Shown one piece after another: positions 1 to 64,000 of a stretch of DNA of 64,000 nt. The notes below the pieces were generated by a model. The model did not search any database. It was not told where the DNA came from and worked only from the letters and a program-made list of their open reading frames with translations. The first letter of the stretch is position 1, and every line of letters begins with the position of its first letter. The position numbers were made by a program, and so were the translations under genes. The DNA is from Aliarcobacter thereius LMG 24486. Its GTDB lineage: Bacteria > Campylobacterota > Campylobacteria > Campylobacterales > Arcobacteraceae. The stretch covers positions 1,612,001-1,676,000 of the forward strand of contig NZ_CP035926.1 of NCBI RefSeq assembly GCF_004214815.1, written 5' to 3'.

Positions 1-2
1 TC

Positions 3-1124
3 AAATCTATAACTACAAAAAAAGAGTACAAAGATAAAGCAATAGTAGATGCAGATTTTACCCCTTTGACTTTAAGACATATTTATAAAAACAATGAATT
101 AAATACAATCTCTCAAGAGTTTAGATATGAAACAATATTGAATAAAACAGAACTAACTTCAGGAATTTATTTTGATAAAAAAGATGATGACTTATATGTA
201 AGAATATTTGCACCTTTTAATCCAACAGGATTTGCAAATCCTCAAGATATGAGTTCTAAAAGTATAGGAATTTTTACAAATATCATTCATCCTTTAAATA
301 ATTTCTGGGTTTTAAGTGCAGGAATTAGATATGACAAAGAAAAAAAAGAGATGCAAGTAAAAAACACAACTATTGATTTAGAAAATAGTTATAGCAGTAT
401 TTCTCCAAAAATTGGAGCTCAATACAATATAAATGAGAATCAAATGAGCTATTTTACAATAGCAAAAGCGTATAGAAGTGGAGGATTTAACCCTTTTGCT
501 ACATCAGAAGTACAAGCATACGATGAGGAAAATTTGATCTCTTATGAACTTGGATATAAAGCAATGTTTTTTGATAATCGTTTAAAATTTAACACAAATG
601 TCTATTATATGGACATAAGAAATATGCAAGTAGAAGAAACTCCCATGCTTGGTACTACTTATATGGTAAATGCAGCAACTGCAACTTCAAAAGGGCTAGA
701 GTTAGAAATTGAAGGTTTAGTAACAAATAAATTAAGTTTATTTGTAAGTGGAGGCTTAAATAAAACAACTTTTGATAAATTTAGTGATATAGCAGGAGAT
801 TATAGTGGAAATTACAATCCTCTTGCTCCAAAATATAATTTTAATTTAGGAGCTCAATATAGAGCAAACAATGGTTTATATGCAAGAATTGATTTTAATG
901 GATATGGAAAAACTTATTTTGATAAGGCAAATACAAACTATCAAAAAGCTTATAACTTAGTTGATACAAAAATTGGTTATGAAGCAAATAATTTTGATAT
1001 ATATTTTTATGTAAATAATTTATTTGATAAAAACTATGATGCAATAGGTGCATATTTTAGTGGAACAACAACTATTTTAAGACCAGAACAAGAGTTTGGT
1101 ATCAAATTAGCTTATAGATTTTAA
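3..1124 (+). CDS. TonB-dependent outer-membrane receptor, C-terminal part (5' end outside window)
   Basis: The reading frame is open from the first bases of the window, so the gene begins upstream and only the C-terminal beta-barrel (about 370 residues) is visible. The protein shows alternating aromatic/polar strands, a YRSGGFNP-type segment and a YELGYKA strand typical of TonB-dependent receptors, and it ends in phenylalanine (KLAYRF), the usual outer-membrane assembly signal. Such receptors take up siderophores or other metal chelates using TonB energy. The stop is followed after 9 bases by a methyltransferase gene and then an MFS permease, all on the same strand, which suggests one uptake operon. 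The plug domain and signal peptide are not visible, so the ligand cannot be judged. A TTG at 66 is only an internal codon. Confidence 0.85.
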   Translation, partial: KSITTKKEYKDKAIVDADFTPLTLRHIYKNNELNTISQEFRYETILNKTELTSGIYFDKKDDDLYVRIFAPFNPTGFANPQDMSSKSIGIFTNIIHPLNNFWVLSAGIRYDKEKKEMQVKNTTIDLENSYSSISPKIGAQYNINENQMSYFTIAKAYRSGGFNPFATSEVQAYDEENLISYELGYKAMFFDNRLKFNTNVYYMDIRNMQVEETPMLGTTYMVNAATATSKGLELEIEGLVTNKLSLFVSGGLNKTTFDKFSDIAGDYSGNYNPLAPKYNFNLGAQYRANNGLYARIDFNGYGKTYFDKANTNYQKAYNLVDTKIGYEANNFDIYFYVNNLFDKNYDAIGAYFSGTTTILRPEQEFGIKLAYRF

Positions 1125-1133
1125 GGATTTTAA

Positions 1134-2123
1134 ATGCAAAATATAAACAACTATTTATCACTACTGTTAGCTCAACAAAAAACCGAGATTTTAGAACTAG
1201 CTTTGGAGTTAAAAATCTTTAAATTAATAGAAGAGAATATAAATACAATTTTTATAATCTCTTCAAAAATAAATATAAATGAACATAAAACAAAAATATT
1301 ATTAGATAGTTTAGTTTTTATGGAACTTTTGGACATAAATCAAGACAAATATCTCAATACAAAATTTGCTAAAGAATCTTTTATTTATGGAGCTTCTTCA
1401 TATTGTGGTGATGTTTTTTTACATAGAAAACAGCTAGCTGAAAATGGTAAAAAAATGATGAAATCAATGTTTGAAGAAAAAAAAGAGCTAGAAGAAATAA
1501 AAATAGCAAAACTTTGGGCAGATGCTTCAAAAAAGTTTTTAAAACAAGAACAAAAAAATCTTATCTCTCCAATAGCACTTAATATTATAAAAAATCTAAA
1601 AGATTTCAACTCTTTTAAAACTATGTTGGATTTAGGTTGTGCATCAGGGATTATTGGTTTAGAAATTACAAAAAATCACCCTACACTAAAAACAACTTTA
1701 TTTGATTATGAAGAAGTTACAAATGTTGCAAAAGAGCATATAAAAGAGTATGGTTTAGAAAATCGTGTAAAAGTTTTAAGTGGAGATATACAAAGTGATA
1801 ATATTGGAGAAAAATATGATTTGATTTGGTGTAGCAATATATTTTATTTCCTAAAAGATAAGAAAGAAGTAATAAAAAAAATTTATGATGCTTTAAATCC
1901 AAATGGAATAATAGTAAGTTGCCATGTAGAAATTGATACAAAAAATAGCCTTGATGAAGATAGTTTTTTCTATTTTCTATCTTTAAATATGCAAGGTAAA
2001 AATATCTTAAAACCTATGGAATTATCTGATATATTTGAAGAAGTTGGATTTAAATCAATAAATTCATACACAACATATAAAACACCTATGACTCCAAGTC
2101 AAATCCATATTTGTAGGAAATAA
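1134..2123 (+). CDS. SAM-dependent methyltransferase, O-methyltransferase-like with N-terminal helical domain
   Basis: The 329-residue protein has an N-terminal helical region (about residues 1-110) like the dimerisation/winged-helix part of class I O-methyltransferases (HIOMT/CaeA type). A Rossmann methyltransferase domain follows, with motif I LDLGCASG near residue 167 and an acidic residue after beta-2 (LFDYEE). The start is ATG with an AAGGA ribosome site that overlaps the stop of the receptor gene. It lies between a TonB-dependent receptor and an MFS permease with gaps of 9 and 2 bases, so all three are probably co-transcribed. The substrate is unknown; a role in modifying an imported or made metallophore is inference from context. 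Confidence 0.75.
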   Translation: MQNINNYLSLLLAQQKTEILELALELKIFKLIEENINTIFIISSKININEHKTKILLDSLVFMELLDINQDKYLNTKFAKESFIYGASSYCGDVFLHRKQLAENGKKMMKSMFEEKKELEEIKIAKLWADASKKFLKQEQKNLISPIALNIIKNLKDFNSFKTMLDLGCASGIIGLEITKNHPTLKTTLFDYEEVTNVAKEHIKEYGLENRVKVLSGDIQSDNIGEKYDLIWCSNIFYFLKDKKEVIKKIYDALNPNGIIVSCHVEIDTKNSLDEDSFFYFLSLNMQGKNILKPMELSDIFEEVGFKSINSYTTYKTPMTPSQIHICRK

Positions 2124-2125
2124 AT

Positions 2126-3310
2126 ATGAATCAATTAACAAAAAAGAATATCTTATTTTCAATTTTATTTACAGCAATTTTAACTCCTATTATTTTCTTT
2201 GTGATGGGTCTTCCTATGATTTTACAAATAAAAGGTTTTGATGCTTCATTAATTGGGATTTTTCAATTAGCAGGTTTACCAATGATATTTAAGTTTTTAA
2301 TGTCTCCCCCAATAGATAAAATAGTATTTGAAAAAAAACATTATAAAAAATGGACATTTTATATAGGCATATTATATATTTTACTTTTATCTATAATTAG
2401 TTTTTTATCTTTAGAAGAAAATATTTATTATATTTTTATAGCTATTTTACTAACTTCATTTATATCTACTTTTATGGATATTCCACTAAATGCTTTGGCT
2501 ATAAAAACTTTTAAAGTAAAAGAAAGAATCAGTGCAGGAAGTTATAAAATAAGTGCTTATAGTATGGCATCGTTATTAGGAGGCGGAATCTTTTTACTTA
2601 CTTTTAATCATCTTGGCTGGAATTTAACTTTTATTCTAATGGCTCTTTTGGTTCTTTTTTCACTAATTGCTTTGTATCTTATAGAAGAAAGTGATGAAGT
2701 AATATGTGTAGAGAAAATCTCTTCAAAAACTATAATCACTTTTTTCAAACAAAAAGACATTGGTATTTGGATTTTTATTTTAAGTTTTTATTTTGTTTCA
2801 ATAAGTTCTCTTTGGGTATTTATGAAACCATATTTGATTCACAAAGGTATAAAACCAGATGATGTAGCTATTTGGGTTGGAATTTATGGAAGTTTCATAG
2901 CTATTTTAGGAGGATCTTTAAGTAACTATATTGGAAAGAAGTTTTCAAAAAAAAATCTACTTATTATTTTTATGTTTTTTAATCTTTTTAGTACAAGCCT
3001 TTTAATTTTTATTGAACATTTTAATCTATCATTTTATTATCTAATCATAAGTGTTACTTTTATAGCTTTAGCTATTGCTTTATCATCAGCTATAATTTTT
3101 TCTATGATTATGGACTATTCAAGGAAAGAGTCACGAGCAATAGATTATTCAATTCAATCAAGTATTTTTTCATTTACTAGAATAATTTCTGCTGTAATTG
3201 CAGGGATAATTGTTTCAAATCTTGGCTTTAAAACAATGTTTATATTTGAACTCTTTTGTATTCTTTCAATAACTTTTATTATATATCTAAAATATTCAGA
3301 AAAATATTAA
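2126..3310 (+). CDS. MFS permease, RhtX/FptX/AmpG-like
   Basis: The 394-residue protein is hydrophobic throughout with about 12 predicted membrane helices. The N-terminus, with a short loop after the first helix pair (GLPMIFKFLMSPPIDK, about residues 50-65), resembles the RhtX/FptX/AmpG branch of the major facilitator superfamily. RhtX and FptX carry siderophores across the inner membrane. The gene begins 2 bases after the methyltransferase stop with an AGGA site 8 bases before the ATG, so it is probably translated from the same mRNA as the receptor and the methyltransferase. Import of a ferric siderophore or similar chelate after TonB-dependent uptake is the simplest reading. The assignment to RhtX/FptX rather than AmpG or a general MFS porter is not certain. 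Confidence 0.7.
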   Translation: MNQLTKKNILFSILFTAILTPIIFFVMGLPMILQIKGFDASLIGIFQLAGLPMIFKFLMSPPIDKIVFEKKHYKKWTFYIGILYILLLSIISFLSLEENIYYIFIAILLTSFISTFMDIPLNALAIKTFKVKERISAGSYKISAYSMASLLGGGIFLLTFNHLGWNLTFILMALLVLFSLIALYLIEESDEVICVEKISSKTIITFFKQKDIGIWIFILSFYFVSISSLWVFMKPYLIHKGIKPDDVAIWVGIYGSFIAILGGSLSNYIGKKFSKKNLLIIFMFFNLFSTSLLIFIEHFNLSFYYLIISVTFIALAIALSSAIIFSMIMDYSRKESRAIDYSIQSSIFSFTRIISAVIAGIIVSNLGFKTMFIFELFCILSITFIIYLKYSEKY

Positions 3311-3338
3311 TATTAATTGGATTTAAAATTTTACTTTT

Positions 3339-3367
3339 TTAAAAATCTTGGATTTAAATCCAAGATT
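3339..3367 (-). terminator. Intrinsic terminator of the DUF350 gene
   Basis: A perfect inverted repeat with two 12-base arms (3344-3355 and 3356-3367) overlaps the stop codon of the minus-strand gene. On that strand it is followed by a run of five T. On the plus strand no T-run follows, so it serves mainly the minus-strand gene. Confidence 0.6.
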
Positions 3368-3770
3368 AATAACTCATAGATCCAGCATTTAATAATCCAA
3401 TAGAAATAGATAAAAATGCCATCAAAATACCAACAGAAATAACACCTTGTGAAATTTTATCATTAAAAGAGTATTTTCCACCAACTCTTGTTACAACAAA
3501 TGCAAAAACAAGTTGAATCAAAATAGCAACTGCTCCCCAAATAGCAAAATCAAAATACGAAACAGAGTTTTCTAAAGCAGAGAAAAGTGGTATAGAAACA
3601 CCAATAATAGCTCCTCCAAAACCTAAAGCTGCTGCAATATTATTCTCTTTGAATATCAGTTGATAATCATCATAAGGAGTTACAATTGTATACAAATATA
3701 AAAATACAACTACAAATAATATAGCTGTAAAGAAAAATCCTAGAAAACTTAAAAATAGACTAATTTCCAT
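3366..3770 (-). CDS. DUF350 family membrane protein
   Basis: The 134-residue protein has four predicted membrane helices (about residues 5-27, 45-65, 73-95 and 108-130). Between the first two lies a polar stretch with NNIAAALGFGGAIIG, the signature of DUF350 (YjfL-like) proteins, usually a duplicated two-helix unit. The function of the family is not established. The start ATG is preceded by AAGG. The gene stands alone on the minus strand between the MFS gene and the divergent trpS, with its own -10 box at 3827-3832 and a hairpin terminator over its stop codon. Confidence 0.75.
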   Translation of the reverse strand: MEISLFLSFLGFFFTAILFVVVFLYLYTIVTPYDDYQLIFKENNIAAALGFGGAIIGVSIPLFSALENSVSYFDFAIWGAVAILIQLVFAFVVTRVGGKYSFNDKISQGVISVGILMAFLSISIGLLNAGSMSY

Positions 3771-3826
3771 TTACTTACCTTTTTTTCTTTGAATTCTAGC
3801 AAAATAAGATTTCAAAGCTTATAAAA

Positions 3827-3832
3827 ATTATA
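3827..3832 (-). promoter_or_regulatory. -10 box of the DUF350 gene
   Basis: Read on the minus strand this is TATAAT, about 57 bases upstream of the ATG. No clear -35 element is present, which is usual for Campylobacterota sigma-70 promoters. Confidence 0.4.
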
Positions 3833-3863
3833 TATCAAGCATTTAAGTTTTAGCTACTTTTGA

Positions 3864-3869
3864 TATAAT
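3864..3869 (+). promoter_or_regulatory. Extended -10 promoter of trpS
   Basis: TGATATAAT at 3861-3869 is a perfect extended -10 (TGnTATAAT) 25 bases before the TTG start codon. An AAGGA ribosome site follows at 3883-3887. Confidence 0.6.
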
Positions 3870-3894
3870 CCAAACAAAAAATAAGGATTTTGAT

Positions 3895-4860
3895 TTGAGA
3901 ATTTTTTCAGGTATTCAACCATCAGGAACAATACATATAGGAAACTACTTTGGTATGATAAAAAAAATGATAGAGTCACAAAACGAAGGTGAACTTTTTG
4001 CATTTTTAGCTTCATATCATGCTTTAACATCAGTAAGAAGTAAAGAGCTGTTAGAGAAAAACTCTTATGAAGCAGCTATAAATTTTTTAGCTTTAGGAAT
4101 GGATCCAGAGAAATCAACATTTTGGATTCAACACGATGTAAAAGAAGTTCTTGAACTATATTGGATACTATCAAATCATACTTCTATGGGATTATTAGAA
4201 AGAGCTCACTCATATAAAGATAAAGTTTCAAAAGGTATTCAAGCAAATCATGGATTATTTTCTTATCCAGTTTTAATGGCAGCAGATATTTTGCTTTTCG
4301 ATTCAAATATTATTCCAGTTGGAAAAGATCAAATTCAGCATGTTGAAATGACAAGAGATATTGCAAACTCTTTTAATCATGCTTACTCTAAAGAGATTTT
4401 TATTCTACCAGAAGCAAGAGTTGATGAAATAGTAGCAACAGTTCCAGGAACAGATGGAGCAAAAATGTCAAAATCTTACAACAATACAATTGATATGTTT
4501 ACATCTTTAAAAGATAGAAAAAAACAAGTTATGGGAATAGTTACTGATTCAAAAGAGCTAAATGAAGTAAAAGAGTGGGAAAATTGTAATATTTACTCTA
4601 TTTCAAAACTATTTATGAATGAAAATGAATTAGGAAATTTAAGACAAAGATATGAGACTGCTGGTGAGGGATATGGTCATTTTAAGATGACTTTACTTGA
4701 AAAAATAAATGAGTATTTCGCACCTTATGAAGAAAAAAGAGAGTATTTCTTAAATAATAAAAAAGAGGTTCGTGATATTTTAGAGTTTGGAGCTAGTAAA
4801 GCTAGAAAAATTGCAGTAGCAAAAATGGAGATTATAAAAGATTGTGTAGGGCTAATTTAA
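3895..4860 (+). CDS. trpS: Tryptophan--tRNA ligase
   Basis: This class I aminoacyl-tRNA synthetase charges tRNA-Trp in the cytoplasm. The 321-residue length is normal for bacterial TrpRS. The HIGH-type motif is HIGN at residues 14-17, and KMSKS is at residues 190-194. GIQPSG near the N-terminus and the segment PVGKDQIQHVEMTRDIA (about 141-157) are also family hallmarks. The start is TTG at 3895, chosen because AAGGA lies 7 bases upstream and MRIFSGIQPSG is the conserved N-terminus. The gene is single, with its own extended -10 promoter, and converges on the response-regulator gene. Confidence 0.97.
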   Translation: MRIFSGIQPSGTIHIGNYFGMIKKMIESQNEGELFAFLASYHALTSVRSKELLEKNSYEAAINFLALGMDPEKSTFWIQHDVKEVLELYWILSNHTSMGLLERAHSYKDKVSKGIQANHGLFSYPVLMAADILLFDSNIIPVGKDQIQHVEMTRDIANSFNHAYSKEIFILPEARVDEIVATVPGTDGAKMSKSYNNTIDMFTSLKDRKKQVMGIVTDSKELNEVKEWENCNIYSISKLFMNENELGNLRQRYETAGEGYGHFKMTLLEKINEYFAPYEEKREYFLNNKKEVRDILEFGASKARKIAVAKMEIIKDCVGLI

Positions 4861-4868
4861 TTAGCTCT
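4848..4868. terminator. Stem-loop between convergent trpS and response-regulator genes
   Basis: Nine-base arms (4848-4856 and 4860-4868, one G-T pair) close a 3-base loop that spans both gene ends. Neither side has a strong T-run, so it is a weak bidirectional terminator at best. Confidence 0.4.
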
Positions 4869-5502
4869 ATTTAATATAATATCCTTCATCTAAATTTGTA
4901 ATTATTATATTATTTGGTAACTTTTTTCTAACCCTTTTTACCAAACTTCTTATCGCATCAATACTCTTAAATTCACCATCATAAACATACTCTTCAATCA
5001 AATCATAACTTACATTTTTACCCTGATTTGATATTAAAAGATTTATAAAAAGTTTTTCTCTTTTTGTAAGTTCTAGTTCATCATCATTGCATATAAGTTT
5101 ATTTTGAATAATATTAAAATATACACCTTCACTTAACATAAAGTTATCTTGTTTATCCTGATATTTTTTTAATTTAAATAAAAGTTCTTGTATATTAAAA
5201 GGTTTTTTAAGATAATCATCACAACCTTTTTTATAAGCTTCTTCAATCATATTTATATCAATATTTGCACTCATTATAAACACCGTTGCTAATTTATTCT
5301 CTTTTTTAATCTTATCCATAAGTTCTATTCCATTTAAATTTGGAACAAATATATCTAAAATATATAAAGTATAATCACTACTTATACTTTGATAAGCCAT
5401 ATCTCCATCATAAAAGCTATCTACATTAAATCCTTCACTCTCAAGCATATCTTTAATAGATTCATTTAAAGAAAAATCATCTTCTAATAAAAATATTCTC
5501 AT
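4867..5502 (-). CDS. OmpR-family DNA-binding response regulator
   Basis: The 211-residue protein has an N-terminal receiver domain with the acidic pair E7-D8-D9, phosphoacceptor Asp50 (in YILDIF), the MSAN switch segment and the KKPF lysine near residue 100. A C-terminal winged-helix domain (about residues 118-211) contains ELTKREKLFINLL and DAIRSLVKRVRKKL, as in OmpR/PhoB proteins. Its ATG overlaps the stop of the upstream histidine kinase gene by ATGA, and an AAGGAAG site lies within the kinase end, so the two are translationally coupled. Phosphorylated by that kinase, it would control transcription. A TTGACAT direct repeat upstream of the operon (7157-7174) is a possible binding site. Confidence 0.9.
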   Translation of the reverse strand: MRIFLLEDDFSLNESIKDMLESEGFNVDSFYDGDMAYQSISSDYTLYILDIFVPNLNGIELMDKIKKENKLATVFIMSANIDINMIEEAYKKGCDDYLKKPFNIQELLFKLKKYQDKQDNFMLSEGVYFNIIQNKLICNDDELELTKREKLFINLLISNQGKNVSYDLIEEYVYDGEFKSIDAIRSLVKRVRKKLPNNIIITNLDEGYYIK

Positions 5503-7097
5503 TTTTCTTCCTTTTCACTATCCTCACCCAAAATATATCTAAATATATTAACTTCTCTACTTTCAACTTCAATTCTAAAATCATATTTCTTACAAATATC
5601 ACTCACAATAGCAAGTCCTAAACCATGACCACCTGTTGTTTTATCTTCTCTTTTATATTTTATAAATATATTTTTAGGATTTTCTATTTTTTGCCCTACT
5701 GAATGAAACTCTAAAACATTTCCTTTTAAATATATTTTTATTGTACTTCCCATAAGAGAATATTTTATTGCATTTGAAATATTATTATCAATTAATCTAT
5801 TTAACTCTATTTTACTCATCTTAAGAAAAAGTGTATTATCTGCAATAATTTCAATACTTCTATTTTGACTTTGAGCAATAGTATCAAAATATCTAACTCT
5901 ACTTTCTAGTGCTTTTAAAAGATTATTATCTATTAACTCATACTCTATCTTATCTTTTGTATGTAAAAAAGTCATATCTTCATAAGAGTTTTCTAAAGTT
6001 CTTAAAGCACCATTTATTTTTAAAGAGTATTTATCACTTCCATAAAGTTTCTCTCTTAATTGAGTATTAATTGTAATAATAGATAAAGGAGTATTTATTT
6101 CATGAATAGAGTGAGCTATAAATTTATCTTTATAGTTTAATAGCAATTCTGTATTTCTTAGATTATATGTCAAATATATGGCACTTGCACCAATTATAAA
6201 TGCAAGAAAAGATACAGCTTTTAGATATAAAACATTTCTAAAAAAGTTATTATCATCAAAAACTATACAATATAAAATTTTAGCATCATTATAAATTGAA
6301 CTTGTTTGAACAGAGTTATAAACATGATATTGTATTCCATCTTCTTCTTTATGAAATGTTATAAATGTTTTATCTCCTAAAAGAGTAGAAATTTCATCAC
6401 TCTTTTTTAATCTTCCTTCTAGCTCTTTTATAGTTTGTTTATAAGAAGGAATAGATTTAAAAGCAAAATTACCTATATAATCTCCTGATTTTATATATGC
6501 AATAGATGTTTTGATAGTTTTTTCACTTTTTATTAAATCCTGAATCTCTTTTAAATCTTCTGAAAGTCCTCTATAATTATAACTCATTTTAAAATATCTA
6601 TTTTCATCTAATTTTGAAATAGAATAACTTATAAACTTTAAATGTTCATGAGAAAACTCTGGAATAGTTACTCCAACAGCACTATCTTCTAAATATTTTA
6701 AAAACTGTTTTTTTAATAAATTCAAACTAAATCCAATATCACTAAAATTTGAACTATCAACTATTTCAAAATCTTCATTTAAAATATAAATCTCAAAATT
6801 ATCTTTATTGTTTGAATCTAAGATAGTTTTTATATCATCAATATCATTAGCATTTTTATATAAACTAATTGCTTCTAAATGTTTATTTTTTATAAAATCT
6901 TTTTTATTATGATATTTTTGTAAAATTTTTGTAAGTAAACTAGAACTCTTTTCTTTAATTTGAAAAAAAAGTATCTCTTGATTCTTTTCATTATTAAGTT
7001 TCAGATTTTCATAAATTATTATATATCCGGCGATTATTATATTTAAAAATATTAAAATATTAAAAAATAGCATCGTTGATGATTTAGGCAACCTCAT
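5499..7097 (-). CDS. Membrane-bound sensor histidine kinase
   Basis: The 532-residue protein has one membrane helix near residues 8-28, a periplasmic sensor of about 250 residues with no motif I recognise, and a second helix near 290-310. A dimerisation/phosphoacceptor helix follows with the motif HEINTPLS, then an HATPase domain with the N-box DNNISNAIKYS and the G2 box GGHGLGLAIV. The segment where the G1 box (DxGxG) is expected reads HSVGQKI, so it is degenerate. The gene overlaps the response regulator by 4 bases. GGAG lies 11 bases before the ATG, rather far. The upstream region is shared with the divergent RNA candidate. Confidence 0.9.
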   Translation of the reverse strand: MRLPKSSTMLFFNILIFLNIIIAGYIIIYENLKLNNEKNQEILFFQIKEKSSSLLTKILQKYHNKKDFIKNKHLEAISLYKNANDIDDIKTILDSNNKDNFEIYILNEDFEIVDSSNFSDIGFSLNLLKKQFLKYLEDSAVGVTIPEFSHEHLKFISYSISKLDENRYFKMSYNYRGLSEDLKEIQDLIKSEKTIKTSIAYIKSGDYIGNFAFKSIPSYKQTIKELEGRLKKSDEISTLLGDKTFITFHKEEDGIQYHVYNSVQTSSIYNDAKILYCIVFDDNNFFRNVLYLKAVSFLAFIIGASAIYLTYNLRNTELLLNYKDKFIAHSIHEINTPLSIITINTQLREKLYGSDKYSLKINGALRTLENSYEDMTFLHTKDKIEYELIDNNLLKALESRVRYFDTIAQSQNRSIEIIADNTLFLKMSKIELNRLIDNNISNAIKYSLMGSTIKIYLKGNVLEFHSVGQKIENPKNIFIKYKREDKTTGGHGLGLAIVSDICKKYDFRIEVESREVNIFRYILGEDSEKEEK

Positions 7098-7156
7098 AGC
7101 AATATTTTCTCCTTTAAAAGTCTTTATTTTACACTCTTTTTACTTCAAAAATAATT

Positions 7157-7174
7157 TTGACATTTAATTGACAT
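7157..7174. promoter_or_regulatory. TTGACAT direct repeat, possible response-regulator site
   Basis: TTGACAT occurs at 7157-7163 and again at 7168-7174, exactly 11 bases apart, so both copies face the same side of the helix. OmpR-family regulators commonly bind such direct repeats. The site sits between the start of the kinase/regulator operon and the -10 box of the RNA candidate, where it could control either. Confidence 0.35.
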
Positions 7175-7184
7175 AATCCTTAGT

Positions 7185-7190
7185 TATAAT
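7185..7190 (+). promoter_or_regulatory. -10 box of the RNA candidate
   Basis: A consensus TATAAT with no -35 at normal spacing; the two TTGACA copies lie 11 and 22 bases upstream. Transcription would begin near 7197. Confidence 0.5.
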
Positions 7191-7196
7191 TCTTTC

Positions 7197-7413
7197 GCCA
7201 AGAGATTAAGAACAAGGAAATAGTTTTAAAAACTTGTTATTTTGTTTTAAATTTTTGTTAATTTTGGGTTATGGGGAGCCAGATTATTTATCTTTGAGAT
7301 CGAAAATTTAAAGAATATAACTTTATAGTTATAAAGCTCTAATAGTTAGTTTAATTGAGGCATACCTTATTCTATATTCATCTAATTTATTTAAAGAGGC
7401 TTTATGCCTCTTT
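7197..7413 (+). ncRNA. Candidate structured non-coding RNA, possibly 6S RNA
   Basis: No reading frame or ribosome site is evident, but the segment has a consensus -10 just upstream and an intrinsic terminator at its end. By eye, AGAACAAGG (7209-7217) pairs with CCTTATTCT (7365-7373) with one mismatch, closing the two ends. GGAGC (7275-7279) pairs with GCTCT (7336-7340), leaving a large internal bubble between these helices. A hairpin with 7-base arms lies at 7316-7333. A closed rod of about 190 nt with a large central bubble is the architecture of 6S RNA, which binds sigma-70 RNA polymerase. The identity is inference: no conserved primary motif was recognised. Other structured RNAs or a regulatory sRNA remain possible. 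Confidence 0.5.
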
Positions 7414-7417
7414 TTTT
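7393..7417 (+). terminator. Intrinsic terminator of the RNA candidate
   Basis: Eight-base arms AAAGAGGC (7393-7400) and GCCTCTTT (7406-7413) close a 5-base loop and run on into T's. On the minus strand the hairpin follows the argD stop closely but has no T-run. The 3' arm can instead pair with GAGGCATA at 7357-7364. Confidence 0.75.
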
Positions 7418-8603
7418 ATGCTATTTTATTTATAGCTTTTTGAAGTCTTTTAAACCCTTCATCTATCTCATCTTTTGAAATAGTAAGAGCAGGTAAAAAT
7501 CTTAAAGTATTGTTTCCAGATTTTAAAACCATAACTCCACATTCAAATGCTGTTTTTATTAGATTTGTTAAAGTATCAGCATCTTTTACTCTTAATCCTC
7601 TCATTAATCCTAAACCAACATTTGCTATAAATATATTTTGATTATTTTCATATAAATCATTCATTTTTTCAACAAAATACTCAATAGTTTTATCAAGTTT
7701 TCCACTATTTTTCTCTTTTTCTAAAATATCTAAAACTTCTAATCCAGCACTTGTAACTAAATAGTTACCACCAAAAGTACTTCCATGGTCACCAGCACCC
7801 CAAATATCTTTTAGATTTGTCATAACAGCTCCAATAGGAACTCCTCCACCTAAACCTTTTGCTAAAGTTATAATATCAGGCTCAATTTCATATACATTTG
7901 AAGCTAGGAATTCACCTGTTCTATAAACTCCTGTTTGAACCTCATCAATTATTAATAATATTTTATTATCTTTCAAGAACTTAGCTAATTCTTGAATCTT
8001 TTCTTTAGGAAAAGGTAATATTCCACCCTCACCTTGAACTAATTCAATCATAACTGCTACTGTTTCATCATCTATTGCTTTATATACATCATCTATTGCA
8101 TTAAATGAAAATCCTTCAGGATATGGAGCAAATTTACTCTGATGAAATGAGCTTTGACCAGTTGCTTTTACAGTTGTAATAGTTCTTCCATGAAAAGAAT
8201 TTTCTAAAGTTATAATCTTATATCTTTTATTTTCAAATGCTGTTTGTCCATATGTTCTAGCTATTTTTATAGCTCCTTCATTTGCTTCAGCTCCACTATT
8301 TGCAAAAAAAGTTCTAACATCATAAGTACTTAATTCTTTGATTTTTTTTGCTAAAAGTGCTTGTGGTTCTATTGCATAAATATTTGAAGTGTGTGTTAAA
8401 TTTGATACTTGTTCAAAGATTCTTTTTGCTACTTGTTTATTTCCGTGCCCAACACTTGTAACTCCGATTCCAGATGTAAAATCTATATAGTCTTTATTTT
8501 CATTATCATAAAGTGTTGCATTTTCACCTTTTACAAAATTTACATAATTTCTTGCATAAGTATGAAGAACATACTCTTTATCTAATTTTTCTATATCTTT
8601 CAT
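7416..8603 (-). CDS. argD: Acetylornithine aminotransferase
   Basis: This class III PLP-dependent aminotransferase interconverts N-acetylglutamate semialdehyde and N-acetylornithine in arginine synthesis; it may also act in lysine synthesis as in other ArgD enzymes. The 395-residue length is typical. The GANSGAEANEGA-type cofactor loop is at residues 102-112, SFHGRT at 136-141, the PLP Asp in IIDEVQTG (about 218-225) and the Schiff-base Lys249 in LAKGLGGG. The ATG is preceded by AGGA. It follows the HPP gene with a 52-base gap on the same strand, so co-transcription is possible. Its end converges on the RNA candidate, whose terminator abuts the stop. Confidence 0.93.
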   Translation of the reverse strand: MKDIEKLDKEYVLHTYARNYVNFVKGENATLYDNENKDYIDFTSGIGVTSVGHGNKQVAKRIFEQVSNLTHTSNIYAIEPQALLAKKIKELSTYDVRTFFANSGAEANEGAIKIARTYGQTAFENKRYKIITLENSFHGRTITTVKATGQSSFHQSKFAPYPEGFSFNAIDDVYKAIDDETVAVMIELVQGEGGILPFPKEKIQELAKFLKDNKILLIIDEVQTGVYRTGEFLASNVYEIEPDIITLAKGLGGGVPIGAVMTNLKDIWGAGDHGSTFGGNYLVTSAGLEVLDILEKEKNSGKLDKTIEYFVEKMNDLYENNQNIFIANVGLGLMRGLRVKDADTLTNLIKTAFECGVMVLKSGNNTLRFLPALTISKDEIDEGFKRLQKAINKIA

Positions 8604-8655
8604 TTTTTCCTACTCTAAAAAATTTTATAAAAGTATATCAGTATTGCTATTAATT

Positions 8656-9249
8656 CTAACTCTTTTTTGATTTAAGTTTTTTTCTTTTATATCTTCTATA
8701 ATGTCTCTTTAAATAGTTCTTATAGCTCTCTGGATATGCTCTATTTTTAGGAATATTATTTACTATAAATGCTATTAAAAAAAGAATAATTGCTCCACTA
8801 AAAACAGGAACTATTACAAATAAATATCCTAGTTCATGGATTTGTGGTGTTCCTATAACTGCAATTAATGCCGTTGCTCCTCCTGGAGGATGCAAAGTAA
8901 GTGTTAATTGCATTGCTAAAATAGAACTAGACACAGCAAGAGCTGAAGCTAGAAGTAAATTGTCTCCAAATAATTTATATGAACTTACTCCAATAATTGC
9001 ACTAATTATATGCCCAAAAATTAAATTCTTTGGTTGTGCCAAAGGAGAATTTACAGATCCATAAATTAAAACAGCACTTGCTCCAAATGATGCTAAAACT
9101 AGAGTTAAATCACCATCTTCTAAAAAATCTCTATGAAAAAAAGATATTGCAATAAGTCCTAAGAATGAGCCAATCCAAGACCAAATTAAATTCTCTTTAT
9201 CTAATTTTTCTTGATTAACTTTTTTAAACTGTTTTAAAAAAAAATTCAT
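8656..9249 (-). CDS. HPP family membrane protein
   Basis: The 197-residue protein has four to five predicted membrane helices and carries the defining HPPGGATAL motif near residues 120-128, plus GASAVLIYG and SPLAQPKNLIFGH upstream, all typical of HPP-family proteins. Some family members have been linked to nitrite transport in cyanobacteria and chloroplasts; the role here is unknown. The C-terminus is very basic (RRYKRKKLKSKKS). It lies upstream of argD on the minus strand and is divergent from the PhnA-family gene. Confidence 0.85.
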   Translation of the reverse strand: MNFFLKQFKKVNQEKLDKENLIWSWIGSFLGLIAISFFHRDFLEDGDLTLVLASFGASAVLIYGSVNSPLAQPKNLIFGHIISAIIGVSSYKLFGDNLLLASALAVSSSILAMQLTLTLHPPGGATALIAVIGTPQIHELGYLFVIVPVFSGAIILFLIAFIVNNIPKNRAYPESYKNYLKRHYRRYKRKKLKSKKS

Positions 9250-9331
9250 TTTATATAAACTCCAAATTTGTAAAGCTTTATCTTAGTAAATTTGTAAAAG
9301 AAAATTTATGATATATATCAAGTTACAATGG

Positions 9332-9337
9332 TATAAT
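9332..9337 (+). promoter_or_regulatory. -10 box of the PhnA-family gene
   Basis: TATAAT lies 28 bases before the GTG start, followed by AAAAGGA at 9354-9360. Confidence 0.5.
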
Positions 9338-9365
9338 CAATAAAATTATATTAAAAAGGAATGTT

Positions 9366-9917
9366 GTGGGAATTTTAGAAGATTTATTAAAAAGAGCAAA
9401 TAATAGTTGTGAACTTTGTAAAAATACAGAGGATTTAGATGTTTATGAAGTTGCACCTAGTAATCAAACTATTGATGAATCTATTTTAACATGTAAAACT
9501 TGTAAATCTCATCTAGAAGAAGAGTGCGAAGTAGATCCAAACCATTGGTTTTGTTTAAGCGAATCTATGTGGAGTGAAGTTCCTGCTGTTCAAGTCGTAT
9601 CTTATAGAATGTTAAAAAAACTAAATAATCAAGAATTACTTGATATGATTTATCTTGATGATGAAACTTTAAAATGGGCGAATAGTGGATTAAATACTAT
9701 TGACTCTATTGTACAAAAAGATTGCAATGGTGTTGTTTTAAATGCTGGTGATAGTGTAAGTATTATTAAAGATCTAGAGGTTAAAGGTGCTGGATTTACA
9801 GCAAAAAGAGGAACAACTGTAAGAAATATAACTTTAGGTCAAGAAGAGGGACAAATTGAAGGTAGAGTTAATGGTGTTAAAATTGTTATTCTTACTCAAT
9901 TTGTAAAAAAAGCTTAA
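9366..9917 (+). CDS. PhnA (YjdM) family zinc-ribbon protein
   Basis: The 183-residue protein starts with a zinc ribbon, CxxC at residues 15-18 and CxxC at 43-46. It ends in the PhnA domain, with DCNGVVLNAGDSVSIIKDLEVKG and KRGTTVRNI (about residues 118-155). It is longer than E. coli YjdM because of a helical segment between the two parts. Despite the name, the family is not proven to act on phosphonates. GTG at 9366 was chosen because AAAAGGA lies 5 bases upstream and the ATG at 9361 runs into a stop. The gene is single, bounded by a divergent HPP gene and a shared terminator. Confidence 0.85.
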   Translation: MGILEDLLKRANNSCELCKNTEDLDVYEVAPSNQTIDESILTCKTCKSHLEEECEVDPNHWFCLSESMWSEVPAVQVVSYRMLKKLNNQELLDMIYLDDETLKWANSGLNTIDSIVQKDCNGVVLNAGDSVSIIKDLEVKGAGFTAKRGTTVRNITLGQEEGQIEGRVNGVKIVILTQFVKKA

Positions 9918-9929
9918 TCCTTAAATTAT

Positions 9930-9953
9930 AAAAAAGAGATTTTTCTCTTTTTT
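9930..9953. terminator. Bidirectional terminator between PhnA-family gene and pabC
   Basis: A 10-base perfect stem, AAAAAAGAGA (9930-9939) with TCTCTTTTTT (9944-9953), closes a TTTT loop. A- and T-tracts form the stem flanks, so it can stop transcription in both directions. It overlaps the pabC stop codon. Confidence 0.75.
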
Positions 9954-10512
9954 AATCACTTATTTCAAATTCATTTATAATATCAAAACCAATCATTGAA
10001 TTTAACAAAGCTATTTTTTCTGCTTTTTTTAACATTTCAACACTAATATCTTTTTCTACTAAATTTTTTTCTTCAAGAAGTCTAGTTTTCGTTGTACCTT
10101 CAAGTAGTGAGTTTTTTGAAACAATCCAATATCCATCATAAAATATAGCTATATTTGCAATGCTGGTATCTCTTACAACTCCATTTTTTACAATAATAAT
10201 TTCATCACAAGATTCTTTTTTAAGGAAAAGTTCATCTATTTTTTCTCTATTAAGATATTTTTTTGAATAGTTTATATCATTTTCATAAATTAATTTAAAA
10301 CTTTTAATTTCTCTTTTTTTATAAGGAAAATAATCCACACTTATAATCTCATTTTCATCGTAGATAACTTTACATCTTAAAAGTTCATCTGAAATTGGAT
10401 TTATATATTCTTGAAGATTTAGATTTTTTCCAATAGTTTTCGCAACTCTTTTATTGTGATAATTCAAATTAAAAACTTCAAAATCTTCACATTTGATTGT
10501 TTCAAAATACAT
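9952..10512 (-). CDS. pabC: Aminotransferase class IV, probable aminodeoxychorismate lyase
   Basis: The 186-residue protein is a short class IV PLP enzyme: the C-terminal signature GVVRDTSIANI (about residues 111-121) and LLEGTTKTRLL (137-147) are clear, and a candidate PLP lysine is in YSKKYLNREK. It is clearly shorter than the roughly 270 residues of E. coli PabC. It directly follows pabB with a 9-base gap, so it most likely removes pyruvate from aminodeoxychorismate to give p-aminobenzoate for folate. Branched-chain aminotransferase-like activity is less likely given the neighbours. Confidence 0.75.
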   Translation of the reverse strand: MYFETIKCEDFEVFNLNYHNKRVAKTIGKNLNLQEYINPISDELLRCKVIYDENEIISVDYFPYKKREIKSFKLIYENDINYSKKYLNREKIDELFLKKESCDEIIIVKNGVVRDTSIANIAIFYDGYWIVSKNSLLEGTTKTRLLEEKNLVEKDISVEMLKKAEKIALLNSMIGFDIINEFEISD

Positions 10513-10521
10513 CTTTTTCCT

Positions 10522-11481
10522 TTAAAAAGGTAAATAAACCTTATTTATTAACTCTTCGTATTCAAGATTTACATCACTATCTGCTGTAATTCCACCACCA
10601 CTTTTATAAAACAGTTCGCCTTCTATTTTTTCTATATATCTTATAAGTACAAAGCTTTGCAATATTTTTCCATCAAAATATCCAAAAACTCCTGTATAAA
10701 AACCTCTATCATAGTTTTCTACTCTTTTTAAAATATCAATAGTTGATTTTTTTGGAGTTCCTGTTATGCTTCCAGCTGGAAGAAGTTTTTCAAATATATT
10801 TCCAAGATTCTCATAGCAATTACTTTCAAGCTTTCCACTTATTCTTGAACTTGTTTGAAAAAGTTCATTTTCTTTTGTTTTTATTTTACTAATATATCTA
10901 AACTCTTCTACTTTTATATCTTTTGCAATTTGTCCTAAATCATTTCTCAATAAATCAACAACCATCGTATGTTCTGCTAGTTCTTTTGCATCGTTCATTA
11001 ATTTATTTTTTGCATTTTCTATGCTTGAATCAATAGTTCCTTTCATAGGATATGTATAGATTTTATTATCAATAATATCAACAAATTTTTCAGGTGAAAA
11101 ACATACAAAATCATTTTTCTCTGTTTTAACTCTAAGCTTTAATAAAGAGTTTGCATTTTCATAAATTTCATCTAAACTAAAATTTGTATCAATTTTTGTT
11201 TTGCTTGTTAGGTTTAGTAAGTAAGAGTTTCCATCTTTTATCTCATTTAGAACAGTGTTTAATTTATCTTTATACTCATAAAAAGATATTGGATATTTAT
11301 TTAAATAGTACTTTTTTATACAACTGTTTTGTAAACTATTAGCATCTATTTCAAATTTGATATTTTGATTGTTTTCTTTTAATTTTTCTATATAAAATTC
11401 ATTTAAATCATAAGATATTAGGAAATAAAATGGCTCTTTATTAGAGCCATATAAGTTTAGTTTATCTACAAAAGCCTTCAA
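10522..11481 (-). CDS. pabB: Aminodeoxychorismate synthase component I
   Basis: PabB converts chorismate and ammonia (from a PabA-type amidotransferase) into aminodeoxychorismate. The chorismate-binding domain shows YPMKGTID (about residues 170-177), AEHTMVVDLLRNDLG, LLPAGSITGTPK and the closing GGGITADSD segment. The frame is open further upstream to an ATG at 11556, but that would overlap pyrB by 79 bases. I prefer TTG at 11481: it makes a TTGA stop-start overlap with the pyrB stop TGA, gives 319 residues, and places the first conserved segment (PFYFLISYD) shortly after the start. The operon order is pyrB-pabB-pabC. Confidence 0.88.
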   Translation of the reverse strand: MKAFVDKLNLYGSNKEPFYFLISYDLNEFYIEKLKENNQNIKFEIDANSLQNSCIKKYYLNKYPISFYEYKDKLNTVLNEIKDGNSYLLNLTSKTKIDTNFSLDEIYENANSLLKLRVKTEKNDFVCFSPEKFVDIIDNKIYTYPMKGTIDSSIENAKNKLMNDAKELAEHTMVVDLLRNDLGQIAKDIKVEEFRYISKIKTKENELFQTSSRISGKLESNCYENLGNIFEKLLPAGSITGTPKKSTIDILKRVENYDRGFYTGVFGYFDGKILQSFVLIRYIEKIEGELFYKSGGGITADSDVNLEYEELINKVYLPF

Positions 11482-12359
11482 TAGTTTAGTATTAGTTTTT
11501 TTAATATTGCAGCTCTTATTGCAACTCCATTTGTAACTTGTTCTAAAACTTGACATCTAGGATGTTTTAAAACATCATCATTTATATCTATATTTCTATT
11601 TACAGGTCCTGGATGAAGAAGTAAAAACTCTTTTCTTTCCATTAAATCAGTTGTTATACAAAAATCTCTTGCATACTCTTGAAGTGATTCAAAATATGTA
11701 ATATTGTGTCTTTCTAATTGGCTTCTTAAACTCATCACAATATCCATATCATCTATAATTTCAGATATTGTATCAAACTGTTTGTACTCATCTCCTTCAT
11801 ATTTAAAGCAATCAGGAGCAACTAAATTTACATCTATTCCAAACCTTGGTAAAAGCCTTCTATTACTTCCAGCAACTCTTGAATTTCTAACATCTCCAAC
11901 AATAGCTATTTTTTTACCATCTGTTTGTCCTTCAAAATATTCATAAATTGTAAATAGGTCTAAAAATGCTTGAGTAGGATGAGAATGTCTTCCATCACCT
12001 GCGTTTATAATTGGGCAATCAACATATCCAATTAAACTCTCTGGAAGTCCACATTCACTATGTCTTATAATAATTGCATCTGGTTGCATTGCATTTATAT
12101 TTGAAACTGTGTCATACATCGTTTCACCTTTTTTCTGTGAAGATGTTCCAACATCAAGATTCACAACTTCTGCTCCTAATCTTTTTGCTGCAATTTCAAA
12201 AGAACTTCTTGTTCTAGTAGAGTTCTCAAAAAAAAGTGTTATAATTATTTTACCTTCAAGAACTTTACTATTTTTAGTTCTTTTAAACTCTCTTGCTTCA
12301 TCAAAAACATGTAATATCTCTTCTTTTGTAAAATCAGAAGTTCTTATTAAGTGTTGCAT
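11478..12359 (-). CDS. pyrB: Aspartate carbamoyltransferase catalytic subunit
   Basis: This enzyme condenses carbamoyl phosphate with aspartate in the first committed step of pyrimidine synthesis. The carbamoyl-phosphate loop STRTRSSFE is at residues 47-55, and the HPTQAFLD and HPGPVNR segments are both present. The 293-residue length fits the family. AAGGAAAAC precedes the ATG. No regulatory subunit gene (pyrI) is adjacent. It is the first gene of an operon with pabB and pabC and is divergent from cti. Confidence 0.95.
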   Translation of the reverse strand: MQHLIRTSDFTKEEILHVFDEAREFKRTKNSKVLEGKIIITLFFENSTRTRSSFEIAAKRLGAEVVNLDVGTSSQKKGETMYDTVSNINAMQPDAIIIRHSECGLPESLIGYVDCPIINAGDGRHSHPTQAFLDLFTIYEYFEGQTDGKKIAIVGDVRNSRVAGSNRRLLPRFGIDVNLVAPDCFKYEGDEYKQFDTISEIIDDMDIVMSLRSQLERHNITYFESLQEYARDFCITTDLMERKEFLLLHPGPVNRNIDINDDVLKHPRCQVLEQVTNGVAIRAAILKKLILNY

Positions 12360-12417
12360 TGTTTTCCTTTCATTTTAGTTTGGAATATTAGCAAAAAGCT
12401 CTTTAAATGAAATTGAG

Positions 12418-12423
12418 TATAAT
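12418..12423 (+). promoter_or_regulatory. -10 box of cti
   Basis: TATAAT lies 31 bases before the ATG, followed by an AAAGGGA ribosome site. No -35 element is evident. Confidence 0.5.
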
Positions 12424-12454
12424 ATAAAATATGATTTAAATAAAGGGATTTAAA

Positions 12455-14782
12455 ATGCGTTTGCAAATTTTACTAATAGTTATATTTTCTTTCTTATTCT
12501 TTGGTTGTTCTTCCAAACCATTAACTCCTGTTGAATATGATAAAATCGATAGAAATCTCTCTTATAGCAAAGATGTAAAACCAATTCTAGATAAAAGATG
12601 TGTATCTTGTCACTCTTGCTACAATTCACCTTGCCAATTAAAGCTTGAGAGTTTTGAAGGACTTGATAGAGGAGCTAGTAAAGCTTTAGTTTATGATACA
12701 AGACTTAGAGCTGCTGATCCTACTAGACTTTTTATTGATGCAAAAACAACAGAAGATTGGAGAAAAAAAGAGTTTAGTTCGGTTATTGATAAAAACTTAG
12801 ATAATAATGAATCAATAATGATGCAATATCTTTTCCAAAAAGAGTTAAATCCAGAATTAATAGGAAATTACTCACCTGAAACAGATGAAATTTCTTGTGT
12901 AAAAAACCAAGAAGAATTAGAAGATTATTTTGATGATAATCCTCACAAAGCTATGCCTTATGGTTTTCCTGCATTATCAAAAAATGAATACAATATCCTA
13001 ATGAATTGGCTTGATAATGGTCTTACAAATGATACAAAGAAAAATGTTATAAATAATTTTGAAAAAGAGCAGATTAAAAAATTTGAAGATTTTTTAAATA
13101 ATCCATCAATAAAGCATCAAGTAACAGCAAGATATATTTATGAACATCTATTTTTAGCTCATATATATTTCGATGAAAAAAGTGGTCATTTTTTTGAAAT
13201 AATTCGTTCAAAAACTGCTGCACCTTTTGAGCCTGAAATTATTCCAACTGTTTTTCCTTATGATAAAATAGATGAAAAGTTTTATTATAGAATTCAGAAA
13301 TTTGAACAAACGATTGTGCATAAAACTCATATGCCTTTTAAAATTGATGATAAAAAACTCAAACTTTACAATGAACTTTTTATAAATAGAATATGGGATG
13401 AAAAACCATATATGCCAAGTTATGACAAAACAAAAGCACCAAATGCACTTGAAATATTTAAACAAATTCCAGCAGATAGTAGATATAAATTTCTTTTAGA
13501 AGATGTATATTTTATTATAAATAATTTTATAAAAGGTCCTGTTTGTAAAGGTCAAATTGCTTTAAATGTTATTCAAGATCACTTTTGGGTAGCTTTTATG
13601 GATCCAAAATATGATTTAAGTATTAGAGATAATTTCTTTTTAAGAGAAAATTTACATAATTTAGAAATACCTAATCAATTAGGAGAAGATCCAACTTTAT
13701 ATAAAACTTTTAAAAACCTAAATCATGAAAAAGAGATTAGAGCATATAATAAGAATAAAGAGGAAATTTATAATAAATACTATCCAAATGGAATGAAACT
13801 TGAATATCTTAGAAAAAGTCCTAATAATGACTCTATTTTAACTGTTTATAAACATTTTGATACTGCATCTTTACATAAAGGTGCGTTAGGAAGTAGTCCA
13901 AAAACTATGTGGGTAATTGACTTTCCACTTTTAGAAAGAATTTATTACTCTTTAGTCGCTGGTTTTGATGTATTTGGTAATACAGCTCATCAATTATTAG
14001 TAAGAACTCATATGGATAGATTAAGAGTTGAAGGAGAAAGTAATTTCTTAGAATTTTTACCAAAAAACAGCAGACAAAACTACTTTAACTCTTGGTATAT
14101 TGGATGGTTAGCTCAATATATAACTATATATTCTCCATCAAATAATGAAACAGCAATAAAATATAGTTCAAGCAACTACAAAGAAGAACTCATTTCAAAA
14201 ATACTAAAATATACAAATACTAAAGAAGATAAAATAAACTATATTTACAATAAAGATATCTCTGTTGATATAAGAAATTCATATAAAAATAAAAAAGAGA
14301 TAGAAGAAGGTTTTAGATCTTTATCTTTACCAAATAAACAAAGTATTACAAAATATTTTACAGACAGAGAAGCAAATACTGCTTTAATAAAAATAGAGCT
14401 AAACAACGGAGAAAATCTTATTTACTCTATGGTTATAAATAGATGGCACGACAATGTTGCTTTAATGTTTAAAGAAGAAGATAGACTAGATCCAAGCAAA
14501 GATGATATAGATTTTATTGAAGGGTTTATTAGCTCTTATCCAAATATATTTTTAATTGTAAAACAAAATGAGTTTCAAGATTTTTTAAATGCTATTAAGA
14601 GATTTAACAATAGTGATACTTGTGTAAAAAATATTTCAAAATTTGCTATAAATAGAGCAAATCCAAAATTTTGGGAAATTTATGACTGGTTCACAGAAGA
14701 GTTTAGAAAATCAAATCCTTTAGAGTTTGGACTATTTGATTTAAATAGATATCACGAAAAAGCTATTATTGAAGAAGATTAA
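12455..14782 (+). CDS. cti: Fatty acid cis/trans isomerase, heme-motif lipoprotein
   Basis: The 775-residue protein resembles Cti, a periplasmic enzyme that converts cis- to trans-unsaturated fatty acids in membrane phospholipids under solvent or heat stress. It starts with a signal peptide ending in a lipobox-like FFGC (Cys18), so it is probably lipid-anchored. A c-type heme motif CVSCH at residues 49-53 follows, within further cysteines. Later segments such as MPYGFPALS and the long region with YYSLVAGFDVFGN and RVEGESNFL are typical of the family. It has its own -10 box and terminator. Attachment to the membrane by lipid is inference from the lipobox, which has Phe rather than Leu at -3. 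Confidence 0.88.
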   Translation: MRLQILLIVIFSFLFFGCSSKPLTPVEYDKIDRNLSYSKDVKPILDKRCVSCHSCYNSPCQLKLESFEGLDRGASKALVYDTRLRAADPTRLFIDAKTTEDWRKKEFSSVIDKNLDNNESIMMQYLFQKELNPELIGNYSPETDEISCVKNQEELEDYFDDNPHKAMPYGFPALSKNEYNILMNWLDNGLTNDTKKNVINNFEKEQIKKFEDFLNNPSIKHQVTARYIYEHLFLAHIYFDEKSGHFFEIIRSKTAAPFEPEIIPTVFPYDKIDEKFYYRIQKFEQTIVHKTHMPFKIDDKKLKLYNELFINRIWDEKPYMPSYDKTKAPNALEIFKQIPADSRYKFLLEDVYFIINNFIKGPVCKGQIALNVIQDHFWVAFMDPKYDLSIRDNFFLRENLHNLEIPNQLGEDPTLYKTFKNLNHEKEIRAYNKNKEEIYNKYYPNGMKLEYLRKSPNNDSILTVYKHFDTASLHKGALGSSPKTMWVIDFPLLERIYYSLVAGFDVFGNTAHQLLVRTHMDRLRVEGESNFLEFLPKNSRQNYFNSWYIGWLAQYITIYSPSNNETAIKYSSSNYKEELISKILKYTNTKEDKINYIYNKDISVDIRNSYKNKKEIEEGFRSLSLPNKQSITKYFTDREANTALIKIELNNGENLIYSMVINRWHDNVALMFKEEDRLDPSKDDIDFIEGFISSYPNIFLIVKQNEFQDFLNAIKRFNNSDTCVKNISKFAINRANPKFWEIYDWFTEEFRKSNPLEFGLFDLNRYHEKAIIEED

Positions 14783-14786
14783 TTAT

Positions 14787-14815
14787 AAAGAGAGTAGAAA
14801 TTTACTCTCTTTTTT
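14787..14815. terminator. Bidirectional terminator between cti and the cysteine hydrolase
   Basis: Ten-base arms AAAGAGAGTA (14787-14796) and TACTCTCTTT (14803-14812) close a 6-base loop and run into T's on the plus strand. On the minus strand the other arm ends in TTTATAATT. Confidence 0.75.
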
Positions 14816-14817
14816 AT

Positions 14818-15360
14818 CTATTTTATAAGTGCTGAAATTGCTTTAAAGTTTGGATTTTTTGAATCTAAAGTTAATTCAAATAAAATTGATTCATATGTTG
14901 TAGGAATTGCTCCTGCTTGAATCAATCTTTTTATAGCCATTTTATGGTCAAGTTTTTTTCTACTTCCACTACAATTTGTAACTAAAATAACATTAAAACC
15001 ATTTTCAATCATATCAATACAAGTTTGAAGCACACAAACATGCGTTTCTATCCCTGCAACAATGATATTTTTCTTTCCACTAGTTTTTATAGCATTTAAA
15101 ATATCTGGTGTTTGACAAGCTGAAAATGTTGTTTTCTCATAGCTTGAATATTCGCTTACAAGCTCTTTTAAAAGAGGAATTGTCTCACCTATTCCTTTTT
15201 TATACTGCTCATTTACAATTATTGGAACACCTAAAACTTTCATACCTTTTACCAAAATAGGAAGAGTTCTCTCCAGTTCTTCCTTATTTCCAATATGTGG
15301 GAAAAGTTTTTCTTGTACATCAACCAAACAAAATAGTGAATCTTCTAATCTTATTCTCAT
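14818..15360 (-). CDS. Isochorismatase-like cysteine hydrolase
   Basis: The 180-residue protein has the isochorismatase-fold catalytic triad: Asp14 (in CLVDVQ), Lys76 (YEKTTFSA) and Cys109 (GIETHVCV, preceded by a typical cis-peptide region). The family includes nicotinamidases, YcaC-like proteins and others, so the substrate cannot be given. It is a single gene on the minus strand, with a -10 box at 15403-15408, and is separated from the MazG/McrBC block by about 90 bases. Its end faces cti across a shared terminator. Confidence 0.85.
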   Translation of the reverse strand: MRIRLEDSLFCLVDVQEKLFPHIGNKEELERTLPILVKGMKVLGVPIIVNEQYKKGIGETIPLLKELVSEYSSYEKTTFSACQTPDILNAIKTSGKKNIIVAGIETHVCVLQTCIDMIENGFNVILVTNCSGSRKKLDHKMAIKRLIQAGAIPTTYESILFELTLDSKNPNFKAISALIK

Positions 15361-15402
15361 CTTATCTCCTTAGTTTTGATTTGAAATTTTTGTTTCCAAA
15401 TC

Positions 15403-15408
15403 ATTATA
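15403..15408 (-). promoter_or_regulatory. -10 box of the cysteine hydrolase gene
   Basis: Read on the minus strand this is TATAAT, about 43 bases before the ATG. Confidence 0.4.
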
Positions 15409-15421
15409 CGAAATAATCTGT

Positions 15422-15451
15422 AAAGTTTATATAATTTATCCTATAAACTTT
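15422..15451 (-). terminator. Stem-loop at the end of the mazG-like gene
   Basis: Ten-base arms (15422-15431 and 15442-15451) close a 10-base loop and overlap the stop codon of the mazG-like gene. The downstream T-run is only three bases, so termination may be weak. Confidence 0.4.
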
Positions 15452-15807
15452 TATCTATTTTCTCTACTTTTACTATATTTTTTGCTTCCACCTTGTGATG
15501 TTTCACTTGGGTATTTTGCTTCATTTTTTGTCATCTTATTTAATATTGCATCTTCAAGATTTATTTCTAGCTTCATACAAATTCTTATAAGATAGATAGC
15601 AATATCTGCAATTTCCTCTTTTGTATGCTCTTTTACATCTTCAGGCAAGTTTATAGACTCTTCAAAATTTAACCACTGAAAAATCTCATTTAACTCACCT
15701 ACTTCTCCATTTAATGCCATAACTAGATTTTTTGGGTTGTGGAATTCTTCCCAATTTCTATCATCACTAAATTTTTGTATTCTTTGTTTTATTTTTTCTA
15801 TGTTCAT
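15451..15807 (-). CDS. MazG-like nucleotide pyrophosphohydrolase
   Basis: The 118-residue protein is a one-domain all-alpha NTP pyrophosphatase of the MazG/RS21-C6 (dCTPase) type. The metal-binding pattern ExxE then ExxD is seen at E35/E38 (GEVGELNE) and E65/D68 (EEIADIA). It would hydrolyse a nucleoside triphosphate, possibly a modified or deoxy form, to the monophosphate and pyrophosphate. The start overlaps the end of mcrB as ATGA, so it is the last gene of a mcrC-mcrB-mazG unit. The tail after residue 100 (SQGGSKKYSKSRENR) is polar and basic. A role beside a restriction system, for instance against phage modified nucleotides, is inference. Confidence 0.85.
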   Translation of the reverse strand: MNIEKIKQRIQKFSDDRNWEEFHNPKNLVMALNGEVGELNEIFQWLNFEESINLPEDVKEHTKEEIADIAIYLIRICMKLEINLEDAILNKMTKNEAKYPSETSQGGSKKYSKSRENR

Positions 15808-17330
15808 TGGTTATCTTCTTTTATATTTAAGATTGATATTGCTTTTTTATAATTTTCTTCATCCCCATAAAAATACTCTTCAAGTAAAGGCTTAATTTTA
15901 TACTCTTTTACAAACTCTAAATCTTCATCATTTTCTATTTTCATAAAGTAACTATGCCCTAATTTATAATCTTTGCCTATTGTTTCTTTTATATGATTAT
16001 TTAATTCTTTCATTAAATCTTTTGCTTTTTCATTTTTAACTAACTCTTCTTTTGGTTTCATTTTTAAAAATGTAAATCTTCTTCTTAAAGCTATATCAAT
16101 AGTTGCAATAGATTTATCAGTTGAATTCATAGTAGCTATAATAAAAAGATTTGAAGGTATTTTAAACTTCTCTTTTGAATATGGAAGTGTAACTTCATAA
16201 GCATCTCTCTTATCTTCTTCAATAAGTGTTATAAGCTCTCCAAAAATTTTAGAAATATTTCCTCTATTTATTTCATCAATTACTATGTAAAAGTTTTTTT
16301 GTTCTTCATTTTGTTTTTGTATTGAATTAATATTTAATGTTTTTTCAAATTCTGAAATTTTATTATAAATCATAAAATAGTATCTTGCATTTCCATGAAA
16401 GTTTCTTTGAGATTCATAAGTTGGTTTTACATCCTCATAAGATTTTATATTTCCGTTTTTAAATTCTATATAATCCCTTTTTATTATATCTGGTGTAAGT
16501 CGTTGTGCAGATGTTATTGAACCTCCAAGTAAAAAAGCATTATTATTATTGATACCTTTAATAGTAACTTTTTTATCAATAAAAAATTCTTTTTCATTAT
16601 CTAAGAAATCTTGAACATAATTTGTAAATTTTTGGATAAGTTCTTCTATATCAATTTTATATTCTTGTTTAGGGATTTGACTATTCTCTAAATTCTTTTT
16701 TGCTTTATCTGAAATTATTTTAAATATTCCATCTTGCCTAACAATTTTTTCATCTTCTTCACTAGGTCTAAATCCTTCAATAAAATCTTCATAAGAATAA
16801 CTTTGATGAAATGTTACAAACTCTATTCTTTTTTCGTTTTTTATCGTTTCAAAAATTGAATCATCAAAATCATTTGTAATTTCATTCTTAGAAATAGTAT
16901 CAAAGATAGTTTTTTCATTATTACCATCTTCAATCATAGTGATTAATCTCTTATAATTATGAGTTTTACCAACACCAGGAGCACCATAAAGCATTATATT
17001 TTTTATTTTTATATAATTATATTTTTCAATCTTTGTATTACCAATTAATAATTTTAAATATTCTATATATTTTCCAACTGCAGCACTTGATACTCTATTT
17101 TGAGTTTCTGCATTAAATTTATGTAAATCCCCACCATTAGATAATCTTTTATATAATTTATCAAGATATTCTATATTTGAACAATCAAATAAATCACCAT
17201 ATATATTTTCATTTATACTAGTTAATTTATCAGGTATTAATCTTGATAAAGCATTTGGATATGAACTTAAAGGAACTAATGTATCTACTTTTGTTCTTAA
17301 CCAATCTTTAAAATCTTCTTTTATACTCAT
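15804..17330 (-). CDS. mcrB: McrB-like AAA+ GTPase of a type IV restriction system
   Basis: The 508-residue protein has the AAA+ core of McrB: Walker A GAPGVGKT at 116-123, FHQSYSYEDFIEGFRP (about 174-189), Walker B IVIDEINRGN at 349-358, MNSTDKS at 401-407 (the equivalent of the McrB NTxD guanine-specificity motif) and ALRRRF (414-419). McrB recognises modified DNA and drives the McrC nuclease by GTP hydrolysis. The first 95 residues are a small unrecognised domain rather than the E. coli DNA-binding domain. About 130 residues (roughly 215-345) are inserted between Walker A and B. The gene follows mcrC with an ATGA overlap and a GAGGAG site, so the order is mcrC-mcrB, the reverse of E. coli. 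Confidence 0.88.
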   Translation of the reverse strand: MSIKEDFKDWLRTKVDTLVPLSSYPNALSRLIPDKLTSINENIYGDLFDCSNIEYLDKLYKRLSNGGDLHKFNAETQNRVSSAAVGKYIEYLKLLIGNTKIEKYNYIKIKNIMLYGAPGVGKTHNYKRLITMIEDGNNEKTIFDTISKNEITNDFDDSIFETIKNEKRIEFVTFHQSYSYEDFIEGFRPSEEDEKIVRQDGIFKIISDKAKKNLENSQIPKQEYKIDIEELIQKFTNYVQDFLDNEKEFFIDKKVTIKGINNNNAFLLGGSITSAQRLTPDIIKRDYIEFKNGNIKSYEDVKPTYESQRNFHGNARYYFMIYNKISEFEKTLNINSIQKQNEEQKNFYIVIDEINRGNISKIFGELITLIEEDKRDAYEVTLPYSKEKFKIPSNLFIIATMNSTDKSIATIDIALRRRFTFLKMKPKEELVKNEKAKDLMKELNNHIKETIGKDYKLGHSYFMKIENDEDLEFVKEYKIKPLLEEYFYGDEENYKKAISILNIKEDNQ

Positions 17331-18481
17331 AATAGCTCCTCAACTCTTTTCTTAATTTCACAAATATACTCATCAAAACCATCTTTATCATAGTTTAAAT
17401 CAATACATCTTATTTTTAACTCAACTTTTTTATCATCTTTCCCTAAAACTAAATCATATTTTATATTATCTAAATGTTTTGGATATAAAAGCATTACATT
17501 TTTAAATTCATAATTTATTCCATAAGCAAAAGCTTGAAGTTTATCACTTTGTTTTAAGTCATCTAAACTATTTAATTTTTTATATTTTGTATCTATTCTT
17601 TGATTATCCAAAATAATATCTGGTTTTAGTATTAAATCTCCAAATTTATCTTGATTTTGTATTTTTGCATCATCATCTAAGCTTTTTACAATTCTAGCTA
17701 TAAACTTTTCAAACAATATATTCATATCAAATAAAAAAGCAAATGATTTTTTATCTTGACTAAATAAAGGAATAGATTGTTTCAAAAGTAAAATTGCTAT
17801 TTCAAAACTTGTTTTAAATCTTTGATTTAATCTATCAAAATTAGTAGTTTCAAGTTTATTTATATCTACTTGTTTATATTCAACCTCATCAAAGATTAAT
17901 TCACACTGTTTTAGAAGTTTTTTATCTTTTACAAACTTTTGAAGATATTTTACAACATATAAAAAGAATTGATTTAAACTGTTATTTTCACTAAATTCAT
18001 CATATTCACAATAAATTTTGTTTTTAGTGAAATTATATTTTAGATTTTCATTTATTAGATATTTTCCTTTTAAGACTGGAAGATTATCTTGTTTAGTTAA
18101 ATACTCTTTATATAAACCTTTTTTTAATTCATTTAAAATATTTAAAGCAAACATTTGTACAAAAACTTCTAAGATTGTATGATTTTCTTGGTTTTGACAA
18201 CTTGCTATTTGTTCATTTGATAGTTTTACATCATAAGCATACATCAACATATAGATAAATATATTTAGATTTTGTTCTGCATCTTTTTCATCATTACGAT
18301 TTGCAATTTTAGGCAAGATATAAAAATTTTGATTGTCAAAATTTAAAATTCCACAATATTGCTTTGCTTTTAAATCTTTCCAATCAAAAGTGAAAAATTT
18401 TCTAAGAGAGATATTAGCTAGAATATGACTTTTTAAGCTTTCTGGAACTTCTTCATATTCATAGATAATATTCTTTTTCAT
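17327..18481 (-). CDS. mcrC: McrC-like nuclease subunit of a type IV restriction system
   Basis: The 384-residue protein resembles McrC: an N-terminal beta-rich part with KGKYLI (about 138-143) and CEYDEFSENNSLNQ (158-171), and a C-terminal PD-(D/E)xK nuclease domain. The nuclease residues are PD at 287-288, IDTKYK at 296-301 and Q311/D313 of the final motif (QSDKLQAFAYG). It would cut DNA bound by McrB. The ATG lies 5 bases after the hemC stop with no strong ribosome site. No promoter is evident, so it is probably expressed from the upstream murI-dnaX-dsb-hemC transcript. Its end overlaps mcrB by 4 bases. Confidence 0.87.
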   Translation of the reverse strand: MKKNIIYEYEEVPESLKSHILANISLRKFFTFDWKDLKAKQYCGILNFDNQNFYILPKIANRNDEKDAEQNLNIFIYMLMYAYDVKLSNEQIASCQNQENHTILEVFVQMFALNILNELKKGLYKEYLTKQDNLPVLKGKYLINENLKYNFTKNKIYCEYDEFSENNSLNQFFLYVVKYLQKFVKDKKLLKQCELIFDEVEYKQVDINKLETTNFDRLNQRFKTSFEIAILLLKQSIPLFSQDKKSFAFLFDMNILFEKFIARIVKSLDDDAKIQNQDKFGDLILKPDIILDNQRIDTKYKKLNSLDDLKQSDKLQAFAYGINYEFKNVMLLYPKHLDNIKYDLVLGKDDKKVELKIRCIDLNYDKDGFDEYICEIKKRVEELL

Positions 18482-18486
18482 ATCAT

Positions 18487-19425
18487 TTATTTAAAAGCCA
18501 TCATTTCAGCTCTTTTTAGAAGCTCAACTGCACCTTTTTTTATAAACTCATCTGCAAAATCTCTTCCAGCACTCTCAAAAGAGTTTATATCTACAATTTT
18601 ACTATCTTTTATATATTCACTTCCATCAGGAAGTCCAACTATTGCATCTATTTTTACAGATTTTTCATCTAAAATTGTAGCCTTTACTCCAATAGGAACT
18701 TGACATCCTCCTTGAAGTTTATCTACAAAGCCTCTCTCTATTTTTGACTCTATCTCTGCATTTTTATCATTTAAAACTTTTACAATTTCAATAATCTTTG
18801 GATCATCTGTTGTTTCAATTCCTAAAGTTGCTTGTCCCATTGATGGAATCATAATATCACTTGGAATTACAGAAAAATATTTTACTTCATCTTGTAGTTT
18901 TAGTTTTTCAATTCCTGTTGCAGCTAAAATAATTGCATCATATTCACCTGCATTTAATTTTGCAATTCTTGTATTTATATTTCCTCTTAAATCTTTAAGT
19001 TCAATATCTGGTCTTAATATTTTTAAAGCCATTCTTCTTCTTAAACTCGTAGTTCCTATAATTGCACCTTTAGGAAGCTCTTCCAAACTTTTATATTTAT
19101 TACTTAAAAGTGCATCTTGAGGATTAAATCTTTTTGAAACAGCAGCTAAAACTAATCCATCTTCAAACTGTGTTGGTACATCTTTTAGTGAGTGTACAGC
19201 TAAATGTGCTGTTCCTTCTAGCATAGCGAGTTCAAGTTCTTTTGTAAAAAGTCCTTTTCCACCAATTTTTGCTAAAGGAACATCAAGTATTTTATCCCCT
19301 TTTGTTACAAACTCTTGTAACTCAATTATCATATCTGGATAATATTTTTGAAGCTCAGCTTTTATATATTCACTTTGCCAAAGTGCAAGTTGGCTTCTTC
19401 TTGTAGCAATTACTAGTTTTTGCAT
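18487..19425 (-). CDS. hemC: Porphobilinogen deaminase (hydroxymethylbilane synthase)
   Basis: HemC joins four porphobilinogen molecules into hydroxymethylbilane in heme synthesis. The 312-residue protein has the start IATRRSQLALWQ, KDVPT (about 81-85), TTSLRRR (125-131), LRGNINTR (146-153) and the dipyrromethane-cofactor Cys241 in GGCQVPIG. The ribosome site AAGGAGA precedes the ATG. It follows the dsb-like gene by 9 bases and precedes mcrC by 5, so it sits in the middle of a long minus-strand operon. Confidence 0.96.
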   Translation of the reverse strand: MQKLVIATRRSQLALWQSEYIKAELQKYYPDMIIELQEFVTKGDKILDVPLAKIGGKGLFTKELELAMLEGTAHLAVHSLKDVPTQFEDGLVLAAVSKRFNPQDALLSNKYKSLEELPKGAIIGTTSLRRRMALKILRPDIELKDLRGNINTRIAKLNAGEYDAIILAATGIEKLKLQDEVKYFSVIPSDIMIPSMGQATLGIETTDDPKIIEIVKVLNDKNAEIESKIERGFVDKLQGGCQVPIGVKATILDEKSVKIDAIVGLPDGSEYIKDSKIVDINSFESAGRDFADEFIKKGAVELLKRAEMMAFK

Positions 19426-19434
19426 ACTTTCTCC

Positions 19435-20262
19435 TTATTTTAATTTTTTATAAGCTTCTTTAGTGCTATCTTTTTTACCATTTATATAAATTGTAGGTGT
19501 TCCATTTACAAGCAAGTTTTCTGCCATTTTCACCTCTTTTTCTATAATTTTATGATATTTTTCTGCTTTTAACTCTTCTACTTTTATATTAGTTTTTAGC
19601 TCTTTATTGAAACTATCAAGAATAACTTTACTATCTGTACTATTTGGATCAAAATATCTATTCCAATTTACTTTATATGCCTTTTCTACAATATTCTTAT
19701 TATTTTCTTTTGCTATTTCAATAAGTTTTGATAAATCCAATGATGCTCTATGAATTTGAACCAAAGGAAAAGAGTAATAATATAAAGCTATATTCTCACT
19801 GTTTTTATTTACATAAGAGATAAGTTCAGGAATATATCTTTGACAAAATGGGCAAAGTGGATCTGAAAAAACAACTAAAGAGTTTTTAGCGCCATGAGTT
19901 CCTGCTATTAATTTATTTTCATCATAATAAGAGTCATTTAAATCTGGACTTGCTTGTTCTTGTAAAGATTTTCTACTATTTATATCATAAAGCTCTGAAG
20001 TAACAACTTCTCCATTTGAAAATAATATATCTTTTACACTCATATTTTTATCTTTTAAATCTACATTTACATCTAAAATATATGCACTCCAATTTCCTTT
20101 AATATCAAGTTTTTTAATATAAAAAGTCTTAATACTATTTACAATAAGTTCGGGATTTCTTTCAAGTCTATTTTTCTCAAATTCTATTACTAATTGTTCA
20201 TTTGCAAACAAAAAACTTTTAGAAATAGCAAAAACAAGTGCTAACTTTATTATAATTCTCAT
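19435..20262 (-). CDS. Periplasmic thioredoxin-fold protein, DsbC/DsbG-like
   Basis: The 275-residue protein has an N-terminal signal peptide (cleavage likely after Ala20, SFLFA), an N-terminal domain of about 100 residues and a thioredoxin fold. The active site is CPFC at residues 137-140 (SDPLCPFC), and a cis-proline loop reads NGTPTIYING near 250-259. This matches the DsbC/DsbG/DsbA-like oxidoreductases that act on disulfides in the periplasm. It lies between dnaX (12 bases upstream) and hemC (9 bases downstream); heme synthesis and cytochrome c maturation both use thiol control, but a link is only suggested by position. Confidence 0.82.
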   Translation of the reverse strand: MRIIIKLALVFAISKSFLFANEQLVIEFEKNRLERNPELIVNSIKTFYIKKLDIKGNWSAYILDVNVDLKDKNMSVKDILFSNGEVVTSELYDINSRKSLQEQASPDLNDSYYDENKLIAGTHGAKNSLVVFSDPLCPFCQRYIPELISYVNKNSENIALYYYSFPLVQIHRASLDLSKLIEIAKENNKNIVEKAYKVNWNRYFDPNSTDSKVILDSFNKELKTNIKVEELKAEKYHKIIEKEVKMAENLLVNGTPTIYINGKKDSTKEAYKKLK

Positions 20263-20274
20263 TTCAATCCTTTT

Positions 20275-22044
20275 TTAAATTTTTGGCTTTACAACTATCT
20301 TTTTTATATCAAAAAGTTCTTTTGCTTGTTCAATCATCGGTTCAGTTAATAACTCTTTTACCTGAATCTCTTTTTGACTTAATGTTTCATCTTTTGTTTC
20401 TAAAGAGCTTGCAACACAAGATGAAGGATTTGAAAACTCTTCTTCATTTAAAACTTTATTCTCTTTTTCTTCTATCTCTTCATTTAAATTCTTTTTACTC
20501 TCTTCACCACTTATGGTGGCTTCTTCCTTTTTAAAATCTATTTTTGTATTTAATCCAAAAACATCTCCTATAAAAGTCTTTATAAGTCCAAAATGTTTGT
20601 ATAAGAAATCTCTTTCTTGATCTTTTGCATATGAGATAATGTATAAAGTATCATTTGAATATGCATTATAAATAAAGTTTCTTTCAAAACAATCTCCAAG
20701 TTCATGACTTCTATCATATAGTTTTTCTATTAAAGTATGGTATTTGTCTTCATAAATATCTGTTTCATCTTCTACTGTTTCATAAACTACATCATCAAAA
20801 TCTGTTGTTTCTGTTTGTATATTTTGCTCTTTATTTATATTTTCTATTTTCTCTTCTATATGCTCTTTTTCAACTATTTTTATTTCTTCTTTATTCTCAA
20901 TAATAGGAGTTTCTATACTTACACTAGCTATTTTTGGCTCTTCTTTTTGTATTATTATCTCTTGTTCACTTACTTTTATATTATTTACTTGATTTAAAAT
21001 TTCATCTATTGTTTTTAAATTTGTTGCTTCAATTAGCTTCATAAAAGTTAATATAATTACAAAAGTATCATCACTATTTAGAGTTAAAAGATATTTTGAT
21101 TCTCCAAGAATTCTAAAAAATCTTTCATATAAAATAGTATTAAATCTACTATCTTTTTCAAGCATTGCATTTTTTAAATAGTTTGACATCTCATTTAAAA
21201 TCTGATTTGCTTCATAGTTTTGTAATGTTTCAATTAAAGGATTAAAATCACTATTTTCTAGAACTACTTTAAAAATATTGTCCATAATAAGTGGATCAAT
21301 CAATCCTAACATATCAACAACACTTACAAGATCTATTTTTGATTTTGAAAATATTATAGCTTGGTCAAGTAAAGTTAATGTATCTCTTAAACTTCCTTGT
21401 CCACTTTTTGCAATAATTTGTAAAGCTTGTAATTCGTACTCTATTTGCTCTTTATTTAAAATAGAACTTATATGTTTTACAACATCATTTTCTACAATTT
21501 TATTAAATCTAAAATGCTGTGTTCTACTTAAAATAGTTGCAGGAAGCTTTAAAGCATCTGTTGTTGCAAGTATAAATTTCACAAAACCTGGTGGCTCTTC
21601 TAAAGTTTTTAATAAGGCATTAAATGCTTGAGTTGTAAGCATATGAACCTCATCAATTATAAAAACTTTAAATCTTGCACTACTTGGTTTATATTTTGTA
21701 TGCTCTATTAACTCTTTAATATCATCAATTCCTCTATTACTAGCAGCATCCATTTCAATAATATCAAGATGTCTTCCAGCATTTGCACTAACACAATGTT
21801 CACAAACCTCACAAGGTTTACTTATTGGTTTTTCTTTACAGAGTAATGATTTTGCCATTATCCTAGCTGTACTTGTTTTTCCACTTCCTCGAAGTCCTGA
21901 AAACAAATATGCATGTGAGAGCCTATTTAAATCCAATGCCAAAGATAGTGTTTGTGAAATAGTAGTTTGTCCTACTAAATCTTCAAATCTTTTTGGTCTA
22001 TATTTTAGAGCAAGAACTCTATTTTCTATACTATTTTCACTCAT
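20275..22044 (-). CDS. dnaX: DNA polymerase III subunit gamma/tau
   Basis: DnaX is the ATPase of the clamp loader that places the sliding clamp on DNA. In the 589-residue protein, Walker A GLRGSGKTS is at 50-58, the zinc cysteines are C69, C78, C81 and C84, and DEVHMLTTQAFNALLKTLEEPP with the SRC-like arginine region (LSRTQHFRF) follows. After about residue 365 comes a long Glu/Lys/Ile-rich linker and then a folded C-terminal region. The ATG overlaps the murI stop as ATGA. The linker region is low in complexity, which explains the long open frames on the other strand there. Confidence 0.96.
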   Translation of the reverse strand: MSENSIENRVLALKYRPKRFEDLVGQTTISQTLSLALDLNRLSHAYLFSGLRGSGKTSTARIMAKSLLCKEKPISKPCEVCEHCVSANAGRHLDIIEMDAASNRGIDDIKELIEHTKYKPSSARFKVFIIDEVHMLTTQAFNALLKTLEEPPGFVKFILATTDALKLPATILSRTQHFRFNKIVENDVVKHISSILNKEQIEYELQALQIIAKSGQGSLRDTLTLLDQAIIFSKSKIDLVSVVDMLGLIDPLIMDNIFKVVLENSDFNPLIETLQNYEANQILNEMSNYLKNAMLEKDSRFNTILYERFFRILGESKYLLTLNSDDTFVIILTFMKLIEATNLKTIDEILNQVNNIKVSEQEIIIQKEEPKIASVSIETPIIENKEEIKIVEKEHIEEKIENINKEQNIQTETTDFDDVVYETVEDETDIYEDKYHTLIEKLYDRSHELGDCFERNFIYNAYSNDTLYIISYAKDQERDFLYKHFGLIKTFIGDVFGLNTKIDFKKEEATISGEESKKNLNEEIEEKENKVLNEEEFSNPSSCVASSLETKDETLSQKEIQVKELLTEPMIEQAKELFDIKKIVVKPKI

Positions 22045-22823
22045 ATTTTACACTCTCTTAGATCATATTTACAATCTTTTAAAATTATATTTACCATATC
22101 AAAATTTATCTTACTACTGTATAAAATCGTAACTCTCTGCTCTTTTTCACTTTGAATTTTGTCTTTTGTTATCTCTTTTAATCTCTTTGCAATTGCATCT
22201 GCTGAATCATATAATTTTGTACCATTTTCAAAGAAACTTTTTATACTATTTTTTATAATTGGATAATGAGTACAACCTAAAACTACACTATCAATATTTT
22301 TATCTTTTAACTCTTCTAGGTAGTTTTTTAAAAAAAGATTTAAACTATTCTCTTCAATATCAGCTTCTTCAATTTTTTTTGCTAATCCACTACAAGCTAT
22401 ATGATATAGATTTAATTTTTGATTATTTGATAATTTTTCTACAAGTTCTTTATATTTACTTCCATTTATAGTTGATGGTGTTGCTAAAATTGCAATATTT
22501 TTTGTTTTTGAATATTCAATTGCTGGTTTTAAAGCTGGTTCAACACCAATAATTGGTAAAGATTTATATTTATCTCTTAAATAATTTATTGAAATAGATG
22601 TTGCTGTGTTACAAGCTACTACTAAAATATCTATTTTATGTTCATTGATTAGATAGTTTGTTATATCATCACATCTTTTTAATATCTCTTTAGTATCTTT
22701 TTCTCCATATGGAGCAAAAAGAGTATCAGCAATATAAAAAAACTCTATATTCTTCATATTTTTAACAATAGTGTTTAATATAGTTAATCCACCTATTCCA
22801 GAATCAAAAAGTCCAACTCTCAA
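22041..22823 (-). CDS. murI: Glutamate racemase
   Basis: MurI makes D-glutamate for peptidoglycan. The 260-residue protein has FDSGIGGLT at 6-14, catalytic Cys71 in ACNTATS, catalytic Cys184 in LGCTHYP, and VEPALKPA near 94-101. The start is TTG at 22823, with AAGG six bases upstream; MRVGLFDSGIGG is the expected N-terminus. It is the first gene of the chain murI-dnaX-dsb-hemC-mcrC-mcrB-mazG and has an extended -10 promoter at 22851-22859. Confidence 0.95.
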   Translation of the reverse strand: MRVGLFDSGIGGLTILNTIVKNMKNIEFFYIADTLFAPYGEKDTKEILKRCDDITNYLINEHKIDILVVACNTATSISINYLRDKYKSLPIIGVEPALKPAIEYSKTKNIAILATPSTINGSKYKELVEKLSNNQKLNLYHIACSGLAKKIEEADIEENSLNLFLKNYLEELKDKNIDSVVLGCTHYPIIKNSIKSFFENGTKLYDSADAIAKRLKEITKDKIQSEKEQRVTILYSSKINFDMVNIILKDCKYDLRECKI

Positions 22824-22850
22824 GCTTTGCCTTATAAATTTTTTGGCAAA

Positions 22851-22859
22851 ATTATATCA
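22851..22859 (-). promoter_or_regulatory. Extended -10 promoter of the murI operon
   Basis: On the minus strand this reads TGATATAAT, a perfect extended -10, about 28 bases before the TTG start of murI. It is the only clear promoter seen for the seven-gene chain down to mazG. Confidence 0.55.
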
Positions 22860-22937
22860 GAAAAACAATAACAAGATGCTAATTTATGATTTAATTATTT
22901 AGAAGTATTTATGAAGATTTATTTAAATTATTTATTA

Positions 22938-22966
22938 AAAATATCTAAAGGACAAATCCCTTAGAT
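22938..22966 (-). terminator. Intrinsic terminator of gdhA
   Basis: On the minus strand, nine-base arms (22958-22966 and 22943-22951, one G-T pair) close a 6-base loop and are followed by ATTTTTAAT. Confidence 0.65.
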
Positions 22967-22974
22967 AAAGTTTA

Positions 22975-24368
<1,394 letters not shown>

Positions 24369-24465
24369 GAAAATTATTCTTTTTTATTTAAATTAGAAGT
24401 AAAATATTCACATTTCTGAAAATATTTTACTTTTATCTACATTTTTAAGTTGTTTATAAGATTTT

Positions 24466-25788
24466 TTATTCGTTCATTGAAGCAAAAAACTCATCATTAT
24501 TTTTTGTTTTTTGCATTTTTGGGTATAAGAATTTAAGAACATCTACTTCATCCATTTCACTCATAGCATTTCTTAATATCCATGTTTTTTGTAAAGTATC
24601 AGCACTAAGAAGCAATTCTTCTTTTCTTGTACCAGATTTTACAATATCAATAGCAGGATAAACTCTTTTATTTGCTGCATTTCTACTTAATACAACTTCA
24701 GAGTTTCCAGTTCCTTTGAACTCTTCAAAAATTACTTCATCCATTTTTGAACCAGTATCAATTAATGCTGTTGAAATAATAGTTAAACTTCCACCTTCTT
24801 CTATATTCCTTGCAGCTCCAAAAAATCTTTTTGGTTTGTGTAGAGCATTTGCATCAACTCCACCTGAAAGAACTTTTCCACTACTTGGAGTAACTGTATT
24901 ATATGCTCTTGCTAATCTTGTAATAGAATCTAATAAAATTACAACATCTTTTTTCATCTCTACAAGTCTTTTTGCTTTTTCAATTACAATTTCAGCAACT
25001 CTAACATGATTTTGTGCAGGTAAGTCAAAAGTTGAACTATATACTTCTCCTTTTACACTTCTTTGCATATCTGTCACCTCTTCGGGTCTTTCATCAATTA
25101 ATAAAACCATTAAAGTAACTTCTGGATGATTTCTAGAAATTGCATGAGCTAATTCTTTTAAAAGTTCTGTTTTACCAGTTTTTGGTGGAGCAACAATTAA
25201 ACTTCTCTGTCCTTTTCCCATTGGTGCAAAAAGATCAAGAGCTCTTCCTGTTAGTTTTTGTGAATCAAATTCAAATTTAAATTTTGTAGTAGTATATAAA
25301 GGAGTTAAGTTATCAAAAAGTGGTCTGTTTTTTGAATCTTTTACAGGTAGATAATTTATCGCTTCTATTTTAAGAAGTGCATTATATTTTTCACTATCTT
25401 TGTTTGGTGGTCTTACTTGTCCTGTTACAATATCTCCTGTTCTTAATGCAAATTTTCTAATTTGTGTGGCACTTACATAAGAGTCGTTTGATGTATCAGA
25501 GAAATTTCCATCTATTGCTCTTAAAAACCCAAAACCACCATCTTTTATCTCTAAAATTCCTGTAAATAAAATAAATCCACCAGCATCAATTTGTGATGCA
25601 AGAATCATAAACATTAAATCTTGTCTTTTTAATTCTTGTGGGTTTTCAACATCTAAATCATTTGCAATATCTAATAGAGTTTCTAATGGTAACTCTCTTA
25701 ATTGTTCGATTTTATAACCATCTACTGGAACATGTGTTCTCGCTTTTTTACTGTTTCTTACTTTTTGTTCTTCTTTAGATTCTTCCAT
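24466..25788 (-). CDS. rho: Transcription termination factor Rho
   Basis: Rho is a hexameric RNA helicase that ends transcription. The 440-residue protein has the N-terminal helical domain, an RNA-binding OB fold containing DGGFGFLR (about 83-90), Walker A APPKTGKT at 200-207, [16 protein letters not shown], and Q/R-loop segments including [12 protein letters not shown] and [27 protein letters not shown]-type sequence. A basic lead ([12 protein letters not shown]) precedes the helical domain. It stands alone between gdhA and the peroxiredoxin gene; no clear -10 was seen in the 148-base upstream gap. Confidence 0.97.
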
Positions 25789-25901
25789 ATGGATTTTTAC
25801 CTTTTAGTTTACATATTTAATAATGTAGTATTTTTTGAGTATTTGTAGCTTTATATTTAAAGTGAAGTGTAATTTTATTTAATATTTTTTAAATTGTCAA
25901 G

Positions 25902-25923
25902 AAAGAGGTAAAAATACCTCTTT
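25902..25923 (-). terminator. Terminator of the peroxiredoxin gene
   Basis: Nine-base arms AAAGAGGTA (25902-25910) and TACCTCTTT (25915-25923) close an AAAA loop (TTTT on the minus strand), 13 bases after the stop. The T-run is CTTTCTT, so moderate in strength. Confidence 0.6.
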
Positions 25924-25935
25924 TCTAAATTGTTG

Positions 25936-26529
25936 TTATAGTTTTTCGCTATTTTTAGATAGATATTCAGCAACTCCAGCAGTATCTGCTTTCATTCCTT
26001 CATCACCTTTTTGCCAACCAGCTGGACAAACTTCTCCATGCTCATTTGTAAATAGCATTGTATCAACCATTCTAATCATTTCATCAACATTTCTTCCTAA
26101 TGGTAAATCATTGATTACAGCATGTCTTACTGTTCCATCTTTATCAATTAAAAATGAACCTCTTAAAGCAACTGATTTGTTAAATAATACATCAAATGAT
26201 TTTGATATTTTTTTACTAATATCTGCAACTAATGGATATTTAATTCTTCCAATTCCACCATTTTCAACTGGTGTTTCTCTCCATGCAAAGTGAGAAAACT
26301 CAGAGTCAACTGAACAACCAATTACTTGAATTCCTCTCTCTTCAAACTCTTTAATTCTATGTGAGAAAGCAATAATTTCTGATGGACAAACAAAAGTAAA
26401 ATCCATTGGGTAGAAAAATAGTACTGCACCATTTGTACCAATATTTTTATATAAATTAAAATCTTCAATTGTACCATCTGCTAAAACAGCTTTTGCTGTA
26501 AAATCTGGAGCTTTTTTTGTAACTAACAT
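25936..26529 (-). CDS. Typical 2-Cys peroxiredoxin (AhpC/TSA family)
   Basis: The 197-residue enzyme reduces peroxides in the cytoplasm. The peroxidatic Cys48 lies in DFTFVCPSE and the resolving Cys168 in GEVCPAGW; RGSFLIDKDG is also typical. It belongs to the long 2-Cys group common in Campylobacterota, where one member is called AhpC or TsaA. The partner reductase is not encoded nearby. AAAAGGAT precedes the ATG. It is divergent from the ferredoxin gene across a 168-base gap. Confidence 0.94.
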   Translation of the reverse strand: MLVTKKAPDFTAKAVLADGTIEDFNLYKNIGTNGAVLFFYPMDFTFVCPSEIIAFSHRIKEFEERGIQVIGCSVDSEFSHFAWRETPVENGGIGRIKYPLVADISKKISKSFDVLFNKSVALRGSFLIDKDGTVRHAVINDLPLGRNVDEMIRMVDTMLFTNEHGEVCPAGWQKGDEGMKADTAGVAEYLSKNSEKL

Positions 26530-26697
26530 TTTTTATCCTTTTTAAATAATTTTTATGGGTGGAAGTTTAACATCTTTTTTTTATATTTAGCTTAAATATG
26601 AAAAAGATTTGCAATTAATAAAAATTATCTTTAGTTAGATTTTATATTCTTTTTATATATTGTTTGTTATTGTTCAAAAAAATTTATGGAGAATATT

Positions 26698-26970
26698 ATG
26701 GCAGTTTTAATTACTGATACATGTATTAGTTGTGATGCATGTTTAGATGAATGTCCTGTTGGTGCAATAGTTGATAATGATGATAATCCAACTGGTGAAG
26801 ATGTATACTATGTATATAAAGATAAATGTGTAGAGTGTGTTGGTCATAATGATGCACCAGCATGTGCTGATGCCTGTCCAACAGAAGGCTGTATAGTTTG
26901 GGATGAAGTTGGTTCTAGTAAAATAGAAAAAGAAGATAGAGGTGAAGTTGGTGATGCAGTTATTGATTAA
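26698..26970 (+). CDS. fdxA: 2[4Fe-4S] ferredoxin
   Basis: The 90-residue protein binds two [4Fe-4S] clusters: CISCDACLDECP (about residues 9-20) and a second set with CVECVGHNDAPACADACP, where the spacing between the second and third cysteine is lengthened as in ferredoxins of the Allochromatium type. It carries electrons for enzymes such as pyruvate or 2-oxoglutarate oxidoreductases. An in-frame ATG exists at 26686, but ATG at 26698 is better because GGAG at 26688-26691 lies 6 bases before it. Confidence 0.9.
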   Translation: MAVLITDTCISCDACLDECPVGAIVDNDDNPTGEDVYYVYKDKCVECVGHNDAPACADACPTEGCIVWDEVGSSKIEKEDRGEVGDAVID

Positions 26971-27005
26971 TATGAGATAACTTGCTTTTTTATAACTTTT
27001 TTAGA

Positions 27006-27011
27006 TATAAT
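27006..27011 (+). promoter_or_regulatory. -10 box of the ndk-yceD-rpmF-plsX-fabH operon
   Basis: TATAAT lies 32 bases before the ndk ATG, followed by an AGAGGA ribosome site. No -35 element is evident. Confidence 0.5.
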
Positions 27012-27043
27012 CCGCGACTAAAAAAACAAAGAGGAATTTAAAG

Positions 27044-27457
27044 ATGGAAAGAACACTATCAATAATCAAACCAGACGCAGTTGCAAAAAATGTAGTTGGA
27101 AAAATCTTAGATAGATTTGAATCAGCTGGATTAAAAATTGCAGCTACAAGAAAAATGCAACTTTCAAAAGCTGATGCAGAAGCATTTTATGCAGTTCATG
27201 CAAGTAGACCTTTTTTCAAAGATTTAGTTGAATTTATGATTTCTGGACCAGTTGTAGTATCTGTTTTAGAAGGAACAAATGCTATGGCAAAAAATAGAGA
27301 TTTAATGGGTGCAACAAACCCTAAAGAAGCTGCTGCTGGAACAATCAGAGCAGATTTTGCAGAATCAATTGATGCAAATGCAGTTCACGGAAGTGACTCT
27401 TTAGAAAATGCTGCAATTGAAATTGCATTCTTCTTCTCTTCAAGAGAAATTTGCTAA
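27044..27457 (+). CDS. ndk: Nucleoside diphosphate kinase
   Basis: Ndk balances nucleoside triphosphate pools by phosphate transfer through a histidine. The 137-residue protein has [12 protein letters not shown] at the N-terminus and the active-site His115 in NAVHGSDS. Its length is that of the short bacterial form. It starts a tight five-gene plus-strand operon with yceD, rpmF, plsX and fabH. Confidence 0.96.
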
Positions 27458-27464
27458 TTTCTAA

Positions 27465-27839
27465 ATGAAAATAGAGTTTAAAAAAGTACCTCAAGATAAA
27501 AAAGAGTTAAATACTTCTTTTGATTCAGTCAAAATTGAAGGTACTTTTTGTAGAATTTCATCTACTTTAGTAAAAATAGAAGCAAAACTAAAAGGTGAAA
27601 TCACAGTTGATTGTTCTAGATGCCCAAATGAGCTTAAAATAAATCTTAACGAAGAGTTAAATCTTCTTATAAGTAATGGAATTTTTAAAGGTATTGAGGA
27701 TGATTTTTTAGTAATTGAAGTTGATGAAGTAATTGACTTTGATTCTATAATAGAGAGCGAAATCAACAGCATAAAAAGTGATTACTATTTATGCAATAGT
27801 TGTGAAAATAGTTCTACTATATTTGAACAAGAATTTTAA
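27465..27839 (+). CDS. yceD: DUF177 family protein (YceD-like)
   Basis: The 124-residue protein has a CSRCPNEL segment in the middle and a CNSCEN pair near the end, the two cysteine pairs of DUF177 proteins. The family is nearly always found directly upstream of rpmF, as here, and in plants is linked to 23S rRNA accumulation; its molecular role in bacteria is unclear. It begins 7 bases after ndk with only a weak ribosome site, so coupling to ndk translation is likely. Confidence 0.85.
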   Translation: MKIEFKKVPQDKKELNTSFDSVKIEGTFCRISSTLVKIEAKLKGEITVDCSRCPNELKINLNEELNLLISNGIFKGIEDDFLVIEVDEVIDFDSIIESEINSIKSDYYLCNSCENSSTIFEQEF

Positions 27840-27851
27840 AAGGAGATTAAT

Positions 27852-28004
27852 ATGGCAGTACCAAAAAGAAGAGTGTCACACTCAAGAGCAGCAAAAAGAA
27901 GAACGCACTATAAAATTACATTAAAAAGACCAGTAAAAGATAGTGATGGGTCATTTAAAATGCCTCATATGATAAATCCAAACACTGGTGAATATAAAAA
28001 CTAA
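27852..28004 (+). CDS. rpmF: 50S ribosomal protein L32
   Basis: This 50-residue protein begins [17 protein letters not shown], the conserved start of bacterial L32, and ends [14 protein letters not shown] lies at 27841-27845, six bases before the ATG. The zinc cysteine pairs present in some L32 proteins are absent. It lies between yceD and plsX, the usual location, and its stop overlaps the plsX start as TAATG. Confidence 0.95.
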
Positions 28005-29029
28005 TGATTAAAATAGCAATAGATGCAATGGGTGGGGACTTTGGTCCCGAACCAATAATGGAAGGTTTAATCTTAGCCATTAGAAACAATAACAACTTTA
28101 CAGCACTTGCTGTTGGTGATAAAGATATTTTATCAAAACTAATTCCCCCTGCTTTTAGCTCAAGAATAGAAATCATTGATACTAAAGATGTAATTAGTAT
28201 GAATGATCATGCCACTGATGCATTAAAAAGAAAAGAGTCAACAATTTATAAAGCTATTGATTTAGTAAGAGAAGGAAAAGCTGATGCTGTTGTATCTGCT
28301 GGTCATTCTGGTGCTTCAATGTCTTTAGCAACTCTAAGAATTGGAAGAATAAAAGGTGTTTCAAGACCTGCAATCGCTACTCTTATGCCAACAAGTGAAA
28401 ATCAAAATACTTTAGTATTGGATGTTGGAGCAAATGTAGATAGTGATGCTAGAAACTTATTTGAGTTTGCTGTTATGGGACAAGCATACGCTCAAACTGT
28501 TTTAAGACTTGATGAACCAATTGTTGGTCTTTTAAGCAATGGAGAAGAAGAGAGTAAAGGAAATGAAGTAACTAAAGAAGCATATAAAATGCTAAAAAGA
28601 GTTCCAAACTTTGCTGGGAATGTTGAGGGTAATGATATTTTTAAAGGCACAGTTGATGTTGTTGTTTGTGATGGTTTTGTAGGAAATATTCTATTAAAAA
28701 CTGCAGAAGGTGTTGCAGATACAATAGGAAAAATCATTAAAAAGAATTTAAAAAGATCTCTTATTTCGATTGCTGGTGCTGTTTTAATGCAAAAAGTATT
28801 CAAAAATCTAAAAGTAAGAGTAGATTATGCAGAGTATGGAGGTGCTCCTCTTTTAGGAGTAAAAGCTCCTGTTATTATATCTCATGGGAAATCAAATCCT
28901 AAAGCTATAAAAAATGCAATATTTCAAGCACTTTTATCTGCTAGTTCAAACTTAGAAGATATAATTGAACAAAGATTAATAAAATACTCTGTTAAAGAAG
29001 AATGTAGTACAGAAAGTACTACTAATTAA
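28004..29029 (+). CDS. plsX: Phosphate acyltransferase PlsX
   Basis: PlsX makes acyl-phosphate from acyl-ACP for phospholipid synthesis. The 341-residue protein starts [13 protein letters not shown] and has SAGHSGASM (about 96-104), LDVGANVD (138-145) and VCDGFVGNI (223-231), all family hallmarks. The ATG overlaps the rpmF stop by one base (TAATG), and fabH follows 9 bases later. This is the classic rpmF-plsX-fabH lipid cluster. Confidence 0.96.
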
Positions 29030-29038
29030 GGAAAAATT

Positions 29039-30040
29039 ATGAAATATGCAGCTTTTAGATCTATTGGAGCTTATATTCCACCAAAAATTATGACTAATGC
29101 TGATTTTGAAAAAATCATTGATACAAGTGATGAATGGATTACAAAAAGAACTGGAATAAAAGAAAGAAGATTAGCTGAAGACAATGAAGCTTCTTCAGAT
29201 TTAGGTGCTAAAGCTGCATTACAAGCAATTCAAAGAGCTGGTATCAATAAAGATGAAATTGATTTAGTTATTTGTGCTACTGTTACACCTGATTATTTAT
29301 GTATGCCCTCAACTGCTTGTTTAATATCATCAAAAATTGGTATAAAAGATGTAATGGCATTTGATGTTAGTGCTGCATGTACTGGTTTTGTATATATTTT
29401 AAATATTGCAAAAGCTTTTATAGAATCTGGTTTAAAAAAGAATATTCTTCTTGTTGGAGCAGAAAAATATAGTTCTATTTTAAATTATGAAGATAGAACA
29501 ACTTGCTTTATTTTTGGTGATGGAGCAGGAGCTGCGATTATTAGTGCAACAGATGATAAAAATGAAGCAATAATTGATGTTTCATGTTCAAGTGATGGAA
29601 ACTATGAAGACCTAATTAAAACAGCTGGTGGCGGAAGTAAACATCCATGTTCACAAGAAGTTTTAGATGCAAAAATGTCTTGTATCTCTATGAAAGGTAA
29701 TGAAACTTTTAAACTTGCTGTTAAAACATTAACAGCTGATGTTATAAATATGCTAAAAAAACATAATCTTTCAAATCAAGATATCACTCATTTTATTCCA
29801 CATCAAGCAAATTATAGAATAATAAAAGCTGTTGGAGAGTCTTTAAATTTAAATGAAGAGCAAACAGTTGTAACTGTTGATAAATATGGAAATACTTCAG
29901 CTGCTTCAATTCCTATGGCTATGAACTATGCTTATGAACAAGGAAAACTTAAAAAAGGTGATACAATACTTTTTGATGCTTTTGGTGGTGGACTTACTTG
30001 GGGTTCTGCATTATTTAAATTTGCTCCTAAAGAGAAATAA
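29039..30040 (+). CDS. fabH: 3-oxoacyl-ACP synthase III
   Basis: FabH condenses acetyl-CoA with malonyl-ACP to start fatty acid synthesis. In the 333-residue protein the catalytic Cys114 lies in AACTGF, the His in PHQANYRI and the Asn in YGNTSAASIP. IDTSDEWITKRTGI is at 27-40. AAGGA precedes the ATG. It is the last gene of the operon, followed by a terminator at 30045-30068. Confidence 0.97.
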   Translation: MKYAAFRSIGAYIPPKIMTNADFEKIIDTSDEWITKRTGIKERRLAEDNEASSDLGAKAALQAIQRAGINKDEIDLVICATVTPDYLCMPSTACLISSKIGIKDVMAFDVSAACTGFVYILNIAKAFIESGLKKNILLVGAEKYSSILNYEDRTTCFIFGDGAGAAIISATDDKNEAIIDVSCSSDGNYEDLIKTAGGGSKHPCSQEVLDAKMSCISMKGNETFKLAVKTLTADVINMLKKHNLSNQDITHFIPHQANYRIIKAVGESLNLNEEQTVVTVDKYGNTSAASIPMAMNYAYEQGKLKKGDTILFDAFGGGLTWGSALFKFAPKEK

Positions 30041-30044
30041 TTTT

Positions 30045-30068
30045 ATAAAGCTACAAAAGTAGCTTTAT
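30045..30068. terminator. Stem-loop between fabH and the SspB-like gene
   Basis: Ten-base arms ATAAAGCTAC (30045-30054) and GTAGCTTTAT (30059-30068) close an AAAA loop between convergent gene ends. The flanking T-runs are short on both strands. Confidence 0.6.
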
Positions 30069-30074
30069 CTTCTC

Positions 30075-30506
30075 CTACAAGAACTTCTTATTTTTTGGAT
30101 TATTTTTAAATAATTCAAATGAATCTTTTTTCTTTTTAATATCTTTTTTATGTGTTGCGACAAGATTTATAGCAACAATATTCTCTTCTACTATAACTTG
30201 TAATATTGAATAAAATGGAATACTTACTAAACTTCCAAAATTATTTTCACCAAATCCTGCCTCAAAAAACAATCTATCATCTTTTATAAAAGATGATTCA
30301 AAAGTATATCCAGCTAATGAAAATAAAGAAAAATTACTTAAATTTTCTTTTATACCTTTTGGTAAATCTGGATTAAATTTTATATCTTGAAGATTAGCTA
30401 CTATTCCAAAATATATCTTTTTTTCAAGAAGTAAACTAATAATATTTTGAATATTATTAGTACTTATTTCACTAAAATTATCACTATTTAAAATCTCTTT
30501 TAACAT
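30075..30506 (-). CDS. SspB-like protein (ClpXP adaptor fold), unproven
   Basis: I do not know this 143-residue protein by name. Its core FFEAGFGENNFGSLVSIPF and ILQVIVEEN (residues 80-109) follows the same pattern as SspB (FNARFG, VSVP, a helix, EN). The N-terminal ISLLLEKKIYFGIVANL also matches SspB helix 1 and strand 1. A basic linker leads to the tail NPKNKKFL, reminiscent of the ClpX-binding tail of SspB. SspB hands ssrA-tagged peptides to ClpXP. ATG at 30506 was chosen (GAGG six bases upstream) over an in-frame GTG at 30518. It follows two dynamin-like genes; the DLP stop ends one base before the start. Confidence 0.55.
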   Translation of the reverse strand: MLKEILNSDNFSEISTNNIQNIISLLLEKKIYFGIVANLQDIKFNPDLPKGIKENLSNFSLFSLAGYTFESSFIKDDRLFFEAGFGENNFGSLVSIPFYSILQVIVEENIVAINLVATHKKDIKKKKDSFELFKNNPKNKKFL

Positions 30507-30507
30507 T

Positions 30508-32526
30508 TTAAACCTCACTTTTTACAATATCTAAATCTTCAATTTTATTTAAATATTGCTCTTTTTTATCTAGTATAAATTTTACTCTATCTTCATTTAT
30601 ATTCAAATATTGTTCTTTTGAATATTTTATAATTTTGAAAAGATAATTTCTTTTTGAAGTTAAAAAATCTTCAATCTTTTCAAAAGCAAAATTTGCTTTT
30701 AATTTTGCAACTATTTCATCTTCTCTTGGATGATTAATTGAAAATCTTGTAGGCTCTTTTTTATATAACTCTTCTGATTCTACTATTTGTTGTTCAAAGT
30801 GTGCAATTGTTGCTTGAGTTACTTGAATGTATGAATAAGATAAAGCTCCATTAAAATATGCAAACTTCTTTCTAAGTGCTGAAATATTTTCTAAAATAGC
30901 CTTATGAAACTCTCTTAAAACATTCTCATATACTTTTGCTGCAAAGTGTCTTGTATTTGAGAACTCAACATCAGAAGCTATTTCTCTGTTTTTTTTCATT
31001 AATTCATACGGTTCTTGCCACTTAACAACATCATTCCTAATTAATCTATAAACATCTCTAAATGCTTCATCTGTATCTAGTTCAATATTTTTTAAAAGTC
31101 TAATTGATTTTTTAAACATCTTATCTACTGTTTGATCATCATAAAAAAGTGCTTTATATACAGAATCACTATCTATCCAAAGAGTTTCATATTCTACTCT
31201 TTCAATTTTTTGTCCTAAAATAGATTTGCTCTCTTCAAATCTTACAGCTTTTTTAGTTTTTATATTTTTAAATGTTTCATTTGCAATCTTTTCCATAATT
31301 GAAATAAGAGAATTATAGATAGTAAAAAGCTCTTTTGAATACTTTGATAGTATTTCATCAAATGCTTTTAAAACTTTATCTTCTAGCTCATTTAAAACTA
31401 CAACCAAAGCATCATATACTTTTAAAATTGTTTCATACTCTTTTATCAAAATATCACAAAAAGATCTTAAATCTTTTTTAATTGCAAACTCTTTAGCTTC
31501 TGAAGCTTGTGGTCTTATAACATTTTCAATAAAATCAATAACTTCTTGTATATTTGACTCTTCAAGAAGTTCTGTATTTTTTACTGTATCTTTATTTTTT
31601 ATTTTCTCTATTGTTTTTTTATGTTCATTCAAAAGATTTTCAAATCTATTTTCATCTTCAAGAGATTTTAATTCATTTTTTAAAAGATTTATGAAATCTC
31701 TGTTTTCATCTTCGATTAAAACTTCTTTCTCTTTTGCTCTTCCTTCTAAAGCTTTTATTGCAGAAATAGGTACAACTTTTGCAAAATATTTATTAAATTT
31801 ATCTTCTACATATTTTGTAGTTGTTATAACTTGTTCAGGGCTTAATTTATCTTTTTGATTTAAAACACAAAGAGATTTATTTTTAAAATGCTCCATATAC
31901 TCTTCTAAAACTTGTGCTTCAGACAATTTTCCAGCATTATCAATAAGTGTAAGCCAAATAATTCCACCAACATCTTTTAAAACTCTTCTTGTAACATCGG
32001 TATCACTTTGTGATTGTGAGTTAAGTCCAGGAGTATCTACAAATGATATCTCTTTTAAAATTGGCATTGGTGCATATAGTGTAAGATATTTGATATTTTT
32101 CATATCATCTTGTCTTTGGTCAGTAAAATCTGCAATACTTTCAATCGGAGCATATTCAGTTGCTCCTGAATGATATGTGATTTTTAATTTATATTCATCA
32201 CCATAATTTATAAAATTTACTTTTGAAGTAACAGGAGTTATTCCTGTTGGTAAAATATTTCTAGATAATATTGCATTTAGGAATGTAGATTTACCTGCAC
32301 TAAATTGTCCTGTAATAGCAACTTCCATAGGATATCTAGCTCTTCTTAATTGTTTATTTAATATATTTTTTAATTCTGTTGATGGAAAAAACTTCTCATC
32401 TAAAAGTTTATCAATTGTTTTTTTAATATCTCCAACTAATCCATCTTCATATATTATCTCTTCAACTAAATCTTGTGCTTTATACTCTTCTATGAAATTC
32501 TTTAAAATATTTAGATTTATACTCAT
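30508..32526 (-). CDS. Dynamin-like GTPase, short member of a tandem pair
   Basis: The 672-residue protein has a dynamin-type GTPase domain: P-loop GQFSAGKS at 73-80, a switch threonine in TPVTSK (97-102), DTPG at 164-167 and NQKD at 223-226. Long helical, coiled-coil-rich regions follow to the C-terminus. The pair matches the tandem dynamin-like proteins next to frdCAB in Campylobacter jejuni (Cj0411/Cj0412), reported to form a membrane-tethering hetero-oligomer. The ATG overlaps the stop of the longer partner (ATGA), so the two are made together. A role in membrane bridging or remodelling follows from the family. Confidence 0.9.
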   Translation of the reverse strand: MSINLNILKNFIEEYKAQDLVEEIIYEDGLVGDIKKTIDKLLDEKFFPSTELKNILNKQLRRARYPMEVAITGQFSAGKSTFLNAILSRNILPTGITPVTSKVNFINYGDEYKLKITYHSGATEYAPIESIADFTDQRQDDMKNIKYLTLYAPMPILKEISFVDTPGLNSQSQSDTDVTRRVLKDVGGIIWLTLIDNAGKLSEAQVLEEYMEHFKNKSLCVLNQKDKLSPEQVITTTKYVEDKFNKYFAKVVPISAIKALEGRAKEKEVLIEDENRDFINLLKNELKSLEDENRFENLLNEHKKTIEKIKNKDTVKNTELLEESNIQEVIDFIENVIRPQASEAKEFAIKKDLRSFCDILIKEYETILKVYDALVVVLNELEDKVLKAFDEILSKYSKELFTIYNSLISIMEKIANETFKNIKTKKAVRFEESKSILGQKIERVEYETLWIDSDSVYKALFYDDQTVDKMFKKSIRLLKNIELDTDEAFRDVYRLIRNDVVKWQEPYELMKKNREIASDVEFSNTRHFAAKVYENVLREFHKAILENISALRKKFAYFNGALSYSYIQVTQATIAHFEQQIVESEELYKKEPTRFSINHPREDEIVAKLKANFAFEKIEDFLTSKRNYLFKIIKYSKEQYLNINEDRVKFILDKKEQYLNKIEDLDIVKSEV

Positions 32527-34862
32527 TGATTTAATCCTTTTATATATGTTAAAGTATCCTGCAATTTCTTAATCTTATTGTGAATTTCAATTGATTTTTC
32601 AGCTCTATTTTCATCATTCTCTTTAAAATTATAAAGCTCTTTTTCAAGCATCTCTTCATCACTTTTTACTTTTTGTTCATATGCAATAACTGGTGCATTT
32701 AAAACTTTAAAGAACTCTTCAACTAGTTTTTTACTAAGTGTTTTTGCTTTTACTTGCAAATCTTCTACAATTGGAGAAAATTGTAATTTTATAATATTTT
32801 GAAGTTCTCTTTCAAGTTCATTTAATTTTGACTCTTTTGCACTATTTGTCTCTTTTAAAATTAAGTTTATTAAAACATCATAACTTGTTGTTAAAAAACC
32901 ACTTTTAAAATCCTCTTGAAAAAAACCTCTTGCATCAAAATTATCATTTTTATGTCCTATGCTAAAGCCAAAATCATGATATTTTTGTTCACATTGTTCT
33001 CCAATAGTTTGAGATTTTTTTATAAATTTATATCTATAATCTCTAATAATATCTATTATTCCATCTTTTATAGCAGTTTGAATAATAACTCTTACTCTTT
33101 GTTCATCTGATCTTTTTTTATCTTTTACTAAACTATATTTAACATCATTTAAAACTCTTTGTTTTATTATATTTTGAAGATCAATCAGCTCACTTTGTAA
33201 AAAAGTATCCAATGAATCAATATAGTTTTTTGCATCATTCTTATAAAAACTAATATCCTCTTTTATTCTAAATAGTGATCTCTCTTGTTTTGCCTTTTTA
33301 TCTCTTAAAATATTTAAATCTTTTTCTAGTTCATCTTTTGATTTACCAAGTAGTTTTATTTCATAATTTAAAATATTAATTTGTTTTTCTAATAATTTTA
33401 ATATTTGAACTCTTGCTGACTGTATAAGAAGATCACCTTTTTGTGAGTTTTCTCCAAATAAAGAATCATATAGATAATCTTCTATTTGTGTTATTCCTGT
33501 ATCTTCAAGAGTATATCCTGCGTTTATTGCTTCATCTGCTCTATTTGTTCTATGAAGTAATGCCATATGTCCAGATATTGCAACAAATTTTATACTACTC
33601 AAAATATGATCTATTTGAGAATCTTTATTTTGTGCTTTTAGTTGTCTTTGTATTGATGTTTTTGTATAGTTTATAACTTCTTCAAGATTTTTTTTACTAA
33701 CAGTATCTGCTCTTGTAATTACAACTAAAAGTTTTGTTATATTTTGATATAAAACTGCATCAATTATAAATTCAACATCTTTTAAAGTTGCACTTTGAGA
33801 AACATTCATCAAATGAAGCATAATATCACACTTGCTTATATACTCTTTTGTAATCTCTTCTCTTTGAATAACTGGATCATCAAGACCTGGTGTATCAACT
33901 ATTTCTATTCCATCTTGCAAAAATTTCAAATCACTACCAAGTTCAACATATTTTACAAGATTACATTTTTTTCCACTATGTTCAGCTGATGTATATGATT
34001 TAAGATTATTTATATCAACATCAGCAAATTTTGATTCATCTTTAATATAGTTATTTATTTCACTCCCAAAAACTCTTTTTGTCTCTTCCACAAACTCTTT
34101 CATAGATTCTAAACTATTTGCACTATTTTCTATTTTATTCCACTCTTGTTTATTCCAGAAATATACTTTTGCACTTGGAGTTTTACTATGTTTTACTATT
34201 GTTAAATTTGCTGTTTCAGGAACAACTGCACTTCCTAGAATCTCTTTTCCCATAAGTGCATTTAGCATTGTTGATTTACCTGCACTCATAACACCTGTAA
34301 TTCCAATAGAAAATTTTTTGCTATTTAAATAAGTTTCAATATTTTCTAAATCATTCTTTAACTCTTCATTTTTTATTTGAGTTCTTAAATCTTCTAAGAT
34401 TCTTTCTAATATATCTTTTATATCTTTAAATGCTATTTTCTTAGAACTATCTTCTATATCAACTTTTTTAGTGGTTTTTATCTCTTTATAATCAAATAAA
34501 GATGTAAGCTTTGAGTAGTTTTCATTACTTATTATGTTCTCATCTTTTAAATATAAAAAAGTATTATGAAGATTATCTAAGCTCTCTTTTGTACTATTTT
34601 TTGAGATTATATCAATAATTGAGTATTGAACTTGATTTAATTCATTTATATTTGTAGGACTTTTTATATCCAATTGCCTACAAAGACCTTTAAAAGAATC
34701 AAGATTTATAAATTTTGTATAATTTTTTCTATGTGCACAAAGTATTAATGCAAATACAGTAAAGCTATCTTTCCCTAGCTTATCATCTATATAATTTAAC
34801 TCTTGCTCTTCTTCAAAAACTAATCCATGATAAAGTAAAAAATAATCACTAATTAAACTCAT
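32523..34862 (-). CDS. Dynamin-like GTPase, long member of a tandem pair
   Basis: The 779-residue protein has an N-terminal helical extension of about 140 residues, then a dynamin GTPase domain with P-loop GVMSAGKST at 190-198, DTPG at 323-326 and TRAD at 383-386. Long coiled-coil regions follow (about 480-560 and 690-779). The partner gene overlaps its stop by 4 bases. Upstream is frdB, but a 17-base-stem hairpin at 34892-34932 separates them, so these genes may depend on read-through or on a promoter in the roughly 30 bases before the ATG. Function by family: GTP-driven membrane binding or tethering at the inner membrane. Confidence 0.9.
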   Translation of the reverse strand: MSLISDYFLLYHGLVFEEEQELNYIDDKLGKDSFTVFALILCAHRKNYTKFINLDSFKGLCRQLDIKSPTNINELNQVQYSIIDIISKNSTKESLDNLHNTFLYLKDENIISNENYSKLTSLFDYKEIKTTKKVDIEDSSKKIAFKDIKDILERILEDLRTQIKNEELKNDLENIETYLNSKKFSIGITGVMSAGKSTMLNALMGKEILGSAVVPETANLTIVKHSKTPSAKVYFWNKQEWNKIENSANSLESMKEFVEETKRVFGSEINNYIKDESKFADVDINNLKSYTSAEHSGKKCNLVKYVELGSDLKFLQDGIEIVDTPGLDDPVIQREEITKEYISKCDIMLHLMNVSQSATLKDVEFIIDAVLYQNITKLLVVITRADTVSKKNLEEVINYTKTSIQRQLKAQNKDSQIDHILSSIKFVAISGHMALLHRTNRADEAINAGYTLEDTGITQIEDYLYDSLFGENSQKGDLLIQSARVQILKLLEKQINILNYEIKLLGKSKDELEKDLNILRDKKAKQERSLFRIKEDISFYKNDAKNYIDSLDTFLQSELIDLQNIIKQRVLNDVKYSLVKDKKRSDEQRVRVIIQTAIKDGIIDIIRDYRYKFIKKSQTIGEQCEQKYHDFGFSIGHKNDNFDARGFFQEDFKSGFLTTSYDVLINLILKETNSAKESKLNELERELQNIIKLQFSPIVEDLQVKAKTLSKKLVEEFFKVLNAPVIAYEQKVKSDEEMLEKELYNFKENDENRAEKSIEIHNKIKKLQDTLTYIKGLNQ

Positions 34863-34891
34863 TTTTTCTCCAAGTTTTGTGGGGTTTAAAT

Positions 34892-34932
34892 AAAAAAAGT
34901 TAAATATCCAAAGATGATATTTAACTTTTTTT
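34892..34932 (-). terminator. Strong hairpin terminator between frdB and the dynamin pair
   Basis: A perfect 17-base stem (34892-34908 with 34916-34932) closes a 7-base loop. On the minus strand the stem ends in seven T's. It lies 42 bases after the frdB stop. Confidence 0.8.
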
Positions 34933-34945
34933 ACTTTCTTATATA

Positions 34946-34970
34946 TTTATGAGAGAAAAACTCTCATAAA
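34946..34970 (-). repeat. Stem-loop directly after the frdB stop
   Basis: Ten-base arms TTTATGAGAG (34946-34955) and CTCTCATAAA (34961-34970) close a 5-base loop just past the frdB stop. It has no strong T-run and precedes the longer hairpin, so it may protect the 3' end of the frd mRNA. Confidence 0.55.
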
Positions 34971-34973
34971 TTA

Positions 34974-35705
34974 TTATCTTAGTGCTACTAATTTTCTTCT
35001 TAAGTATGCAATTTTTTCTTGTAAAGGTAAATGCTTTGGACAATGGTCTTCACACGCCATTAATGACATACAACCAAATACTCCATCATCATCTCCAATT
35101 AATTCATAGAAATCTTCAGCAGTTCTGTTATCATGTGGATCTATTTCAAATCTTGCAACTCTATTTAATCCAACTGGACCAACAAAATTTGGTCTCATTA
35201 ACATTGTTCCACAAGAAGCAACACAAATACCACACTCAATACATCTGTCCAATTCAAATGTATCATTTGCAACTTTTGGTTCAACTCTCTCTTCCATTTT
35301 TGCAATGTTAATCTCTTCATTTGTATGAACCCAAGACTCAACTCTTTTACTCATACTATCCATCCATTTACCAGTATTTACCGATAAATCTTTGATTAGT
35401 TCAAAAGCTGGCATTGGCATTAATTGTAGTTTTCCTTTTGGATAGTTTGCTATAAGTGTTCTACAAGCTAATGCTGGTTTTCCATTTACCATCATTCCAC
35501 AACTTCCACAAATTCCAGCTCTACAAACAAAGTCAAATGATAAATCTGGATCATAAAACTCTCTTATTTGTGTTAATGCAATAAAAAGAGTCATACCTGG
35601 TGTTTCTTCTAATTTATAATCAACAAAGTGAGGCTTTGAAACCTTACTTCTTGGATTATATTTTAGAACTGAAATTGTAATTTCTCTACCGTTTTGCGTA
35701 CTCAT
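34974..35705 (-). CDS. frdB: Fumarate reductase iron-sulfur subunit
   Basis: FrdB carries electrons from cytochrome b to the flavin subunit of menaquinol:fumarate reductase. The 243-residue protein has the 2Fe-2S cysteines in [21 protein letters not shown] (about 61-81) and two further clusters around [12 protein letters not shown] (about 153-164) and [10 protein letters not shown]. The ATG overlaps the frdA stop by one base (TAATG). It is the last gene of frdCAB, followed by two hairpins. Confidence 0.96.
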
Positions 35706-37690
35706 TATTTATCTCCCGCTCTTTCATTTTTCTCTTTATAGTTCATTGGTAAATCAAATGGCATTAAAGCATGTTGGATTTCATGTCTATCTTTACCTTC
35801 TGTTTCCATTTTTTCTCTAATTTCATCAACTTGTGATTGTCTTATAGCTGAGTTATCATGCTCAATAATCATACCTTTAGCACCATATCCTCTAAATGCT
35901 GGAGGCATTTCCATTTTCATAATATCTAATGCTTCATATGTAATAGTTGGTTCAATTGCATCTTTTGATGGCCAAGAAGTAAGAGTTCTATTTAACCAGT
36001 TTTTATCATCTCTTAAAAGATAATCTTCTCTATAATGAGCACCTCTTGATTCTGTTCTATCTCTTGCACCTTTAGCAACACAAAGTGCTACTTTTAACAT
36101 TTTTGGAACTCTATATGCTTCCTCAAGCTCTGGATTTCCACTTTTTTCTTTTGATTTAATATTGATTTGTTTAGTTTTTTGTAGTAGCTCTTTTAACTCT
36201 TCAACTGCTTCTTTTAATGGCTCACCACTTCTAAAAATACCAACTTTATCATCCATTAGTTGTTTCATTCTATTTTTGATTTTGAAGATATCTTCATTTC
36301 CATTGTAAGATAATAACTCATCCATGTAAGCTTCTTGCTCATCAACAAATTTTTGAACAACAGAAGTTGGAATTGTTACATCATTTTCTAAACAATAATC
36401 AGCAAAATAGTTACCAATAATCATACCAGCAACAACTGTTTCAGATACTGAGTTTCCACCTAATCTATTAAATCCGTGCATATCCCAACAAGCAGCTTCA
36501 CCACAAGCAAATAACCCTGCTAAGTTTTGAGACTCACCAGTTGCTTTTGTTCTGATTCCACCCATTGAGTAGTGTTGCATTGGAAGAACTGGTGCCCATC
36601 CTTTTGGACCTTCATCAGCTGGATCAATACCATTAAAAATTTGACAAATTTCTTGAACATCTCTTAAGTTCTTTTCAATATGTTCTCTTCCTAAAATAGA
36701 AATATCTAACCAAACGTGGTGACCATATGGTGAAGGTACCCCTTTTCCATTTCTAATATGTTCAATCATTCTTCTTGAAACAACGTCTCTTGAAGCAAGT
36801 TCTTTTTTCTCTGGCTCATAATCTGGCATAAATCTATGTCCATCTACATCTCTTAAAATACCACCATCTCCTCTACAACCTTCAGTTAGTAAAATACCTG
36901 ATGGTACAATTGGTGTTGGGTGAAATTGTACTGCTTCCATATTTCCTAATGTAGCAATTCCAGTTTCAAGTGCAATAGCGGCTCCAATACCTTCACAAAT
37001 AACAGCATTTGTAGTTTGTTTAAATATTCTTCCATATCCACCAGTAGCAATACATGTACCTTTTGCAACATAAGCTTCAATTTCACCAGTTATTAAATCT
37101 CTAACAACTGCTCCATAACATCTTCCAGCTTCGTGAATTAAACTAATTGCTTCTTTTCTATCTCTAATATCAACATCATGTTTTAAAGCTTCATTTGCAA
37201 CACCAAATAACATTGTATGTCCTGTTGCATCTGCTGTATAACATGTTCTCCACTTTTTAGTACCACCAAAATCTCTTGAAGTGATTAATCCATGTCTATC
37301 ATCATCTTCAGTTATAGTTGTTTTTTTAGCATTAATAACTGCTTCTCTAGTACCTTTTTCAACTCTTGACCAAGGCACACCCCAAGCTGCAAGTTCTCTA
37401 ATAGCTTTTGGAGCAGTATGAACGAACATTCTAGCTACTTCTTGGTCACATCCCCAGTCAGAACCTTTTACAGTATCTTCAAAGTGTAAATCTTCATTGT
37501 CTCCATCAGACATTTTAGAATTACCTAAACTTGCTTGCATACCACCTTGAGCAGCAGCACTATGTGATCTTTTTACTGGAACCAATGATAAAACTATTGT
37601 ACTTAAACCTTTTTTTTGTGTAGCAACAGCAGCTCTAAGTCCTGCTAATCCACCACCAACAACTAATGCATCACAGTAAATGATTTTCAT
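35705..37690 (-). CDS. frdA: Fumarate reductase flavoprotein subunit
   Basis: FrdA holds the covalently bound FAD and reduces fumarate to succinate in the cytoplasm-facing part of the complex. The 661-residue protein has the FAD fold [12 protein letters not shown] near residues 10-21, the histidine loop SHSAAAQGG (about 42-50), HPTPIVPSG and TEGCRGDGG (active-site region), and the arginine-rich [10 protein letters not shown] segment. Length and sequence style are those of the Wolinella/Campylobacter quinol:fumarate reductase. Start and stop overlap frdC and frdB by one base each. Confidence 0.97.
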
Positions 37691-38490
37691 TATGCTATTC
37701 CTCCAACACTTTTAGTTTTTAATTCATAATTCATAATTTGTGCAGTTGGTTTATATGAACCTCTATCAACACCATTTTTATGATTTTCATACCCTATTTT
37801 CATATAAGCCGCAAGTGAAGCGAAACCTAGTACTAGGAAAAATACAGTTAAAGCCCATTTTAATTTTTTTAGTGCTTTTCTAGTAGCTTTTGGATTTTCA
37901 CCATCAAACCAACCCCATTTTACACATAGTCTATAAAGACCAATTGTTCCGTGAAATTCAACTGCTAATAAAAGTAAAATATATAGTGGCCACATATACT
38001 CTTCCCACACTCTTGCACTACTTTCATAAGGTCCGATTTGATCTGGATGCGTCATAATAACATATAAGTGAATTGATGCTAAGAAGAACATAGCAAAACC
38101 TGTATATGCTTGTATAAACCAAAGTTTTGTATCATCGTGTTTCATACTTTTTGCATGAGCTTTTATTACTTGGTACTGTTTAAAGTTACCTGGTAATTTT
38201 CTCATACCTAAAGCAGCATGAACAATAAAAATTACAAAAATTACAATTGCAACTATCGATACTAAAAGTGGATTTCCACCTTCAAATATAAAACTTCCCT
38301 CAAGAAGTTTTGTAACTTGATACATAAACTCTTCTGACACTAAAATAGATGCAACAAGCATCATATGTGCCCACATAAATAAAGCTAAAAATCCTCCAGT
38401 AACACTTTGAATAAAATCAAGTTTTGCTGGAAGTCTGCTCTTTCTTCCTTCTACCGTTTTCCCTAAATAACCCTCTATTAGGTCACTCAT
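37690..38490 (-). CDS. frdC: Fumarate reductase cytochrome b subunit
   Basis: FrdC is the diheme membrane anchor that oxidises menaquinol. The 266-residue protein has five predicted membrane helices and histidines in the expected places ([31 protein letters not shown]). A single fused b subunit, rather than separate FrdC and FrdD, is typical of Campylobacterota. AAAGGA precedes the ATG. A TATAAT on the minus strand at 38536-38541 is the likely promoter of frdCAB. Confidence 0.95.
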
Positions 38491-38535
38491 TTGCTATCCT
38501 TTCTTTGAGATTTAGATTTCGTATTATGATATCAA

Positions 38536-38541
38536 ATTATA
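38536..38541 (-). promoter_or_regulatory. -10 box of frdCAB
   Basis: The minus strand reads TATAAT about 46 bases before the frdC ATG and downstream of the nuo terminator. Confidence 0.45.
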
Positions 38542-38595
38542 GGTTTAAAATTTATTTAGTAAACGAAGATTTCGGGTTTTTATGAAGATTTTTGT

Positions 38596-38635
38596 AAAAA
38601 AGTAGCATTTAGTCCAATTAGTGGACTAAATTGCT
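38596..38635 (-). terminator. Terminator of the nuo operon
   Basis: A 9-base stem TTTAGTCCA/TGGACTAAA (38608-38616 with 38622-38630) is extended by AGCA/TTGCT with one bulge. It is followed on the minus strand by ACTTTTTT (38596-38603), 35 bases after the nuoN stop. Confidence 0.8.
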
Positions 38636-38669
38636 AAAAAATGGTTTTATTTTGTAACTATATTACTCA

Positions 38670-40187
38670 TTATAAAAATAAAGATTGTACAGCTATTTGT
38701 GCAAAATTTATTAGTGTATCAATATTTAATGCTGGAATAAAGAATACAACTGCTGAACCAATTCCACCAACTAAAGTTAATATTGCTACAAATAAAATTG
38801 CATATGTAGATACTCTACTATCATTAAATTCTTGTGAAATACACTCTTGTTTTGGCTCATAAAAATACATCATACCTATTAATCTTAAGTAGTAATACAT
38901 AGATATAATTGTTGCAATAATTGCAACAACTGCAAGTGCTATATATCCAGCTTTTATAGCTTCTGTAAATACATAAACTTTCCCAATAAAACCAATAGTT
39001 CCTGGAATTCCAGCTAAAGATAGTAAGAAAATTGTCATCATTGCTGCTAAAAATGGTCTTTGTTTTGCTAAACCTCTAAAATCATCATATGTAACCTTTA
39101 CATTTGTTTCTGAAATTATATGTGAAGCTAATCCAAATGTTCCAAGTGCAGATAATAAATATGCTATTAAATAAAACATAATTGAGTATGCTGCACCAAT
39201 ATTTAATATTTCACCATCTGCATAACTTAAAGCGATAAATGCTAGAAGTAAATACCCTGTATGAACTATTGAAGAAGCTGCTAGCATTCTTTTTACAATC
39301 TCTTGTGTTATTGCTAACCAAGTTCCAAATAGTAAAGTAAGAACTATAACTACTTGTAAAATAGTATCCCAGAAATCAATCAAAGGTGAAATATATTCTA
39401 ATATTAATCTTAAGAAAAAAGAGAATATTGCAATTTTGAATGTTGAAGCCATATAAGCTGTAACAATCATAGGTGCACCTCTATAAATATCTAATACCCA
39501 TGATTGGAAAGGAAATGCTGCAATTTTAAATAAGAATGTGAAAAGTATTAAAGTCAATCCTATATATAAAAGTGCTATATTTGATTGATCTGCACCAATA
39601 ATATATTGATAAATATCAGCCAAATTTGTACTTGCTGTTGTACCATAAACTAAAACCATTCCTAATAAGAAAAAAGCTCCAATAAATGCACCTAAAACTA
39701 AATATTTAAATACTGCTTCAACTCTTTTTGAATCATCTCTATTAAATCCAACAAGAATATAAACACTAAATGATGCTATCTCTAAAGCTATAAATGCAGT
39801 TATTATCTCATTTGCTTGAGATAAAACCATCATTCCAAATAGTGCAAAAAGAATAATACTAAAAAATTCACCTTTAAAATATTTTCTATATTCAATATAG
39901 TGTTCACCAATTAATATTGTAAGTAGTGTTCCTAATATTAATAAAATATTAAAAAAGTTAGAAAAAGTATCAAATGTTAAAACATTATTTAAAAAACCTT
40001 CATAAGGTTGAACTGAATAAAGTGTATTTACATTAAACAGTGCAAAAGCTAAAGCTAAAACTAAAAAAAGTGAAGAAACAAAAATATGACTCTTAATAGA
40101 GATTCTTTCACTCATGCTCATAAATAAAAGGGTAATAGCCCCAAATAAAACTAAAAGAGTAGGAATTGTATAAATAAATTGACTCAT
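38670..40187 (-). CDS. nuoN: NADH-quinone oxidoreductase subunit N
   Basis: NuoN is one of three antiporter-like proton-pumping subunits in the membrane arm of complex I. The 505-residue protein has about 14 helices and the family segments [22 protein letters not shown] (the essential Glu), [20 protein letters not shown] and [14 protein letters not shown]. It is the last gene of the nuo operon and overlaps nuoM by 4 bases; a terminator follows. Confidence 0.95.
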
Positions 40188-41671
40188 TTTGTTGCTCCAA
40201 TTTGTAAAATATCTTCTAAATAGTGTGTAACTGTTGGTTCAAATTTATCTATAAAAACTTCTGGATAAAATCCCATAACAAAAACTAAAACTACCCATGG
40301 AATAAGTCCAATAATCTCTTTAATTTTTAAATCTCTCATTTTTAATTCAACAGAACCTTCTGGTCTATCTTGTAAAATAGCTCTTTGAAACATCCATAAC
40401 ATATATGAAGCTCCAATAATAACTGATAATGCAGCTATAATTCCTAAATAAATATTAAAATTAAATACTCCAAAAATTATTAATAATTCAGATACAAAAC
40501 CATTTGTTCCAGGTAGTCCAACATTTGCAAAAAGCATAACAGCAAATACAAATGTAAAGATAGGTGCTTTTTTAGCTATTCCACCTAAATCTTTAATTGT
40601 TTTAAATCCTGTTTGTTCTTGTAAAACTCCAACAAGTAAGAATAGTGCTCCAGTTGCTATAGCATGAGCTATTATTAAGTACAAGGCTCCGTTTATTCCA
40701 TAAGAATTTAAAGAGAAAATACCAGCAGCAATGAAACTCAAGTGTGAAGCTGACGAATAAGCAAACATTCTTTTAATATCATCTTGCATAAGTGCAGCAA
40801 TACCAAAATAAACTAATCCAAATAATCCAAGCATTACAAAATATGTTGAATACTCAACATAAACATCAGGAAATAATGGAATTAAAAATCTAATTACTGC
40901 ATAAACTCCAAGTTTTGCCATTATTGATGATAGTAAAAATACTGCTCCTGTTGGTGCATTTTTATATGTTGACATAATCCATGTATGAAGTGGGAATAAT
41001 GGAATTTTAATTGCAAATGCAGCAAGAAATGCTAAAAACAACCAAACCCTTGTACTATTATCTAGCTCTTTAACCATCATTAAATTATCATAAGCAAAAG
41101 ACCAAACACCAAACTCATTATGATAAGCCACTGCTAAAAAGATTATTGCAACAAGCATTAAAAGTGAACCAGCCATTGTATAAACTGTAACTTTTAAAGT
41201 TGTAAATATTTTATCTCCAAAACCATATTGTCCTATCATTAGGAATACTGGTAAAAGCATAACTTCCCAAAAGAAATAAAATAATATTACATCTAAAGAT
41301 AGTAAAGCTCCTGTAACACCACTTTGAACAAGAAGCATATTTATCCAATAACCTTTTGTTTTCCCTTCCCATAAAAGTAAATAAGCTGTTGGTATTAAAA
41401 TTGCAATCATCATAAGAATTGTCAATGAAAAACCATCTAAACCAATATAGTAATTTATTCCATAAGTTTCTATCCAAGCAACATTTGTAACATATTGCAT
41501 ACCTGCACTTGGTTCAAAATCTATGTAAATTTTTAAAACAAGTGCTAAAATAACAGTTGTTGTAAGAAATGCAATATTTCTAATAGTATTTACATCTCTT
41601 GTTGTAATTAGTAGTCCAATTGCTACAACAGCTGGTAAAAATATAATAAATGAAAGAATATCTGCACTCAT
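40184..41671 (-). CDS. nuoM: NADH-quinone oxidoreductase subunit M
   Basis: NuoM is an antiporter-like proton-pumping subunit. The 495-residue protein has about 14 helices, with [17 protein letters not shown] (key Glu), [34 protein letters not shown] and [13 protein letters not shown], all typical. It lies between nuoL (1-base gap) and nuoN (4-base overlap). Confidence 0.96.
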
Positions 41672-41672
41672 T

Positions 41673-43562
41673 TTACAACCCTAATTCTAAATATAAATAT
41701 ACAAAAACAAATGTCATACCAAGAAGCATAAATGCTGCATAATATCTTACATTTGCATTTTGTATTAAAGCTACTTTTCTTCCAATAGCCACAAATCCAA
41801 CTGAACATTTCATAATAAATGCATCTATGATTTTTGTATCTAATACTTTATCTATAAACACAGATAATGCTTTTGATGTTTTTACAAAAACTAAATCATA
41901 TAGTTCATCAATATAAAGTTTTCTTCCTATAAAACCTGTTTCTAACTCTGGTTTTTCTAAATCATATTTAGCATATTTTTTATATGCAATAAAAATACCA
42001 ATAGCAGCAACTACAACTGAAAGTATCATTAAAATATACTCTGTACTATGTGTTAAAGTTATTGTTTTTGAATTTAATTGCCCTAACCAAGTATCAACTA
42101 AATGATTACCACCAAAAACTGCTGGAAAGTTTAAAAAACCTGCTCCAATAGCTCCAATAGCTAAAACCACCAATGGAAAAGTAATAGTCTTACTTGTATA
42201 TACATACTCTTTTTTATCACTTTTATTTGGTGTTACAAACACAATAAAATATAATCTAAACATATAAAATGCTGTTAAAAATGCAGTGAACATAGCTATA
42301 CCATAGATTAAATAATGTTCTTCTTGAAATGCAGCTGCTAAAATTACATCTTTTGAAAAGAATCCAGAAAATGGTGGAATCCCTGATATCGCTATAACTC
42401 CTATTAAAAATGTTGCAGAAATTATTGGAAGATTTGCTCTATGCTTTGCAATATTAAAAATATTTTGTTCATGATGAAGTGCAATTATAACCCCACCTGC
42501 TCCCATAAACAACATTGCTTTAAAAAAAGCATGTGTAAATACATGGAAAAGTCCACTTGCATAAAAACCTAAACCAACAGCTATAAACATATATCCTAAT
42601 TGACTCATTGTTGAATAAGCAAGTATCTTTTTAATATCTGTCTGTCTTGTTGCTATAATAGCTGCAAGAAGTGCTGAAAACGCTCCTATATAAGCTATAA
42701 ATAATCCGATTTCTTCAATTCCCACATATAAAAAGTGAAATCTTGAAACCATATAAACCCCTGCTGTAACCATAGTTGCTGCATGAATTAATGCTGAAAT
42801 TGGTGTTGGTCCTGCCATTGCATCTGGAAGCCAAGTATAAAGTGGAATCTGAGCTGATTTTCCCATTGCCCCTACAAAAAGTAAGATTCCTGCTAAAATC
42901 AACCATCCATTTGTAGTATTTCCTAAATTTGCTTCAATAGATGAAAAAGAAAGATCAACTTGACCTAAAGCGAAAAATAGTGTTGCAACTCCAAGTAAGA
43001 ATCCAAAATCTCCAACTCTATTTACTATAAAAGCTTTATTTGCAGCAACAACATTCTCTTTTTGTCCATAATAGAATTTAATTAAAAGATATGAACAAAC
43101 TCCAACACCTTCCCATCCAATAAACATAATAACTGGGTTATCTGCTAAAACAAGAATTAACATTGAAGCTAAGAAAAGGTTAAAATATGCAAAGAATTTA
43201 CCAAAACCTGCATCACCTCTCATATATCCAACTGCATAAATATGAATTAACCATCCAACAAAAGTAACAAACATTGACATAAAAATCGATAATTTATCAC
43301 CTAAAAATGCCATCTCTATATTTAAATTTGCAACATTTAACCAAGTAAATAAAGATTGTTTTAAAACTACATCTTCACTATTGATTTGTAAAAAAACTAA
43401 AAGTGTAAAAACAAATGCTATAAAAGGAGTTATTGTTCCTATAAGAGCAAAATAGATTTCAGATACTTTTTGCTTTTTAATATTATAAAAATATAAAGCT
43501 GTATTTAATAAAGCACCAAAAAGTGGCGCTAATATTATCCAAACTAATAAATTTGTACTCAT
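41673..43562 (-). CDS. nuoL: NADH-quinone oxidoreductase subunit L
   Basis: NuoL is the distal antiporter-like subunit, which also carries the long lateral helix. The 629-residue protein has FIGWEGVGVCSYLLI (key Glu), KSAQIPLYTWLPDAMAGPTPISALIHAATMV-type sequence with the proton-path Lys and His, and a C-terminal extension of about 130 residues fitting the lateral helix. It abuts nuoK with no gap and nuoM with 1 base. Confidence 0.96.
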   Translation of the reverse strand: MSTNLLVWIILAPLFGALLNTALYFYNIKKQKVSEIYFALIGTITPFIAFVFTLLVFLQINSEDVVLKQSLFTWLNVANLNIEMAFLGDKLSIFMSMFVTFVGWLIHIYAVGYMRGDAGFGKFFAYFNLFLASMLILVLADNPVIMFIGWEGVGVCSYLLIKFYYGQKENVVAANKAFIVNRVGDFGFLLGVATLFFALGQVDLSFSSIEANLGNTTNGWLILAGILLFVGAMGKSAQIPLYTWLPDAMAGPTPISALIHAATMVTAGVYMVSRFHFLYVGIEEIGLFIAYIGAFSALLAAIIATRQTDIKKILAYSTMSQLGYMFIAVGLGFYASGLFHVFTHAFFKAMLFMGAGGVIIALHHEQNIFNIAKHRANLPIISATFLIGVIAISGIPPFSGFFSKDVILAAAFQEEHYLIYGIAMFTAFLTAFYMFRLYFIVFVTPNKSDKKEYVYTSKTITFPLVVLAIGAIGAGFLNFPAVFGGNHLVDTWLGQLNSKTITLTHSTEYILMILSVVVAAIGIFIAYKKYAKYDLEKPELETGFIGRKLYIDELYDLVFVKTSKALSVFIDKVLDTKIIDAFIMKCSVGFVAIGRKVALIQNANVRYYAAFMLLGMTFVFVYLYLELGL

Positions 43563-43874
43563 CTATTTTTCTCCTTGTGATAGAGATGTAAATATATCTG
43601 TATCTAAAGATTTTTTAGATCTAAATAACAAAATTACTATTGATAGAAACACAGCTGCTTCAGCTGCCGCAATTGAAATAACCATAATTGATATAACTTG
43701 AGGATCAAGATTAAAATGGTATCTAGCAAATGTAACTAAAAATAAATTAACACCATTTAACATAAGTTCAATTGACATATATATTACAAAAATATTTCTT
43801 CTTGCAATTACTCCTATTGCTCCAATAGAGAATAAAATCATTGCAACAAAGGCATAAGAAGTTAATGTTATCAT
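43563..43874 (-). CDS. nuoK: NADH-quinone oxidoreductase subunit K
   Basis: NuoK is a three-helix membrane subunit of complex I (103 residues). The second helix carries IYMSIELMLNGVNL with the conserved Glu, and the third IAAAEAAVFLSIVI with the second Glu. It lies 3 bases after nuoJ and next to nuoL. Confidence 0.95.
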   Translation of the reverse strand: MITLTSYAFVAMILFSIGAIGVIARRNIFVIYMSIELMLNGVNLFLVTFARYHFNLDPQVISIMVISIAAAEAAVFLSIVILLFRSKKSLDTDIFTSLSQGEK

Positions 43875-43877
43875 CTA

Positions 43878-44402
43878 TTAATCCTCCTCATTTGTAATTT
43901 TTGTTTCTCTTCTTTTTGCAAGAACCACTGAACCAATAAGTGCAATTAAAAGTAATACTGAAATTAATTCAAACGCTACAATCCACTCTTCATAAAGTTT
44001 AATTCCTACTATTTTAATAGTTCCAAAATCACTCTCAACTGGACTTAAATCTTTACTTGGAAGATTTGAAACTGCTTTTAATACCAAAATATTTAGTGGT
44101 ATCATAATGATTGCACCAAATCCTATAAAAATATATTTTTTTGGTTCTTGTGGTAAATCTTCTTCCTTAATATTTAAAAACATCAAAATAAATAGTATTA
44201 AGGCCATAATAGCACCAGCATAAACTATAATTTGAACCATAAATAGTAAAGTTGCATTTAATAAAGCAAACATTCCTGCAACACTAAGCATTGTAATTAA
44301 AAGTCCTAATGCACTAAACATAGGACTTCTGTATAGAAGCATAGCAAGTGCCCCTGTTATTGCGAAAAATGATAAGGCAATAAAAATAATATCTGCTATC
44401 AT
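43878..44402 (-). CDS. nuoJ: NADH-quinone oxidoreductase subunit J
   Basis: NuoJ is a membrane subunit of 174 residues with five predicted helices and the family segment LLFMVQIIVYAGAIMALILF, which contains the pi-bulge helix linked to energy coupling. Its start overlaps the nuoI stop by 4 bases. Confidence 0.93.
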   Translation of the reverse strand: MIADIIFIALSFFAITGALAMLLYRSPMFSALGLLITMLSVAGMFALLNATLLFMVQIIVYAGAIMALILFILMFLNIKEEDLPQEPKKYIFIGFGAIIMIPLNILVLKAVSNLPSKDLSPVESDFGTIKIVGIKLYEEWIVAFELISVLLLIALIGSVVLAKRRETKITNEED

Positions 44403-44899
44403 TCAAAATCCTTTGATCTCTTATTATTCATAAGAGCTTTTTTATCTAATACAAAATCTTCTCTTTTTGAAGCTGTAAATGAAAAGATTCCTGTATCCAT
44501 TCTAATTGCATCACATGGACAAGCCTCTACACAATATCCACAGAAAACACATTCTAAAAGATCTATTTTAAACTCTTTAGGTCTTTTTTCATCAACACCA
44601 TCAAATCTCTCTTCAGCTTCAATAAAGATACATTCAGCAGGACAAGCAGTTGCACACATAAAACATGCAACACACTTTTCACTTCCATCTTCATGAGTTG
44701 TTAATCTATGCACACCTCTATATCTATCTGTTATATCTGTTGGTTGAACTTCTGGATACTGCATAGTATTTACACTATCTACATTTCTTAAATTTTTTAC
44801 AAAGTGTTTAAATGTAGTTTTCATTCCTCCTGCTATTGCAGGAAGATACAATTTCTCTTTAAATGTTTTTCCATATCTTGGTACTACTTTTATTGACAT
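44399..44899 (-). CDS. nuoI: NADH-quinone oxidoreductase subunit I
   Basis: NuoI holds clusters N6a and N6b in the connecting arm. The 166-residue protein has CVACFMCATACPAECI (about 77-92) and CVFCGYCVEACPCDAI (about 116-131), two 4Fe-4S sets. It is 1 base after nuoH and overlaps nuoJ by 4 bases. Confidence 0.95.
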   Translation of the reverse strand: MSIKVVPRYGKTFKEKLYLPAIAGGMKTTFKHFVKNLRNVDSVNTMQYPEVQPTDITDRYRGVHRLTTHEDGSEKCVACFMCATACPAECIFIEAEERFDGVDEKRPKEFKIDLLECVFCGYCVEACPCDAIRMDTGIFSFTASKREDFVLDKKALMNNKRSKDFE

Positions 44900-44900
44900 C

Positions 44901-46178
44901 TTAATTTCCTACTAAAACAACAAATGTTGCTGTGATTACAATGTTTAGTAAAGCTAGTGGAATAAGTACTTTCCATCCTAGCATTTGAAGTTGGTCATAT
45001 CTAATTCTTAGAACTGTCCATCTAACCCACATATAAACAAAAGCCATCATAAAGAACTTAACCATAAAAGTTCCAACTTGAATAACCGCTGTTGCTATAT
45101 TTACTCCATTTGTCCCTAAACCATTTACTAAAAATGATATTAGTAAAGCCATTACAGCTAAACATAATGTCCAGAAAACAAATGTTAATATTTTTGTCTC
45201 TTTTTCTCTACTTATATCTTCACCAACTCTTTTATTATTTCTTTTCATCCATCTTGTAAAAATAAAAATTTGAATTGGAAGTAAAATAATAATTGCAAGA
45301 ATTACATAATCTATATTTGCTTTTATAGCTGCTGTATCCATCCAAGGAATTTGATATCCACCAAATAAAAGTGTTACAATCAATGCACTAGAAGCACTCA
45401 TCGCTGCATATTCACCAACTTGGAAAAGTCCAAATTTCATTGCACTATATTCTGTATGATATCCTGCAACAATCTCACTTTCACCTTCAGCTAAATCAAA
45501 TGGTGCTCTATTTGTTTCTGCAAAAGAACAAACTATAAATATAATAGCAGCTATTGGTTGAATAAATATTCCCCACATTGGAATAACACCTAAATATGTA
45601 CCTGTTTGTGCATTTACGATATCTGTAAGATGAATTGTTCCATAAGAGATAATTAAAGATATTAAAGATAATCCCATAGCAGCTTCATAAGATATAACTT
45701 GTGCAGAAGCCCTAATTGAACCTAAAAGTCCATATTTATTTCCAGATGAATAACCACCAAGAATAATTCCATAAACGCTAAGTCCTGCAAATGCTAAAAA
45801 CCACATAACTCCAAGTTCTGTTGGAATAGCTTGCATTGTATGTGCTTTTCCATCATAAACTAGTACATCTGCATATGGAATAACAGCAAAAGTTAAAAAT
45901 GATGCAAGAAAAACAATTGCAGGTGCAACTACGAAAAAGAATTTGTGTCTTATATGTGAAGGAGTAAAATCCTCTTTAAATATAAGTTTTAACATATCAG
46001 CAACAGCTTGAATCAATCCACCTAATCTAAATACACCAATATGACATCTATTTGGTCCACTTCTATCTTGTATAAATCCTGCAATTCTTCTCTCCCACCA
46101 AACCCATAAAGGAGTAAGTCCAACTGCAAGAACAACAGCTAATAGAATATTTACAATAATTATAATTGCATCACTCAT
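44901..46178 (-). CDS. nuoH: NADH-quinone oxidoreductase subunit H, with extra membrane segment
   Basis: NuoH forms much of the quinone site. WWERRIAGFIQDRSGPNRC (about 27-45) and ETNRAPFDLAEGESEIVAGYH (221-241, shown here only in part by its key acidic residues) identify it, as does RIRYDQLQMLGWK (391-403). At 425 residues it is about 100 longer than E. coli NuoH (325). The excess lies mainly at about 285-365, between the LFGGYQ segment and the last two conserved helices, and contains two extra predicted helices (about 290-308 and 331-350) joined by a basic, charged loop. The start overlaps nuoG by 4 bases. Confidence 0.94.
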   Translation of the reverse strand: MSDAIIIIVNILLAVVLAVGLTPLWVWWERRIAGFIQDRSGPNRCHIGVFRLGGLIQAVADMLKLIFKEDFTPSHIRHKFFFVVAPAIVFLASFLTFAVIPYADVLVYDGKAHTMQAIPTELGVMWFLAFAGLSVYGIILGGYSSGNKYGLLGSIRASAQVISYEAAMGLSLISLIISYGTIHLTDIVNAQTGTYLGVIPMWGIFIQPIAAIIFIVCSFAETNRAPFDLAEGESEIVAGYHTEYSAMKFGLFQVGEYAAMSASSALIVTLLFGGYQIPWMDTAAIKANIDYVILAIIILLPIQIFIFTRWMKRNNKRVGEDISREKETKILTFVFWTLCLAVMALLISFLVNGLGTNGVNIATAVIQVGTFMVKFFMMAFVYMWVRWTVLRIRYDQLQMLGWKVLIPLALLNIVITATFVVLVGN

Positions 46179-47611
46179 ATGTTTCCTTTTTCAATCATAG
46201 TTTTAATATCTTCAATTATTGTTGTAATTGTTGGCATTGGACTATTTTTATCCATTTTAGAAACAACTTTCTGTCTTATTCCATCACAATTTATATAAGT
46301 TCCACTTTTCTCATAAAATGATGCTAAAGGAACAACAATATTTGAACTAGCAACTAACATACAGTTGTGTGTTAGAAGTGATATTGTTTTTTTACTTTCA
46401 AGTAATTCCAAATTGTTTTCAAAATAGCTATTATTTACAATAATTACAAGATCTGCTTTTTCTAAAGATTCTTTGAAAAACACTTCATCTTCATTTATAG
46501 ACAACTCTTTAAATGATGCTCTATTTGCACTTCTATCAGCTTTTTTCAACCAATCATCAGCAAAAGTTTCATCAATAGTATTTGGAGAATATCCACTTAA
46601 TTTTATATTTAATTTCTCACTTAAAGCTTTTGTATTTGCCATCTCTTCATAAGAAAGATTTGGATCTAAAAGCATAAGAATGTTTTGTTTTGTTGAAAGT
46701 TCTTTAAAGATATTAATAATAGCATTTGATATAGTTGTTTCACTTTTATTAATTAATGCAACTTCTAATCTGTTTTCTTGTTCTTTGCTATAAGAAATTC
46801 TTCCTTCATCACACATAAACCAACCATTTACAGATTTATTTGTTCTTGGTCTAAATCTATAAATAATATCATCTTTATATTTCTCTTTTCTATGATCAAC
46901 ATTTATATTACATGCTTTTGAACAACCATTACAAATAGCTTCAAAACTTTGTAAAAACCAAACTCTTTGTTTAAATCTAAAATCTTTACTCGTCAATGCT
47001 CCAACAGGACATAAATCAACAACATTCATTGCATATGGATTATCAAGTGGTTTTCCAGGAAATGTTCCAATAACTGAATGATCTGTTCTACTAATTACGC
47101 CTAATTCACCAGTTTTCGTAATATCTTTACAAAATCTTACACATCTTAAGCATAATACACATCTTTCCTGATCTAGCATTACATTTGAGCCTAAATCAAC
47201 TCTTTTATTTGCTAAGTTTTTATAGCTAGGATTCACTCTTGAAGCATAAAAACCTGATTCCATATAATAATCTTGTAATTTACACTCTCCAGCTTGATCA
47301 CATGTAGGACAATCTATTGGGTGATTAATAAGTTCTAGTTCTAAAATATCTTTTCGAACTTTCTCTATTTTTGCACCTTTTGTTTTTATTATCATACCAT
47401 CTTTAATTGGTGTATCACAGGCAATTTGAGGTCTTTTTTGACCTTCAATTTCAACCATACACATCCTACAATTTCCATCTTTTCCCAACGCCTGATGATA
47501 ACAAAAGTGAGGGATATGGATTTTTTCATCCAATAATTTATCAATTAACAAGCTACCTTTTGTAGCTTGAAATTGAATACCATTAATTGTTATACTAACT
47601 TGTTCAGCCAT
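46175..47611 (-). CDS. nuoG: NADH-quinone oxidoreductase subunit G, short form
   Basis: NuoG carries the 2Fe-2S (CRMCMVEIEG, about 47-56), His-Cys 4Fe-4S (HPIDCPTCDQAGEC) and further 4Fe-4S clusters (CVLCLRCVRFC, and CNGCSKACNINV near 227-238). At 478 residues it is much shorter than E. coli NuoG (about 900). The molybdopterin-oxidoreductase-like region is cut down to a poorly conserved segment of about 220 residues. All cluster ligands expected for electron flow seem present. It starts 20 bases after gltA, with AAGGGG upstream of the ATG. Confidence 0.92.
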   Translation of the reverse strand: MAEQVSITINGIQFQATKGSLLIDKLLDEKIHIPHFCYHQALGKDGNCRMCMVEIEGQKRPQIACDTPIKDGMIIKTKGAKIEKVRKDILELELINHPIDCPTCDQAGECKLQDYYMESGFYASRVNPSYKNLANKRVDLGSNVMLDQERCVLCLRCVRFCKDITKTGELGVISRTDHSVIGTFPGKPLDNPYAMNVVDLCPVGALTSKDFRFKQRVWFLQSFEAICNGCSKACNINVDHRKEKYKDDIIYRFRPRTNKSVNGWFMCDEGRISYSKEQENRLEVALINKSETTISNAIINIFKELSTKQNILMLLDPNLSYEEMANTKALSEKLNIKLSGYSPNTIDETFADDWLKKADRSANRASFKELSINEDEVFFKESLEKADLVIIVNNSYFENNLELLESKKTISLLTHNCMLVASSNIVVPLASFYEKSGTYINCDGIRQKVVSKMDKNSPMPTITTIIEDIKTMIEKGNI

Positions 47612-47631
47612 AAATTCATATCCCCTTATTA

Positions 47632-48918
47632 TTATTTACCAGTATATAATTGTCTTGGTCTTGCTATTTTATGTTTTGGATCTCTTCTTAATTCAGCCCA
47701 TTGAGCAATCCAACCTGGAGTTCTTCCAATAACAAAAATAGGTGTAAACATCTCTACTGGAATTTTAAGAGCTGTTAAAATAACTCCTGAATAGAAATCA
47801 ATATTTGGATAAAGTCCTCTATCTTGGAAATAGCTATCACTTAATGCTACTCTTTCAACTTCTGTTGCAATATCAATTAATTTTGAATCAAGATTTAACT
47901 TATCTCTTAATTGAGCTTGTAAATCTCTTAGTGTTTCAGCTCTAGGATCTCTATTTTTATAAACTCTGTGTCCGAATCCCATTAATCTAAAAGGATCATT
48001 TTTATCTTTTGCTTTTGCTATAAAGCTTGGAACATTTTTAACATCACCTATCATTCTTAATTGATCCATAACTTTTTCATTTGCCCCACCATGAGCTGCT
48101 CCCCAAAGTGCAGAAATTCCAGATGCAATTGCTACATATGGGTGAGCTTCTGTTGAACCAACATTTCTTACAGTTGTAGTAGAAGCATTTTGTTCATGAT
48201 CAGCATGTAGTGTTAAAATTGCATCAAGAGCATCAACTTCAATTTGTGTAATCTCTTGATTTTTACCATTTCCTATATATTTCATTTTTCCACCTGGATA
48301 TGCTCTTAACATATATAGGAAGTTTTCTGTGAAATATCTATTTACATCTGGATAAATTAGTGGTGTACCAATTGAGTTTCTGTAAGCCATTGCTGCAATT
48401 GTTGGCATTTTTGCCATAATTCTATTTTGCATTGTTTTATATTCATCTTCATCTTCTAAATGTAAATGGTCTTTATAAAATGCTGATAATGCCATTGTTG
48501 AAGCTGCCATTGTTGCCATTGGATGTGCTCTATCTGGTAAAGCATCGAATAATCTAATAATACCTTCATCAACAAATGATCTATGTCTAATCTCTAAATC
48601 TAAATTTTTTGATTCAGTTTCTGTTGGTAATCTTCCATTCATAAGTAGGTATGAAACATCTAAAAAAGAGTGTTTTCCAGCTAAATCAGCTATATCTATA
48701 CCTCTATATCTTAATTCAGAGTTTTCTCCATCAATAAATGTAATTTTCGATTCACAAGCAGCTGTTGAAGTATATCCAGGATCAAATGTAAACATTCCTG
48801 AATCTTTATAAAATGTTGAAATATCAACAACACTTGGTCCTCTTGTACCATCAATTATATTATATTCGTAGCTTTTACCATTTCTATTATCTGTTAAAGT
48901 CATTGTATTTTTTGCCAT
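47632..48918 (-). CDS. gltA: Citrate synthase, located inside the nuo operon
   Basis: GltA condenses acetyl-CoA with oxaloacetate to start the TCA cycle. The 428-residue protein is a type II enzyme with the active-site segments LHADHEQNAST (about 232-242), SALWGAAHGGANEKV and LMGFGHRVYKNRDPRA. The ribosome site AAGGAG precedes the ATG. It lies 13 bases after nuoF and 20 before nuoG on the same strand, so it is transcribed as part of nuo. Citrate synthase is not a complex I subunit; this position is unusual. Confidence 0.96.
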   Translation of the reverse strand: MAKNTMTLTDNRNGKSYEYNIIDGTRGPSVVDISTFYKDSGMFTFDPGYTSTAACESKITFIDGENSELRYRGIDIADLAGKHSFLDVSYLLMNGRLPTETESKNLDLEIRHRSFVDEGIIRLFDALPDRAHPMATMAASTMALSAFYKDHLHLEDEDEYKTMQNRIMAKMPTIAAMAYRNSIGTPLIYPDVNRYFTENFLYMLRAYPGGKMKYIGNGKNQEITQIEVDALDAILTLHADHEQNASTTTVRNVGSTEAHPYVAIASGISALWGAAHGGANEKVMDQLRMIGDVKNVPSFIAKAKDKNDPFRLMGFGHRVYKNRDPRAETLRDLQAQLRDKLNLDSKLIDIATEVERVALSDSYFQDRGLYPNIDFYSGVILTALKIPVEMFTPIFVIGRTPGWIAQWAELRRDPKHKIARPRQLYTGK

Positions 48919-48931
48919 ATTAATACTCCTT

Positions 48932-50188
48932 TTATTTATTATTTTTTATATAAGCGTCAAATTCGCTTCTAAATTTTTGAACTATACTTGCAATAATATC
49001 TTTAACCGCAGGTGCAAAAACACAAACCGTTTTTCCATTCATTGTTTCGCATACATCAAGTATTGTTTGTAGATCATTTGAAGTTCCACAACCTTCTAAG
49101 ATATCTTTAATTATCTTATCAATCCATCCACACCCTTCTCTACAAGGTGTACATTGTCCACAAGATTCGTGGTGGTAAAATTCAATGATGTTTTTGGCAA
49201 CATCAACCATACAAGCGTCTTCATCAATTACAATCATACCTCCTGTACCTAAAGTTGAACCTATATCCCACATTGATTCATAGTCCAAAACAGCTTTTTG
49301 TACTTCATCAGCTGTTAAAATAGGACATGATGTTCCACCTGGAATTATTGCTTTTAGTTTTTTACCATCAAGCATTCCTCCACCAAGAACATTTAAAAAA
49401 TCAATCATTTTATTTCCATATTCCATCTCATAAACACCTGGATTTTTAACTGGTCCTGAGATTGCAAAAAGCATAGTTCCTGGTGATTTTTCTGTACCAT
49501 ATTTTGTATAACCTTCTGCTCCATTTTCTACTATATTTGGAACTGAAGATATTGTTTCAACATTATTTACAGTTGCTGGATCTCCATAAAACCACTCACA
49601 CTCTTTTCCATGTGGTTTTAATCTTGGATGTCCTCTTTTACCTTCAAGTGATTCAATAAGTGCAGACTTCTCTCCACAAATATATGCACCTCCTCCTCTA
49701 TGAACAGTGATATCAACTTTAAAATCATATTTATCCATGATTTTATCACCAATTATTTTTGCTTTATATGCTTCTTGTATTGCTTCATTTAATCTATCTA
49801 TAAAGAATTTATATTCACCTCTTATATAAATATAAGCATGATTTGCTTGTATAGCCCAACAAGAACAGATAATTCCTTCTATTAAAAGATGTGGATCATA
49901 TTGAAATATTTGCCTATCTTTAAAAGTTCCTGGTTCACTTTCATCACCATTTACTATTAAAAATCTTGCTCTTTCATCAACAGCTGGCATAAGTTCCCAT
50001 TTTGGTCCACAAGCTGCTCCTCCACCACCTTTTCCTCTAAGTCCCGATGCAGTAACTTCAGCAGTAACTTCTTCAGGTTTCATAGTAAAAAGTTTATCTA
50101 TTGATGAGTATCTTCCATTTGCAAGAGCAACTTCTAATTTATGAGAATTTGGAATTTCAAAATTTTTACTTACTATTCTAGTTACCAT
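48932..50188 (-). CDS. nuoF: NADH-quinone oxidoreductase subunit F
   Basis: NuoF binds FMN and NADH and holds the first 4Fe-4S cluster of complex I. The cluster motif CGQCTPCREGC (near residue 342) and NGDESEPGTFKDR (about 79-91) are clear. The glycine-rich FMN/NADH loop reads GLRGKGGGGAACGPKW (49-64), where most NuoF have AGF(P/S)TG in the middle. ATG at 50188 (418 residues) is preferred to an in-frame ATG at 50215, because GGAG lies 7 bases upstream and the conserved part begins later; it overlaps nuoE by 11 bases. Many Campylobacterota lack NuoE and NuoF. Confidence 0.92.
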   Translation of the reverse strand: MVTRIVSKNFEIPNSHKLEVALANGRYSSIDKLFTMKPEEVTAEVTASGLRGKGGGGAACGPKWELMPAVDERARFLIVNGDESEPGTFKDRQIFQYDPHLLIEGIICSCWAIQANHAYIYIRGEYKFFIDRLNEAIQEAYKAKIIGDKIMDKYDFKVDITVHRGGGAYICGEKSALIESLEGKRGHPRLKPHGKECEWFYGDPATVNNVETISSVPNIVENGAEGYTKYGTEKSPGTMLFAISGPVKNPGVYEMEYGNKMIDFLNVLGGGMLDGKKLKAIIPGGTSCPILTADEVQKAVLDYESMWDIGSTLGTGGMIVIDEDACMVDVAKNIIEFYHHESCGQCTPCREGCGWIDKIIKDILEGCGTSNDLQTILDVCETMNGKTVCVFAPAVKDIIASIVQKFRSEFDAYIKNNK

Positions 50189-50663
50189 TTTTACACTCCC
50201 AAATAATTTTTTCAAGCTTATCTTTATTTAATTTTCCATGATAAACATTATTTAAAGCTATCATAGGAGCATCTCCACATGCACCTTGGCACTCTACTTC
50301 ACTAAAAGTAAACATTCCATCTTTACTCGTTTGCCCTGGTTCTAACCCTAAAGTATCTTTTATAAATGCTTTAAGCTCTCTTGCTCCCATAAGCATACAT
50401 GAAACTGTTTTACATAGTTCAATATGATATTTACCTTTTGGTTGAAGATTAAACATAGTATAAAAAGTAGCTACCTCATAAACTTGCATAGGGCTTTTTT
50501 CTACCTTTTGTGCTACATAAACCATAGCTTCTGGACTTACCCAACCTTCTTGTTCTTGAACAAGCCATAAAGCAGGTAACATACAAGAGTCAATTTTAGG
50601 ATATCTTGAAGCATACTCTTGAAACTTTGCTTCATTTTCTGGTGTATATTTAAAACTACTCAT
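50178..50663 (-). CDS. nuoE: NADH-quinone oxidoreductase subunit E
   Basis: NuoE binds a 2Fe-2S cluster and works with NuoF in the NADH dehydrogenase head. The 161-residue protein has CKTVSC (Cx4C, about 85-90) and CQGAC (Cx3C, about 126-130), the four ligands, and a helical N-terminal part with MLPALWLVQEQEGWVS. It overlaps nuoCD by one base and nuoF by 11. Confidence 0.95.
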   Translation of the reverse strand: MSSFKYTPENEAKFQEYASRYPKIDSCMLPALWLVQEQEGWVSPEAMVYVAQKVEKSPMQVYEVATFYTMFNLQPKGKYHIELCKTVSCMLMGARELKAFIKDTLGLEPGQTSKDGMFTFSEVECQGACGDAPMIALNNVYHGKLNKDKLEKIIWECKNGN

Positions 50664-52297
50664 TATCTATCAAACTCCCCAGCAATAAAATTCATACTAG
50701 CCATTGTAATAACAGCATCAGCGAGCATTGTATTTTCTACAATTTTTGAGTAAGAAGCTAAAGAGTAAAAACATGGTGGTCTACATTTTACTTTGTATGG
50801 TCTTCCACTTCCATCACTTACAATAAAGAATCCTAATTCACCATTAGCTGCTTCTGAATAACTATAATACTCACCTTTTGGAACAAGAATTCCCTCAAAT
50901 GTTAATTTGAATTGATTCATTAAACCTTCAATATTCCCATAAACATCTTTCTTAAGTGGTAACATTGCATTTGGTGCATAAATATTAATAGCTCCATCTG
51001 GAAGGTTTTTCATAGCTTGTCTAATAATTCTGATTGATTGATGCATCTCTTCAAATCTACACATCATTCTGTCATAAACATCTCCATGACTTCCTACAAC
51101 TACATCAAATTCATAATTGTCATAACCATAATATGGTTTATCTTTTCTTAGATCTTGTGCAACACCACTTGCTCTTAAGTTTGGTCCTGTAATACCATTT
51201 GCTATTGCAAAATCAGCTTTTATAATTCCAACATCTTGTGTTCTATCTAAAAAAAGTTTATTGTGTGCAATCAAAGAAAGAGCATCTGAAACACCTTTTT
51301 CAACAGATTTCAAAACATACTCTAAATCTTTATCAAATCCATCATACAAATCAAACTCTAATCCACCAATTCTTGTATAAGAGTTTGTAAGTCTAGCTCC
51401 TGTTAATTTTGATAATAATTCATAAGCATCATCTCTTGGAGTAAATAAGTACCAAAGATTTGTAAGTCCACCCATATCAACCATATTTGCAGCATTACAT
51501 ACAAGGTGATCAATTATCCTACTTAATTCTCCAAGAATTACTCTAATAGCTTTTGTTCTTGAAGTTATCTCTATATTTAACATCTCTTCAATTGCTTTTG
51601 ACCAACCAATATTATTTAAAATAGCACTACAATAATTTAATCTATCAGTATATGGAATAACTTGTGAATAAGTATGGTGTTCACAGGCTTTTTCAAAACC
51701 TCTATGCAAATAACCAATTTCAGTAACACAGGCACTAATAGTTTCACCTTCCATAGCCATGAAGTTTCTAATAGTTCCATGAGTTGCTGGATGAGAAGGT
51801 CCAACATTTAAAAGCATTAAATCTTCAATCTCTTCTTCTTTATAGCCTTTAGATTTCAATAAAGGAAGCATCTCGTCCATCAAATCATCAGTTTGAGTAG
51901 AGATTTGTCCTTTTAAAATATTATAATCTTTTCTTAAAGGATGACCAACAAACTCTTGATGATTTAAAACTCTTTTTAAATTTGGATGATTTTTAAATTT
52001 TATTCCATATTGATCAAAAGTCTCTCTTTCTCCCCAATTTGCAGATGCAAAAACATCATGTAAAGAGTCTACTTCTAAGCTATTATCATCTACAAAAGCT
52101 TTTACTGTAATCTCTTTTTTGAAATCACTACTTCTTAAAATATAAATAATAGCAAATCTACTGTCAGTTAGATCAGGAAATTTAAGATAATCAACGGCTG
52201 TAACATCTAAAAGAATTGTATAATCTTCTTTATTTTTAAGATCTAGAATTGTTGTTCTTATATCTTTTGCTTCAATTAACATATCACACTTAAGCAT
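50663..52297 (-). CDS. nuoCD: NADH-quinone oxidoreductase fused subunit C/D
   Basis: The 544-residue protein joins NuoC (about residues 1-145, with [15 protein letters not shown] and HPLRKDY) to NuoD (about 160-544, with [33 protein letters not shown] and PTGEYYSY-like KGEYYSYS). NuoD forms the quinone pocket near cluster N2. Fusion is known from E. coli, while C. jejuni and H. pylori have separate genes. AAGGA lies 7 bases before the ATG at 52297, inside the nuoB end (8-base overlap). Confidence 0.95.
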
Positions 52298-52805
52298 CTA
52301 AGAATCCTTTATAATCTTTTACTCTATCTTTTATAATAGACTCATCTTTTACTTTATCTTGAATTCTCATAATAGCATCAAGTACCGCTTCAGGTCTTGG
52401 TGGACAACCAGCAATATATTCATCAACAGGAATAATTTCATCTATTCCTTGAACTGTTGCATAGTTATCATAAAAACCACCACTTGAAGCACATGCACCC
52501 ATAGCAATAACCCATTTAGGTTCACACATTTGCTCATATATTTTTTTTAAAATTGGAGCTTGTTTATAAGATATTGTTCCAGCAACAATTAGCAAATCTG
52601 ATTGTCTAGGAGAGAATCTAATAACCTCAGCACCAAATCTTGAAACATCATATTTTCCAGCTGCAACTGCCATAAATTCAATTCCACAACAGGCTGTTCC
52701 AAATGCCATAGGCCATAATGAATATGACCTTCCCCAATTAATTGCCGTATCTAATTTTGTAGTTAGGATACTATCACCTAAACTTGATTCAACTCCTAAT
52801 CCCAT
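52290..52805 (-). CDS. nuoB: NADH-quinone oxidoreductase subunit B
   Basis: NuoB holds cluster N2, which passes electrons to quinone. The 171-residue protein has the adjacent cysteines in ACCGIEFMA (about 37-45), [13 protein letters not shown] (about 101-113) and GCPPRPEA (about 133-140). It overlaps nuoA by 10 bases and nuoCD by 8. Confidence 0.96.
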
Positions 52806-53158
52806 GATAAAGCCTTTTTCTTATAGATATAAATTAAACCAATAAAAAGTAATCCCATAAAAATAAACATTTTTATTAATCCTGCATAACCTAATTCTAC
52901 AACATTCACTGCCCAAGGAAACATAAATATTACCTCAACATCAAAAAGTAAAAATGATATAGCAACTAGATAGAATTTTATAGAAAACCTTATATTTGCA
53001 GTTCCAACTGGGTTTGTAATCCCACTTTCATAAACATTATTTTTAATAGCTGAATTTTTATTTTGAGGTCCAATAAACTTCGTAAGTAGAAAAACCCCCG
53101 CTAGGATAAACCCTATCGCAACAAAAATCACAGAAGCTAAGACTATTTCAGCTGACAT
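52796..53158 (-). CDS. nuoA: NADH-quinone oxidoreductase subunit A
   Basis: NuoA is a three-helix membrane subunit of 120 residues. [21 protein letters not shown] (about 44-64, the loop gating the quinone site) and [14 protein letters not shown] (about 71-84) are conserved. It is the first gene of the nuo operon, with AGGAAAGAAG before the ATG and a possible -10 at 53195-53200. Confidence 0.95.
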
Positions 53159-53194
53159 CTTCTTTCCTAGTTTTAAAAATTTAAATTAGTTTTG

Positions 53195-53200
53195 ATTGTA
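53195..53200 (-). promoter_or_regulatory. Possible -10 box of the nuo operon
   Basis: The minus strand reads TACAAT, 37 bases before the nuoA ATG. Other AT-rich matches exist in the region, so this is tentative. Confidence 0.3.
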
Positions 53201-53385
53201 CACAAATTTTTAAAACTAAACAAATTTTTAGATAAGTTTTATAAAAAAATAAATAATAGTGTGTAATTTGGTATATTTTTTATATATTTTTACAATTACT
53301 TTCATTCATAAATTCCATATCTATGGACTTCTACAAATTAGTGTGAAGATATGTAATACTATTTTTCTTTGCTACAAAAAGAAAC

Positions 53386-53401
53386 ACTAATATTTATTAG
53401 T
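53386..53401. promoter_or_regulatory. Inverted repeat upstream of the UbiD-family gene
   Basis: ACTAATA (53386-53392) and TATTAGT (53395-53401) are perfect inverted copies two bases apart. They lie 24 bases upstream of the -10 box, near the -35 position, where a regulator could bind. It may be chance in such AT-rich DNA. Confidence 0.25.
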
Positions 53402-53424
53402 TATATTAAAAGAGGATTAAACTA

Positions 53425-53430
53425 TATAAT
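53425..53430 (+). promoter_or_regulatory. -10 box of the UbiD-family gene
   Basis: TATAAT lies 36 bases before the ATG; no -35 consensus is present. Confidence 0.45.
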
Positions 53431-53466
53431 GATAAAGTAAAAAATTACATTAAATTTGAGGTAAAA

Positions 53467-55281
53467 ATGCGAAAAGCAATAGAACTATTAAAAAAAAATA
53501 ATCTTCTAAAAATTATTGATGAAGAGCTTGATATAAATCTTGAAATTCCACATATATCATATGTTGAAGTTAAAAAACCTGATTCAAAAGCAATACTATT
53601 TACAAATCCAATAGATAAAAAAAGTGGTATAAAGTATGATGCTCCTGTTTTAATGAATGTATTTTGTAATGAAAAAGCCGTAAAACTATTTATAGGTGAT
53701 GGAGATAAAATAGCAGACGAAATTGAATCTTTATTAAAATTAAAACCACCTGTAACTTTTAGTGAAAAAATATCTACATTTTCAAAACTTTTCTCTCTAA
53801 AAAATACTATACCTAAAAAATTAAAAGGCAAAGGTGCTTGTCAAGAGATTGTTAAACTTGGTAAAGAAGCAAAACTATCTGATCTTCCTGTTATTACAAC
53901 TTGGGAGCTTGATGGTGGACCATTTATTACAATGGGACAAGTATATACACAAAGTTTAAACGGTGAACTAAAAAATGTTGGAATGTATAGACTTCAAGTT
54001 TATGATGATAATACTTTAGGAATGCACTGGCAAATTCATAAAGATAGTAATCACTTTTTTCATGAATATAAAAAAGCTGGTAAAAAAATGCCTATTTCTA
54101 TTGGAATTGGTGGAGATCCAATGTATATTTGGTGTGGACAAGCTCCATTACCAATAGGTGTATTTGAACTAATGCTTTATGGATTTGTGAAGAATAAACC
54201 TGCACAACTTGTAAAATCTATCACAAATGATATTTGGATTCCACAAGATAATGATTATGTAATTGAAGGTTTTGTTGATCCTTCAAAACTAAGAATAGAA
54301 GGTCCTTTTGGAGATCATACAGGATATTATACTTTAGATGAAGAGTTTCCTTTTATGGAAGTTACTGCAATTACAAGTAAAAAAGATCCTGTATTCTTAG
54401 CAACTGTTGTAGGAAAGCCTCCTTTAGAAGATAAATATATGGGATATGCAACAGAGAGAATTTTTTTACCTCTTTTAAGAACAACTGCTCCTGATTTAAT
54501 AGATTATTATATGCCTGAAAATGGTGTTTATCATAATCTAATTTTGGCAAAGATAGATGCTTTTTATCCAGGACATGCAACTCAAATGATGCATGCATTT
54601 TGGGGAGTTGGACAAATGAGTTTTGTAAAACATGCTATTTTTGTAAACTCTGATGCTCCAAAACTAACTTCTCATGATGAAATTACAAAATATATTTTAA
54701 ATAGAATAAACATTGAAGATATTTTAGTTTCAAGAGGAGTTATAGATCATCTTGATCATACTGCTCCAAAATTTGCAATTGGAGGTAAGCTTGGACTTGA
54801 TTGTACGGGAGAAGAGATAAAAGAGAGTGGAATTACACTTTTAAGTGATAATGAACTTTTATCTCAAATGCAAAATATAACAAGTGATATAAAAAACCTA
54901 AAACAATATTACACTGATACGAAAAATCCAATTTGTGTTATTAGCGTAGAAAAAACAAGAAGTCAAAAACATATTTTCAAAGAGTTAAAACCATTATATT
55001 CTCATATTAAGATTTTAGTGATTGTTGATGAAAAAGCAAATGATTTAGAAAATACTTATATGTTAATCTGGAGAGTTACAAATAATATTGACTCAAATAG
55101 AGATTTATATATTGATGGAAATACTCTTTGTCTTGATGGAACAAATAAAAATAGCTTTGATAATTTCCAAAGAAGATGGCCAGCAGATGTTGATTGTACA
55201 AAAAGTGTAATTGACTCTTTAAGAGAAAGAAATCTTATTGATGTTGATGATGAATTTATAAGAAAGTACCAGTTATATTAA
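53467..55281 (+). CDS. UbiD-family decarboxylase, probable menaquinone (futalosine) pathway
   Basis: The 604-residue protein is a UbiD-type decarboxylase, an enzyme class that uses prenylated FMN. The segments TWELDGGPFITMGQVY (about 137-152), GGDPMYIWCGQAPLP (about 216-230), EGPFGDHTGYY (about 279-289) and HATQMMHAFWGVGQ (about 373-386) fit the family. The longer form with extra C-terminal domain is the one found in organisms that make menaquinone by the futalosine route, as Campylobacterota do, and it probably acts late in that pathway. Menaquinone serves both the frd and nuo complexes encoded nearby. GAGG is 5 bases before the ATG. It converges on the yjjB-like gene with a 4-base overlap of ends. 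Confidence 0.85.
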   Translation: MRKAIELLKKNNLLKIIDEELDINLEIPHISYVEVKKPDSKAILFTNPIDKKSGIKYDAPVLMNVFCNEKAVKLFIGDGDKIADEIESLLKLKPPVTFSEKISTFSKLFSLKNTIPKKLKGKGACQEIVKLGKEAKLSDLPVITTWELDGGPFITMGQVYTQSLNGELKNVGMYRLQVYDDNTLGMHWQIHKDSNHFFHEYKKAGKKMPISIGIGGDPMYIWCGQAPLPIGVFELMLYGFVKNKPAQLVKSITNDIWIPQDNDYVIEGFVDPSKLRIEGPFGDHTGYYTLDEEFPFMEVTAITSKKDPVFLATVVGKPPLEDKYMGYATERIFLPLLRTTAPDLIDYYMPENGVYHNLILAKIDAFYPGHATQMMHAFWGVGQMSFVKHAIFVNSDAPKLTSHDEITKYILNRINIEDILVSRGVIDHLDHTAPKFAIGGKLGLDCTGEEIKESGITLLSDNELLSQMQNITSDIKNLKQYYTDTKNPICVISVEKTRSQKHIFKELKPLYSHIKILVIVDEKANDLENTYMLIWRVTNNIDSNRDLYIDGNTLCLDGTNKNSFDNFQRRWPADVDCTKSVIDSLRERNLIDVDDEFIRKYQLY

Positions 55282-55745
55282 ATAACTGGTCTATTTAATC
55301 TCAAAAAGTATAAAGATGGTAAAACCAGTCCAAAAGTGATAGCAAATAAAATAGCAATTGCTTTTAAACCATTATGAATAAAAAGCTCTATTAATTCTAC
55401 ACTCACACCATATCTATTCATATCTATTACATTTACCATTGCATTAAAAGCATATGTTCCAGGTAAAACTGGAATTATAGAAGCAACGGTATAAACAGGT
55501 CTTGGAATTTTATATTTTCTTGACCAATAAAGTGCGATAAGTCCTATTATTGAAGAAGCTACAAAGGTTGAAATCTCTATCCCAAAATCTAAGCTTAAAA
55601 ATATAGTTCTTAAATCATAAACAATTGCTCCACCAAAAGCACAATATTTTAAAGTATGTTTTGGAACATTAAAAACCATTGCAAAACCTAAAGAGGCACA
55701 AGCTGCAAAAACTCCTTCTATAACTATTTTTAAAATTAGCTCCAT
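55278..55745 (-). CDS. YjjB-like half of a split ThrE-family exporter
   Basis: The 155-residue protein has about five predicted helices and PRPVYTVASIIPVLPGTYAFNA (about 100-121), the signature of the C-terminal ThrE domain (DUF3815). Its length matches E. coli YjjB (157). With the YjjP-like protein encoded just upstream it would form one exporter. E. coli YjjPB has been reported to export succinate; ThrE exports threonine and serine. AAAGGA precedes the ATG, 9 bases after the partner's stop. Confidence 0.85.
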   Translation of the reverse strand: MELILKIVIEGVFAACASLGFAMVFNVPKHTLKYCAFGGAIVYDLRTIFLSLDFGIEISTFVASSIIGLIALYWSRKYKIPRPVYTVASIIPVLPGTYAFNAMVNVIDMNRYGVSVELIELFIHNGLKAIAILFAITFGLVLPSLYFLRLNRPVI

Positions 55746-55754
55746 CTTTATCCT

Positions 55755-56528
55755 TTAACTTAAAAGTGCAATAGCAATAATAATTCCAACAGATGTTGCA
55801 AGAGTTAAAATCATTCCATCCATCCATCGTCCCCAACCCATCATCATATAGCCTTTAAACGAGTCCAAAAATGAGTTTACAAAAGCAAATCCGGGAGCAA
55901 GAAGTAAAACACTAGCTGCCATTGCAATATTTGGGGTTGAACTAAAGCCATAAATTTTTGAAAGCCCTGCTATTAGAGTGGCTACAAAAGCTGTGATTCC
56001 AAAGACTATTATCATTACAAATCGTTTTTTTGATAACTCTTGTCTTACAAACATAGCAATACTTGCAGCAAAAAAAGTTGTTAAAAGTGCCATAGGATCT
56101 CCACCTTGCAAAAATGCAAAACTCATACAAGATAATCCAACCATAAAAACAACCAACCATCTATTATAGTAGTTTGCTTCAAGTTGCTTTAAAATAGTAT
56201 ATAAATAATCTATATCATAGTTTACTTCGCTCTCTTTTTTCTCCATTTTTAAAACAATATTTTGTATAGCACAAACTATTCTCATATTTATTGGTTTATG
56301 ATGAACTCTTCTTGTTGTTGTAACAGATTGTCCATGATATAAAGTTGTTAAAACAATAGCAGAAGGAATTAAAGATATTTCAACACTTGAAGCTCCCAGA
56401 ACTTTTCCTAATCTTTGTGCTGTTTGCTCTATTAAAATACTTTCAGCACCATATTCACTCATTAAAACAGCTGCTTTTATAATTCCTCTTGTGATAATTG
56501 ATTGTTCTTTGTGAGATAAACTATTCAT
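55755..56528 (-). CDS. YjjP-like half of a split ThrE-family exporter
   Basis: The 257-residue protein has a soluble N-terminal part of about 115 residues (with MSEYGAESILIEQTAQRLG and RRVHHKPIN) and about five helices after residue 120, the layout of DUF1212 and of E. coli YjjP (256 residues). Together with the next gene it makes a complete ThrE-type transporter. Export of succinate would make sense in a cell with fumarate reductase, but that is inference. A minus-strand TATAAT at 56554-56559 is the likely -10. Confidence 0.85.
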   Translation of the reverse strand: MNSLSHKEQSIITRGIIKAAVLMSEYGAESILIEQTAQRLGKVLGASSVEISLIPSAIVLTTLYHGQSVTTTRRVHHKPINMRIVCAIQNIVLKMEKKESEVNYDIDYLYTILKQLEANYYNRWLVVFMVGLSCMSFAFLQGGDPMALLTTFFAASIAMFVRQELSKKRFVMIIVFGITAFVATLIAGLSKIYGFSSTPNIAMAASVLLLAPGFAFVNSFLDSFKGYMMMGWGRWMDGMILTLATSVGIIIAIALLS

Positions 56529-56553
56529 TTTTCTTTCTTTTTAATTTTATGAA

Positions 56554-56559
56554 ATTATA
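56554..56559 (-). promoter_or_regulatory. -10 box of the yjjP/yjjB-like pair
   Basis: The minus strand reads TATAAT 25 bases before the ATG. Confidence 0.4.
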
Positions 56560-56570
56560 CTAAAGTTTGT

Positions 56571-56576
56571 TATAAT
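56571..56576 (+). promoter_or_regulatory. -10 box of the hypothetical-coaX-hisG operon
   Basis: TATAAT lies 19 bases before the ATG of the 110-residue protein, followed by AAGGA, so the leader is very short. Confidence 0.45.
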
Positions 56577-56595
56577 AAATGTTTTAAGGATATAG

Positions 56596-56928
56596 ATGAA
56601 AGAATTAACAGCTTACTATTTAAAGAAAAATATTTTATTTAAAGAGATAAAAGAGATTTTTCCAAAAGAGATAAATAGTAGAAAAAAGATAAAAATGTAT
56701 GTAGCTACTTCATTAGATTTAAAATTTTATGCAATTTTTATTTTGGAACAAAAAAGCAGATTTTTAAGAAAAAATGCAGATGAATTAATGAGTTTAGAAA
56801 ATAGTTTATCAGGCTATGTAGAACACAATTTCAAGATAAAAGAGCTTCTTTATAAAGGTGAGATGTGCTCAAAAGCAAAAGAGTATTTAAAAGATAATTA
56901 TTGGGGTGTAAAACTTGATTTTAATTGA
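56596..56928 (+). CDS. Uncharacterised small protein upstream of coaX
   Basis: I do not recognise this 110-residue protein. It is basic, with no signal peptide or membrane helix, and looks like a mixed alpha/beta fold: strands such as IKMYVATS and LKFYAIFILEQKSRFLRK and a helical end. AAGGA precedes its ATG. The next gene, coaX, begins inside its last codons (14-base overlap), so the two are translated together. It is probably a conserved Campylobacterota protein, since the reading frame, ribosome site and operon position are all sound. Confidence 0.75.
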   Translation: MKELTAYYLKKNILFKEIKEIFPKEINSRKKIKMYVATSLDLKFYAIFILEQKSRFLRKNADELMSLENSLSGYVEHNFKIKELLYKGEMCSKAKEYLKDNYWGVKLDFN

Positions 56929-57541
56929 TATTGGAAATACAAGTACAAAAGCTTTAGAAAATAATATTATAAAAAAATACTATAAAGATGAAAAACTCCC
57001 AAGATTTAGTGGTAATATCTTTTATATAAGTGTAAATGAAGAAAAAGAGCAAGAATTCTTAAATATTAACCAAAATGCAAAAAACTTAAAAGAGTTTATA
57101 GAATTTAAAACAAACTATAAAGGTATGGGAATTGATAGAGTTGTAGCTTCTTTATTTCATAAAAATGCAATAATAGTTGATGCAGGAAGTGCAATAACTG
57201 TTGATATTATTGAAAATTCAAATCATATTGGTGGATTTATTCTTTTAGGATTAAATAGTATTAAAAAAGCCTATAAAGATATATCTTGCAAACTAGATTT
57301 TGAATTTGAAAAAAATATAAATTTGGATAAAATACCGCTTCAATCAAAAGATGCTATATCTTATGCCACTTTAAAGTCAATAATCTTACCAATTAAAGAG
57401 ATTTGCAATGATAAAAATATAATTTTTACAGGTGGAGATGGAGAGTTTATAAGCCAGTTTTTTGAAAATAGCCAATATAAAAAAGATTTAATATTTGAAA
57501 ATATGAAAAGGATAATAGATGCTAACAATTGCACTACCTAA
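56915..57541 (+). CDS. coaX: Type III pantothenate kinase
   Basis: CoaX phosphorylates pantothenate, the first step of coenzyme A synthesis. The 208-residue protein has the N-terminal phosphate loop IDIGNTSTKA (4-13), GMGIDRVVA (about 69-77) and IVDAGSAITVDII (about 84-96), the three motifs of the ASKHA-fold type III enzyme. It is somewhat shorter than usual (about 220-260). The start is TTG at 56915 with GGGG 9 bases upstream, overlapping the previous gene; hisG starts 23 bases before its stop. Confidence 0.9.
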   Translation: MILIDIGNTSTKALENNIIKKYYKDEKLPRFSGNIFYISVNEEKEQEFLNINQNAKNLKEFIEFKTNYKGMGIDRVVASLFHKNAIIVDAGSAITVDIIENSNHIGGFILLGLNSIKKAYKDISCKLDFEFEKNINLDKIPLQSKDAISYATLKSIILPIKEICNDKNIIFTGGDGEFISQFFENSQYKKDLIFENMKRIIDANNCTT

Positions 57542-58127
57542 AGGAAGAATCGCAGATGAAACACTTGATAGATTTGAAAAAGCCTTTGGAGAAAAATTTA
57601 TTTTTGAAGATAGAAAACTAATTTTAGAAAAAAGTGGTTTTAAATTTTTAAATGTAAGAAATCAAGATGTACCAACTTATGTTATGCATGGAGCTGCTGA
57701 CTTAGGAGTTGTTGGACTTGATGTTTTAGAAGAGAAAGAGTATGACTTAATCAAATTACTTGATTTAAAATTAGGTCGTTGTAAAGTTGCTTTTGGTTTA
57801 AGAGCTGGTGAAAAATTGAATTTTGATAAAAGTAAAATAACAATTGCTACAAAACATGAAAAAATAGCAAAAAAATTCTTTGAAGAAAAAGCTATGGCAG
57901 TTGAAATCATAAAACTTTATGGTTCTATTGAACTTGCACCACTTGTTGGTCTTTGTGATTGTATTGTTGATATTGTAGAAACAGGTGAAACAATGAAACA
58001 AAACGGTCTTGAAGTTGGTCCAACAATTATGGAGAGTTCTGCACATTTAATAGCAAATAAAAACTCATTTTATGCAAAAAAAGATTTAATATTTAATTTA
58101 AAAGATAATATTGAGAAATACTTGTAA
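57519..58127 (+). CDS. hisG: ATP phosphoribosyltransferase, short form
   Basis: HisG joins ATP and PRPP in the first step of histidine synthesis. The 202-residue protein starts LTIALPKGRIADET and has DLGVVGLDVLEE (about 63-74) and the PRPP loop DIVETGETMKQNGL (about 150-163). It lacks the C-terminal regulatory domain, so it is the short form that needs HisZ as regulatory partner; C. jejuni has a long form instead. AAGGAT precedes the ATG, inside the coaX end. Its stop overlaps the next start as TAATG. Confidence 0.93.
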   Translation: MLTIALPKGRIADETLDRFEKAFGEKFIFEDRKLILEKSGFKFLNVRNQDVPTYVMHGAADLGVVGLDVLEEKEYDLIKLLDLKLGRCKVAFGLRAGEKLNFDKSKITIATKHEKIAKKFFEEKAMAVEIIKLYGSIELAPLVGLCDCIVDIVETGETMKQNGLEVGPTIMESSAHLIANKNSFYAKKDLIFNLKDNIEKYL

Positions 58128-58822
58128 TGGGACTTGATTTATACGCAAAGATAGAACCTTTTTTAGGATTTGAAGAAGAGATTTACTCTTTACATAAAGT
58201 TTTTATGCGACATATTATGGAAAATGACCTTGATAATATTTTAGATATTGGTTGTGGTCAAGGTCATTTTTTACAGAACTTACAAATAAACAAGAAAAAA
58301 TATTTAGGAATTGACTTAAGCTCAGAACAGATAAATATTTGTTTGGACAAAAATCTAAATGCAAAAAATATTGATGTAAAAGATTTAAACGAGAAGTTTG
58401 ATTGTGCTGTTGCAATTTTTGATGTTATAAATTATTTGAATAAAAAGAATTTAAAAGATTTTTTTGAGAATATTTCAAATTCTTTAAATAAAGATGCTCA
58501 TTTTTTATTTGATATAAATACTCTATATGGATTTGAAGATATTGCTCAAGGTTCTATAAATCTTGATTTTGATGATAAATTTATAGCAATTGATGCTTAT
58601 TTTGAGAATAACTTTCTAACAACAGAATTAACTCTCTTTTCTAAAAATAAAGATAATCTATTTTCAAAAGAAAAAGATATTATCACTCAAGAGTATCATA
58701 AAAAAGAGTTTCTTAAAAAAAATTTATCAGATTCTGGTTTTGAGATTTTAAGAACTGATGATATTTTCCTACATAATAATAAAAAAGCTGACAAATATCT
58801 TTTTGTATGCAAGAAAAAATAA
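58127..58822 (+). CDS. SAM-dependent methyltransferase, substrate unknown
   Basis: The 231-residue protein is a class I methyltransferase with motif I ILDIGCGQGHFLQ (about 38-50), an acidic end of beta-2 (GIDLSSEQI, 61-69) and AIFDVINYL near 92-100. The remaining part has the long beta-hairpin region common in small-molecule methyltransferases. Its start overlaps the hisG stop (TAATG), so it belongs to the coaX-hisG operon. No specific substrate motif was recognised. Confidence 0.82.
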   Translation: MGLDLYAKIEPFLGFEEEIYSLHKVFMRHIMENDLDNILDIGCGQGHFLQNLQINKKKYLGIDLSSEQINICLDKNLNAKNIDVKDLNEKFDCAVAIFDVINYLNKKNLKDFFENISNSLNKDAHFLFDINTLYGFEDIAQGSINLDFDDKFIAIDAYFENNFLTTELTLFSKNKDNLFSKEKDIITQEYHKKEFLKKNLSDSGFEILRTDDIFLHNNKKADKYLFVCKKK

Positions 58823-58845
58823 GTTCTTGTGTACTTTTGATACAA

Positions 58846-58870
58846 TTTATTTATAATTAGTATAAATAAA
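58846..58870 (+). terminator. AT-only stem-loop after the hisG operon
   Basis: Ten-base arms TTTATTTATA (58846-58855) and TATAAATAAA (58861-58870) close a 5-base loop. With no G or C in the stem its strength is doubtful. Confidence 0.3.
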
Positions 58871-58902
58871 AATTATTACTTTTACTTAGCAAAATATTTG
58901 TA

Positions 58903-58908
58903 TATAAT
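58903..58908 (+). promoter_or_regulatory. -10 box of the chemoreceptor gene
   Basis: TATAAT lies 36 bases before the ATG; a GGGAGAG ribosome site follows. Confidence 0.45.
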
Positions 58909-58944
58909 ATAAACTTATGTACATTTTATGTTAAGGGAGAGATT

Positions 58945-60864
58945 ATGAACATGAATTCAATAAGAGTAAAATTGTTATTTATAACTATTGTGCCATTTAT
59001 TATAGGTATTTTTATTCTTTCAGGTATAAATTTTGAGAAGACAGAGATTACTTTAAATGAAACTCTATCAAAGTTTGAAAGTATCATAACAAAAGAGAAA
59101 GAAGCTTTAGTAAAACAGCAATTTGAAGTTGCTAGAACTTTAATTGATACAGTTATAAAAAAAGAGAATGATTTAGAATCTGCAAAAAAGCAAGTTATAG
59201 AACTTCTTAGTGGAATAAGATATTTAGATGATAAAAGTGGTTACTTTTTTGCTTATGAAAAAAGAGGAGAAGATTATTACTTCTCTTTTCATCCAGCAAT
59301 TCCAAGATTAACAAATACAAAAACAAATATAAGTGCACCTGATATAAAAGGTTATGCTTTTAGAGAAGATCTTATTAAATATGCAAAAGATAGAAAATAT
59401 GTAACCTATCATTATGAAAATCCATCTACAAAAGAGGTAGTATTAAAAATGGCATCTTCTTTATATATTCCAGAGTTTAATTGGATTTTAGTAACTGGAA
59501 TTTATGCAGATGATATCGAAAGAGAGATTTCAGCTTTAAAAATACAAATTGAAGATGATATAAACACACTATTTTGGATAGCAATTATAGTTACAATTTT
59601 ATTAAGTATTATTTTAGTTTCAATTATTCTTCCTTCTATAAATAAAATTATCTTAAAACCACTAAATATATTTCAAAATACTTTAGAGATATTTTTTAAA
59701 TATCTAAATGGAGAAAGTGATAAAGTAAATAGAATAAAGAATTACTCAAAAGATGAGATTGGGCAAATGTCAAAAACTCTTGATCACAATATTGAGATTG
59801 CAAGAAAAGAGATTGATGATAATAATCTTTTTATAGAAAATAGTATTGAAATATTAACAAAATTCCAAAAAGGAGATTTGTCTTTAAGACTAGATATAAA
59901 TGTTGATGATAGTCATTTAATAAAATTAAAATCTGTTATAAATCAAATGGCAGAAGAGTTAGAAAAAAATATTCAAAATATTTTAAAAGTGGTAAATGAA
60001 TATAGCAAATATAAATATACTTCAAAAGTTGATACTTCTAAATTTTCAAATCATATTTTAGAATTAGCAAACGGGGTAAATAACCTTGGTAGCTCAATTA
60101 CTTATATGCTAAATGAAAACAAAAAAAATGGTGATACTTTATCTTCTAGCTCAAATACTCTTTTAAAAAATGTTGAGAAATTAAATGATTCCTCTACAAG
60201 TACAGCTGCTAATCTTGAGGAAACAGCTGCTTCTTTAGAACAGATGACTGCAAATTTAAGAAATAGCACAGAAGGTGTTCAAGATATGGCAAGAATTGCT
60301 TCAAATGTTACAAATAAAGCAAAAGATGGAGAAAGACTTGCAAATCAGACTACTTTAGCTATGGAAGAGATAAATAATCAAATTAGCTCTATAAATGAAG
60401 CAATAAGTGTAATTGATCAAATAGCATTTCAAACAAATATCTTAAGTTTAAATGCAGCTGTTGAAGCAGCAACAGCTGGAGAAGCTGGAAAAGGATTTGC
60501 AGTTGTAGCACAAGAAGTAAGAAACCTTGCAAATAGAAGTGCAGAAGCTGCAAAAGAGATTAAAGATATTGTTGAACTAGCAACTTCAAAAGCATTAGAT
60601 GGTAAAGAAGTTTCAACTCAAATGATAAATGGCTATACAGAACTAAATAAAGATATTACAGATACTATTGATCTAATAAAGAATTTTGAGAATTCAAGTA
60701 AAGAACAACTAGCTGGAATTGAACAGATAAATAATGCTGTTTCAATATTGGATCAAAAAACACAACAAAATGCTGCTGTTACTTTAGAGACAAAAGAGAT
60801 AGCTCTTTCTACAAATAAAATAGCAAAACTTATAATAGAAGATGTGGATAAGAAAGAGTTTTAA
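58945..60864 (+). CDS. Methyl-accepting chemotaxis protein with Cache domain
   Basis: The 639-residue receptor has a first membrane helix at about 10-30, a periplasmic Cache-type sensor with [15 protein letters not shown] and [10 protein letters not shown] (about 70-195), a second helix at about 208-230 and a HAMP segment with KDEIGQM. The cytoplasmic signalling domain has its hairpin tip at [20 protein letters not shown] (about 508-527), the part that contacts CheA and CheW. It should steer swimming toward or away from a small ligand, often an organic acid for single-Cache receptors. ATG at 58945 is preferred over 58951 because of GGGAGAG spacing. It is a single gene. Confidence 0.93.
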
Positions 60865-60876
60865 CTCTTTCTTATC
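60847..60876. terminator. Shared hairpin covering both convergent stop codons
   Basis: Fourteen-base perfect arms (60847-60860 and 60863-60876) flank two bases and include the stop codons of both the chemoreceptor and the diguanylate cyclase. Flanking T-runs are short. Confidence 0.6.
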
Positions 60877-61522
60877 TTATAAGCTCCACTTTATTTCTAC
60901 CATTTGTTTTGGCTAAATACAAAGCTGTATCTGCCTTTTTTAAAAGAGTATAAATATTATCTTTAGAAGAAAAATTTGCAACACCAAAACTTGCTGTAAT
61001 ATTTCCTACTACTAAGAAATTATGTTTTGCTACTTTTTTACGAAGCTCTTCTGATAATTTTAAAGCTCCATCAATTTGTGTTTTTCTACAAATTATTATA
61101 AATTCTTCTCCACCAAAACGACCTAAAATATCAATTTCTCTTATACTTTTTTTAATAAGTTCTGAAAATTCTATTAATATATTATCACCAATAAGATGAC
61201 CAAAAATATCATTTACATTTTTAAATCTATCTATATCAATCATTATAATAGAAAAATTTTCTTTATATCTTTCAAAAAATTTTATATTTTCATTTAAGAA
61301 ATAATCTATACTTTTTCTATTATTGATTTTTGTTAAATAATCTATTGAACTGATTAAAATAAGCTCCTTATTAATATGTTCGATTTTGTTTATATACTTT
61401 ATCTTACTATATAAATAAATCATAATAAAAATAAATAGTACTACAATTAAAATCTCCTTTTGATAATTCAATATATAACTATCCAATATAACTCTCCCCC
61501 CTAAAACAATATTATTATCCAT
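60872..61522 (-). CDS. Membrane-anchored diguanylate cyclase (GGDEF)
   Basis: The 216-residue protein has a short N-terminus, one membrane helix at about 24-40 and a GGDEF domain. The active-site motif is GGEEF at 137-141 and the inhibitory RxxD site is REID at 128-131, so it should make cyclic di-GMP and be feedback-inhibited. DIDRFKNVND (about 96-105) binds metal and substrate. There is almost no sensory domain, which is unusual. The ATG lacks a good ribosome site, so expression may be low, or the start could lie elsewhere near the same point. It converges on the chemoreceptor. Confidence 0.9.
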   Translation of the reverse strand: MDNNIVLGGRVILDSYILNYQKEILIVVLFIFIMIYLYSKIKYINKIEHINKELILISSIDYLTKINNRKSIDYFLNENIKFFERYKENFSIIMIDIDRFKNVNDIFGHLIGDNILIEFSELIKKSIREIDILGRFGGEEFIIICRKTQIDGALKLSEELRKKVAKHNFLVVGNITASFGVANFSSKDNIYTLLKKADTALYLAKTNGRNKVELIR

Positions 61523-61637
61523 TTCTATACCAAATAGGCAAAATATTATCTAATTATTTATTAAATAGCAAATTATTATCTTTATAATGACATATAAGGC
61601 AAATAGTTTGTGAATTTTATTTATATTTTCTTTGTAT

Positions 61638-61643
61638 TAGAAT
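61638..61643 (+). promoter_or_regulatory. -10 box placing the HTH transcript start at its ATG
   Basis: TAGAAT ends 7 bases before the ATG at 61651 and no ribosome site lies between, so the mRNA may be leaderless. A second -10, TATAAT at 61583-61588, would give a leader of about 55 bases. Confidence 0.35.
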
Positions 61644-61650
61644 TCGCACT

Positions 61651-61845
61651 ATGAAATTAACACAACAAGATATCGCAAGAATAATAAATGTTACTCCAAT
61701 GACATTAAGAAATTGGAAAAAAAATAAACCTAGGCTTTATGAAATAATACAAAAAGGCTTTGCTTTTGAAGAAGTAGTAAAAAAAGCTCAAGAAAATGCA
61801 GATGAATTAAAAGATTTAGAAGAAAAATTTAATATTAAGAAGTAG
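61651..61845 (+). CDS. Small helix-turn-helix protein
   Basis: The 64-residue protein begins with a helix-turn-helix, LTQQDIARIINVTPMTLRNW (3-22), of the Cro/C1 or MerR-like kind. A basic turn (KKNKPR) and a charged C-terminal helix (about 40-60) follow, likely for dimerisation. It has no other domain. It would bind DNA as a small repressor or antirepressor. It lies between the diguanylate cyclase (divergent) and the ZorAB-like genes (convergent). No ribosome site is visible before the ATG. Confidence 0.75.
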   Translation: MKLTQQDIARIINVTPMTLRNWKKNKPRLYEIIQKGFAFEEVVKKAQENADELKDLEEKFNIKK

Positions 61846-61847
61846 TT

Positions 61848-61982
61848 CTATTTTTTATTAAATATTTTTTTTGAGAGTCTAATTATTTTACTCTCTTTTT
61901 TCTTCTCATCTAAACTCTTTTTGATATGTTTTGCTAACTCTTCAAGATTTTTTGGACTATAAATACTATTTGTTATCTTCAT
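61848..61982 (-). CDS. Possible 44-residue protein after the zorB-like gene
   Basis: This frame encodes a 44-residue basic, helical peptide (with NLEELAKHIKKSLDEKKKE near residues 12-30) and begins inside the end of the zorB-like gene: its ATG lies 14 bases before the end of that gene's stop codon, in another frame. Only a weak GAGTG site precedes it. It ends 2 bases after the convergent HTH gene. Coupled translation with the zorB-like gene would explain expression. No family recognised; it may be a chance frame, but the composition is protein-like. Confidence 0.35.
   Translation of the reverse strand: MKITNSIYSPKNLEELAKHIKKSLDEKKKESKIIRLSKKIFNKK
61873..61901 (+). terminator. Terminator of the HTH gene
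   Basis: Six-base arms GAGAGT (61873-61878) and ACTCTC (61890-61895) close an 11-base loop and are followed by TTTTTT (61896-61901). It lies inside the minus-strand 44-residue frame. Confidence 0.55.
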
Positions 61983-63012
61983 TTTCACTCTTTTTAAAAT
62001 AATCTTGAAGTTCTTTTATAGCCTCTTCATTTTTAATAGTAAATTTAATCTCTATTCTCCTTGAAGCATCTTTATCTTCAATACTCTTTGAATCATAAAC
62101 TAAATTTGAAGATGATTTTCCACTTGAACTTACAAAACTATTTAAAAGCTCTTTTTCAACAATATTTTCATCATATAAAAACTGCATTACACTTAAAGCT
62201 CTTTTCTGTGATAGATATAAATTTGTAAGATAAGTTCCATCGCTATCAGTATATCCCTCAATTGTTATTGTTTCTATATATTTTTTTATATCTTCATCTT
62301 TTAATAAAACATCAAAATATCTTTTTAAAGCTCCGCTTAACTCTTTTTTTGATTCATTTTTTAAGGCAAATGAATTTTTATCAAATAAAATATTTGAAGA
62401 GAATTTTATAGCTCCACTTTTTTCATCTATATTTACAGCATCTTTAAGTTTTAATTTTATTTTAGAGATAAGTTCAAGCTTTATTCCACCTAGTTTTTTT
62501 ATCTTATCTTTTGCTAGTTCAAACTCATCTTTTAGCTTTAATATATTTTGATCTTTTAATATAATCTCTTCCAAACTTCTATCTAATTTACTCTCTAAAT
62601 CTTGATTTAATTTTGAACTTTCACTTAAATTTGCAAGTAATTTCTCATTTAGAATATTTATACTTTCAAGTTCTTCCTCTTTTTGAAGATTTTGATTGTA
62701 TTGATTTTCTAGCTCATTTAAAACTATTTTTAGATTTTCATCGCTATTTTCCAAACTCTTTAAAGTTTGAGAATAAAGTTTTTCTATATTTTTAATTTGT
62801 TCTATTAATTCTAAATTTGTAGTTTCAATATCTTTTAATTTATTAATAAGTTTTGAATTTCTATCTTCACTATTTACTAAAGTATTTTCTGTATGAATAT
62901 ATTTTATTACAATCAAAGCAACTATTAATATAAAAACAAATAATAATCCAGCCATTAAATCTGCATAAGATATCCAAAAGTTTTCCTCTTTTTCTTCATT
63001 CTTTTTATACAT
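61966..63012 (-). CDS. MotB/ZorB-like OmpA-domain protein with long coiled coil
   Basis: The 348-residue protein has a short cytoplasmic start, one membrane helix at about 13-38 with FWISYADLMAGLLFVFILI (Asp18 is the expected proton-carrying residue of MotB/ZorB), a coiled coil at about 45-175, and an OmpA/MotB peptidoglycan-binding domain at about 197-327 (TIEGYTDSDG, RALSVMQFL, DASRRIEIKF). The upstream gene encodes a MotA/ZorA-like channel, 4 bases away, so the two should form a proton-driven stator. In MotB and ZorB the membrane helix and OmpA domain are joined by a short linker; the roughly 130-residue coiled coil here is unusual. Chemotaxis motor stator or Zorya component are the alternatives. 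Confidence 0.85.
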   Translation of the reverse strand: MYKKNEEKEENFWISYADLMAGLLFVFILIVALIVIKYIHTENTLVNSEDRNSKLINKLKDIETTNLELIEQIKNIEKLYSQTLKSLENSDENLKIVLNELENQYNQNLQKEEELESINILNEKLLANLSESSKLNQDLESKLDRSLEEIILKDQNILKLKDEFELAKDKIKKLGGIKLELISKIKLKLKDAVNIDEKSGAIKFSSNILFDKNSFALKNESKKELSGALKRYFDVLLKDEDIKKYIETITIEGYTDSDGTYLTNLYLSQKRALSVMQFLYDENIVEKELLNSFVSSSGKSSSNLVYDSKSIEDKDASRRIEIKFTIKNEEAIKELQDYFKKSENEDNK

Positions 63013-63016
63013 TTTA

Positions 63017-64000
63017 TTACTTTGATAAATCTTTAAATATTGATAGGTTTTTAACTATCGAAGTAGTTTGTTCATCTATTTGTTTTAGAGACTCTTTTAA
63101 TCCCTCTTTATATTTCCATTCAATTTTTTCTATATCACTTTTCATAGTTTCAATACTTTTTACAATATTTGTATATATTGCTTTTAGATTTTCACTACTT
63201 AAATTATTCATATGAGAATTTAGTTCTACAATATTTTTGTTTAACTCTTTTGACATATCCATAAATACATCATTTTGATTTCTAATCTTATAATTTAAAC
63301 TCTCTGCACTGCTTAAAAGATTCTCAAAATTTGAGATATTTTTATCAAGTTTATTTGATAAATTTTGCTCTTTTTCTAAAACTCTTTCAAGATTTTCAAA
63401 TCTTTGTTCTATTGATTCATTTAAAGTTTGCATAACTTTACTTGAAGTTAACTCTTTAAAAATATCATTTATCTTTGAAAAATTATCAATATTACTTTTT
63501 ATATGAATTGACTCAATATCAATTTTTGTCCAAAAAAGTTTTTTTGTACTATCTTTTATAATAAAACTATCTTTTTCAAATCTACTTATTCCAAATTTTT
63601 CGAAAAATATCCACCAAATAGATAAGAAAATACCATAGATTGATACATAAAAAGCAGTAGCAACTCCACCTAAAAGTTTTGTAATTTCCATATCCAAAAT
63701 AGCCGTACTTGAAGATGTAAAATCTGGCATTGTAAGTGCAATTGATATAAAAGTTCCAAGTATTCCTAAAGTTGGGAAAATTCCACTTGCAATATTTGAG
63801 AAATTACTATTTCTTAAACTACTTGTATAATCTTTTAAAAAGTCTTCTGCACTTCCATTTGCTTTTATTGATTCATCAATTGTAAGAAGATTGTTATTTG
63901 TATAAATAAGTAACTTTTCTTTTAAATCTTTAAAACTATTTTTAAATTTACAAGATACAAAATATGCATTATGTGGTATAAAAAATAGATATATAAAAAA
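63017..64000 (-). CDS. MotA/ZorA-like proton channel with coiled-coil tail (5' end outside window)
   Basis: The frame is open to the window edge, so the N-terminal helices are missing; an in-frame ATG at 63730 is internal. Visible are a first-helix end (FIYLFFIPHNAYF), a cytoplasmic segment, helix three with GIFPTLGILGTFISIAL, helix four with LLGGVATAFYVSIYGIFLSIWW, and then about 185 residues of coiled coil. The GxLGTF and GGVATAFYVSIYG segments identify the MotA/TolQ/ExbB family. ZorA of the Zorya defence system is a MotA homologue with a long cytoplasmic coiled-coil tail, as here. The zorB-like gene follows 4 bases later. Confidence 0.85.
   Translation of the reverse strand, partial: FFIYLFFIPHNAYFVSCKFKNSFKDLKEKLLIYTNNNLLTIDESIKANGSAEDFLKDYTSSLRNSNFSNIASGIFPTLGILGTFISIALTMPDFTSSSTAILDMEITKLLGGVATAFYVSIYGIFLSIWWIFFEKFGISRFEKDSFIIKDSTKKLFWTKIDIESIHIKSNIDNFSKINDIFKELTSSKVMQTLNESIEQRFENLERVLEKEQNLSNKLDKNISNFENLLSSAESLNYKIRNQNDVFMDMSKELNKNIVELNSHMNNLSSENLKAIYTNIVKSIETMKSDIEKIEWKYKEGLKESLKQIDEQTTSIVKNLSIFKDLSK

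What the first reader, a model, noticed from the sequence alone, without database searches (positions are those of the whole stretch)
30075..34862. SspB-like protein encoded with a dynamin-like pair
The 143-residue protein shares the pattern F-x-A-x-F-G ... V-S-I-P ... I-L ... E-N with SspB, the N-terminal helix-strand layout, and a basic C-terminal tail like the ClpX-binding tail. SspB delivers ssrA-tagged proteins to ClpXP. Campylobacterota are not generally credited with SspB. Its coupling to membrane-bridging dynamins could link targeted proteolysis to envelope upkeep, a combination I do not know to be described.
Basis: partly seen in the sequence, partly recalled or inferred. Interest (0 to 1): 0.65.

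Follow-up and report, generated by a model that had tools for sequence, protein, structure and literature searches.

The report
Divergent SspB-like adaptor in Campylobacterota
A small uncharacterised protein found in nearly all Campylobacterota (the phylum of Campylobacter and Helicobacter) is a remote relative of SspB, the protein that hands ribosome-rescue-tagged proteins to the ClpXP protease; the tags themselves have changed in the two lineages that lost it, while its position next to membrane dynamins is a local accident of gene order.

Summary
The open reading frames are real: P (30075-30506, 143 aa) follows a dynamin pair (DLP2, DLP1) on the minus strand. The SspB reading holds; the dynamin coupling does not. 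AlphaFold models of P and of a Sulfurimonas orthologue each match SspB structures and nothing else in the PDB: ranks 1-19, probability 0.95-1.00, the next match unrelated. Profile-profile comparison agrees (P-value 3e-5, above all 300 shuffles), and SspB is the most frequent sub-threshold hit of orthologues in Pfam and NCBIfam. No curated SspB cut-off is reached, so P is a new remote branch, not a curated member. The family occurs in 387 of 397 Campylobacterota genomes. New functional evidence: in all 48 P-bearing genomes examined the ssrA tag carries an aromatic residue before the P-A of its C-terminal half (ANNTNY-APAYAKAA here). In the two genera that lack P throughout (two families, 8 tags) it is Leu (ANKKEL, ANNNKL). 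That is what loss of a tag-binding adaptor predicts. DLP2 adjoins P in only 11 of 26 congeners; elsewhere P lies in a conserved block ending in smpB. Published work predicts SspB to be absent from H. pylori. Not shown: binding to tag or ClpX.

The parts
30075..30506 (-). P: SspB-like protein, 143 aa (ATG at 30506; an upstream in-frame GTG start at 30518 gives 147 aa)
   Evidence: ORF; family in 387/397 Campylobacterota genomes; AlphaFold pLDDT 87.9; Foldseek ranks 1-19 all SspB
30216..30266 (-). core strands F81-E-A-G-F-G86 ... V94-S-I-P97, equivalent to F-N-A-R-F-G-G ... V-S-V-P of E. coli SspB
   Evidence: invariant or nearly invariant columns; hhalign aligns them with the SspB strands
30078..30122 (-). 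conserved C-terminal tail S129-F-E-L-F-K-N-N-P-K-N-K-K-F-L (family consensus S-M-x-x-[FL]-[LK]-[SN]-N-P-x-N-x-K), after a variable, low-confidence linker; proposed partner-docking peptide
   Evidence: S129, N136, P137 and N139 conserved across the phylum; the linker varies in length and has pLDDT < 50 in both models
30508..32526 (-). DLP2, dynamin-like protein (Cj-DLP2-like); neighbour, not part of the proposed adaptor system
   Evidence: Dynamin_N E=7e-29; adjacency to P in 11 of 26 congeneric genomes
32523..34862 (-). DLP1, dynamin-like protein (Cj-DLP1-like); neighbour
   Evidence: Dynamin_N E=8e-30; lies beside frdB in this window
30045..30068 (-). terminator-like hairpin 3' of P
   Evidence: 10-pair stem followed by a T-containing tail; consensus match only

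Best explanation
P is the Campylobacterota branch of the SspB adaptor fold. It most likely binds the N-terminal half of the ssrA tag (A-N-N-x-x-[Y/F], here ANNTNY of ANNTNYAPAYAKAA) in the groove of its beta core, and tethers the tagged protein to ClpXP through its flexible linker and conserved C-terminal tail. Shown here by computation: the SspB fold (predicted); near-universal presence in the phylum; co-occurrence in this genome with tmRNA and a ClpX carrying the zinc-binding domain; and loss of the tag's aromatic residue in both genera that lack P throughout. Inferred: tag binding, ClpX binding by the tail, and dimerisation. The dynamin neighbours are not part of the mechanism; the adjacency is a gene-order change within this genus.
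For: Fold: two AlphaFold models (pLDDT 87.9 and 84.7), each with Foldseek PDB ranks 1-19 all SspB from gamma- and alphaproteobacteria (prob 0.95-1.00, target-normalised TM up to 0.67), including SspB-ssrA complexes; the next match is unrelated. Sequence: hhalign of 59 P proteins vs 13 SspBs, prob 73%, P=3e-5; positive control alpha vs gamma SspB 94%, 1e-7; above 300 shuffles. Of 59 P proteins, PF04386 is the most frequent Pfam hit (7; best E 0.002) and SspB models the most frequent NCBIfam hits (up to 10; best E 2e-4). Phylum-wide: 387/397 genomes. Tags: 48/48 P-bearing genomes have Y/F before the P-A element; genera g53 (no P in 5/5 genomes, one of them only 56% complete) and g70 (no P in 4/4) have Leu in 8/8 tags examined (Fisher 1.9e-7 by genome, 0.005 by genus), while the C-terminal APAYAxAA half is kept. 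smpB lies about 5 kb downstream of P in at least 39 of 80 loci. ClpX zinc domain and tmRNA are present in this genome.
Against: No member tested reaches a curated SspB cut-off (21 bits at best vs 135-249); the window protein itself has no SspB hit in Pfam or NCBIfam, and the P profile finds nothing in the PDB by sequence. The tail is not the known ClpX-binding motif (R-P-x-L-R-V-V-K or V-V-S-L-D-x-F-R-K-K). Profile comparison with alpha SspB alone is not significant. Four single genomes without a detected P keep Y or F in the tag (G381, G346, G236, G038), although congeners of the first three carry P, all four are drafts, and G038 has lost the adjacent Asn3 (A-N-K-I-T-F). Only two independent clade-wide losses underlie the tag correlation.
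Confidence: 0.8

Rival explanations
1. P has the SspB fold but binds other client peptides (for example a regulated substrate), not the ssrA tag; the tag correlation is coincidental drift.
For: SspB itself binds another peptide, RseA (1yfn is among the structural hits). Only two independent clade-wide losses. Four single genomes without a detected P keep an aromatic residue.
Against: In both lost clades the change hits the N-terminal half of the tag (where SspB binds in E. coli, PMC8512704) at the same position, to Leu, while the C-terminal half is kept; 48/48 P-bearing genomes keep the aromatic. A second, non-tag role is not excluded, since E. coli SspB has both.
Confidence: 0.13
2. P is a component of the dynamin system (membrane maintenance): targeted proteolysis linked to membrane bridging.
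For: Tight adjacency in this genome (one base between the genes; hairpin after P) and in 11 of 26 congeners.
Against: DLP2 is 25-52 kb from P or on another contig in the other 15 congeners; 9 of 42 tested genomes have P without a detected DLP2. C. jejuni has an HcpA-like gene in that place. The conserved neighbours elsewhere are pabC, lysR, uvrD, truB, ispE and smpB.
Confidence: 0.03
3. The SspB resemblance is a chance convergence of a small beta fold.
For: No curated profile threshold met; TM-scores moderate (0.41-0.67).
Against: All 19 top structural hits in each of two searches are SspB, with a wide gap to the next fold; independent agreement from profile-profile comparison, shuffles, sub-threshold HMM hits and tag covariation.
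Confidence: 0.04

Closest known systems
SspB of gamma- and betaproteobacteria (E. coli, H. influenzae; PF04386)
   Same: Predicted fold; FxAxFG...V-x-[IV]-P core strands; N-terminal helix; flexible linker with a conserved basic tail; a tag whose N-terminal half has Asn and an aromatic residue (AANDENY vs ANNTNY)
   Different: Below curated cut-offs; about 9-17% identity in structural alignment; tail motif S-M-x-x-F-L-S-N-P-x-N-x-K instead of R-P-x-L-R-V-V-K; no sspA seen next to P in the ORF lists of the window and of L049, L064 and L073, by eye
SspB-alpha (Caulobacter, Agrobacterium; 2qaz, 2nys)
   Same: Structural match (target-normalised TM up to 0.67), long N-terminal helix, a divergent SspB serving its own group's tag
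   Different: Profile comparison of sequences alone is not significant; tail is V-V-S-L-D-x-F-R-K-K in alpha, N-P-x-N-x-K-F here
Cj-DLP1/Cj-DLP2 dynamin pair of C. jejuni (PMC6104087)
   Same: The two upstream genes: Dynamin_N, adjacent pair
   Different: In C. jejuni the third operon gene is HcpA-like, not P; P is not consistently linked to the pair

Membership tests
SspB adaptor family | SspB fold | tested here: met
   Two AlphaFold models; PDB Foldseek ranks 1-19 all SspB, prob 0.95-1.00
SspB adaptor family | Score above the curated cut-off of PF04386 or an NCBIfam SspB model | tested here: not met
   No hit in own genome; orthologues at best E 2e-4, 21 bits vs cut-offs of 135-249. Hence described as a remote branch, not filed as a curated member
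SspB adaptor family | Sequence homology at profile-profile level | tested here: met
   A6 vs A3: prob 73%, P=3e-5; above 300 shuffles; not significant vs alpha SspB alone
SspB adaptor family | Binds the N-terminal half of the ssrA tag | not testable with these tools
   Indirect only: the tag's aromatic residue is kept in 48/48 P-bearing genomes and is Leu in 8/8 genomes of the two P-less genera
SspB adaptor family | C-terminal ClpX-binding motif (RPxLRVVK or VVSLDxFRKK) after a flexible linker | tested here: not met
   A linker plus a strongly conserved tail exists, but its motif differs: SMxxFLSNPxNxK
SspB adaptor family | Dimer through the N-terminal helix | not tested
   Only single-chain models could be made; the helix (residues 9-28) is present
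SspB adaptor family | Partners present: tmRNA and ClpX with N-terminal zinc-binding domain | tested here: met
   tmRNA with tag ANNTNYAPAYAKAA; ClpX zinc domain E=1e-10
Dynamin pair operon (Cj-DLP1/2 type) | P is a conserved partner gene of the pair | tested here: not met
   Adjacent in 11 of 26 congeners; P without a detected DLP2 in 9 of 42 genomes tested

The most novel reading that the evidence does not exclude
A phylum-wide, previously unrecognised SspB branch that has co-evolved with a distinct ssrA tag (A-N-N-x-x-[Y/F]) and docks on ClpX through a tail motif unlike any described, including in Helicobacter-type genomes, where the adaptor was predicted to be absent.
Probability: 0.55. Interest if true: 0.72.

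Novelty: new variant of a known kind. Interest (0 to 1): 0.64.

Why it matters
Trans-translation is essential in H. pylori, and tagging there affects stress resistance and competence, yet how tagged proteins reach the protease is unexplained. The published account says the tag lacks an SspB motif, that SspB is predicted absent, and that mutating the last two Ala of the tag (DD) stabilised the reporter only weakly (PMC2584231, PMC2862035). A divergent adaptor that reads the other half of the tag would account for this, and would give a hypothetical gene conserved across the phylum a testable function. The loss of the tag's aromatic residue in clades without the gene suggests a general way to find hidden adaptors from tag sequences.

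Tried and rejected
Pfam and NCBIfam scans of the window protein alone: nothing relevant. P profile vs PDB sequences: no match. Profile comparison with alpha SspB only: not significant, so the sequence link rests on the gamma and mixed alignments and on structure. Coupling to dynamins rejected. C. jejuni cj0413 as the orthologue of P: rejected, it is HcpA-like. ARAGORN's tag for G208 (ALSS...) was a mis-call; reading the gene gives ANNANYAPAYAKAA. G257 (P present) gave no tag call and was left out. A remaining doubt, whether P is truly absent in G381, G346, G236 and G038, could not be resolved; all are drafts.

Full report
WHAT IS THERE. The minus strand carries DLP1 (32523-34862), DLP2 (30508-32526) and P (30075-30506; 143 aa), tightly spaced. 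P's ATG follows the DLP2 stop by one base, with a purine-rich ribosome-site-like stretch inside the end of DLP2, and a terminator-like hairpin follows P. DLP1 and DLP2 carry Dynamin_N, and DLP1 lies next to a frdB-like gene (gene named from its sequence, not searched). The genome is a 1.9 Mb member of the Arcobacter/Aliarcobacter group, judged by the nearest named loci.

IS P A CONSERVED PROTEIN. Yes. It was found in 59 of 60 relatives and in 387 of 397 Campylobacterota genomes, 66 of 68 genera. Invariant or nearly invariant positions: F33, F44, P46, L48, P49, F62, Y67, T68, F81-E-A-G-F-G86, Q103, N114, S129, N136, N139. A copy on a Sulfurovum plasmid is annotated only as 'hypothetical protein'.

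IS IT SspB-LIKE. The AlphaFold model from 54 aligned sequences has pLDDT 87.9. Against the PDB the first 19 matches are all SspB, from E. coli, H. influenzae, Caulobacter and Agrobacterium, including SspB-ssrA and SspB-RseA complexes, with probability 0.95-1.00; the 20th match is unrelated (E 0.74, prob 0.02). A second model, of a Sulfurimonas orthologue, gives the same result; its alignment overlaps the first, so the two are not fully independent. By sequence, profile-profile comparison of 59 P proteins with 13 SspBs gives probability 73%, P=3e-5 over about 95 columns, in the register expected from the FxAxFG strands. The positive control (alpha vs gamma SspB) gives 94%, 1e-7. The trimmed-core score of 27.0 exceeds all 300 column shuffles (maximum 22.6) and the reversed alignment (22.3). 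Scanned one by one, P proteins hit PF04386 more often than any other Pfam family (7 of 59, best E 0.002), and the NCBIfam 'ClpXP protease specificity-enhancing factor' models more often than any others (up to 10 of 59, best E 2e-4), far below the curated cut-offs in those examined. Comparison with alpha SspB alone was not significant. I therefore call P a remote branch of SspB, not a curated member.

DOES IT READ THE ssrA TAG. Direct binding cannot be tested here. E. coli SspB binds the AANDENY half of AANDENYALAA (PMC8512704). This genome's tag is ANNTNYAPAYAKAA. I collected tags from 60 genomes (one further genome gave no call). All 48 with P have Tyr or Phe just before the [ARS]-P-A element. 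Two genera lack P in every genome searched, even at E<=10 with the diverse profile: g53 (5 of 5 genomes, one only 56% complete; family f13) and g70 (4 of 4; family f10). The 8 tags read from these two genera all have Leu there: ANNNKL, ANNKKL, ANTNKL; ANKKEL, ANKNKL. Their C-terminal half (APAYAxAA) is unchanged. Fisher test: 1.9e-7 by genome, 0.005 by genus; the genome-level figure ignores relatedness, so the genus-level one is the fairer. Because most other genera of f10 and f13 carry P, these look like two independent losses; I built no species tree. Four single draft genomes without a detected P keep Tyr/Phe. Congeners of three of them carry P, so assembly gaps or recent loss are possible; the fourth (G038, ANKITF) has lost the Asn3 that all 48 P-bearing tags keep. 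The Asn3 remark is post hoc.

HOW IT PROBABLY WORKS. Inference: P captures the N-terminal half of the tag in its beta-core groove, and the linker plus conserved tail (S-M-x-x-[FL]-[LK]-[SN]-N-P-x-N-x-K) contacts ClpX, whose zinc-binding domain and tmRNA partner are encoded in this genome. The tail differs from both known SspB tail motifs, so its partner is unproven.

WHY NOT THE DYNAMINS. Comparing P and DLP2 positions, they adjoin in 11 of 26 genomes of this genus and are 25-52 kb apart or on another contig in the rest; 9 of the 42 genomes tested carry P without a detected DLP2. Outside this family of genomes P lies in a conserved order: cysK or pepF, a pabC-like aminotransferase, P, lysR (opposite strand), uvrD, truB, ispE, smpB (gene names from sequence recognition). 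The tmRNA partner smpB was seen within the fetched flank in 39 of 80 loci, a lower bound because many contigs end first. In this window the pab genes lie about 20 kb from P. The DLP-P adjacency is therefore best read as a derived gene order.

WHAT IS KNOWN. Thibonnier et al. 2008 state that H. pylori's tag lacks an SspB recognition motif and that the adaptor is predicted absent; their DD mutation of the tag's last two alanines stabilised the reporter only weakly, while a tag truncated by stop codons gave stress and competence defects (PMC2584231, PMC2862035). A P protein is present in genus g42, whose tag VNNADYAPAYAKAA differs by one residue from the H. pylori tag as I recall it; H. pylori itself was not searched by name. 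My literature searches found no report of SspB in Campylobacterota, in a library limited to open-licence papers.

VERDICT. SspB-fold homology: about 0.93. ssrA-tag adaptor for ClpXP: about 0.8. Tail docking on ClpX: about 0.6. Dynamin link: about 0.03.

Noticed in passing
L036, L039, L040, L043, L049, L064, L078 and others, about 5 kb downstream of P: smpB, the tmRNA partner gene, lies in a conserved block P-lysR-uvrD-truB-ispE-smpB in at least 39 of 80 loci; whether this reflects function or inherited gene order is open.
   Followed up: partly
G053, G290, G055, G041 and other tmRNA loci (L168, L188, L190, L192): Some tags have RPA instead of APA after the aromatic residue (ANNTDYRPAYAVA) and vary in length at the C-terminus; the cause was not examined.
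   Followed up: no
G290:C1:1470613-1470986 and 1495909-1496283: One genome has two matches to the tmRNA family over the cut-off about 25 kb apart; the second copy's tag was not read.
   Followed up: no
G328, G067, G221, G282 (L149-L152): In some genera of family f13 P is very divergent (FEAGFG changed to FRAGV or FVVGL, tail partly lost), while the tag keeps Phe; possibly an adaptor in decline.
   Followed up: partly
G010:C1:477004-480872 and G032:C1:2667608-2669634: DLP2 appears broken: split into two pieces 1.8 kb apart in G010 and carrying in-frame stops in G032.
   Followed up: no
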